Assembly (NCBI GenBank): GCA_902564345.1
Contig: CACFAY010000001.1
Span: 89,922 to 128,840, forward strand
DNA length: 38,919 nucleotides
Origin: an uncultured SAR324 cluster bacterium
GTDB lineage: Bacteria; SAR324; NAC60-12
Direction of reading: 5' to 3'
Both the position numbers and the translations under genes were made by a program. The notes under the pieces were generated by a model. The model searched no databases and had not been told where the DNA came from. It saw only the letters and a list, made by a program, of their open reading frames with translations. Shown here piece by piece: positions 1-38,919 of the stretch (position 1 is the first letter of the stretch; the number at the start of each line of letters is the position of its first letter).

Positions 1-1
1 A

Positions 2-160
2 GTCTCCAAAATAGTATATGTGGATGAAAGAGCAGATGACCCAGTTCGAAGAAGACCCGACATTTCACTGGCTAAACAAAGACTTGGTTGGCAACCAAAA
101 ATTTCTCTCCAAGAGGGTCTCAAGCCAACTATCGATTATTTTGAAAAATTTTTAAAATAA
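2..160 (+). CDS. NAD-dependent nucleotide-sugar epimerase/decarboxylase, C-terminal end (partial)
   Basis: Only the last 52 codons are inside the window; the frame is open from base 2 and ends with TAA at 158-160. The peptide contains D-D-P-V-R-R-R-P-D-I followed by L-A-K-Q-R-L-G-W-P-type residues and a final EGL..TIDYF helix. This is the characteristic tail of extended short-chain dehydrogenases such as UDP-glucuronate decarboxylase (UDP-xylose synthase) and related UDP-sugar epimerases. These enzymes make activated sugars for LPS or capsule. The exact substrate cannot be told from the tail, because the NAD-binding GxxGxxG and catalytic YxxxK lie outside the window. Confidence 0.75.
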   Translation, partial: VSKIVYVDERADDPVRRRPDISLAKQRLGWQPKISLQEGLKPTIDYFEKFLK

Positions 161-223
161 CTTAAGTCATGTTAATAAAATAAAATTAAATTCACAATAA
201 AGTACATATTAGATAATTTAATG

Positions 224-252
224 TTGACCTGTTATCGTAATGTTTTTATATA
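224..252 (+). promoter_or_regulatory. Putative sigma70-type promoter
   Basis: TTGACC at 224-229 and TATATA at 247-252 are separated by exactly 17 bases, close to the consensus -35/-10 arrangement. It would transcribe toward cca with a leader of over 200 bases. The surrounding DNA is so AT-rich that chance matches are possible. Confidence 0.35.
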
Positions 253-345
253 TCTGAATTTAAGTCTATTTTTAAAATTATTTGTAAATACATCTCCAAT
301 GTATAACAATTAAAACATAAATATAATTATCTAATAATTGTCCTC

Positions 346-354
346 TGTGGATAA
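346..354 (-). promoter_or_regulatory. Perfect DnaA-box nonamer (TTATCCACA on the minus strand)
   Basis: TGTGGATAA on the plus strand is the exact complement of the classical DnaA box. It is a single copy in this spacer, with no second perfect box nearby, so it could be a lone DnaA site or chance. Confidence 0.35.
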
Positions 355-519
355 AATTTTTTTGCTAGAACAAAGCACTTAGAATAAATAAATCAAGACT
401 AGATTGAACTGCTTGCCAAAGAATATCACCTGTTGCAAACTTAGTTGTTTAGTAAGGTGGTCTTTTAAAAAAAGCTGAAGGTGCTTGCAAACTTTTTCAT
501 TTTTTTTCTTGAAACCTTC

Positions 520-1893
520 ATGTCCCGCCTTCCTATTTCTTCAGAACTAAATAAAATAGCAAAAGCAATTACTAAGATTAAAGGACGAGTAATTCTTGTT
601 GGAGGAGCGGTAAGAGACCATTTTCTGGACCAGAGAATTTCTAATGATTTAGACTTGGAAATTTATGGCTTAAGTATGCCTGATCTGGAAGTGGTACTAA
701 AAGAATTTGGCAAAATATCTGCTGCAGGAAAATCATTTGGAGTTTTAAAGCTTAAAACACCGACAGCAGAATACGATTTCAGTCTGCCTAGGAGAGAAAG
801 AAAAACAGGTAAAGGCCATCGTTGTTTCAAGATTACTACAGACCCTTTAATGAGTTTCAAGGAAGCCTCAGCCCGGCGCGACTTTACTGTTAACAGCATG
901 GGTTATGATATAATTGAAAATATCCTATTGGATCCATTTGAGGGTATCAAGGATATAAAAAATAAAAAATTAAGGCATGTTGGGCCAGCTTTTGCTGAAG
1001 ATCCCCTGAGAGTTTATAGGGCCATGCAGTTTTCAGCAAGGCTTGAATTTAAAATTTCAGCCCAAACTGAAAAATTCTGTAGAAAATTAGACCTATCTGA
1101 ATTACCAAGAGAAAGAATATTTGAAGAGTTTTGTAAGTTACTTTTGAAGGCTAAAAAACCTTCTATTGGTTTAAAGGCTGCAAAACAAATTGGAGTCTTA
1201 AAGTATTTTCCAGAAATAAAAGCCCTTGAAGGGGTACCCCAGGACCCTAAATGGCACCCTGAGGGAGATGTGTGGACTCATACACTTATGGTTCTAGACG
1301 AAGCTGCTAGGCTCAGAACAGGCATTAAAAAAAAAGATTTGGTGTTGATGTTTGGAGCTCTTTGTCATGATTTTGGTAAGCCTTCAACAACCAAATTTTT
1401 AAGAGGGCGCTGGAGAAGCCCCTCACATGACAAATATGGTATTGATCCCACTTTAAAATTCATGCAGAAACTTACTGACGATAGAAATCTGATCAAACGA
1501 GTAACCAGTATGGTTAAAGAACATCTAAGGCCAATACAACTTTTCAATGAACGTGAACGAATTAATTCTGGAACAATCAGACGGCTCGCACTACGTGTAA
1601 GTATATCTGATCTGATTCTGCTAGCAAAAGCTGACTATTTTGGAAGAAATTTAACTCAAAGGGAAGGAGCATGTTTTCAAGCAGGGGAATGGCTGCTTAA
1701 AGAAGCTAAAAAGATGAATGTTAAAGATGAGGGTCCTCGTCCTCTGCTAATGGGAAAACACTTGTTAAAACTTGGACTATCACCGGGACCAGAAATGGGG
1801 AAAATTTTAAAGCTGGCTTTTGAAAAGCAATTAAACGGTGATCTTGAGACAAATGAGCAAGCATTATCATGGGCAAAATCTAATTATACTTAA
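520..1893 (+). CDS. cca: CCA-adding tRNA nucleotidyltransferase with HD domain
   Basis: Class II tRNA nucleotidyltransferase, which adds or repairs the 3'-CCA end of tRNAs. Numbering from ATG 520 (457 aa), the N-terminal nucleotidyltransferase fold shows GGAVRD (28-33) and the metal-binding D43-L-D45. The RRDFTVN motif is at 119-125. The tRNA-binding helical region follows, with DPLRVYRAMQFSARL at about 161-174. A C-terminal HD phosphohydrolase-type region has H246, H254 and H283-D284. The family with the HD domain may also have phosphatase/phosphodiesterase activity. A GTG at 481 would add 13 hydrophobic residues, but that extension is not typical of the family and neither start has a good Shine-Dalgarno site, so ATG 520 is preferred. 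smpB, another RNA quality-control gene, follows after 84 bases. Confidence 0.93.
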   Translation: MSRLPISSELNKIAKAITKIKGRVILVGGAVRDHFLDQRISNDLDLEIYGLSMPDLEVVLKEFGKISAAGKSFGVLKLKTPTAEYDFSLPRRERKTGKGHRCFKITTDPLMSFKEASARRDFTVNSMGYDIIENILLDPFEGIKDIKNKKLRHVGPAFAEDPLRVYRAMQFSARLEFKISAQTEKFCRKLDLSELPRERIFEEFCKLLLKAKKPSIGLKAAKQIGVLKYFPEIKALEGVPQDPKWHPEGDVWTHTLMVLDEAARLRTGIKKKDLVLMFGALCHDFGKPSTTKFLRGRWRSPSHDKYGIDPTLKFMQKLTDDRNLIKRVTSMVKEHLRPIQLFNERERINSGTIRRLALRVSISDLILLAKADYFGRNLTQREGACFQAGEWLLKEAKKMNVKDEGPRPLLMGKHLLKLGLSPGPEMGKILKLAFEKQLNGDLETNEQALSWAKSNYT

Positions 1894-1977
1894 CTGGCAC
1901 GTATTTCCTAATTAATTCATACTGCATCTAATTGATTTTTCAAAATCGTGATTTCTTATTCAAATTTACCAATTGAA

Positions 1978-2433
1978 ATGAAAATTAAACTTCTTGCAAA
2001 AAACAGAAAAGCAAGGTTTGAGTATGACATACAAAAAACTTTAGAAGCGGGAATTGTTTTAAAAGGAACCGAAGTCAAAAGCATCCGAACAGGACAAATC
2101 AATCTTGCAGAAAGTTACTGTAAGGTAGATGAAAAAATGCAGGTATATTTAATAAATGCACATATTTCTCATTATGACTATGGAAATATAAACAACCATG
2201 AACCACTTCGTCCGAGACGTTTACTGTTGCATCGTTCAGAAATACGTCGCCTCTACGGACAACTGAAAGAACAGGGCCTGACACTAATACCTCTTAAAAT
2301 ATATCTGAAAGATGGCTTAATAAAACTTGAACTTGCAATAGGGCGCGGAAAAAAATTACACGATAAACGTCAAAATATAAAAAAACGCGAAGCGCAAAGA
2401 GATATAGGACGTGCGCTAAGTGAGCATTCATAA
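1978..2433 (+). CDS. smpB: SsrA-binding protein SmpB
   Basis: Small RNA-binding protein that partners tmRNA in trans-translation to rescue stalled ribosomes. The 151-residue product has the family hallmarks: N-K/R-K-A-R-F-E-Y-D near the N terminus, EAGIVLKGTEVKSIR, the INLAESY segment, the HEPLRPRRLLLH segment, and the basic tail GRGKKLHDKRQNIKKREAQRD that becomes helical in the decoding channel. A GTG at 1948 would add ten residues. The ATG at 1978 gives the usual family N terminus and length and is preferred, although neither has a strong ribosome site. The tmRNA gene itself was not found in the following 235-base gap. Confidence 0.95.
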   Translation: MKIKLLAKNRKARFEYDIQKTLEAGIVLKGTEVKSIRTGQINLAESYCKVDEKMQVYLINAHISHYDYGNINNHEPLRPRRLLLHRSEIRRLYGQLKEQGLTLIPLKIYLKDGLIKLELAIGRGKKLHDKRQNIKKREAQRDIGRALSEHS

Positions 2434-2668
2434 ATCCTGAACATGATAATAAAAAAACATCCTATTATTCTATCACTATAATCAGCATTCTACATGCGCC
2501 TACTGTTGAGAAAGTAAAATTAGTCTGAAAACAAAAAATTAAAGGAAATATCTTTCTGGCTACCTTGCTAGAATTAGAATTAACTGGTACCCTCGAGAAT
2601 CTCAGAGACCACACTTATAGTCTTAATAAAGAATTAGAAATTAATTTTAATTGAATTTAAAAAAATAG

Positions 2669-3598
2669 ATGGAACCCAATTTTTATGTTGTAGGCGACGA
2701 TAAAATTACGTCGTTCTTTTTAAAAAATTTCAAATTCATAATAATCCTGCTGATTATAATTATAATTTTCTTGTCAGCAACAATTGCATACTTGAAGTAT
2801 ATCCACATTAAAGACCTTGAAATTCTAAGTGGAAATTTAAAACGGGTAAAATCTAGAAGTACAAGTCTAGTTGAAAAATTAAAGGAAACCGGGCAACGTG
2901 ACTCAAAATGGGAGCAACAAGTTTTATCTCAATCTTCAAAACAAAAAAAACTTAATGAACAACAGGCATCTCTAATAGAGAAGCAAGCAGAAGAGTTATC
3001 TGACCTTAAATCCATACTCCAGCAACGCGAACAAGTAGTACAACAATTTCAGAGTGAAAAAACTTCTACCCAAGATCAAATCAATAACCTCCAGCTTAGA
3101 ATTCGTTCTTTGGAACAGCAGCTTCGCAGCACTGAAGTTTCTTTAACAGAATCAAAAACTGAAAATGAGACGGTTAAGGAAAAAATAGTTGAGCTGGAAA
3201 ATGAAATTCGTAAATTTGAATTGAAAGAGAAAAAACGCAGTAAAAAGAATACCGCCACTGTTAAAATACTTAAATCAAAATCAATTGCTAATCCTCCAGT
3301 CACAGTTGAAAGGTTAAAGATAGATACAAGTGGAGGAAAAACTAGAGTTAGTTTTTACCTCACAAATAAATCCAAAAAGCTTGAGATAGGAAGAACCGGG
3401 ATGTTTCTATCTTCCCCTAAGAACCTAAATAAAGATATTGCTTTAAGCTTAGATAAATCCATTCCATATAAAATACGTAGATATAGAATTGTAAGAAGAA
3501 CATTCAGTAAAGTTAAACCAGACACATTACTTCGTATAATGATATGGAACGCAAAAAATCAGCCCATTGTTGATGAAGCATACCCAATTTTCAAATAG
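2669..3598 (+). CDS. Membrane-anchored coiled-coil protein, function unknown
   Basis: A 309-aa protein not recognised as a named family. Residues about 22-46 form one very hydrophobic, isoleucine-rich membrane segment. About 52-185 is a long Q/E/K/S-rich stretch with heptad character (repeated L and I at coiled-coil spacing, several QQ pairs), predicted to be a coiled coil outside the membrane. A basic linker (KKRSKKN) leads to a C-terminal globular part, about 205-309, rich in alternating hydrophobic residues suggesting beta strands. The topology resembles tethered scaffold or division/envelope proteins, but no function can be assigned. It precedes an ABC ATPase by 33 bases on the same strand and could be cotranscribed with it. 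Confidence 0.8.
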   Translation: MEPNFYVVGDDKITSFFLKNFKFIIILLIIIIIFLSATIAYLKYIHIKDLEILSGNLKRVKSRSTSLVEKLKETGQRDSKWEQQVLSQSSKQKKLNEQQASLIEKQAEELSDLKSILQQREQVVQQFQSEKTSTQDQINNLQLRIRSLEQQLRSTEVSLTESKTENETVKEKIVELENEIRKFELKEKKRSKKNTATVKILKSKSIANPPVTVERLKIDTSGGKTRVSFYLTNKSKKLEIGRTGMFLSSPKNLNKDIALSLDKSIPYKIRRYRIVRRTFSKVKPDTLLRIMIWNAKNQPIVDEAYPIFK

Positions 3599-3631
3599 TA
3601 ATAACTCCACTTTAATCCTTCTTCCCTATTC

Positions 3632-4336
3632 ATGCCTCTTATCTTGAGCCTAGAAAACGTAACCAAACGCTTTGGTTACCGATGTATTCTTAATGACATC
3701 ACTTTGAAAATTGAAACAGGAGAATTCATAACACTTATTGGCAATAATGGTGCTGGAAAATCAACATTACTACGTATTATCAGCACATTATCTAAACCCA
3801 CTAATGGCAAAATTACTTTTTACGGCAAAAGCAAAAAGGAGAGTATACTTGAGTGGAGGCAAAAAATTGGAATAATATCTCATGAAAATAGATTGTACGG
3901 GGATTTGAGTTCAACAGATAATTTAAGGGTATTTGGAACACTTTATGGTGTAAAAGATATTGACATCAATACTGATCAAGTACTTCGTAAAACAGACCTG
4001 ATTCACGTTGCCCAGATGCCCGTTAGTAATTTCAGTTCTGGGATGATAAAACGATTAATGATCGCACGATTAATGCTTTGTGAACCTAAAATTCTAATTC
4101 TTGATGAGCCATTCGCTGGACTTGATCAAAATTCCATGCAATGGTTTGAAAATTATCTCACAGCATTCCACCAGCATGGAGGTACAGTAATTATGGTCAC
4201 TCACCAGCTAGACCTGGGATTAAAATTAGCAAATCGAGTACTTGTATTGCATCAACAACGTATAAAGCATGATAATTTAGCATCAGAACTAAGCATAGAA
4301 AAATGTGTTGACTGGCTGGATAATAATGGAATTTAA
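3632..4336 (+). CDS. ABC transporter ATP-binding protein, CcmA-like
   Basis: A complete 234-aa ABC ATPase. Visible motifs are Walker A GNNGAGKST (about 37-45), the signature loop as FSSGMIKR rather than LSGGQ (about 135-142), Walker B ILILDEPF with the D-loop AGLDQ, and the switch histidine in VTHQ. The fold best resembles the heme-exporter ATPase CcmA and related short exporters (a HENRLYGDL region after the Q-loop). No CcmB/CcmC-type permease lies next to it, so the exported substrate is unknown. The gene overlaps the start of the downstream U32 gene by 11 bases, which suggests translational coupling. No Shine-Dalgarno site is evident before ATG 3632. Confidence 0.85.
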   Translation: MPLILSLENVTKRFGYRCILNDITLKIETGEFITLIGNNGAGKSTLLRIISTLSKPTNGKITFYGKSKKESILEWRQKIGIISHENRLYGDLSSTDNLRVFGTLYGVKDIDINTDQVLRKTDLIHVAQMPVSNFSSGMIKRLMIARLMLCEPKILILDEPFAGLDQNSMQWFENYLTAFHQHGGTVIMVTHQLDLGLKLANRVLVLHQQRIKHDNLASELSIEKCVDWLDNNGI

Positions 4337-5483
4337 CACCTTTATTGATAATGAAAAGACACTAGAACTTATAAGTAATACTTCTATACGTGAAGTAATT
4401 TTGGAACATAAAACACTTAGCCGAATGGGCAGGCTAAATACCAAAAATTTACTTGCTCTAACTGATGCAGCACTCGAGTTGGGATTTTCTCCTGTTTTAC
4501 AGTGGGATATACTATTAACAGAGAATAATTTTGAGATATCCATAAATATACTTAATAATCTTCCTCTATCAAAATTTGCAGCAATTCGTGTCCAAGATAT
4601 TGGAGCTGCAGAGTGGATGAAAAATGAAAGATCCAAAATTCCTATACATTTTATTGTAGAAACTGGAAACCATAATTTAGAGGGACTTTTACGCTGGCAT
4701 GAATATTTTGGTCAACAGTTACAACGATTCGCCCTTTCAAACGAATTGCCCATATCCTCACTAAATAATTATTGTCATACGCTAAGTGTGCCTTGTGAAA
4801 TTTTATCTGCTGGCAGAATATTATTGTTTTATACACCTCGCAAGTTACTTAGTAATTATAAAAAATCAAAAAACTCTTTAGACTTCATTGAGAAGATAGT
4901 GGTTCCTTCAGATCAACAACAAAGAAAGTTTCGAACACTAGAAAATCAGCATGGAACTTTTATGTTCCATAATAAAGACTTGTTTTTATTAGATTTTATT
5001 CCTGAACTACAAAACATTGACATGAAGGTAATGAGACTTGATTTTAGACACATGGAGATAAAACCAGAATGGATAAAAAAAATTGATAGACTTCTTGAAT
5101 CATTTGACAAACAGATAGTGAAGTCACTTAAATCAAAATGGCCATCCAAAATTACGCGTGGCTTTTTTAGTGCTAACCGCTCAGACTTGGCAATTGATCG
5201 AATCAAAAACCCACACCGCAAGGATCATGGAGAAAACTTGGTGGGATGTGTAGTTGAAGCTGTTAAGGAAAAGCACCTGATTATTTTAACCCGAAAATCA
5301 TTCCATTCTGGAAAATCATTATTGGGAATTACTCCCGAAGGGAGAGAGTGTATTATTTCAACAGATTCAATTCAAACTACGGATGGACAACCTATTAGAG
5401 AACTTGAATCTGGAAGTTTGTATCAAGTCCCACACTTTAAATATGTAACACCTGAAACTTTGCTATACGTTTGCTCTGATTAA
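4326..5483 (+). CDS. U32 peptidase-family protein
   Basis: A 385-aa protein of the U32 family (YegQ/TrhP, RlhA, YhbU/YhbV relatives). Several relatives act in tRNA or rRNA hydroxylation, or with prephenate-derived cofactors, rather than as proteases. The recognisable part is the (beta/alpha)-barrel segment with ALSNELPIS, then an LSVPCEIL-AGR-LLFYTPR stretch, followed by TRGFFSANRSD about 100-130 residues later; this is the pattern of U32 proteins in Gram-negative bacteria. The usual E-V-F-x-H-G-A-x-C signature is not seen in its classic form. ATG 4326 is chosen; an ATG at 4305 would add seven residues and enlarge the overlap with the ABC ATPase gene. The molecular role is not established. 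Confidence 0.75.
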   Translation: MEFNTFIDNEKTLELISNTSIREVILEHKTLSRMGRLNTKNLLALTDAALELGFSPVLQWDILLTENNFEISINILNNLPLSKFAAIRVQDIGAAEWMKNERSKIPIHFIVETGNHNLEGLLRWHEYFGQQLQRFALSNELPISSLNNYCHTLSVPCEILSAGRILLFYTPRKLLSNYKKSKNSLDFIEKIVVPSDQQQRKFRTLENQHGTFMFHNKDLFLLDFIPELQNIDMKVMRLDFRHMEIKPEWIKKIDRLLESFDKQIVKSLKSKWPSKITRGFFSANRSDLAIDRIKNPHRKDHGENLVGCVVEAVKEKHLIILTRKSFHSGKSLLGITPEGRECIISTDSIQTTDGQPIRELESGSLYQVPHFKYVTPETLLYVCSD

Positions 5484-5605
5484 ATGAAAAATGTGTTTTT
5501 TTCTATTATATCGATATGAACACTAGTCCAATGCATAATCACTACCAGTAATTTACTAAAAATTACAATTATATCTTTATGTATATAATATAAATTCAAT
5601 AATTT

Positions 5606-6541
5606 ATGCAGGTATATAGTTTCCACAAAAAAACAGTCAACATTCCAAAAACGGTTGTTACCATTGGAAACTTTGACGGAATTCATCTAGGTCATTGTGC
5701 ACTAATTTCTGCTGCAGTCAATGAGGCTCAATTACAGAGCTGTGCAAGTGCACTTGTAACTTTCAATCCACATCCGCAGGAAATTATTCATTCTAAGCAA
5801 CCTGTTTCCCATATTTGCACATCTGTTCATCAACTTAAATTACTTGAGGAACAGGGACTGGACGAGGTACATATTATTCAATTTACATCGGCATTATCTC
5901 AAATGTTACCTGAAGATTTTGCTCTTCGGTTTTTGATCAAGCGCTTTGATATTTTTAAGATCGTAGTTGGATACGACTTCAGATTTGGTAAAAATCGAGC
6001 TGGAGATTTCAAGTTGCTTGAGAAACTGAGTCAGCAATTTAATTTTTCACTTGAGGAAATAGCACCAGTAAAACATAGCGGTCAAACAGTAAGTAGTTCT
6101 CTAATAAGGCAATTAATCCGTGAATTTCGTTTTGCTGAAATTCCTAAATATTTAGGAAGAGAATACAGTATTTATGGAAAGGTAGAAAAGGGAATGAAGC
6201 TTGGAAAAAAACTTGGCTTTCCAACAGCCAATATTTTCCCAGATGTTACATTAGCATTAGCTAATGGTGTTTATGTTACCAAAATTAATTTAGCAAATAA
6301 AATTTACTTTGGAATTACCAATGCCGGAAATAAACCTACATTTGGAAAAAATACTTTTACAGTTGAATCTTATATTTTTGATTTGGATGATGATGAGATT
6401 TATGGTGAATATTTAGAAGTAACCCCTCTGTTTCAATTAAGGCCAGAAATCAAATTTTTAGGGATAGAGGAGCTGAAAAAACAAATTATTAAAGATGTTG
6501 AAAATGCCAAGAGATATTTGATTGAAAATAATTTGGTTTAA
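5606..6541 (+). CDS. ribF: Bifunctional riboflavin kinase / FAD synthetase
   Basis: Converts riboflavin to FMN and then to FAD in the cytoplasm. The 311-aa protein has both modules. The N-terminal adenylyltransferase carries GNFDGIHLGH (residues 21-30), a YDFRFGKNRAGDF segment and SSSLIRQLI. The C-terminal riboflavin kinase carries KLGFPTANI, a GVYVTKI strand and NAGNKPTFG before the YIFDLDDDEIYGEYLEV segment. Length is normal for RibF. It follows a 122-base AT-rich gap after the U32 gene and ends facing the oppositely oriented MFS gene; no obvious terminator hairpin separates them. Confidence 0.96.
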   Translation: MQVYSFHKKTVNIPKTVVTIGNFDGIHLGHCALISAAVNEAQLQSCASALVTFNPHPQEIIHSKQPVSHICTSVHQLKLLEEQGLDEVHIIQFTSALSQMLPEDFALRFLIKRFDIFKIVVGYDFRFGKNRAGDFKLLEKLSQQFNFSLEEIAPVKHSGQTVSSSLIRQLIREFRFAEIPKYLGREYSIYGKVEKGMKLGKKLGFPTANIFPDVTLALANGVYVTKINLANKIYFGITNAGNKPTFGKNTFTVESYIFDLDDDEIYGEYLEVTPLFQLRPEIKFLGIEELKKQIIKDVENAKRYLIENNLV

Positions 6542-6591
6542 TAGAATTTCTGAATTATGTTAAAAGTATTTATTCTCTGACACAATTATGT

Positions 6592-7716
6592 TTAACGTCT
6601 CAACGGCATGACAGTTGCTGAAATGGCTAATACTAAAAAAGACAATCCTAGAGTAGCTGTAAATCCTACCTGGCCAAAAATATCCATCGCAATACCAGCT
6701 AAAGGTGACCCGAGAGTCCCACCGATTCCCCACATCATAGAAAATACTCCACATCCCGCAACGAGTGACGCTCCAGAAAAACTGTCCCCTAGCTCAACAA
6801 GGGCAACTGTATAAGTTCCATAAGAAACACCCCCCCATATCAGGAGCATAGGCCAAAGAAAAATTGATCCACTAATCAATGTTGGAAGCAAAATACTACC
6901 TGCCAAAGCAGTAAAAGATAGAATTATTAAGAGTACTCTCCTTGATATAACATCTGAAAGCCAGCCTATAGGAATTTGCATAAAAACATTTCCAAAAATA
7001 AGTACCCCAAGAACCAAGGAAGAATTAGACTCGCTTAGTCCATATTGCAGCCCATATATTGGAAACAGAGAAAGTGTAACCTGTTCAAACAGAGCAGCAG
7101 CAAAAACTGATAATAAAAGCAAAGGTGCAAAAGTCAGAAATGGTAAAACCGAAGAACTTTCTTCGCTGTCAAACTCAGGGAGATATTTTTTTGATTGAAA
7201 AAGTATTGGTATTACTACCAATATAGCAATGATTCCTAATAAAAATGTGAACCAACTGTGTGAATTACTTACTACCAATATCATTGGACCCAAAGCGAAT
7301 CCTGAAGCAGCAACGGTAGCATATATTCCAACAATGCGTCCACGTTTTTTTGGAAATGCCAGCTGGTTAATCCAATATTCACTAATTATAAAGATAGCAT
7401 TAATCGTGATACCAAGAATAAACCTTAATGGAAACCAGAAAATTAAATCTCTGATCACTGCCAGCAAAAAAAATATAAATGCAGTTATGAAGAAACATGC
7501 TACAGTTAAAAACCATGAACCATACCTTTGTGCTAGCTTTGGGACAAATGGGGCAGATAAAACCATACCCAGTGGCGTCATCGAAGTATTAAGACCAATC
7601 ATACTGGCACTGAACCCTATATCCTCCATAATAAGAGTAAGTAGCGGGTATGAAAGTCCTATAGCTATACAAAAAATTCCAACACAAGCAATTGCTGCAA
7701 ATACACCTTTATTCAT
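6592..7716 (-). CDS. Major facilitator superfamily transporter, YcaD-like
   Basis: A 374-aa inner-membrane transporter with about 12 hydrophobic segments. The first half includes MTPLGMVLSAPFVPKLAQRYG, the MFS motif A region between helices 2 and 3. The second half contains GWLSDVISRRVLL, the equivalent motif in the C-terminal half. ISEYWINQLAFPKKRGRIVGIY resembles the YcaD-type subgroup (residues after helix 4). Substrate unknown. It is transcribed leftward, away from the SPL-type gene, with a long regulatory spacer between them. Confidence 0.88.
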   Translation of the reverse strand: MNKGVFAAIACVGIFCIAIGLSYPLLTLIMEDIGFSASMIGLNTSMTPLGMVLSAPFVPKLAQRYGSWFLTVACFFITAFIFFLLAVIRDLIFWFPLRFILGITINAIFIISEYWINQLAFPKKRGRIVGIYATVAASGFALGPMILVVSNSHSWFTFLLGIIAILVVIPILFQSKKYLPEFDSEESSSVLPFLTFAPLLLLSVFAAALFEQVTLSLFPIYGLQYGLSESNSSLVLGVLIFGNVFMQIPIGWLSDVISRRVLLIILSFTALAGSILLPTLISGSIFLWPMLLIWGGVSYGTYTVALVELGDSFSGASLVAGCGVFSMMWGIGGTLGSPLAGIAMDIFGQVGFTATLGLSFLVLAISATVMPLRR

Positions 7717-8300
7717 AATTCAAATGTACTAAATTGGTTCTCATTAAAAAGATGATTGACAATAAAAACTTGATCAAAGGAAGACTTAATTTGAGTTATT
7801 ATTAAGATTTTTTTAGCTCTATTAATCATTTTTTCTTTCACCATCTACAACGAAATAAATTTTTTTCATATTATAAATTAAAAATGCCTTAAAATAATTA
7901 TTGAAAGCAATTTTAATCAAAAAATTAAAAATCCATTAAACTTAATCTCCCAAATAACCTGCTAGATATTGATAAATCTATGTAAATCTGGTACAAATTA
8001 TTATCAATTGTATTTCCATAAGAAATCTGACCAAATAACAAAGCGTATTTGGTTTATAACTATATGCTCCAAATAACTCTTGCTAGGAATTTTATTTTTC
8101 AAACATTGTTATTAGCTGAAAAGACCCTTGTGAACCATGATATAAATCTACGATTACGTTGTTAGTCAGACTTAATTTGCCGATTTTTTATTTACACTAC
8201 CCAATTAAAAAATAATGCCTGAAAGTGCTTTAAATTCTACATTAGCACTAGAACAGCTATTTTTATTCTGACTGTATCCCAATAATAATGAATTAATATA
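7717..8300. other. 584-base spacer between divergent MFS and SPL-type genes
   Basis: No ORF with coding character and no RNA gene was recognised. The spacer is very AT-rich and contains three copies of CCAAATAAC (7950, 8031, 8069) plus a reversed copy (TATTTGG) that makes an inverted repeat at 8031-8052. It is long for this otherwise compact segment, so it probably holds control sites for one or both flanking genes. Confidence 0.5.
7950..8077. repeat. Cluster of CCAAATAAC repeats (operator-like)
   Basis: CCAAATAAC occurs exactly at 7950-7958, 8031-8039 and 8069-8077. The first and third copies share more context (a preceding TCC and a following TGCTAG about 1-4 bases downstream). The middle copy is half of the inverted repeat CCAAATA-8 bases-TATTTGG at 8031-8052. 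Such arrangements are typical of dimeric repressor or activator sites; the protein is unknown. Confidence 0.5.
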
Positions 8301-9437
8301 ATGTTTAATTACCATCCTGAAAGAATTTTAATTGACTCGGCAGTCTCCAAAGAACCGTTGACTCGACAGATATGCAGTCGCTTTCCAAACGTACCAACTT
8401 ATGAAGTCAATAATTACAACTGGCATAAGGATAGTTCAGCAAATGATCCATTAAAGAATCCTCTATCACAAGGTAAGAAAACATTACATCTCAAACAATT
8501 TAAGGGAAAATCAATTAAGGCTTGTCCTGGATTTTCTGACAATCTTGTTTGCTGCAATTATTTCACACTTGATCTAATTGAAAACTGTCCTTTTGAATGT
8601 ACATACTGCATTTTACAGGCATTCCTGAACAAACCTGTAATAACAGTTCATGCAAATCTTGAGGACATTTTGAAGCAGGTCTGGCAGATCACCTCTGCAC
8701 AGCCAGAAACATTATTTCGTATCGGAACAGGTGAGCACTCTGACAGTCTAGCATTAGATAAAACCTTTGGTATTAATCAGCATGTAATAAAATTTTTTTC
8801 GAACCTTCCTAATGCTTTGCTTGAGTTGAAAACTAAGTCGAATCATGTTGAGCACTTACTTGAACTACCTCACGGGGGAAAAACAGTTATATCATGGTCA
8901 GTTAACCCGCAGGAAATTATAAAAAAGGAAGAGCATAAAACCGCAACCTTAGATGAGCGACTAAAGGCCGCCAAGATGGCTTCTGATGCAGGATATAAAG
9001 TAGCATTCCATTTTGACCCTATGATTGATTATCCTGACTGGGAAAAAGGATACCAAAGACTGGTGGAGCAGATTTTTGACAATGTTTCCTCAGACAGAAT
9101 CGCCTGGATTAGTTTCGGCACACTACGTTACATTTCTTCACTGAAATCTATAGTTGATGAACGCTTTCCTAACAGTCGTGTATTTTTAGGTGAATTTATT
9201 CCTGGTGTTGATGGAAAAATGCGGTATTTAAAAAAAATACGCCAGCGTCTTTATCGGAACGTCCAAAATAAAGTAGAAAAACTAGCTCCCGATGTGCCAA
9301 CATATCTCTGCATGGAAAGTAGTCACCTTTGGGAAAAATCAATGCCCAACAGTCCAAAAACATCTCCTGAGATGGAAGGAGTCCTTTTAAGAAGCTTAAA
9401 GAAGCGTTATACAAAGGAAACAAAATGTCTGATTTAA
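8301..9437 (+). CDS. Radical SAM protein of the spore photoproduct lyase (SPL) family
   Basis: A 378-aa radical SAM enzyme. The 4Fe-4S-binding cysteines are C96, C100 and C103 in CPFECTYC, the CxxxCxxC motif. They are preceded by an ACPGF...LVCCNYFTLDL segment and followed by an ILQAF stretch, which together mark the SPL/DNA-repair-photolyase-like family. A GTGEHSDSLALD segment and a FHFDPMIDY segment are other family landmarks. Spore photoproduct lyase reverses thymine dimers in spore DNA; in non-spore-formers such homologues have unproven roles, possibly nucleic-acid repair or modification. It overlaps the next gene by 13 bases, so the two are probably translated together. Upstream lies the CCAAATAAC repeat cluster. 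Confidence 0.85.
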   Translation: MFNYHPERILIDSAVSKEPLTRQICSRFPNVPTYEVNNYNWHKDSSANDPLKNPLSQGKKTLHLKQFKGKSIKACPGFSDNLVCCNYFTLDLIENCPFECTYCILQAFLNKPVITVHANLEDILKQVWQITSAQPETLFRIGTGEHSDSLALDKTFGINQHVIKFFSNLPNALLELKTKSNHVEHLLELPHGGKTVISWSVNPQEIIKKEEHKTATLDERLKAAKMASDAGYKVAFHFDPMIDYPDWEKGYQRLVEQIFDNVSSDRIAWISFGTLRYISSLKSIVDERFPNSRVFLGEFIPGVDGKMRYLKKIRQRLYRNVQNKVEKLAPDVPTYLCMESSHLWEKSMPNSPKTSPEMEGVLLRSLKKRYTKETKCLI

Positions 9438-10063
9438 AACTGGTAGAGACTATACCACTGTTTCCTTTACATGGAACTATTTTACTGCCTGGATCTGTCC
9501 TTCCACTTCATATTTTTGAATCTCGTTACAGGCAGATGGTGGAACATGTTTTGGAAAATGAGGAACTCATGATCGGTATAATCCAGCCTGAAGCAGTAGA
9601 TTCTAAAAAACTTTGTGAGATAGGTTGCGCAGGAACAATAGAACATTCCCAGCAATTGCCAAAAGGAAACTATCTAATTCAACTGCATGGTAAATCACGA
9701 TTTCAAATTGTTGAAGAATTGGAGACCGAAACTCTCTATAGGAAGGCTAGAGTAGAATATTCTTCATTTAAAAATGATGTAAAAGAAACCATTCTTTCAA
9801 AGGACACAAAACTATTGTACAAAAATTTTAGAGAATATTCTGAGAGAAATAGTTTGAAAATAGAATGGGAAAAAATAGAAGAGATACCTGCAAATTATCT
9901 TGTTAATTTACTGAGCATGAACCTTGATTTTTCCGGGATTGAAAAACAAACTCTTCTTGAATCCCCAGACCTTGATTCACGACTTGAAGACCTAATAGCT
10001 TTGATGGGCATGTCAGACTTAAATGATGATTTAAATCGTTCTTCTCCTAATTATTTAAATTGA
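9425..10063 (+). CDS. Lon N-terminal (substrate-binding) domain protein
   Basis: A 212-aa stand-alone LAN/Lon-N domain protein (PUA-like fold) without ATPase or protease domains. The hallmark is PLFPLHGTILLPGSVLPLHIFESRYRQM near the N terminus, then GIIQPE, a conserved GCAGTIEHSQQLPKGNYLIQLHG region and a helical C-terminal bundle. Stand-alone versions are widespread; their targets are unknown. It has a good ribosome site (AAAGGA about six bases before ATG 9425) inside the end of the upstream SPL-type gene. Confidence 0.88.
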   Translation: MSDLKLVETIPLFPLHGTILLPGSVLPLHIFESRYRQMVEHVLENEELMIGIIQPEAVDSKKLCEIGCAGTIEHSQQLPKGNYLIQLHGKSRFQIVEELETETLYRKARVEYSSFKNDVKETILSKDTKLLYKNFREYSERNSLKIEWEKIEEIPANYLVNLLSMNLDFSGIEKQTLLESPDLDSRLEDLIALMGMSDLNDDLNRSSPNYLN

Positions 10064-10193
10064 ATGAAAAAATTGTAGTTCTAAAAATGTTTTTTTGAAT
10101 AATTACAAAAAGTTTTAAAAGTACATTTAAAAAATTCCTTAAAAACTATTAGAGGCTGATACTAACCCTCAACTAAAACTAAATAAAAAATCC

Positions 10194-11231
10194 ATGAAAA
10201 AAAATACAAAAATATTCCTGTTAAAATTTATATCGATGCTACTAATCATTTCAATTATTTATTCACCAACTTTTGGCCAGAAGTCATCCGAATATCATCC
10301 AAATCCTATTTTAGGTTTTGTAGACGGCAAAGAAGTAAAGTTTGAAGATGTGCGGAATAAAAAAACAAATGATATCAGTTTACAACTATACCAGCAATTG
10401 AGTGTAAGATTGATGGAATATTCAATTAAAAAACTTTCTTCAAGATATTCAGAAATTAATCTAACACCAGAAAAAAAAGTGACCTCCAAAGACATCGTTG
10501 CTTTTTTTGAGCAAAATAATCTTCAAGAACGAGGAACTCTTGAACAGCTCCGACCTCAAATTAAACAGTTTCTGCAGCAACAAATTCGTACTCAGCACCT
10601 ATTGAACCAGTATTCACTGGCCTTGGAAAAAGGTTGGGTAATTTCTAATCTGAAACCTCCTTCAGAATTTTTGATGATAGGGAATATAAAAACTGGCTAT
10701 CTCAGGGGAAACAAAAACGCATCCGTCATACTACTTGAATTTTCTGACTATCAGTGTCCCTTTTGCGGGAGGGTGCAAAATACGATCAGTAGACTCGTAA
10801 ATGATTATAAAGAAATGGTTGCCTTCGGCTATAGACATTTACCCCTGTCCTTTCATAAACAAGCAGATGAAGCGGCCATTGCTACTGAATGTGCAAGGGA
10901 GCAAGGTAAATTCTTGGAATTCCATCTTCTCTTATATACACGACAAAAAGCACAGACACCTCGTGATCTTAAAAAATATGCACGGGAAATCAAATTGAGG
11001 TCTCCTGAAAAATTTGACAAATGTTTAGACAGCGAAAAATTTCGTGGGTTGGTAGAGCAGGATATCAAGGACGGTTCAAAGCTCGGTATTAACGGCACCC
11101 CCGGTTTTTTGATTGGAGCATTCAAACCAAAGACTGGAGAAATCAAGGGCGAAGTTCTCTCTGGCGCTCAGCCTTACAATGTATTTAAGAAAACACTGAA
11201 CAAATACTTAGCTCGGCAAAAAAACCTATGA
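10194..11231 (+). CDS. Exported DsbA-like thiol oxidoreductase
   Basis: A 345-aa protein. Residues 1-29 form a signal peptide (MKKNTK then a hydrophobic core ending TFGQ). About 30-160 is a helical, PpiC/SurA-N-like or unclassified region. About 165-340 is a thioredoxin-fold domain with the redox motif C188-P-F-C191 in FSDYQCPFC, helical insertion FLEFHLLLY and the cis-proline loop GTPGFLIG. It should act in the periplasm in disulfide formation or isomerisation; this architecture resembles the DsbA-type thioredoxin-domain proteins of deltaproteobacteria. It overlaps hldE by 4 bases (ATGA), suggesting coupling. Confidence 0.87.
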   Translation: MKKNTKIFLLKFISMLLIISIIYSPTFGQKSSEYHPNPILGFVDGKEVKFEDVRNKKTNDISLQLYQQLSVRLMEYSIKKLSSRYSEINLTPEKKVTSKDIVAFFEQNNLQERGTLEQLRPQIKQFLQQQIRTQHLLNQYSLALEKGWVISNLKPPSEFLMIGNIKTGYLRGNKNASVILLEFSDYQCPFCGRVQNTISRLVNDYKEMVAFGYRHLPLSFHKQADEAAIATECAREQGKFLEFHLLLYTRQKAQTPRDLKKYAREIKLRSPEKFDKCLDSEKFRGLVEQDIKDGSKLGINGTPGFLIGAFKPKTGEIKGEVLSGAQPYNVFKKTLNKYLARQKNL

Positions 11232-12622
11232 TTCACTCCAATCTTCGCCAAGCACTCGAGAATATTAATGTCCCGCGTATACTGGTTATTGGAGATATAA
11301 TGCTGGACCACTATTCATGGGGAGAAGTAGATCGTATATCTCCGGAAGCTCCTATTCCAATTATGAAAGTGTTGAGAGAGGACCAACGATTGGGGGGAGC
11401 GGGGAATGTAGTGATGAACCTTGCTACTTTGGGTGCAAAAGTTTCAGTCTGCGGAGTTATTGGCAAAGATGAAACTGGGGATATCATCAACACACTACTT
11501 ACGGAAAATGACGTTGATTGTTCTGGAATAATAGTATCAGAAAATCATAAAAGTTGTCTTAAACATCGAATGATAGCAGGCCAAACCCATTTGCTACGCA
11601 TGGACATAGATCCTGAACCTAATACAGATTTTCCTAAAAATCAACTGATTGAATATCTGCATGAGAGCCTCCCTAACTATGATGCAGCAATAGTTTCAGA
11701 CTATGGAAAGGGAGTACTAAGCTCCTCTGTTCTCAAGGAACTTGCTTTAAGTGGTAAAAAACATGGAATCCCAATTATATGTGATCCAAAGCGAACATCA
11801 GATTACAGCATATATAAGAACTTTACCCTCATAAAACCAAACCGGAAGGAAACTGAAACAGCTGTTGGTTTTTCTCTCAACAATCGAAATGACATACTTA
11901 GAGCAGCAGGAAAACTTAAAAAAGATGTTCATCTTGACTATCTGGTTATTAGTCTTGATCAGGACGGGTTACTACTTTTTCAAAACTCTGATGATTATCA
12001 TTTTTTTGAGGCTCAAACACAGGAAGTTTTTGATGTAGTTGGAGCAGGCGACACGGTCTGCAGTGTATTGGCTTTTATGATTGCCGGAAAAGCAAGTATT
12101 GAGGACGCTGCTTACTGGGCACAACTTGCGGCCAGCATGGAGATTAAACATGTAGGCGTTGTTTCATTTACAAAAAATGAATTACTTCAACGCTTTGAGT
12201 TTGGTGAATCTTCAATGAAAATATTAACACTTGAACAACTTTGCCAAACTTTGCCAAGTGAATTGCCAATTATATTTACAAATGGTTTTTTTGATAATAT
12301 CTCCGCAGGACACTTAAAATTCTTGGACCAATTGAAAACTCTTAAAGGGTTCAATGTAGTTGGAATTAACAGCGACTTAAGCATTGTCAAACAAAAAGGT
12401 AAACCGCCATTACTTAATGAGCGTGAACGTGCAATGCTGCTATCAGCTCTAGAGGCAGTAGACAGAGTAGTAATTTTTAATGAGCTTGATGCCAGTTCAA
12501 TGATTAATAGCATTCGGCCCCAGGTAATAGTTAAGGGTAAAAGTTTCCTAAACAAAAAAATGCCTGAAGAAAAAGCTATTAAGGAAGCCGGGGCTAAACT
12601 TGAGTTCTTTCCTGAATATTAG
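11228..12622 (+). CDS. hldE: HldE-like heptose-7-phosphate kinase / heptose-1-phosphate adenylyltransferase, altered C-terminal half
   Basis: LPS inner-core heptose pathway enzyme, 464 aa. The N-terminal PfkB-type kinase is complete: GDIMLDHYSWGEVDRISPEAP, RLGGAGNVVMNLATLGA, SDYGKG, CDPKR and the catalytic VVGAGDTV. The C-terminal cytidylyltransferase-like half has TNGFFDNISAGHLKFL where HldE normally has NGCFDxLHAGH, so the first His of HxGH is S359 (H362 kept). It also ends at FFPEY, before the usual (I)STTxI segment, so the protein is about 10-15 residues shorter than typical. The kinase activity looks sound; the adenylyltransferase activity is uncertain. TxGH occurs in related nucleotidyltransferases, so Ser may be tolerated. 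Confidence 0.88.
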   Translation: MIHSNLRQALENINVPRILVIGDIMLDHYSWGEVDRISPEAPIPIMKVLREDQRLGGAGNVVMNLATLGAKVSVCGVIGKDETGDIINTLLTENDVDCSGIIVSENHKSCLKHRMIAGQTHLLRMDIDPEPNTDFPKNQLIEYLHESLPNYDAAIVSDYGKGVLSSSVLKELALSGKKHGIPIICDPKRTSDYSIYKNFTLIKPNRKETETAVGFSLNNRNDILRAAGKLKKDVHLDYLVISLDQDGLLLFQNSDDYHFFEAQTQEVFDVVGAGDTVCSVLAFMIAGKASIEDAAYWAQLAASMEIKHVGVVSFTKNELLQRFEFGESSMKILTLEQLCQTLPSELPIIFTNGFFDNISAGHLKFLDQLKTLKGFNVVGINSDLSIVKQKGKPPLLNERERAMLLSALEAVDRVVIFNELDASSMINSIRPQVIVKGKSFLNKKMPEEKAIKEAGAKLEFFPEY

Positions 12623-12723
12623 TAGCTGATAATTATTATTATGTCTATACCTCGTTTTTTATCAAAATAATGAGTTAGATAAAATATTGAAATAAATAAT
12701 CTTTAATTGAATTAAGAAGAACC

Positions 12724-14019
12724 ATGACTGTAAATATTTCTGATGTATTGGACATTGTAAGTCGCCAAAACCAGTGGAGAGGTAGGGAATCTATAAACTT
12801 GATTGCCAGCGAAAATGTACAGTCTGATGCAGTCAAACAGGCCGAAATTAACGATTTTATGGGCAGATATGCCGAAGGACATCCCAACACATACCAAAAT
12901 GACAGACGATATTATGAAGGTACTCGCTACATAGACCAAATAGAGAGCATGGCTGTTAATGAAATGATCAAGCTGGCAAATTGTCTTCAAGCAGATGTGC
13001 GTCCTGTCAGTGGAAACGCAGCAAACACAGCTGTTGCATTAGGGTTATTGCGAGGTAATGACACAGTGATTGTGAACTCAATTGAGAATGGAGGACATAT
13101 AAGTCATAACCCTATAGGAGTTGTAGGAAGAAGAATTCAAGTGCGAGGAAAGGTTCTCTCACTAGGACAAGAAAATTCCATTAATCTTCATTTCTGGCCA
13201 ACCACCAAAGATGGTTATCATCTTAACACGCCAAAATGTTTAGATTTGCTGGAAAGAACCTCTCCTAACTTGGTTATTCTAGGCAAAAGCTTATTTCTTT
13301 TTCCTGAGCCTGTAAAAGAAATTGCTGAAATATGTCGAGCTAAAAATATTCCTGTACTTTATGATGGCGCTCATGTATTGGGACTAATAACAGGTGGAAA
13401 ATTCCAAGACCCTTTTAAAGAAGGTGCACACTTTATTAATGCTAGTACTCACAAAACTTTTCCAGGACCTCAACGGGGTGTAATCTTAGGTAACATGAGT
13501 AGTGATCAAGAAATTAAATGGTGGAACAGTGTGGACAGGGGCGTGATGCCTGGTTCTTCAAGTAGTCACCACTTACATACCCTACCAGGAATGTTGATAG
13601 CAATAAGAGAAATGGCTGAATATGGATATCAATATGCTTCACAAACAATTGCTAATGCTAAAGCTTTAGGTCAGGCTCTCGCTGATGAAGGTGTTAATGT
13701 GGAAGCAAAAGAATTTGGTTATACAGAAAGTCATCAGTTGGCATTAAACGTTACCAACTTTGGAGATGCAAAAACAATTGCCCGCTCTCTCGCTGAGAAT
13801 AATAACATTATCACCAATTATAACCTTCTTCCTGGAGACAAAGACCCTAATAATCCTTCCGGTCTAAGGATTGGTGTTCAGGAAATGACACGCTATGGTA
13901 TGAAAGAAGATGACATGCATGAACTTGCTGGACTAATGAAAGAAGGTTTAGAAGGAAAAGTTGTAAAAGATCAAATCATACAATTTCGAAGTGGTTTTAC
14001 TGAAGTACAATATGCGTGA
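12724..14019 (+). CDS. glyA: Serine hydroxymethyltransferase, archaeal type
   Basis: PLP enzyme interconverting serine and glycine and supplying one-carbon units, 431 aa. ESINLIASENV (22-32), RYAEG (48-52), the VSGNAANTAVA loop, YDGAHVLGL (213-221) and STHKTF with K244 forming the PLP Schiff base are clear. The stretches ISHNP, FQDPFKEGA, FPGPQRG and NNPSGLRIGVQEMTRYGM match the SHMTs of archaea such as Methanocaldococcus. Ordinary bacterial GlyA has VDMAHVAGL and a different C terminus. A horizontal origin or an old paralogous type is likely, and whether the cofactor is tetrahydrofolate or another pterin is not visible. AAGAAG sits about six bases before ATG 12724. It may act with serA at 27279. 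Confidence 0.9.
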   Translation: MTVNISDVLDIVSRQNQWRGRESINLIASENVQSDAVKQAEINDFMGRYAEGHPNTYQNDRRYYEGTRYIDQIESMAVNEMIKLANCLQADVRPVSGNAANTAVALGLLRGNDTVIVNSIENGGHISHNPIGVVGRRIQVRGKVLSLGQENSINLHFWPTTKDGYHLNTPKCLDLLERTSPNLVILGKSLFLFPEPVKEIAEICRAKNIPVLYDGAHVLGLITGGKFQDPFKEGAHFINASTHKTFPGPQRGVILGNMSSDQEIKWWNSVDRGVMPGSSSSHHLHTLPGMLIAIREMAEYGYQYASQTIANAKALGQALADEGVNVEAKEFGYTESHQLALNVTNFGDAKTIARSLAENNNIITNYNLLPGDKDPNNPSGLRIGVQEMTRYGMKEDDMHELAGLMKEGLEGKVVKDQIIQFRSGFTEVQYA

Positions 14020-14072
14020 TTCAGTATAAAAAACAATTTATTACTAAGAAGCTTAGGAAAATACTTTTCTCA

Positions 14073-15446
14073 TCAGGAACTTTTACTGGATTTTCTTCCA
14101 TGTGTTGATTTCTTCTTACGCCAGATAAATTTCAACGGAGTTCCTTCAAAACCAAAGTGATGGCGAAATTGGTTAGCTATATACCGCTCGTAAGCAAAAT
14201 TTGTTTTGTCAGGATTGTTTGTCATAAAAACAAAAGTAGGTGGTGAAACACTGACCTGATTACCATAGAAAACTTTAGTAGGACGACCTGATTTAGATGG
14301 TGGGGGATGTTGATTAACAATAATCTGCAACATAGTATTAAGATCTGATGTCTTTACACGGCGTAAATATTGTTTGTGAACTTGAAAAATAAGATCAAAA
14401 ATCTGGTGCACACGCTGCCCACTCTTAGCACTTACTAAAATCAGCGGCGCAAAGCTGATAAAGTTTAATTTATTCAGAATCTCATTTTCAACTTCCTTCT
14501 TACTATTGTATTCCTTTTTTGCCAGATCCCATTTATTAAAAACGATAATCAATGCCTTTTTACGCTCATTCACGTAGCCAGCAATTTTCAAAACCTGCTC
14601 AGTGATTCCTTCCTTAGCATCAATTATCAGAAGAGCTACGTCTGAACGTTCGATTGACCTGAGTGCCGATACAATGCTGAAAGTTTCTATTTTTTGGCTG
14701 ACTTTACCCCGCCTTCTTATTCCTGCGGTATCTACCAGAAGAACCTCTTTTCCTTGATAAACACAAAGACTGTCTACCGAATCTCTTGTCGTACCAGAAA
14801 TAGTATCAACAATCATACGTTCCTTACGGAGCAGGGCGTTTACTATTGAAGATTTGCCTGCATTAGGTTTTCCAACAACGGCGACTGCTACAGGATTTTC
14901 TAGATTATTCAGATCCTTTTCGGAATCTGTTTTTTTTTGTTGAAGTGGAATTTGTTGATTTACTTTATGAAGCAGAGCTTCAATTCCACGATTATGTTCA
15001 GATGAAACAGGAAATATCTTCTCCGTACCAAATTGGTGAAACTCCATGCTTTCATTTTCAAGACGTTTATTATCTGCTTTATTTACCACTACAAAAAGAG
15101 GTCTTTCAGTTGCAACTAATTTCCGAAATATATCTTCATCTGCAGGATTCCAGCCTTCTTGGGCATTAACAACGAATAAAACACAATCTGCTTCTTCAAC
15201 AGCAAGTTGTACCTGCATTGCCATTTTCTCTATAAGTGAGGATTCAGCAACAGGCTCAAGACCCCCTGTATCTATGACAATAAATTCAAAGCCGTGATAT
15301 TGTGCTTTTCCATAATTGCGGTCACGAGTTATCCCAGGTTTTTTCTCAACAAGTGCAGAGCGCCTACCAATGAGACGATTAAAGAATGTTGATTTTCCAA
15401 CATTTGGTCTGCCGACAATGGCAGCAATTGAGAGTGGACTTGACAT
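14073..15446 (-). CDS. der: GTPase Der (EngA), ribosome assembly
   Basis: Tandem-GTPase needed for 50S subunit maturation, 457 aa. The first G domain begins GRPNVGKSTFFNRLIGRR (G1 near residues 12-19), with a DTGGLEP G3 and NKAD G4. The second G domain begins GKPNAGKSSIVNALL (about 190), with DTAGIRRRGKVSQ and NKWDLAK. The C-terminal KH-like domain ends with a PPPSKSGRPTKVFYGNQVSVSPPTFVFMTNNP stretch and a basic tail. It is a complete protein, 18 bases downstream of gyrB, so probably in the same transcription unit. Confidence 0.97.
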   Translation of the reverse strand: MSSPLSIAAIVGRPNVGKSTFFNRLIGRRSALVEKKPGITRDRNYGKAQYHGFEFIVIDTGGLEPVAESSLIEKMAMQVQLAVEEADCVLFVVNAQEGWNPADEDIFRKLVATERPLFVVVNKADNKRLENESMEFHQFGTEKIFPVSSEHNRGIEALLHKVNQQIPLQQKKTDSEKDLNNLENPVAVAVVGKPNAGKSSIVNALLRKERMIVDTISGTTRDSVDSLCVYQGKEVLLVDTAGIRRRGKVSQKIETFSIVSALRSIERSDVALLIIDAKEGITEQVLKIAGYVNERKKALIIVFNKWDLAKKEYNSKKEVENEILNKLNFISFAPLILVSAKSGQRVHQIFDLIFQVHKQYLRRVKTSDLNTMLQIIVNQHPPPSKSGRPTKVFYGNQVSVSPPTFVFMTNNPDKTNFAYERYIANQFRHHFGFEGTPLKFIWRKKKSTHGRKSSKSS

Positions 15447-15464
15447 GAATTGTTAAAGATGGCT

Positions 15465-17897
<2,433 letters not shown>

Positions 17898-17913
17898 TTA
17901 TCTCATTTATAGT

Positions 17914-18981
17914 TCAAACAAGTTGTCCTTCTACAACCTGAAACTGTCTTATTGGGGAATAATTTAATGGCTCAGAGGTTGAAGTGATGAAAATCTGATT
18001 TTTTAAATGCAAAAAATATTTAAACACGGAGTTAACAACTTTATCATCAAGCTCCGAAAAAAGATCATCAAAAATCATTACTGGTGAAAAACTGTACCTT
18101 TCGAATAATAAATGATTTATTGTCATTATTAAAGACAAATTAGTTATTCTGAATTCGCCTTGTGAGAAAAAATCTCTATCTTTTTTTCCGTCTAGTAACA
18201 AATGATATTCATCACGATGAGGTCCAATTACTGAAAAGCCATATTGCAAATCTCGGGTCATATTTTTTTTAAGCTGAATTAAAACCTCGCTGTCTTGAAA
18301 ATTATTTGTTATTAAAGATGGTTTATAAACTAACTTCAGAATTTCATCTCGTCCTGATAGACCTTTGAAAACGTCACTTAAGTAGCTGTTAATCAACTCT
18401 ACAAATTCATTACGTTGCTTCATTAATTTAACAGCTGATCGCGCAAGCATACTATTCCAAATCATAAGTTGATCGGTAACTCCCTGCTTTAAAAGAGCGT
18501 TTTTTTCAGAAATGATTTTTGAATATTCTTTAAAATTTTTTAGATACGCTGAGTCATTGAAAGAAATAATTCGATTGAAAAACTTTCGTCGTTCATGAGG
18601 AACATTGCGAAACAGATTAACATCCTCTGGAGTGAGTGCCAATGCCATGAAAGAAGGCGTGTATTCTGAGACCTTCCTTACTAATGAATTGTCCAGAATT
18701 ACCTGCCTTCCTTTGTTTGAAAGGTTTACCTTGATTATATGCTTAACGTTTTTGGACTCTACCTGAGCAGTAATGACTGCTTCAACACTTTTTTCATTTA
18801 GAAGTTGTGGTGTTTTTCTTGTTCGGAAGGACTCTAGGTTACAAAGGTAGTAAAGTGCTTCAACCAGATTTGTTTTGCCTTGTCCATTTGCACCAAAAAT
18901 CCAGTTTATTCCCTGTGATAGTTCGACAATACACCTATTATAATTACGGAATTGTGAGAGCTCCAACTTTCGGACGATCAT
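17914..18981 (-). CDS. recF: DNA repair/replication protein RecF
   Basis: SMC-like ATPase of the RecFOR pathway, 355 aa from the ATG at 18981 (a TTG at 18987 is also in frame but less likely). Near the N terminus, LELSQFRNY leads to the Walker A GANGQGKTNLVEALYYL. The helical arm region follows, with the signature-containing FSQGEFRITNLSLIM (about residues 263-277), and Walker B/D-loop PVMIFDDLFSELDDK near the C terminus. All hallmarks are present. It sits between dnaN and gyrB, the conserved order. Confidence 0.96.
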   Translation of the reverse strand: MIVRKLELSQFRNYNRCIVELSQGINWIFGANGQGKTNLVEALYYLCNLESFRTRKTPQLLNEKSVEAVITAQVESKNVKHIIKVNLSNKGRQVILDNSLVRKVSEYTPSFMALALTPEDVNLFRNVPHERRKFFNRIISFNDSAYLKNFKEYSKIISEKNALLKQGVTDQLMIWNSMLARSAVKLMKQRNEFVELINSYLSDVFKGLSGRDEILKLVYKPSLITNNFQDSEVLIQLKKNMTRDLQYGFSVIGPHRDEYHLLLDGKKDRDFFSQGEFRITNLSLIMTINHLLFERYSFSPVMIFDDLFSELDDKVVNSVFKYFLHLKNQIFITSTSEPLNYSPIRQFQVVEGQLV

Positions 18982-19056
18982 AAACAATCATTTCCGACTT
19001 ACAGTTTTCATATAATTATTACAATGCCTTTGGTCACTAAAGCAGAAACCGTAACA

Positions 19057-20178
19057 TTACCATTCAACTCTCAAAGGCATTATGACTGATAAAAAAGATT
19101 CATCATCTGGCGATTTAATGATCGTTGGACTCATTGAGTTCTTGCATTCCAGTACCACATTTTTAGTCTCTAAAACTGATAGAACATCTAACAGGTATTT
19201 GGAATTAAATCCTATTTCAAAAGACTCTCCCTCATAGTCAATTTCTATTTCATCGATAACTTCTCCGTAGTCAGCCTTTTCGCTTTCAAGTTTCAAACTT
19301 CCAGGTGAAATAATCAGTTTTACTGGTCTAAGTTTCTCTGAACTTATAGATGATACGATTCTGAGTGAACTTATAAATCGCTCCCTATTGACAATCATCT
19401 CAAGTGTGCTATCTTTTGGTATGATAGGATCACAGTTAGGAAATTTTCCCTCAATTAGTCTAGTTTTAAACATAATTGAACCACCAGAAAACTGCATTAC
19501 ACGGTCATCAAAGGTAATATTAACATTTTCCCCAAACAACTCTGCTACTCTGCGTACCTCGGTAAGTGCTTTTCTTGGAATAATTACCTCTTTATCAGAG
19601 TCAAAACTTAGCGCATCAATAGTTTTTATCATTTGTGCGAGTCTATGTCCATCCGTGGAAAGCCATCTTGTCTTCTGATCACCATTATAGCTCAGGCAAA
19701 CACCCATTAAGTTCCTCCTTGATTCATTTGTAATTGCGGCAAACAAAGTTTTATCAATACAATGTCTAAAATCATCTACATTTATAGTTATTGACTGTGG
19801 GAGTTCTTCTAGAATAGTCTGAGGATATAATCCAACTTCTACAGAAGGCAAGCGTGTTTCTGAAGTTCCACATACTATATGGATCCACAATTGCTCTGTG
19901 GACTTTATATGTACATTTTCTGCCTGCAACTCCCTGACAATATCAAATACTTTTTTAGCGTTTACACAGATGCTTCCCTGTTCTTTAATTTCTGCAGGTA
20001 CAATTTCAACTAAAGATAATTCATAGTCAGTTGAAGAAAATTCAACTTCTTTTTCTTTACCATCGATAGTTCTTATAACAAAATTTGAAAGAATTGGCTT
20101 GGTTGTACTCTTATCAACAACAGAATTAATGTTTTGTAGTGTGTTACTTAATGCGTTTCTTTTTAAAATTATTTCCAT
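19057..20178 (-). CDS. dnaN: DNA polymerase III beta subunit (sliding clamp)
   Basis: Ring-shaped processivity clamp, 373 aa. The N terminus reads MEIILKRNALSNTLQNINSVVDKSTTKPILSNFVI, the typical beginning of DnaN. LLST-like DGHRLAQM (RWLSTDGHRLA) and a second-domain GGSIMFKTRLIEGKFPNCDPIIP follow. The C-terminal region ends VIMPLRVEW, equivalent to the (M/V)PMR(L/I) clamp-loader/polymerase-contact tail. The gene upstream is not dnaA but a noncoding spacer with TGTTGA repeats; recF follows after 75 bases. Confidence 0.97.
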   Translation of the reverse strand: MEIILKRNALSNTLQNINSVVDKSTTKPILSNFVIRTIDGKEKEVEFSSTDYELSLVEIVPAEIKEQGSICVNAKKVFDIVRELQAENVHIKSTEQLWIHIVCGTSETRLPSVEVGLYPQTILEELPQSITINVDDFRHCIDKTLFAAITNESRRNLMGVCLSYNGDQKTRWLSTDGHRLAQMIKTIDALSFDSDKEVIIPRKALTEVRRVAELFGENVNITFDDRVMQFSGGSIMFKTRLIEGKFPNCDPIIPKDSTLEMIVNRERFISSLRIVSSISSEKLRPVKLIISPGSLKLESEKADYGEVIDEIEIDYEGESFEIGFNSKYLLDVLSVLETKNVVLECKNSMSPTIIKSPDDESFLSVIMPLRVEW

Positions 20179-20204
20179 ATATATTTAATTATCATTAGTA
20201 GGAT

Positions 20205-20358
20205 TGTTGACTTCCTGTTGATTAATGTATGTGTTCTTGAAATTTAAGGAGTTCTTGAAATTTTTGAGTTGTTGATAATGTTTTGGCTAGGGGTTTATAA
20301 TCAACAAGTTACCAAATATTTGGAAAAAACCCAACAGGAATTGTTGAAAAAATGTTGA
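20205..20358. repeat. Cluster of TGTTGA-core nonamers
   Basis: Copies lie at 20205 (TGTTGACTT), 20216 (TGTTGATTA), 20270 (TGTTGATAA), 20301-20306 (TCAACA, reverse), 20342 (TGTTGAAAA) and 20353 (TGTTGATTG). A related TTAACAACA is at 20370-20378. Six exact hexamers within 154 bases is well above chance even in AT-rich DNA. Confidence 0.8.
20233..20263 (+). repeat. Two 13-base direct repeats, GTTCTTGAAATTT
   Basis: Exact copies at 20233-20245 and 20251-20263, offset by 18 bases, lie between the second and third TGTTGA sites. Confidence 0.85.
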
Positions 20359-20500
20359 TTGTCAGGCAGTTAACAACAGATTAGAAAACTATTTTGTTAA
20401 TTTAAAAAATTAAAAGTATCTATTAGAAAACTAAACTTATATTTTATTTAGATAATTTCATCACTTAAGAACGTAAACCATACTGCTATACAAATACAGT

Positions 20501-21154
20501 TTAAACGAATACAGAAGTTAATATCATCTTGTTCATTTCTGTAAAACTTCCATAAAGGGGGAACCTGTGTTGAATTTTTCCAATTGATTTAAAAATGGTG
20601 AATGAAAATTTATTCTCAGTTTCATTTAGTAACACTTCAGCGTCTTTAAAATTAAGGTATGTTTTTGAACTAGGGTAGAGGCATTTAAATATTGATTCTT
20701 TGGCAGAAAAAATTATGCAGAGAGCCCGGTTAGCTTGTTTAGGTGGAAGAGACTCTAACCATTTAATCTCAGAGTCAACACAGACGTGTCTCCTGATCTC
20801 AAAATTAAGTGATTTGGAAAGACTTTCTAAATCAATACCAACACCATTGATCTCCTTTTTTAGTCCAACAGCAACAGCGACAAATCCAGAAGAATGAGTA
20901 ATACTTCCCCAAACAGAATTGGGCCAACATGGTTCGCGAGTTTTAGGATTTCTCAAAATTGGTTCAGATTCGAGTCCAAATTTTGATAGTGCTTCGTGTG
21001 CGTATACTCTACCTTTCATAAATTCGGCACGCCTTTTCTGTGAGCCAAATGATTCAGCGATAACTTGCTCTTCTGGAAGGATACGAAAATCCTTTTCAGG
21101 AAGGTTTTTCCCGCAGTAAAAACTAATGAACTCTGGAAAAGGTGAGGAGAACAT
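20501..21154 (-). CDS. 4'-phosphopantetheinyl transferase superfamily protein, EntD/Sfp-like
   Basis: Transfers the phosphopantetheine arm of CoA to carrier proteins, 217 aa. The conserved P-x-W-P...G-S-I-T-H-S block (about 93-107, WPNSVWGSITHSSG), the metal-binding GIDLE (about 125-129) and FSAKESIFKCLYP (about 168-180) are all present, as in the EntD subgroup. The target carrier protein is unknown; no PKS or NRPS genes are in the window. It overlaps the upstream gene by one base (TAATG), so it is translationally coupled to the exported proteins' genes. Confidence 0.9.
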   Translation of the reverse strand: MFSSPFPEFISFYCGKNLPEKDFRILPEEQVIAESFGSQKRRAEFMKGRVYAHEALSKFGLESEPILRNPKTREPCWPNSVWGSITHSSGFVAVAVGLKKEINGVGIDLESLSKSLNFEIRRHVCVDSEIKWLESLPPKQANRALCIIFSAKESIFKCLYPSSKTYLNFKDAEVLLNETENKFSFTIFKSIGKIQHRFPLYGSFTEMNKMILTSVFV

Positions 21155-21786
21155 TAAAGCGCAATTTGAACTCCGATAGTAGTCATTCCTCCCGTATAGT
21201 TCTTTTTATCTAAACTGTATTCAGTAAGGGATATTCCACTTTCTTTGGTAAGATCAAGTTTGGAAACAGACATCAAATGGTATCCAATATGAAATTCAAT
21301 TATGCTCCAGAAAGGTAGCCCAATATGGAGGAAACCTTCAGAAACTGGAGTACTAAAATTACTATCATCTGAATTTGATGTATTTCCAAGGGTTTCAGTG
21401 ACTGATGTATTTGTAGTCATTACACCTGCACCTATGCCAATTGCTATTGAAACTACTGGAAAAGGTATATTGTAAAAAAAATTAACTGTTTCAATCTTAG
21501 TGTCTGTAACTAGAGAAAGCGTGTTAGAGGAGCTCGATGTTGAAGTTTCTGATTGTTTTTCTTGGAAATTTATTCTTGATACTCCAAGATTTGGGAAAAA
21601 AGGGACTGGGTGAGTGATCCCAACTGAACCCCCAGAAACTGTTCCAGGGGCAGCAGAGTATGCTATAGCTAAATCAAGATTTAAACCTATGAATTGTGCT
21701 TTTGCTGGTAATGCCAGTAAAAGAAATAGAAATGTTAAACTCCAGGATAAACAAAATTTGCTTAAATGTTTTGTCCTGTTTAGCAT
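21154..21786 (-). CDS. Exported beta-rich protein, probable outer-membrane protein (paralogue 1)
   Basis: 210 aa. A signal peptide (basic start, hydrophobic core, LPAKA|Q at about residue 30) precedes a mature part of alternating hydrophobic/polar residues typical of outer-membrane beta strands, ending in GGMTTIGVQIAL. No named family was recognised. It aligns with its upstream neighbour: NIPFPVVSIAIGIGAGV here against LLPIPVINLTLGAGVGT there, and GFLHIGLPFWSIIEFHIGYHL against GYASLGFPILPLFDLHLSYR. It has an extra S/T-rich stretch (about 78-90). It is 19 bases downstream of its paralogue. Confidence 0.75.
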   Translation of the reverse strand: MLNRTKHLSKFCLSWSLTFLFLLLALPAKAQFIGLNLDLAIAYSAAPGTVSGGSVGITHPVPFFPNLGVSRINFQEKQSETSTSSSSNTLSLVTDTKIETVNFFYNIPFPVVSIAIGIGAGVMTTNTSVTETLGNTSNSDDSNFSTPVSEGFLHIGLPFWSIIEFHIGYHLMSVSKLDLTKESGISLTEYSLDKKNYTGGMTTIGVQIAL

Positions 21787-21805
21787 TCGAGATAGTTCAT
21801 TATGC

Positions 21806-22339
21806 TTAAAAGTTAAACATGATACCTATACCCGTTACTTTTCCGCTAAGATCTAATTCTGTACCAGAACTCTTAACTTTAACTTTAGTGGTTATTGAAC
21901 GATAACTTAGATGCAAATCAAATAAAGGCAGTATTGGAAAACCTAGGCTGGCGTAACCTTGGACTGCTCCACCTTTATCGTATACAGAGGAGCAAACCGA
22001 ACACTCTAACTCTGTAGTTCCCACACCTGCACCTAAAGTTAGGTTAATAACTGGAATTGGTAGAAGATAATATAGATTATAAATCGTGGTTGCTAATTTA
22101 ATTTCTGGACTGCTATCTTTTATTTTGGTTTCATAATTATCCATTCCAATTCCTGGCAGTATCGGTATCCCAACTTGAATAAAGGTTCCGCTTACTCCAT
22201 CAGACTCTGCAACGTCTGAATCATTGAAAGTATGTGATAATGGAACTCCAACACTGAAGTTTACAAGCGCAAAAGCTTGTGTGCTGAATAAAATCAGTGA
22301 TGTTACCGCGATCCAGTTTATAATAATTTTTCGTATCAT
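21806..22339 (-). CDS. Exported beta-rich protein, probable outer-membrane protein (paralogue 2)
   Basis: 177 aa. A signal peptide of about 24 residues (MIRKIIINW start, ending QAFA) is followed by a strand-rich mature part ending in the aromatic residue of GIGIMFNF, as outer-membrane barrels often do. Two cysteines form a C-S-V-C motif around residue 115 and could make a disulfide. It shares its layout with the next gene (see paralogue 1). A strong ribosome site AGGAG, five bases before the ATG, is unusual for this window. Function unknown. Confidence 0.75.
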   Translation of the reverse strand: MIRKIIINWIAVTSLILFSTQAFALVNFSVGVPLSHTFNDSDVAESDGVSGTFIQVGIPILPGIGMDNYETKIKDSSPEIKLATTIYNLYYLLPIPVINLTLGAGVGTTELECSVCSSVYDKGGAVQGYASLGFPILPLFDLHLSYRSITTKVKVKSSGTELDLSGKVTGIGIMFNF

Positions 22340-22362
22340 GTTATCTCCTATTCAGAGGTTCG

Positions 22363-22695
22363 TTATTCAGACGAAGCAGAAGACTCAATGGGACCTCTTC
22401 TCCAATCGTCAAATTTTCCAAGTGGACGCGTAAAAGTGAACTCAAATGGATCAACTATAAGGCTTGTCCAAGCATCTCCGGTACTACCGGAAGTCAGAGC
22501 AAATGGCAGGGAAACAATAAAAACTGCTGTGCCAATCACAATCAAACTCATACTTACTACACGAACTGGAATATCTATCGCCATTGCAAATCCTTCAGCA
22601 CGTTCTTCAGGAATTGCCGCTGAGGCATGTCCAATAACTAGTGCAAGAAACAGGCAACTGATTGTGAAAATTTTCAGAGATTTAGAGTGATACAT
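22363..22695 (-). CDS. Small exported/membrane protein, function unknown
   Basis: 110 aa. A signal peptide (about 1-26, ending HASA) is followed by one further hydrophobic segment (about 47-68, VVSMSLIVIGTAVFIVSLPFAL) and a short conserved-looking tail, SLIVDPFEFTFTRPLG, with an acidic/serine end. It resembles conserved small envelope proteins of unknown role in Gram-negative bacteria. A tandem duplication has copied its first part and upstream DNA (see repeats at about 22628-22887). It lies 23 bases before paralogue 2 and is probably in the same operon. Confidence 0.72.
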   Translation of the reverse strand: MYHSKSLKIFTISCLFLALVIGHASAAIPEERAEGFAMAIDIPVRVVSMSLIVIGTAVFIVSLPFALTSGSTGDAWTSLIVDPFEFTFTRPLGKFDDWRRGPIESSASSE

Positions 22696-22757
22696 AACTA
22701 CCGGAATGTATAAATATATTGCTTGTCAAAATTTAAAACTTTCCATCAAACGGAGAG
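22628..22757. repeat. Tandem duplication, copy 1 (joined to the intact small exported protein gene)
   Basis: Read on the minus strand, this copy contains a vestige of the xthA 3' end (GCTC...GGAAAGTTTTAAATTTTGA, a stop in the xthA frame), the intergenic stretch and the real 5' end of the 110-aa gene. It matches copy 2 at an offset of 130 bases, with TGCAAGAAACAGGCAACTG exact (22642-22660) and roughly two-thirds identity by eye elsewhere. Edges are approximate. Confidence 0.75.
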
Positions 22758-22811
22758 CATTCAATACATGATGCAAGAAACAGGCAACTGGTAAAAAAAA
22801 TTGCTAAAGAT
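22758..22811 (-). pseudogene. Decayed 5' fragment of the 110-aa exported-protein gene
   Basis: Inside duplication copy 2, the DNA corresponding to the signal-peptide codons of the downstream gene survives. The start codon position reads ATC (about 22809-22811) and small insertions break the frame. It is a leftover of tandem duplication, not a gene. Confidence 0.6.
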
Positions 22812-22887
22812 TTTTTATAATAGATAACTACTGGGGTATAAAAATATATTACATGTTAAAGATTAAACTCTCCAACGACTGGAGCAT
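22758..22887. repeat. Tandem duplication, copy 2 (joined to intact xthA 3' end)
   Basis: Read on the minus strand, this copy contains the true xthA end, the intergenic stretch and a decayed copy of the 110-aa gene's start. There the ATG has become ATC and the reading frame is lost. The exact shared 19-mer is at 22772-22790. Edges are approximate. Confidence 0.75.
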
Positions 22888-23902
22888 GATCGGAAGGACG
22901 ATCTTGCGCTCTTGCTGATAAATCGATTATGCACGTACGGCATGAGGAAGTCAAAACAGAATTTGCTAGAATATAATCAATTCGCATTCCCTCACCACGT
23001 TCAAATCCATGAGTTCGAAAATCCCACCATGAAAATTGTCCTGGTCTTTGGTCAAATTTACGAAAAATATCAGTCAGTCCTGTTTTAGAAATTTCTTCCA
23101 ACTGCACGTGTTCCTTAGGGTGAAAACTAACCTTATTCTTCATTATCTCTTCATTCCAAACATCCTTGGCATTTGGGGCAATATTAAAATCACCCATTAT
23201 TGCAAATGGTTTTTTTGCATCATTTAAATGGTTAACTTCATGTTTTAGTTCCTTCAAAAATTCCAGTTTATATCCAAATTTTTCTGATTCAGTGTTCTGT
23301 CCTTGCGGAACGTAAACATTTACAATTCGCACGCCAGAAATTATTGCTGAAATCAAACGAGCATTTTTCGAGTCATATCCATTACGAAATCCTTTTTGAA
23401 CTTCCTTTATAGGTTCTTTGGACAAAATAGCTACACCGTTATAGGATTTCTGTCCATAAAAAGTTAATTCATAACCTGATTGGTTGATTTCCCAAATAGG
23501 AAATTGAGAATCATCAACTTTTGTCTCCTGAAGGCAAACCACATTTGGTTTGTTTTCTTCTAGCCAATTTAAGAGAAGTGGAAGACGTGTCCGTATAGAA
23601 TTAACATTCCAAGTGACTACTTTCCATGACGTTTGGGAATGTTCAGATTCTATGAAAATGCGATCGCTAGGTAAAAAACAGGCTCTGTTGTTGTAAAGAA
23701 CAATTTCCGGAGAATCAAAAATTCCATTCCAGTCTCTTTCGACTCGTATTGTTCCAATACGCCATTGAGAATATATTACCTCTGTTAATTTTTCAGGCGA
23801 TTTACATTTCTGACGAAGTTCTGAAAATGAAACTCCGGTACAGTTTAGTTTTTTTCTGATATCTTTTGGAATGAGGTATTCTAAACTCTCAGGAGATGTC
23901 AT
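22856..23902 (-). CDS. xthA: Exodeoxyribonuclease III with N-terminal extension
   Basis: Base-excision-repair AP endonuclease / 3'-exonuclease, 348 aa. The catalytic EEP fold starts at about residue 93 (WKVVTWNVNSIRTRLP), with E125 in LQETK, NVYVPQG, the GDFNIAPN loop and the terminal SDHAP histidine, about 256 residues in all and therefore complete. The first 92 residues are an extra domain of unknown function. It contains helices (IPKDIRKKLN), conserved-looking SQWRIGTIRVERDW and IVLYNNRACFLPSDRI, and is in frame with no internal alternative start near W93. It overlaps a 42-codon ORF upstream by one base. Its last codons lie in a tandem duplication. Confidence 0.93.
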   Translation of the reverse strand: MTSPESLEYLIPKDIRKKLNCTGVSFSELRQKCKSPEKLTEVIYSQWRIGTIRVERDWNGIFDSPEIVLYNNRACFLPSDRIFIESEHSQTSWKVVTWNVNSIRTRLPLLLNWLEENKPNVVCLQETKVDDSQFPIWEINQSGYELTFYGQKSYNGVAILSKEPIKEVQKGFRNGYDSKNARLISAIISGVRIVNVYVPQGQNTESEKFGYKLEFLKELKHEVNHLNDAKKPFAIMGDFNIAPNAKDVWNEEIMKNKVSFHPKEHVQLEEISKTGLTDIFRKFDQRPGQFSWWDFRTHGFERGEGMRIDYILANSVLTSSCRTCIIDLSARAQDRPSDHAPVVGEFNL

Positions 23903-24030
23903 TAAACCTGTGAAAGTTTCTGGAGTTGCTCTACGTTACTCTGAATTTGCCTGCGTCGCTTTTTGAGATTAAACTTATTTGGTCGACTGTTCGAGTATCT
24001 TTTCGTTGCGGTTTTTTGCTTAGGTGACAT
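23902..24030 (-). CDS. Small basic protein (42 aa), hypothetical
   Basis: ATG at 24030-24028, stop TAA sharing its last A with the xthA ATG (TAATG). The product is strongly basic (MSPKQKTATKRY then KKRRRQIQ), with a short C-terminal helix (SNVEQLQKLSQV). The precise coupling to xthA argues for translation. It may bind nucleic acid, but no family was recognised and there is no strong Shine-Dalgarno site. Confidence 0.5.
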   Translation of the reverse strand: MSPKQKTATKRYSNSRPNKFNLKKRRRQIQSNVEQLQKLSQV

Positions 24031-24181
24031 TTTTTATATTATATTTATTAGATTAATTCAGCTTGTTCTGGCTAATTTAGGGAGTTATGGTTTAAGAGTT
24101 GAATGTAGGACATTAACAAATTATCTAAAATATTGCTAGTTAAATCTAAACCACATTTACTTTCAGATAAAATATTTCAGA

Positions 24182-24493
24182 ATGAGAAACAATAGAAAAG
24201 AAAACGAAAATCAAAAAAAGATAGCACCTCAATTCCACAAACTAATGGAAATGCCCGTTGACGCTAGACTTGTCTTAGGGGAATGTAAAATGGATATTGA
24301 GGAAATTCTCAAGCTTGGGCAGGGTTCGATGATAGAATTAAACACTTTGGTGAATGAAGATTTAAAACTTTTTATTAATGATGAAGAGATTGCTAAAGCC
24401 AAATCTGTGATGGTGGGTGAAAAACTTGGAGCACAAATAAAAGAGATTTCCTCTACAGAAGACCGGCTGAAAGATCTTACTGATCTTAAATAA
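24182..24493 (+). CDS. fliN: Flagellar motor switch protein FliN
   Basis: C-ring component that sets flagellar rotation direction, 103 aa, essentially one SpoA/FliN domain. MEMPVDARLVLGECKMDIEEILKLGQGSMIELN, followed by LKLFINDEEIAKAKSVMVGEKLGAQIKEI, matches the family along its length. No fliM, fliO or fliP lies beside it, so it is separated from the usual flagellar operon. It starts a plus-strand run with a heptosyltransferase-like gene 13 bases on. Confidence 0.93.
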   Translation: MRNNRKENENQKKIAPQFHKLMEMPVDARLVLGECKMDIEEILKLGQGSMIELNTLVNEDLKLFINDEEIAKAKSVMVGEKLGAQIKEISSTEDRLKDLTDLK

Positions 24494-24506
24494 GGGCTTT
24501 GATTAA

Positions 24507-25511
24507 GTGAAATTTTTATTGATCCAATTAAGGCGTATCGGCGATGTATTGATGACAACACCTTCGATCAGACTGCTAAGGGAATCCTTCCCTGATGCGG
24601 AGATGACCTTTATTACAGAATCTCCATCAGATCAGGTTTTAAATGAGAATCCATATTTACAAGAAATATTGCTGTACCAGAAGCCAGAATCCATTTCAGA
24701 TTCACTACATTATTTTCTGAATCTTCGTTCTAGAAAATTTGATTGTGTCATTGATTTTTATGGGAATCCACGTAGTGCATTGATGAGCCGTTTCAGTGGC
24801 GCACCAATGCGTATTGGCTTTGATTTTCGAGGAAGAGGCTTAGCATACACGCATCCGGTTAAAATATCAGAAAAGGCTACTTATTCAGCAGCAGATAAGG
24901 CTCAACTACTGAAACCTTTGGGAATTTCAGTATCAGATTTCAGGCTTGATTTTTTTCCTAATGAAAAAGATCAAATTTACGCTGAAAAACTATTCAAAAG
25001 ACTTGGTATTGAAGAAAATGATTTTGTAGTTTCATTATCTCCAGTTTCGCGCCAGCGGTATAAAGTTTGGCCTGCAGATAGATTTGCTAATGTTGCTGAT
25101 TGGCTTGTAGAAAAATATAATGCAAAAATACTTTTCCTGTTTGGTCCTCATGAAAAACATTTTGTTGAATCCGTTCGTACCTCAATGAAAATGTCCGCGC
25201 TTCCATACTATAGAGTACCAACTCTATCTGAGACACTTTCAATAATTAAAAGAGTTGATCTGCATTTGGGCAATGATAATGGAATAAAACACTTTGCTGT
25301 TGCATCAGATATACCGTCATTGGCAATATTTGGCAGACCTTGGGCAGTTAACTGGACACCACCGGAGCAAATCAGGCACCATGCTTTAGAATTTGATCCA
25401 GGCTGCAAAAAAAAATGTGTTTATCCAAAATGTAAACTTGAGTGTTTGAAGGGTGTAAATGTTGAAAGTGTTAAAACTGAATTGGAAATCATAATTAAAA
25501 ATTTGAATTAA
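24507..25511 (+). CDS. Glycosyltransferase family 9 (ADP-heptose:LPS heptosyltransferase-like)
   Basis: 334 aa with GTG start. The N-terminal LLIQLRRIGDVLMTTPSIRLLRESFPDAEMTFI is typical of WaaC/WaaF-type GT9 enzymes. The C-terminal nucleotide-sugar site includes LSPVSRQRYKVWPADRFANVADWL, LGNDNGIKHFAVASDIPSLAIFG and a final cysteine-rich KKKCVYPKCKLEC segment. It should add heptose to LPS core or a related sugar polymer at the inner membrane's cytoplasmic face. Its neighbour is a DUF4254 gene, a frequent companion. Donor specificity is not proven. Confidence 0.88.
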   Translation: MKFLLIQLRRIGDVLMTTPSIRLLRESFPDAEMTFITESPSDQVLNENPYLQEILLYQKPESISDSLHYFLNLRSRKFDCVIDFYGNPRSALMSRFSGAPMRIGFDFRGRGLAYTHPVKISEKATYSAADKAQLLKPLGISVSDFRLDFFPNEKDQIYAEKLFKRLGIEENDFVVSLSPVSRQRYKVWPADRFANVADWLVEKYNAKILFLFGPHEKHFVESVRTSMKMSALPYYRVPTLSETLSIIKRVDLHLGNDNGIKHFAVASDIPSLAIFGRPWAVNWTPPEQIRHHALEFDPGCKKKCVYPKCKLECLKGVNVESVKTELEIIIKNLN

Positions 25512-25520
25512 AAGGTTTTC

Positions 25521-26135
25521 ATGGTCTTTATGTTCAAAGTATCTGAATTGATTGATAAACAGCTGAATGAAGTTTTTAATTGGCATATTAAGCCACCTGA
25601 ATCAGATAATGTTGAAGTATTTGATTTTTCAAGCCTTGTTTCAAAGCAGCATTATGTTAATTTTGAATTATGGCATCAGGAAGACATGGCACGTGATTCA
25701 AATGCCCCAGATTCAAAAATTGCTAAAGTTAAACGTGCAATTGATGTTTTGAATCAACGACGAAATGATATGATCGAACAGATGGATCAATATCTACTAA
25801 ATCAACTTCATAAAAATAATATTCATTATGCTGAAGATGTTGAGATGAATAGCGAAACCCCAGGAAGTATAATTGATCGCCTTTCCATAAATGCTTTGAA
25901 GATATACCACATGGAAGAAGAAACTCAACGCCTTGATGTAGATGATGAGCATCTAAAAAATTGTTCTAGAAAACTTTCAGTATTATATGACCAGCGTAAT
26001 GATCTGAAAAAAAGCCTAGATAAATTGCTGTCTGATCTAAGCAATGGCAATAAGCAGCTGAAGGTTTATCAACAGATGAAAATGTATAATGATGAGAATT
26101 TAAATCCCGTACTTTATCAAAAGGCAAAAAACTAA
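25521..26135 (+). CDS. DUF4254 family protein
   Basis: 204 aa. YVNFELWHQEDMARD (about 44-58), IAKVKRAIDVLNQRRNDMIEQMD, NSETPGSIIDRLSINALKIYHMEEE and YQQMKMYNDENLNPVLY are the conserved blocks of this uncharacterised helical family. It often sits beside LPS heptosyltransferase genes, as here, nine bases after the GT9 gene. AAGG five bases before ATG 25521 supports that start over the ATG at 25530. A role in LPS core synthesis is inferred from neighbourhood only. Confidence 0.88.
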   Translation: MVFMFKVSELIDKQLNEVFNWHIKPPESDNVEVFDFSSLVSKQHYVNFELWHQEDMARDSNAPDSKIAKVKRAIDVLNQRRNDMIEQMDQYLLNQLHKNNIHYAEDVEMNSETPGSIIDRLSINALKIYHMEEETQRLDVDDEHLKNCSRKLSVLYDQRNDLKKSLDKLLSDLSNGNKQLKVYQQMKMYNDENLNPVLYQKAKN

Positions 26136-26151
26136 CTGATAAGATTACTGT

Positions 26152-26325
26152 ATGGGCCTAAAAGGAATTTTTCTTGCTATCCTGATAATTTATACAGTCT
26201 ATTTCTGGTGGAGGTTACGAAAAAATTCACGAAAAAAATCTTACAAATTAGTAAACTGGATATTGAGTATAATAGCTGTTTACTATGGAATCTCCACTTT
26301 AATTATGATAATTGGTTCTAACTGA
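26152..26325 (+). CDS. Small membrane protein (57 aa), hypothetical
   Basis: Starts 16 bases after the DUF4254 stop. It has two hydrophobic segments (about 4-20 and 36-56) flanking a basic loop (RLRKNSRKKSYK), i.e. a small two-helix membrane protein. No family was recognised; its position suggests it belongs to the heptosyltransferase operon. Confidence 0.55.
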   Translation: MGLKGIFLAILIIYTVYFWWRLRKNSRKKSYKLVNWILSIIAVYYGISTLIMIIGSN

Positions 26326-26414
26326 TAAGCAATTTTTTTAAAAACTTTGCTGGTAGGAACTTTATCAAAAAAAGATTGCAATAATTTGTAAATATTTTTT
26401 ACAAAAGGTGTTTA

Positions 26415-26564
26415 ATGGGACTCGTTTTAATTTTGATGATGTTTACTTCAATTACTATTCTTGGGTTAATAGAAAAGAAGAGGTCAAGAAAGCGTTTTCA
26501 GGAAGCTGTTCGTAAACTTAGGGAGTTGAAAGATCTCACTTTGACAAAAGCTGAAAATAAATGA
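26415..26564 (+). CDS. Small membrane-anchored protein (49 aa), hypothetical
   Basis: A good ribosome site (AAAGG, about six bases before the ATG) precedes a peptide with one N-terminal hydrophobic helix (about 2-19) and a basic, amphipathic tail (EKKRSRKRF... then KLRELKDL). This is a membrane anchor plus charged helix. It ends 19 bases before the end of the facing RHH-type gene. No family recognised. Confidence 0.55.
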   Translation: MGLVLILMMFTSITILGLIEKKRSRKRFQEAVRKLRELKDLTLTKAENK

Positions 26565-26583
26565 CCAAAAAATAGATATTTAT

Positions 26584-26787
26584 CTATATTGCCATATTAC
26601 TGCCCTGTTCGATCATTGCCTGCTCAACTAAGATTGCTACAGCTTTTGGACGAGAAAGATTATTGGCTGAGGCATAATTGTCCAATTGCTCTAAAACAGA
26701 TTCAGGTAGACCTAGTAGAATCTTTTTAACGGGTTCATTATATTCTTTTTTTCTACCAGCTCCCTCTCGAAAGCCTCCTCTCGCCAT
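26584..26787 (-). CDS. Small ribbon-helix-helix-like DNA-binding protein
   Basis: 67 aa. The N terminus GGFREGAGRKK is a motif common in small accessory proteins and phage-related regulators. VKKILLGLPESVLEQLDNYASANNLSRPKAVAILVEQAM has the strand-helix-helix pattern of RHH/CopG-like repressors. AAGG lies four bases before the ATG. It may be a regulator of nearby small genes or an antitoxin-like orphan; no toxin partner is obvious. Confidence 0.65.
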   Translation of the reverse strand: MARGGFREGAGRKKEYNEPVKKILLGLPESVLEQLDNYASANNLSRPKAVAILVEQAMIEQGSNMAI

Positions 26788-26949
26788 AAAACCTTTTCTT
26801 AAAACATTTGAGAAAAAAAATATTCAAGGTATTACCGAATTTGCCGATACTATTAATACATCTTTCAAGATGTGTGCAAGAGTGTGATTAAATAGTTTTT
26901 AGAACTATATTTATCATAGATTTAAACCATATAAATACTGGAGCAAAAG

Positions 26950-27057
26950 ATGAACAACAGAAAAAAAATTCTTTATCCTTTTCGGCAAATTGCAATTCGT
27001 ACACGCTGTTTGCATAGATTAAATCCTCAGGAAATGTTGACTCGTAAAGGTATCTAA
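26950..27057 (+). CDS. Possible 35-aa basic peptide
   Basis: ATG 26950 is preceded at six bases by GGAG. The peptide starts MNNRKKILYPFRQIAIRTR and is basic, with no membrane segment. A hairpin follows 13 bases after the stop. The good ribosome site and the hairpin argue for an expressed unit, but it might equally be a noncoding RNA. No family recognised. Confidence 0.4.
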   Translation: MNNRKKILYPFRQIAIRTRCLHRLNPQEMLTRKGI

Positions 27058-27070
27058 ATATCTTGAAGAT

Positions 27071-27109
27071 AAACGGGTGGTAAATCCACCCGTTTGCTCA
27101 CCTTTTTTT
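27071..27109 (+). terminator. Hairpin with downstream T-run
   Basis: AAACGGGTGG (27071-27080) pairs perfectly with CCACCCGTTT (27086-27095) over a 5-base loop. Seven Ts lie at 27103-27109, seven bases after the stem, which is a rather long gap for a classic intrinsic terminator. Confidence 0.6.
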
Positions 27110-27278
27110 AATCTTCTTTAACAGTAACTTCTCTTTTCATTTAATTTATATATTCTATAATTAATACATTTATCGGTATTAACATATTAAAATTCAGAAC
27201 TTTTTATTTCTGCAGTAAAAAAGGGGATTTGGTATTGTTAATTGACAAAGTTTATTAATGTGATCAAATTTTAGATTA

Positions 27279-28859
27279 ATGCATAAAATATTAATTACAG
27301 GAGCCATTAATGAAATCGGCCTTGAATTACTCCATCGCGAAAAAAATATTAAAATTCATTATGCACCTGAATTACCTTATCAAGAAATCCTTAAAATAAT
27401 TCCAGATTTTCACTGCATCCTCACAAGATCGGAGACATCAATCCCTAGTGAGATGATTGATATTGCACTGAATTTAAAAGTTATTGCTCGTGCAGCAGTG
27501 GGTGTTGGAAATATTGATGTAGACTATGCAACTGAAAAAGGGATTCTTGTTATTAATACTCCTGGAATAAATACAACTTCCGCAGCTGAACTTACCATAG
27601 GCTTATTAATATCTTCTGTGAGAAACATAGTTCCATCCCACTTTCAAATGAGTGAACTTAAATGGGATCGTCATGCATTTACAGGCACAGAACTTTTGGG
27701 AAAATCAATAGGAATCATCGGACTTGGTAATGTTGGTCACCGGGTTGCACGTTATGCTAAAGCATTTGAAATGGAAGTTTTGGCTTATGACCCATACGTT
27801 TCAGATGAGGTTTTTGATCGTCACCATGCAAAAAAATGCACTTGGATTGAACTTCTAAAAAGTGCCGATGTAATCAGTATGCATGTACCTAAAAAAGAGG
27901 AAACGACAGAAATGATTAGCGCAGAAGAATTCGGTCTTATGAAAACTGGAGTAGTAATTTTAAATACTGCTCGTGGTGGGATAATTCAGGAAAAAGCTTT
28001 GTTAGAAGCATTAAAATCTGGAAAAGTAGCAGCGGCAGGAATTGATACTTGGGAAGTAGAACCACCAGTAGAAAATCCATTTCGTGATTTTCCGCAGGTT
28101 GTAATGTCACCTCATGTGGGAGCTTCCACAAAAGAGGCTCAACAAAAAATCGCTTTGTCTATTGCCTCACAGATACCTAAAGCTCTCCGTGGTGAGGTTG
28201 TGGACTATCCTGTTAATATGCCCAGTGTTAAAGTATTAAGTGGGGGTACAGTATCTTCTTATACTTCTCTTGCAGAAAAACTAGGATTGTTTTCTTCGCA
28301 ATATGTTAAATTTACCCCTACAAATTTGATAATGAGTTATAGAGGGAAACTAGCTAAACAGGATGCAACACTTTTAAGGTTATGTTTTCTAAAGGGACTA
28401 CTTTCGAACAGCCAGAATTATGTAAGCTATGTCAATGCAGACCAGCAGGCTGAGAATGTTGGACTAAATATTGAAGAACACGAGGACCCTGGGTTTACTG
28501 ATTTTGAAAGTGCTCTTATTTGTGAACTTTCAGCCTCAGGCAGGCAATTTGTGATTGGAGGGGTAGTTTTCAGTGGTCCTCACCCACGAATCACGGTTAT
28601 CAATGGTTTTGAATGTGAATTCGAAGCAGAGGGAACAATTTTAGTTACAACTAATATGGATCGGCCAGGCATGATAGGTGTTTTAGGAACATGTTTGGGT
28701 AATAATGGTATCAACATAGACCAGTTTCAACTGGCAAGAAATACTCGTGGAGGTGAGGCTTTATCATTGATACGTGTTGATGATGACTTGCCTTTAAAAG
28801 TTTTGAAAGAAATAAGAAACCAAGAAGGTATAACTTCTGCTTGTAAGATTGTGCTTTAA
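27279..28859 (+). CDS. serA: D-3-phosphoglycerate dehydrogenase
   Basis: First enzyme of serine synthesis, 526 aa, the long type. The N-terminal substrate and NAD domains have VGVGNID, GLGNVG (148-153), R232 in NTARGG, the DTWEVEPP glutamates and H279 in SPHVGAST. An intervening (ASB-like) domain spans about 320-445, and a C-terminal ACT domain runs about 452-526 (VTTNMDRPGMIGVLGTCLG), expected to bind serine for feedback control. It feeds the SHMT encoded at 12724. No ribosome site is evident at ATG 27279. Confidence 0.96.
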   Translation: MHKILITGAINEIGLELLHREKNIKIHYAPELPYQEILKIIPDFHCILTRSETSIPSEMIDIALNLKVIARAAVGVGNIDVDYATEKGILVINTPGINTTSAAELTIGLLISSVRNIVPSHFQMSELKWDRHAFTGTELLGKSIGIIGLGNVGHRVARYAKAFEMEVLAYDPYVSDEVFDRHHAKKCTWIELLKSADVISMHVPKKEETTEMISAEEFGLMKTGVVILNTARGGIIQEKALLEALKSGKVAAAGIDTWEVEPPVENPFRDFPQVVMSPHVGASTKEAQQKIALSIASQIPKALRGEVVDYPVNMPSVKVLSGGTVSSYTSLAEKLGLFSSQYVKFTPTNLIMSYRGKLAKQDATLLRLCFLKGLLSNSQNYVSYVNADQQAENVGLNIEEHEDPGFTDFESALICELSASGRQFVIGGVVFSGPHPRITVINGFECEFEAEGTILVTTNMDRPGMIGVLGTCLGNNGINIDQFQLARNTRGGEALSLIRVDDDLPLKVLKEIRNQEGITSACKIVL

Positions 28860-28930
28860 CCAACATAAAATGCTTATTACAATGGTAAAATAGTCGATAT
28901 TTTTTTAATGTCTAAATTTGAAAATATATT

Positions 28931-30865
28931 ATGAGATACCTTAAACCATTGATGGACCAGAATTTCTTAGAGTACGCCTCTTATGTGATTAAGGACCGGG
29001 CAATTCCCGACATTGAAGATGGTCTCAAACCTGTGCAGCGACGTATTCTGCATACAATGAATGAAATTGATGACGGTAAATTCAGCAAAGTGGCAAATAT
29101 TGTTGGCGAAACTATGAAACTACATCCGCATGGAGATGCCTCTATAGGATCAGCACTAGTTGTTATGGCTAATAAGGAGTATTTGATAGAGAAACAGGGA
29201 AACTTTGGGAATCTGCTTACTGGTGATCCTGCTTCTGCATCAAGATATATTGAAGCACGCCTTACACCACTCGCAAAGGAGAATCTCTTTAATTCAGAAC
29301 TAACTGAATATGCTGATAGCTATGATGGAAGAAATAAGGAGCCAGTGGTTTTACCTTGCAAACTTCCTCTTTCTCTGCTTTTTGGAGCTGAAGGGATTGC
29401 AGTTGGAATGTCAACTAGAATATTACCACATAATATCAATGAAATTATCGAGGCTCAAATTGCTTTTCTAAATAATAAACCCTTTAATCTGCTACCTGAT
29501 TTTCCTAGTGGAGGGATGCTTGATGCAAGAGAATATGCAGATGGTAATGGCAAGGTTCAAGTTCGTGCCAAAATAGATATCACGGATGAAAAATTATTGA
29601 CAGTAAGTGAATTACCATTTGGTGTGACCACGGAATCGCTAATTCAGTCTATTCAGGATGCTGTGAATAAAGGTAAATTCAAATTATCCTCGATAGATAA
29701 CTTTACCGCAGAGACCGTTGAAATTGAGCTGAAAGCCTCTAGGGGTATGGATGCTGAAAAGTTACTTAAATTACTATATGCCTTTACTCAATGCGAAGTA
29801 TCTATTTCAGTTAATATGCTTTTAATTCAGAATAATCAGCCAGTACAGCTAAATACCAGTGAAGTATTAAAACACAATACCCTGCGGCTCAAAGAATTGC
29901 TGAAGCAAGAATTGATTCTTTCACTAAAGCAGACAAAATATAAATGGCATCAACGTAGATTGGAAATGTATTTCATTGGAGAAAAGCTGTATAAAAAATT
30001 GGAGACCTGTGATTCTTATGAGGAAGCAATTGACGTGGTAAGTAAATCTGTACTTAGTATAGAGTCTATTCTTCCATTTCCCATTGAACAGGAAGACATT
30101 GAAAAACTACTGACCATGCAAATTAAGAGAATTACAAGATATGATCAAAAAGAGAGTCAAACAGAACTTGACAAATTAAAAGTAAAAATTAGTTCTTTAA
30201 AAAAATCTCTGAAAAATATAACCGAGTATTCCATTTCATATCTGGAAAAAATAAAGGAGAAATATGGCTCAGATTATCCAAGACGAACCAAAATAAAGAA
30301 TTTTGACGAAATCAGAGTCCAAGATTTGGCAGAGCAACAAAAAGTGGGTTGGGACCGTAAAGAAGGATTTTTGGGTTTAAATGTAAAGCAGGGAAATACC
30401 TCTATCTCATGTTCAGCGTATGATAAAATAGTAGTTCTCCGTAAGGATGGCACTTATCAGGTTATCCGTGTACCAGAAAAACAGTTTGTTGGAAAAAACA
30501 CAGTAAGTGTGGAAAAAATTGATACAAAGAAAGTATACAATATTGTTTACTGGGAAGGAACTAGTCAGATTTGTTATGCTAAACGTTTTCGTGTGGAAAA
30601 ATTTATTATTGACCGAGAATATAATTTGTTTCCCAACAAAAAAGGAGCAAAAATTCTACATTTAAGTCATGGGGATGGTATTAAAGTCGAAGTAACATTT
30701 GTACCAAGGCCTAGACTCCGAAAGTCTAGTCAGATATTTGATTTGGATAATCTTGCTATAAAAGGAATCCAAGCTAGAGGTAACAAGGTTTCAAACAAAT
30801 CAGTTCAGAGTGTTAAAGTTTTTAAAGATAGCCTATTAGCGCAGGAAGACCTTCCTTTGTCTTAG
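28931..30865 (+). CDS. parC: DNA topoisomerase IV subunit A (short form)
   Basis: DNA-cleaving subunit of a type IIA topoisomerase, 644 aa. The N-terminal YASYVIKDRAIPDIEDGLKPVQRRILH, the HPHGDASI segment and the catalytic SRYIEARL with Y106 are complete. The coiled-coil/exit-gate region follows. The C-terminal region after about 480 is reduced: only a partial set of beta-pinwheel-like blades (GFLGLNVKQGN, IVVLRKDGTYQVI), ending at residue 644, against about 750 or more in typical ParC and over 800 in GyrA. The first residues resemble chlamydial/Bacteroidetes-type A subunits. The GyrB/ParE partner could be gyrB at 15465 or a parE outside the window. Confidence 0.88.
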   Translation: MRYLKPLMDQNFLEYASYVIKDRAIPDIEDGLKPVQRRILHTMNEIDDGKFSKVANIVGETMKLHPHGDASIGSALVVMANKEYLIEKQGNFGNLLTGDPASASRYIEARLTPLAKENLFNSELTEYADSYDGRNKEPVVLPCKLPLSLLFGAEGIAVGMSTRILPHNINEIIEAQIAFLNNKPFNLLPDFPSGGMLDAREYADGNGKVQVRAKIDITDEKLLTVSELPFGVTTESLIQSIQDAVNKGKFKLSSIDNFTAETVEIELKASRGMDAEKLLKLLYAFTQCEVSISVNMLLIQNNQPVQLNTSEVLKHNTLRLKELLKQELILSLKQTKYKWHQRRLEMYFIGEKLYKKLETCDSYEEAIDVVSKSVLSIESILPFPIEQEDIEKLLTMQIKRITRYDQKESQTELDKLKVKISSLKKSLKNITEYSISYLEKIKEKYGSDYPRRTKIKNFDEIRVQDLAEQQKVGWDRKEGFLGLNVKQGNTSISCSAYDKIVVLRKDGTYQVIRVPEKQFVGKNTVSVEKIDTKKVYNIVYWEGTSQICYAKRFRVEKFIIDREYNLFPNKKGAKILHLSHGDGIKVEVTFVPRPRLRKSSQIFDLDNLAIKGIQARGNKVSNKSVQSVKVFKDSLLAQEDLPLS

Positions 30866-30956
30866 GTTTCTGAATTATATATAATTGCAAACTCACATTA
30901 AAAATGATATCATGCGAGTTTATTATGTTTAAACTTTATTAGAAAAGAAGATTATA

Positions 30957-31178
30957 ATGTCGTCAAAATGTGAAATCTGTGGAAAAACTCCTGCTAATGG
31001 AAATCGGGTCAGTCACGCTAATAATAGAACAAAAAGACGCTGGATGCCAAATTTACAAACTGTACGAATCCTAAACTCAGGAGGTAATCGTATAAAAATG
31101 CGTGTATGTACTCAGTGCATACGATCAGGAAAAACAATGTCTTTCCTGAACAGTTCAGGAAAAAAACTCGCAGCCTGA
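30957..31178 (+). CDS. rpmB: 50S ribosomal protein L28, zinc-binding form
   Basis: 73 aa. It starts MSSKCEICGKTPANGNRVSHANNRTKRRW and contains PNLQTVRI. C-x-x-C (CEIC) and the later CTQC make the four-cysteine C+ version that binds zinc. AAGAAGA lies just upstream. It is a structural component of the large subunit. Confidence 0.96.
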   Translation: MSSKCEICGKTPANGNRVSHANNRTKRRWMPNLQTVRILNSGGNRIKMRVCTQCIRSGKTMSFLNSSGKKLAA

Positions 31179-31252
31179 TCAAATTACCACCCATCCAGCC
31201 GGCAAATAATGCTCAACGTAGCCTGATTACTTACCTTATAGCCGTTAGTTAG

Positions 31253-32104
31253 ATGCAGCTAGATTATTGTTCCCAAATTTTTACTTTGGGGCCTGAAGGA
31301 ACTTTTAGCGATGAAGCCGCACAAAAAATTCGTAGAGATGGAGTTGGAGTTACCTTTACAGGTACTTTCGCAGAAGCCCTTTTCAAAATTACTGAAGACC
31401 CAGATTCTGTAGCAGTAGTTCCTATCGAAAATTCAGTTGCAGGAACAGTAGCTCAGGTACAGGACTCGCTTGTCAGTAATAATTTAGTTATCACAGGTGA
31501 GATAAATTTGCTGATCGAATATTCTTTGTTAGCAAACGTGGCTCTAGAAGATGTTAAGCTATGTTTTGCTCACCCTCAGGCATTGGAACAAAGCAGTAAA
31601 TTTCTTTCCAAAAACCTAACTATATCCCAGAATCAATTAACAAGAAGCAATGTCGATTCAGGTATACAATTTATTAAGGCAATTAAATCGAATAAAGAAG
31701 CCTTAGCAGCAATTGTACCTGCTTCATTTGCAGATTCATATCCTGAATGGAAGGTGGCTTCAGGAATTCAGGATTATCATAATAATACAACACGTTTTCT
31801 TGTAGTTAAAACTCGTGGGGAAAAAGAACAACATGATTTTTCACGTAAAAAAACATCCCTTTACATAGAGTTTCAGGAAGATCGTTCGGGACTTTTATAT
31901 GAACTCTTAAGTGTATTCAATCTTTTTCAGATAAATCTCTGCAGGCTTGAGTCTAGACCCGCAAAGGATACGCCGTGGGCGTATGTTTTTTATGTTGATT
32001 TTTACAATACGGAGCATACCAAAGCCTGTCTTGATGCAATGCAGTTTACGAAGTTCAATTACAAAGTGATAGGAAGTTATGACCTAATCGACAGATTGGC
32101 ATGA
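31253..32104 (+). CDS. pheA: Prephenate dehydratase
   Basis: Makes phenylpyruvate for phenylalanine synthesis, 283 aa. FTLGPEGTFSDEAA, VVPIENSVAGTV and the catalytic NTTRF are visible in the dehydratase part (about 1-185). A C-terminal ACT domain with YELLSVFNLFQINLCRLESRP is the phenylalanine-feedback site. There is no chorismate mutase domain, so the mutase must be encoded elsewhere. The start lacks a clear ribosome site. Confidence 0.94.
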   Translation: MQLDYCSQIFTLGPEGTFSDEAAQKIRRDGVGVTFTGTFAEALFKITEDPDSVAVVPIENSVAGTVAQVQDSLVSNNLVITGEINLLIEYSLLANVALEDVKLCFAHPQALEQSSKFLSKNLTISQNQLTRSNVDSGIQFIKAIKSNKEALAAIVPASFADSYPEWKVASGIQDYHNNTTRFLVVKTRGEKEQHDFSRKKTSLYIEFQEDRSGLLYELLSVFNLFQINLCRLESRPAKDTPWAYVFYVDFYNTEHTKACLDAMQFTKFNYKVIGSYDLIDRLA

Positions 32105-32308
32105 CGGATGCGTGTGCTATTAAAAACTAGCTTTCCCCTTTTTAAAAATATTACTTTAATCACAATTTGAGGCTTAGCATAACCAGCTACACCTGTTCCC
32201 AATTGAAAAATGCTAGTAAAGTTAAAATTGACTAATAAGCTCCTGAAGTTCATATGTATAATTCCAGCTTGGTGGTGTTTGTCAGGAATTGACAGGAGTC
32301 CAAGAGAG

Positions 32309-33427
32309 ATGAATTTTACTCTAAAGGATCTGGAAACTAAGAATCTGGCCCAGTCCATGCCACCGCTCTCTGAAATTCCTTTAAGCTTTTATTTTCTTGC
32401 ATTCTCTTTTTTTGGAACAGTGATTGGAGGAATTTTTTTTATACGTTATCTTCACAAAAAGAAAATGGAGGATGGACTTAGTAAATTGGCAAAGGACCAA
32501 GCGCAACTGGTGGTTGATTCTGAATTTGAGTCTAGGAATTTAGAGGATGAGGATCGAGAATTTTTTCTTGAATTAACTAGTACGAAAGATCCCGCAAAAC
32601 ATGTTCCAATTATTATGTCGTCAAAGAAATTTGAAGATACTGTTTTGGTCTATAAAGAATCACGGCGATTTAAAAATTCTAATTTGGACAAAATATACAT
32701 GCTTCGTAAGGGACTACAGTTCACTTTCAAGAACACAAAAGCGGGCTTCATCTGTACACAGATGCTTGAACCTGGAACCCATCTGGAATGTCAGATTCTT
32801 CTTAAGGACAAAAATGTAGTTTTTATTAGTAATGTCCTTGATTCAAATGAAACAGAGCTGCTTTTAAAGCCACCAAAAGTTAAAAATCGTCCTGCAAATA
32901 TGAAACAGTTTACAGAATTGCACTGCAAGATTCGTCGTGAAAACGATGCAGATTATGAGTTTCAGCTCAAAATCATTGGCCAATTAGTTAGGGATTTGAA
33001 TGCAGTTATCTTGGAGCACACAACCAATATACGTAGACTTCATATTCGGAATTCTGAACGCCTACAGCTAGATTTGAAAATGGAGTTTGAAATTACGACA
33101 GGCAGAAAGTTTGAAATGGACCAGCAGATTGAACTTGGAAAGAGTGATTACGCAAAGCTTTCCGGAATTATTAAAGATATGAGTGCTGGAGGTATTAAAA
33201 TAGAGCTTAAAGAATTGCCTTCAGATGGAATAAATAGGGAAGATGTATTTATTTTCCACTTGCCTCATGCCAGTCTGCGCAAAAAACTTGCAGTCTCAGT
33301 TATTGATGTAATTCCCCACGAGGTAGTAAGTGATATCCATTGTGAGTTTCGCGATTTAGACATGTTGACTAGAATGAAAATAAATCAGTTTCTTCATCGT
33401 AGAAAATTAAGTATGGAAGCAGCCTAA
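32309..33427 (+). CDS. Membrane-anchored PilZ (c-di-GMP) protein, YcgR-like
   Basis: 372 aa from ATG 32309, chosen because AGGAG lies 10 bases before it; an ATG at 32210 would add 33 mostly hydrophobic residues with no ribosome site. One membrane helix (about 24-45) is followed by a cytoplasmic region, a YcgR-N/PilZN-like beta domain (about 130-240) and a C-terminal PilZ domain. The PilZ domain has R247-N-S-E-R251 (RxxxR) and D290-M-S-A-G-G (DxSxxG). Both c-di-GMP-contacting motifs are intact. YcgR-like proteins brake the flagellum, and this one could act on a membrane-proximal partner in motility or surface attachment. The only flagellar gene in the window is fliN. Confidence 0.82.
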   Translation: MNFTLKDLETKNLAQSMPPLSEIPLSFYFLAFSFFGTVIGGIFFIRYLHKKKMEDGLSKLAKDQAQLVVDSEFESRNLEDEDREFFLELTSTKDPAKHVPIIMSSKKFEDTVLVYKESRRFKNSNLDKIYMLRKGLQFTFKNTKAGFICTQMLEPGTHLECQILLKDKNVVFISNVLDSNETELLLKPPKVKNRPANMKQFTELHCKIRRENDADYEFQLKIIGQLVRDLNAVILEHTTNIRRLHIRNSERLQLDLKMEFEITTGRKFEMDQQIELGKSDYAKLSGIIKDMSAGGIKIELKELPSDGINREDVFIFHLPHASLRKKLAVSVIDVIPHEVVSDIHCEFRDLDMLTRMKINQFLHRRKLSMEAA

Positions 33428-33542
33428 ATAATATTTTCCAACTTGAGAATTAATTATATAGAGAATTAATTGATATTGCTTTATTCCAAATTTCCACGAT
33501 TAAATATTTTTCCAAATGGATGAAAAAATTTTCCAGAAATTT

Positions 33543-33567
33543 ACTACTTAAAAAGTAGTTTTTTTTT
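33543..33567 (+). terminator. Intrinsic terminator after the PilZ gene
   Basis: ACTACTT (33543-33549), 3-base loop, AAGTAGT (33553-33559) and then eight Ts. It lies 116 bases after the PilZ stop and serves the plus strand; the minus-strand gene ends just beyond. Confidence 0.75.
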
Positions 33568-33610
33568 CTCCTTATTTTTTTAAGATCGAATACTTGTATA
33601 CTGAATGTTT

Positions 33611-34456
33611 TCAGTTACTGCTTCCAGTAATAGGGTCTCCTGAATCTCTCTCTTCAACAGCCTGCTTGAAGCCAACTTCTTCAGCGCGCTTTTTGAAATT
33701 TACTCCTTCTGGGCTATGTCTTGCTATGCCGTCAAACAGCGTTGCAATTGTCTGAGAACTAGACAGCCCCATGTTTTCGTAAGCTTGGTTAATAGTCATT
33801 TTCATCATCATTAACTGATTCTTTGGCACTCCCTTGATTCTCTCTGTAAGAAGTTGGACGGACCGATCAAGTTTTGCAAGTGGAACTGCCTGATGGATTA
33901 ACCCCATTTCTTCTGCTTTTCTGCCGTTAACAAGATTTCCTGTAAAAAGCATATATTTTGCTTTTTCAAGTCCTAAACGATAGACCCACATGGCTGTAGT
34001 TGGACATCCCCATACGCGAGCGGGAGGATAGCCTATGCGAGCTTTTTCATTCATTATTGTTATGTCGCAGCATAAGGCTATATCAGAGCCTCCTGCAACA
34101 GCATCTCCATTAATCTTAGCAATCACAGGCTTACCGCAACGCCAAATTGTCATAAAATTTTGGGTACAACGATTCATAAAATTATAGTCAATCATAGCAT
34201 CCCAAGGCATTTCCTGTATTACCGGATTTTCTCCTGCTTTTTCTGCAAAGGAATCTAAATCATATCCAGAACAGAACCCTCGTCCTGCACCCGTGAGCAC
34301 AACCACATGTACTGAATCATCAGATGCTGCATGATTAAAAGCAGCAGCAATATTTTCTGGCATTGTTATACTGATTGCATTTAATCTCTCAGGACGATTA
34401 AGTGTGATGGTAGCAACCCTGTCCCTTGATTCGTAAATTATGTTACCAAAATCCAT
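33611..34456 (-). CDS. Enoyl-CoA hydratase/isomerase (crotonase) family protein
   Basis: 281 aa crotonase fold: ITLNRPERLNAIS, VVLTGAGRGFCSGYDL (oxyanion-hole strand), INGDAVAGGSDIALCCD and ARIGYPPARVWGCPTTAMW. The glutamates normally acting in enoyl-CoA hydration are not where expected: the GG-C-E position is S-D, and the later acid is replaced in PPARVWG. The reaction is therefore uncertain (a hydratase, isomerase or thioesterase-like branch). It faces the PilZ gene across a terminator and starts a minus-strand accessory block. Confidence 0.85.
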   Translation of the reverse strand: MDFGNIIYESRDRVATITLNRPERLNAISITMPENIAAAFNHAASDDSVHVVVLTGAGRGFCSGYDLDSFAEKAGENPVIQEMPWDAMIDYNFMNRCTQNFMTIWRCGKPVIAKINGDAVAGGSDIALCCDITIMNEKARIGYPPARVWGCPTTAMWVYRLGLEKAKYMLFTGNLVNGRKAEEMGLIHQAVPLAKLDRSVQLLTERIKGVPKNQLMMMKMTINQAYENMGLSSSQTIATLFDGIARHSPEGVNFKKRAEEVGFKQAVEERDSGDPITGSSN

Positions 34457-34533
34457 AAATATTTTTTAAAAGATGTGACTTTAATTAAATTATTTAGGAA
34501 TAAGATAACCTGCTGGTTTCCTAGATCTATTCA

Positions 34534-35469
34534 TTAAGGTAAATGCTTAGGCATCTGTTCTTTGAGAATACGAATATGTTCTGGTCCAGTTCCACAGCAT
34601 CCTCCTACAATTTGTACGCCATGAATATTGACCCAATTTTTTAATAGTTCAGAATATTTTTCTGGTGTACAAATTTCCTTGAAGTTCCAGTCAGGCTTTT
34701 GTAGAGCTCCAGTTTCAGCGTAGATCAGTTTTGGTCCATGCCAGTATTTGCTCATAACTTTAAGTGCAGGCTCGATATCCCTGACTTGGCTATGCATTAT
34801 CCCTGCTGCATCTCCACCAAGATGGGTTGTTGCTTTAACTAATTTTTCAAAATCACCTGCAGGAGGTTTACTCTTCACATTTTTCCAGCGCCAGTTAATC
34901 ACATTTTTTCTGTCGTCTGCTAACATAGCGCTATAACCTATCCAAACAGGTAATCCAGTGGAAAGAGCGGCCTCAATGACTAGGATAGAATTTATAGTTT
35001 CTCTCATCATCTCCACAATTAAAAGGTCCACTCCAGATTCAGCAAGTATTTCTGCCATTTCTCTGTAATTGCTTTCGACACTTTCTCCTAATGCCACTTC
35101 CTCTTCGTTGTTAAATGGAGCCATGCTTGAGATTGAACCTGCAACCCAAACCTCATGATCTGCTGCATTATCCCTGGCCTTCATAGCTAAATTAACCGCC
35201 TCTTCATTTATACTTCTGACCTTGTCACCCATATTAATGCTTTCAAGCACATGCCTTGCTGTGGAATAAGTATTTGCTGTGATAACCTGTGATCCAGCGC
35301 GGATATAGTCTTCATGAACCTGAAGGGTAATTTCAGGGTGAGTTATGTGGGCAATACCGCTCCAGACGTCATCATCCATGGATACTCCACGTTTCTGAAT
35401 TTCAGTTGAAACTCCTCCATCCAGTATAATAATTTCTTTATTTTTCAGACGATCACTTAAATTTGACAT
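34534..35469 (-). CDS. Homocysteine S-methyltransferase family protein, altered zinc site
   Basis: 311 aa TIM-barrel: IILDGGVSTEIQKRG at the start, ITANTYSTARHVL, a glutamate-containing LLIVEMM strand and the C-terminal GGCCGTGPEHI. In MetH/BHMT enzymes zinc is held by G-[IV]-N-C plus the C-C pair. Here the first cysteine position reads AGIMHSQ, i.e. Met-His instead of Asn-Cys, while the C-C pair is kept. A His ligand or a different methyl acceptor is possible. It may detoxify or recycle methylated sulfur compounds, but the substrate is not known. Confidence 0.85.
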   Translation of the reverse strand: MSNLSDRLKNKEIIILDGGVSTEIQKRGVSMDDDVWSGIAHITHPEITLQVHEDYIRAGSQVITANTYSTARHVLESINMGDKVRSINEEAVNLAMKARDNAADHEVWVAGSISSMAPFNNEEEVALGESVESNYREMAEILAESGVDLLIVEMMRETINSILVIEAALSTGLPVWIGYSAMLADDRKNVINWRWKNVKSKPPAGDFEKLVKATTHLGGDAAGIMHSQVRDIEPALKVMSKYWHGPKLIYAETGALQKPDWNFKEICTPEKYSELLKNWVNIHGVQIVGGCCGTGPEHIRILKEQMPKHLP

Positions 35470-35512
35470 TTTTTCATTTTAATAAATAAAGTAATTTTAC
35501 AGGTTTTATTTA

Positions 35513-36088
35513 TTATATTTGACCCTTCAGATGAAGTTCCAGTAACGGTAGTCGGTCATGTCCAAAAAACATCTCATCCTTTACAAAAAATGTTGGAGCA
35601 CCAAATGCCCCGCGTTGGATTGCCTCATCGGTAGACTGAAATAGTTTGTCCTTGATTTCCTGATTTCCTGCATTTTCCACTGAATCCATGCCAATAAGCG
35701 ATGCCACTATTTCAGGATCTGCAATGTTTTGGTTATTAACCCAGTATGCCTGAAAAAGTGTTTGTGCGGCTTGAGGAATTGCATCTGCACTTAAACCGCA
35801 AAGCGTACGCATGGCAAGTACAGTACGGACAGGAAAATCTATAGGAAATTTTATTGGAATCTTCAAATGCTTTGAAAGTCGCTCTAAGTCTTTCACTAGA
35901 TATGGTTTTTTTGTAGGATGTACTCCTGGTGGGTCTTTGGTACCCACCGCATTGAAAACTCCCCCCAGCAGAAAAGGTTTCCATTTTACATCAGTATTTC
36001 CTCGGATCGCTACGTCTTCTATCAGCATAGAAGCGACATATGAGTAAGGACTGACAATATCAAAGTAAAAATCAATTTGGTTTTCCAT
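35513..36088 (-). CDS. DsbA-fold 2-hydroxychromene-2-carboxylate isomerase family protein
   Basis: 191 aa thioredoxin/kappa-GST fold. IDFYFDIVSPYSYVAS has Ser where oxidoreductases have the active cysteines. KPFLLGGVFNAVG, helical insertion and GAFGAPTFFV with the cis-proline follow, then FFGHDRLPLLE. This is the pattern of HCCA isomerases (aromatic catabolism) and related glutathione-dependent isomerases. Substrate unknown. It lies 43 bases upstream of the homocysteine methyltransferase-like gene. Confidence 0.87.
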   Translation of the reverse strand: MENQIDFYFDIVSPYSYVASMLIEDVAIRGNTDVKWKPFLLGGVFNAVGTKDPPGVHPTKKPYLVKDLERLSKHLKIPIKFPIDFPVRTVLAMRTLCGLSADAIPQAAQTLFQAYWVNNQNIADPEIVASLIGMDSVENAGNQEIKDKLFQSTDEAIQRGAFGAPTFFVKDEMFFGHDRLPLLELHLKGQI

Positions 36089-36227
36089 CGTAAAGTTTCT
36101 TGGCAGTATAAGTTATGATAATTGTATTTTTCAAACACAGTTAAATACTTTTGGTGAGTATTTTCATATTTTTTAATTGAAACATGATCTTTAGAAGTAT
36201 TTGTATATTTCTGCAGTTGAGTGATGA

Positions 36228-36995
36228 TCAGTAATTTAAGAAATCTTTTAAATGTTGATAATACTCCTCTTTGTATGAAATGTCATTATGTCCTGAATTT
36301 TTAATAGTTATTGCGGTAATCTGTTCCGAGGGAAACTCATTTATTAGACGCAAAGAATGCTTTTTGGGAATGATTTCATCATTTTCAGCTACAAGAGCGA
36401 TTGTCTGTGCCTGAATATGCTTTACCCTGCTCAGCGAATCATACTTGTCCTTCAGCAGAAGGAATACTGGAAAAATGATGAACTTACTTTGACCGAGACT
36501 TTTAATGCTGTCATATGGTGTAATGAGTGCAATTTTATTTATAGGTCTTCTTGATGCAAGATATACTGCAACACCAGTCCCTAAGCTGCGTCCAATTACT
36601 GAGATTTTTTGATGTTTGTTCTTAACCTTATCAAAAAGAAAAAGAGCATCAGAAAAAATGCCCTTTTCAGTAGGATTGCCGGTACTTTCTCCATAGCCTC
36701 GATAATTAAGCAAGTAAACTGTATGCTGAGGAAATTCTTTTAAAAAGTCTTCCGCATTGTAAATCACTGATTCTGCGTTTCCACCAAAATATATCAGTGC
36801 TTCATTTTTTCCCTCGTTTAATACTATTACATCAATTGATGCATTGTTATTAACTAACTTAAGCTGGTTTAAACCATGGCTAATCTTTGCGGTTGGGAAA
36901 TAAATTAGTTTTCTTTGTAGAAAATATAGTATAGCGCAGGCAATAAAATAAATTAGCAAAAAGTAAATCATATTTTCTAGAATTTTACGCTTCAT
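36228..36995 (-). CDS. Membrane-anchored alpha/beta hydrolase
   Basis: 255 aa from ATG 36995, which overlaps the upstream stop as ATGA; a GTG at 37013 is also in frame. Residues about 8-28 are one membrane helix. The hydrolase core has the oxyanion-loop GGNAES, the NYRGYGES region, the nucleophile elbow GRSLGTG, an acid loop (AENDEIIP) and the catalytic His in NSGHNDIS. It resembles the ABHD13/BEM46/YfhR-like proteins. Likely a hydrolase on the cytoplasmic or periplasmic face of the membrane; substrate unknown. Confidence 0.87.
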   Translation of the reverse strand: MKRKILENMIYFLLIYFIACAILYFLQRKLIYFPTAKISHGLNQLKLVNNNASIDVIVLNEGKNEALIYFGGNAESVIYNAEDFLKEFPQHTVYLLNYRGYGESTGNPTEKGIFSDALFLFDKVKNKHQKISVIGRSLGTGVAVYLASRRPINKIALITPYDSIKSLGQSKFIIFPVFLLLKDKYDSLSRVKHIQAQTIALVAENDEIIPKKHSLRLINEFPSEQITAITIKNSGHNDISYKEEYYQHLKDFLNY

Positions 36996-37987
36996 GATTC
37001 TGGGATACACCAACTTTCTTTTTCAGAACTTTTTATTATGGCCTCAATTACATTCATGTTTGCTACTGCATCATTGAGTGTTGTTGGTACTCTTTTATCA
37101 TTGAGTACTGCAAGGGAGAATAGATCACCCTGTATTGTATACTGATTACATTTTTCAAGCATGATTTCCTCAATTGTATTATGGTGTTGATGAAAAATTT
37201 TGCAGGGTTTTTCAGGAGGTGCATTGAACGGAATTTCTATCTCTATCCTGCCTTTGGTGCCAAAAATATTTACTCGCTGATATGGAATAAGTTGTGTTGA
37301 ACAAGTAAATGTGGAAATCCCATGGCCAAAATCAAGAATACCTGAACAGATCCGGTCAGTCTTAAAGTTAGGATCGTATTCAATCCTTCCCAAAACTCTC
37401 TGAGGTTCTGTATTAAAGATTAATCTTGCTAGAGAAATACAATAGCAGCCGATGTCCATCAGACCCCCGCCCCCAATTTCTGACATGTTGCGGATGTTTT
37501 CTGGATCTTTGTTATAGTAAGAAAAGAAAGAATGAACAGTTTTTACTAGACCAATCCCTCCTTCATTAATGATGTCAAGGGCCCTTAGCCATTGAGGATG
37601 ATAGCGGTACATGAAAGCTTCCATTACTTTCAGCTGAGGATATTTTTGTGTTTCTTTATGTAATTTCCTAGCTTCAGCAGCATTAAGAGAAATAGGTTTT
37701 TCGCACAAGACATGCTTTTCTGCGGCAAGTGATTTAATGGTCCATGGGAAATGCATATGGTTTGGCAGAGGTATGTAAACCGCATCTATGCTTGTATCGT
37801 CAAGTAGTTCTTGATAAGAACCATATGCTTTGGGAATCTTTAGTTTTTTTGCTGCTTCCCGTGCACTTTCATGAGTTCTTGAAGCTATTGCTACTATTTC
37901 ACAGTGTTTTCCTTGCTGCATTGCAGGAATCACTTTTTCAAGGCCTATTTTAGCTGTGCTGAGTACACCCCAGAGAATTTTTTTCAT
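36992..37987 (-). CDS. Gfo/Idh/MocA-family NAD(P)-dependent oxidoreductase
   Basis: 331 aa. The N-terminal Rossmann fold begins ILWGVLSTAKIGLEKVIPAM (G-rich first strand), with IASRT after it and the family hallmark LCEKPISL (catalytic Lys). The C-terminal alpha/beta domain has GGGGLMDIGCYCIS, where D and H/C residues normally line the sugar site. Likely a sugar or cyclitol dehydrogenase. It ends overlapping the alpha/beta hydrolase gene by 4 bases. Confidence 0.9.
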   Translation of the reverse strand: MKKILWGVLSTAKIGLEKVIPAMQQGKHCEIVAIASRTHESAREAAKKLKIPKAYGSYQELLDDTSIDAVYIPLPNHMHFPWTIKSLAAEKHVLCEKPISLNAAEARKLHKETQKYPQLKVMEAFMYRYHPQWLRALDIINEGGIGLVKTVHSFFSYYNKDPENIRNMSEIGGGGLMDIGCYCISLARLIFNTEPQRVLGRIEYDPNFKTDRICSGILDFGHGISTFTCSTQLIPYQRVNIFGTKGRIEIEIPFNAPPEKPCKIFHQHHNTIEEIMLEKCNQYTIQGDLFSLAVLNDKRVPTTLNDAVANMNVIEAIIKSSEKESWCIPES

Positions 37988-38015
37988 AATACAAATTTTC
38001 TTTCAGAAAGAATAT

Positions 38016-38919
38016 TCAGACGGAAGAATCTAATATTGTTTTGTGTTCTTCTTTTGTGTTTGAACCTAAAACTGCTAGTAACACTATTGCACTTAGTATA
38101 ATTGCTCCACCATAAAGTGTAGTTTTTGAAGGAGATTCATCAAGGAATACCCAAACCAAAAATGGACCAGCAATTATTTCTGTCAAAGAAAGCAGTGTCA
38201 GTTCCACAGCTTTCAGATGACGGGCACCAGAAGTAAAAAGCAGAAAGCCCAGTCCAATTTGAAAGATTCCCATTCCGCTGCTGTAAATCCAGTCCATGGT
38301 TTGGAGGATGAACACGTCACTCCTAATAATCATCATAATAAAAGCAAAAATTGTAGCAGTAATGCTGGCTAGAAAAATAGTAGGTAAAAGGTCATTTGTT
38401 TGATTTGCGCGCAAAGTGATTGTCATGCAGGAAAAACCAAGGGCAGCGCACAGCGCAAAAATCTCACCTAGTCCTTTCCCCAGAGAAACTTCTTCTAAAA
38501 GCATGACTCCGAGTCCTATACCACTCACTATCATACAAAGCCAGGTAATACTGTTTATTGCCTCTCCTAGAATTATCCTTCCAAGTAATGCTGTGATGAA
38601 CGGAGCTGCTGCGAGAATGAACATGGCGTTTGGAACTGATGTATATTCAAGAGCTAGTATGTAGGTAGTGAAGGCTAGACCAAGGCAAGCTCCCCCAGTC
38701 AGTGAAAGCCCTATAGATTTAGAGAAAATACTATAGAAATTTTTTTGGTAATTAACGCCCAACCAGATTACCAGCATCACAAACAGTGCAAGTGATCTGT
38801 AGAAAAGTACCTGCCAAGGGGAAGCTTCCTCAATCAGCCTATAGATAAGTCCTGAAGTGCTCCAGCAGATACCAGCAATCATAACAAGTGGAACACCAAC
38901 TTTCCGGTTAGGGACCGTG
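38016..38919 (-). CDS. EamA-family (DMT) transporter, N terminus cut by window end
   Basis: At least 300 codons, with the frame open to the window edge, so the true start may lie outside; an ATG at 38882 is internal to this frame. Two EamA repeats of about five helices each are seen, with the GLGLAFTTYILALEYTSVPNAMFILAAAPFITALLGRIILGE-type segment in the first and a AVELTLLSLTEIIAGPFLVWVFLDE-type segment in the second. Small-molecule exporter; substrate unknown. It is 28 bases upstream of the Gfo/Idh/MocA gene. Confidence 0.85.
   Translation of the reverse strand, partial: TVPNRKVGVPLVMIAGICWSTSGLIYRLIEEASPWQVLFYRSLALFVMLVIWLGVNYQKNFYSIFSKSIGLSLTGGACLGLAFTTYILALEYTSVPNAMFILAAAPFITALLGRIILGEAINSITWLCMIVSGIGLGVMLLEEVSLGKGLGEIFALCAALGFSCMTITLRANQTNDLLPTIFLASITATIFAFIMMIIRSDVFILQTMDWIYSSGMGIFQIGLGFLLFTSGARHLKAVELTLLSLTEIIAGPFLVWVFLDESPSKTTLYGGAIILSAIVLLAVLGSNTKEEHKTILDSSV

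Follow-up and report, generated by a model that had tools for sequence, protein, structure and literature searches.

A candidate chromosomal replication origin with DnaA-box-like repeats of altered sequence upstream of dnaN in a SAR324 cluster bacterium

The window, that is the whole stretch of 38,919 nucleotides which was analysed, corresponds to bases 89922-128840 of contig 1 in an assembly of 1.86 Mb (51% complete) from an uncultured SAR324 cluster bacterium. An intergenic gap is located in it between dnaN and a 4'-phosphopantetheinyl-transferase-like gene (Table 1). The gene dnaN is followed by recF, gyrB and der, and all of them, together with the gene across the gap, are encoded on the minus strand. 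The first-pass annotation, made from the letters alone, had named dnaN-recF-gyrB beside the gap, and the NCBIfam matches agreed with these names. Close relatives of dnaN shared 75-87% identity, most of them being from assemblies named as SAR324-cluster or Lambdaproteobacteria. The dnaA gene of this genome was found on a separate contig from dnaN. Three small ORFs in succession were present at 21154-22695 of the minus strand, the first with a weak outer-membrane beta-barrel match (TIGR04219, below cut-off). The gap region matched no family in an Rfam search, and no description of a SAR324 replication origin was found in a literature search.

Table 1. Genes and sequence features at and around the dnaN-upstream gap (positions of the window)
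Feature	Position	Strand	Remark
gyrB	15465..17867	-	NCBIfam TIGR01059 and NF011501
recF	17914..18987	-	NCBIfam TIGR00611
dnaN, DNA polymerase III subunit beta	19057..20178	-	NCBIfam TIGR00663, E 1.4e-82
Predicted oriC, dnaN / phosphopantetheinyl-transferase-like intergenic gap	20179..20500		322 bp, 75% AT
DnaA-trio run CTACTAATGATAATTA (dnaN sense), predicted unwinding site	20186..20201	-	Published trio rule, PMC8287927
DnaA-box-like 9-mer AAGTCAACA, trio-proximal	20205..20213	-	Most relatives have TTGTCAACA there
DnaA-box-like 9-mer TAATCAACA, second of tandem pair, 2 bp from 20205..20213	20216..20224	-	
DnaA-box-like 9-mer TTATCAACA	20270..20278	-	Equals the clade consensus
Inverted DnaA-box-like 9-mer TAATCAACA	20298..20306	+	Position not kept in most relatives
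Hairpin CAACA-ATTCC-TGTTG, then GG and T6, terminator-like	20324..20346	-	Conserved in genus (alignment)
9-mer TTTTCAACA, DnaA-box status uncertain	20342..20350	-	Overlaps hairpin
DnaA-box-like 9-mer CAATCAACA	20353..20361	-	
AT-rich stretch named in the first-pass annotation, 84% AT	20375..20470		Poorly conserved, away from trio
4'-phosphopantetheinyl-transferase-like gene, opposite gap edge	20501..21154	-	NCBIfam NF050105 below cut-off, E 4.8e-28

Six TGTTGA/TCAACA cores were identified in the gap within 154 bases (20205-20358), five on the plus strand (TGTTGA at 20205, 20216, 20270, 20342 and 20353) and one inverted (TCAACA at 20301), and two pairs, 20205/20216 and 20342/20353, had the same orientation with a distance of 11 bp, both in accordance with the earlier count. 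In the sense of dnaN (minus strand) the sites are DnaA-box-like 9-mers with TCAACA at the 3' end. One of them, TGTTGATAA (20270-20278), is a single base off the complement of the classical DnaA box, TGTGGATAA, and the perfect box TTATNCACA was not found anywhere in the gap, as had been noted before. Position 6 of the box was A throughout the array, in place of the C of canonical TTWTNCACA. The boxes of the window fitted the clade consensus less well than those of its relatives, with a sole copy of TTATCAACA (20270..20278). TCAACA ranked first among the 6-mers of the gap region in an unbiased count over all 6-mers. In dinucleotide shuffles of the 322-bp gap the mean was 0.35 cores, six cores were reached in 0 of 20,000 and two 11-bp core pairs likewise in 0 of 20,000; in a look-elsewhere count, any 6-mer not purely of A/T reached six copies in 14 of 3,000 shuffles. 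Two additional TCAACA-type 9-mers were observed at 20111-20119, just within dnaN, and at 20568-20576, just within the neighbouring gene; they may be part of the array or a coincidence of the coding sequence. The DnaA arrays of E. coli oriC are composed of 9-mers in one orientation with 2-bp spacing, which gives an 11-bp period. The array of the window is like them in its co-oriented 9-mers and 11-bp period, and unlike them in box sequence, in the adjacent dnaN, in a run of DnaA-trios on the dnaN side, and in that no 13-mers were seen.

Repeats of this kind at dnaN in related genomes had been put forward as a check by the first-pass annotation, and they were found. The array was conserved in 13 genus members (window included), with 83 cores upstream of dnaN, 3 to 11 in each. 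Positions 1-3 were unconstrained in the search and resolved to TT(A/G), which gave the genus consensus TT(A/G)TCAACA, with TTATCAACA counted 31 times and TTGTCAACA 21 times. The most frequent spacing was 11 bp, and the majority of the boxes were oriented towards dnaN. When the tandem pattern TTRTCAACA-NN-TTRTCAACAA was searched in 17 whole genomes with one mismatch allowed, 13 matches were returned, and all 13 were immediately upstream of dnaN. TTRTCAACA sites clustered solely at dnaN on contig 3 of genome G005 (800 kb, 6 of 32 sites) and on contig 12 of G016 (147 kb, 6 of 9 sites). An independent check for an array upstream of dnaA yielded no more than a single AAATCAACA shared by several relatives.

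A trio run which the first-pass annotation had overlooked was revealed in the interval that separates the last box pair from dnaN. It consists of five successive triplets with a middle T (CTA CTA ATG ATA ATT), which read 3'-NAN-5' on the other strand, and a spacer of 3 bp lies between it and the box at 20205-20213. In the genus, CCTACTACTACTACTAAAATAAAT or a near variant lies between the trio-proximal box and the dnaN start codon, and the window has CCTACTAATGATAATTAAATATAT there; (CTA)3-5 occupied the trio position in most relatives. On the opposite strand these DnaA-trios read 3'-GAT-5'. Comparable trio runs precede dnaN in most other genera that were read. Among these genera are class relatives that keep dnaA directly upstream of dnaN and whose trio extends into the dnaN ATG. 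In the dnaA-dnaN gap of L156-L166 among these relatives the CTA run enters the dnaN start codon (CCCTACTACTACTATG), thus the unwinding element overlaps with the start of translation there.

This arrangement could be compared with the basal origin-unwinding system (BUS), composed of tandem DnaA boxes and DnaA-trios; this system was predicted for 85% of 2,070 origins, and in several species its function was demonstrated in vitro (PMC8287927). According to the BUS rule, at least three trios (3'-NAN-5') should lie no more than 16 bp from a DnaA box (PMC8287927), and the window has them within this distance. The box may carry up to two mismatches to the standard motif, and a tandem pair is allowed 2 and 4 (PMC8287927); in direct comparison with TTATCCACA, the tandem pair of the window showed 2 mismatches in TAATCAACA and 4 in AAGTCAACA. 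As in BUS of the Bacillus subtilis type, the boxes are co-oriented, 2 bp apart and followed by a short spacer, and the trio run is read 3'-GAT-5' and adjoins dnaN (PMC8287927). Unlike in BUS, the boxes of the SAR324 genus are TT(A/G)TCAACA and not TTATCCACA. Because box pair, spacer and trio are laid out on the dnaN side, the unwinding site was predicted at 20186-20201 and not at 20375-20470, so that judged from the sequence the unwinding element is likely on the dnaN side of the array. The AT-rich stretch at 20375-20470 was real as described (84% AT), but it is on the far side from dnaN, and unwinding probably does not take place in it. The terminator-like hairpin (stem-loop 20332-20346) is overlapped by the core at 20342; it was not called by a consensus scan, for which it has too few G-C pairs. 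The hairpin with its T-run at 20324-20346 may halt transcription from the upstream gene before the unwinding module.

A minimum of GC skew, by which the first-pass annotation had proposed to judge the locus, was located here in part of the genomes, no further than 3.3 kb away on four of the six group contigs but not on two. On the window's own contig the cumulative minimum was 3.2 kb from the gap, and on contig 6 of G022 it fell inside dnaN; the distance to the region was 2.2 kb on contig 61 of G021 and 1.3 kb on contig 23 of G046, while the minimum was 69 kb off dnaN on contig 3 of G005 and not at dnaN on contig 12 of G016. A canonical cluster elsewhere, which would have spoken for another origin, was not observed in the 51%-complete assembly, where no TTATCCACA pair was closer than 1.6 kb. 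Thus the origin reading of the first-pass annotation was supported by conservation, the unique tandem array, the trio and the skew minimum on 4 of 6 contigs. From the anatomy, conservation, location, skew and co-variation observed for it, the gap at 20179-20500 is taken as the chromosomal oriC, where SAR324 DnaA would bind the TT(A/G)TCAACA array and load onto the trio, with a probability of about 0.88. We infer that DnaA-ATP would occupy the co-oriented boxes through domain IV, and would spread from the tandem pair (20205-20224) through its AAA+ domains onto the trio strand (20186-20201). These domains would coat one strand, and the duplex would open beside the dnaN start codon.

The base at position 6 differed among groups. 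For TNXACA sites upstream of dnaN, C was favoured as X in 22 outgroup genomes (60 observed vs 9.6 expected), whereas in the window's genus C was depleted (4 vs 16.4 expected) and A was enriched (109 vs 37.9 expected). An excess of G in the same genus is probably an overlap artefact, since TTGTCAACA contains TTGACA on the other strand. In the sister genus g2, TCGACA was the top 6-mer in an unbiased count and was present in all 43 boxes counted in four genomes; these boxes were mainly TTTTCGACA, with G at position 6 and again a spacing of 11 bp. No box could be named upstream of dnaN in genera g3, g6 and g7. Several TCAACA-type 9-mers together with a CTA run were present in the dnaA-dnaN gap of three outgroups from other families (G066, G071 and G075). 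The idea that A at position 6 is exclusive to the SAR324 group was rejected, for Mollicutes and some outgroups have A as well.

Domain IV of DnaA was aligned for 40 group members and 57 outgroups in E. coli numbering; the base-contacting residues are 399, 423, 432, 433, 434, 435, 438 and 439 (PMC5043019), and two of them, 433 and 438, are attributed to position 7 of the box, the neighbour of the changed position 6 (PMC8235120). Asp433 was found in 51 of 57 outgroup genomes vs 3 of 40 group members, counts that are not independent among the related members. Residue 438 was His in 23 of 23 family members and in none of the outgroups, and residue 439 was Ala, Ser, Asn or Gly in the family and mostly His or Tyr in the outgroups. 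Canonical features were retained at Arg399 (40/40 group members) and His434 (39/40). The clade DnaA has Asn/Ser at 423, mostly Asn at 433, His at 438 and Ala/Ser at 439. The DnaA of the window kept Asp433, with N423, S435, H438 and S439, so from the canonical pattern (Asp433, hydrophobic 438, His/Tyr 439) it departed at 438 and 439. A rule by which Asn433 goes with A and Ser/Thr433 with G at position 6 was tried and failed on this Asp433; it was also contradicted by two order relatives (G032 and G036), which have Thr433 with TCAACA sites, and by G066, G071 and G075, which have Asp433 with such sites. In G010, an assembly of the same genus, a second DnaA-like gene (contig 69, 2500-3582, 33% identity) was observed, which is probably assembly contamination.

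A DnaA of shifted specificity had been one of two explanations in the first-pass annotation, and since box position 6 covaries with the residues of domain IV that contact the bases, such a shift is likely across the SAR324 clade, as far as sequence comparison can tell. It is proposed that the boxes differ from TTATNCACA at position 6 because these residues of the clade DnaA were changed. No single residue accounts for the box change, since the window's DnaA keeps Asp433, and with the three Asp433 outgroups that have TCAACA sites the cause on the protein side could not be pinned down; any causal residue named would be putative. A class-wide box change paired with altered base-contacting residues of DnaA is also found in Epsilonproteobacteria, whose boxes have the core TTCAC and whose helix 5 is changed (PMC5043019). 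There position 5 was changed and the Asp-His dyad kept, whereas in SAR324 position 6 was changed and Asp433 mostly lost. That initiator and origin of SAR324 co-evolved to a new recognition code, with Asp433 lost, His438 gained and position 6 turned from C to A, or to G in the sister genus (TTTTCGACA), has a somewhat better than even chance, and closely related origin-initiator pairs may then not cross-recognise.

Alternatively, the origin is real and its DnaA is merely relaxed at position 6, the boxes having drifted in A+T-rich DNA. The Mollicute consensus TT(A/T)TC(C/A)ACA accepts C or A at this position (PMC3322544), so A is allowed there as in SAR324 and TTATCAACA matches both consensuses; the TCAACA sites of some Asp433 outgroups and the Asp433 in the window's own DnaA point the same way. 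However, C and A are mixed in Mollicutes, whereas in the window's genus C is depleted rather than diluted, the sister genus uses G in every counted box, and four base-contacting positions of DnaA were altered in the family, which leaves relaxation rather unlikely. Much less probable is the second explanation of the first-pass annotation, another regulator at these sites; the repeats would then serve as its operators in the oriC region, for dnaN transcription or for initiation, and DnaA would use other sites. One core does overlap the terminator-like hairpin, and TTGTCAACA carries the promoter-like TTGACA on its other strand. Against this, the boxes retain the DnaA-box half TT(A/G)T and the 9+2 spacing and, in the manner of DnaA boxes, directly precede the trio run, their position-6 letter shifts in related genera alongside the changes of DnaA domain IV, and the gap has no alternative box candidate. 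That a short motif clustered by chance in A+T-rich DNA can be dismissed, although the gap is 75% AT and TGTTGA is frequent in the window (59 observed vs 33 expected), because the array was not reached in 20,000 shuffles and is conserved in 13 genus members.

With the gap read as an oriC of shifted box sequence, origin finders which default to TTATCCACA are expected to overlook SAR324 boxes. For this uncultured marine group a known origin would help growth-rate estimates from read coverage. In the sister genera A or G at position 6 is matched to differing residues of DnaA domain IV, a natural series in which the residue that sets DnaA-box specificity could be sought, and with it the joint change of an essential initiator and its origin. 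In the origin region of g2 (L026-L030), a three-box module (CATTTCAAGCCAGTCGACAGGTTTTCGACAGGTTTTCGACAG) some 45 bp long occurs twice.
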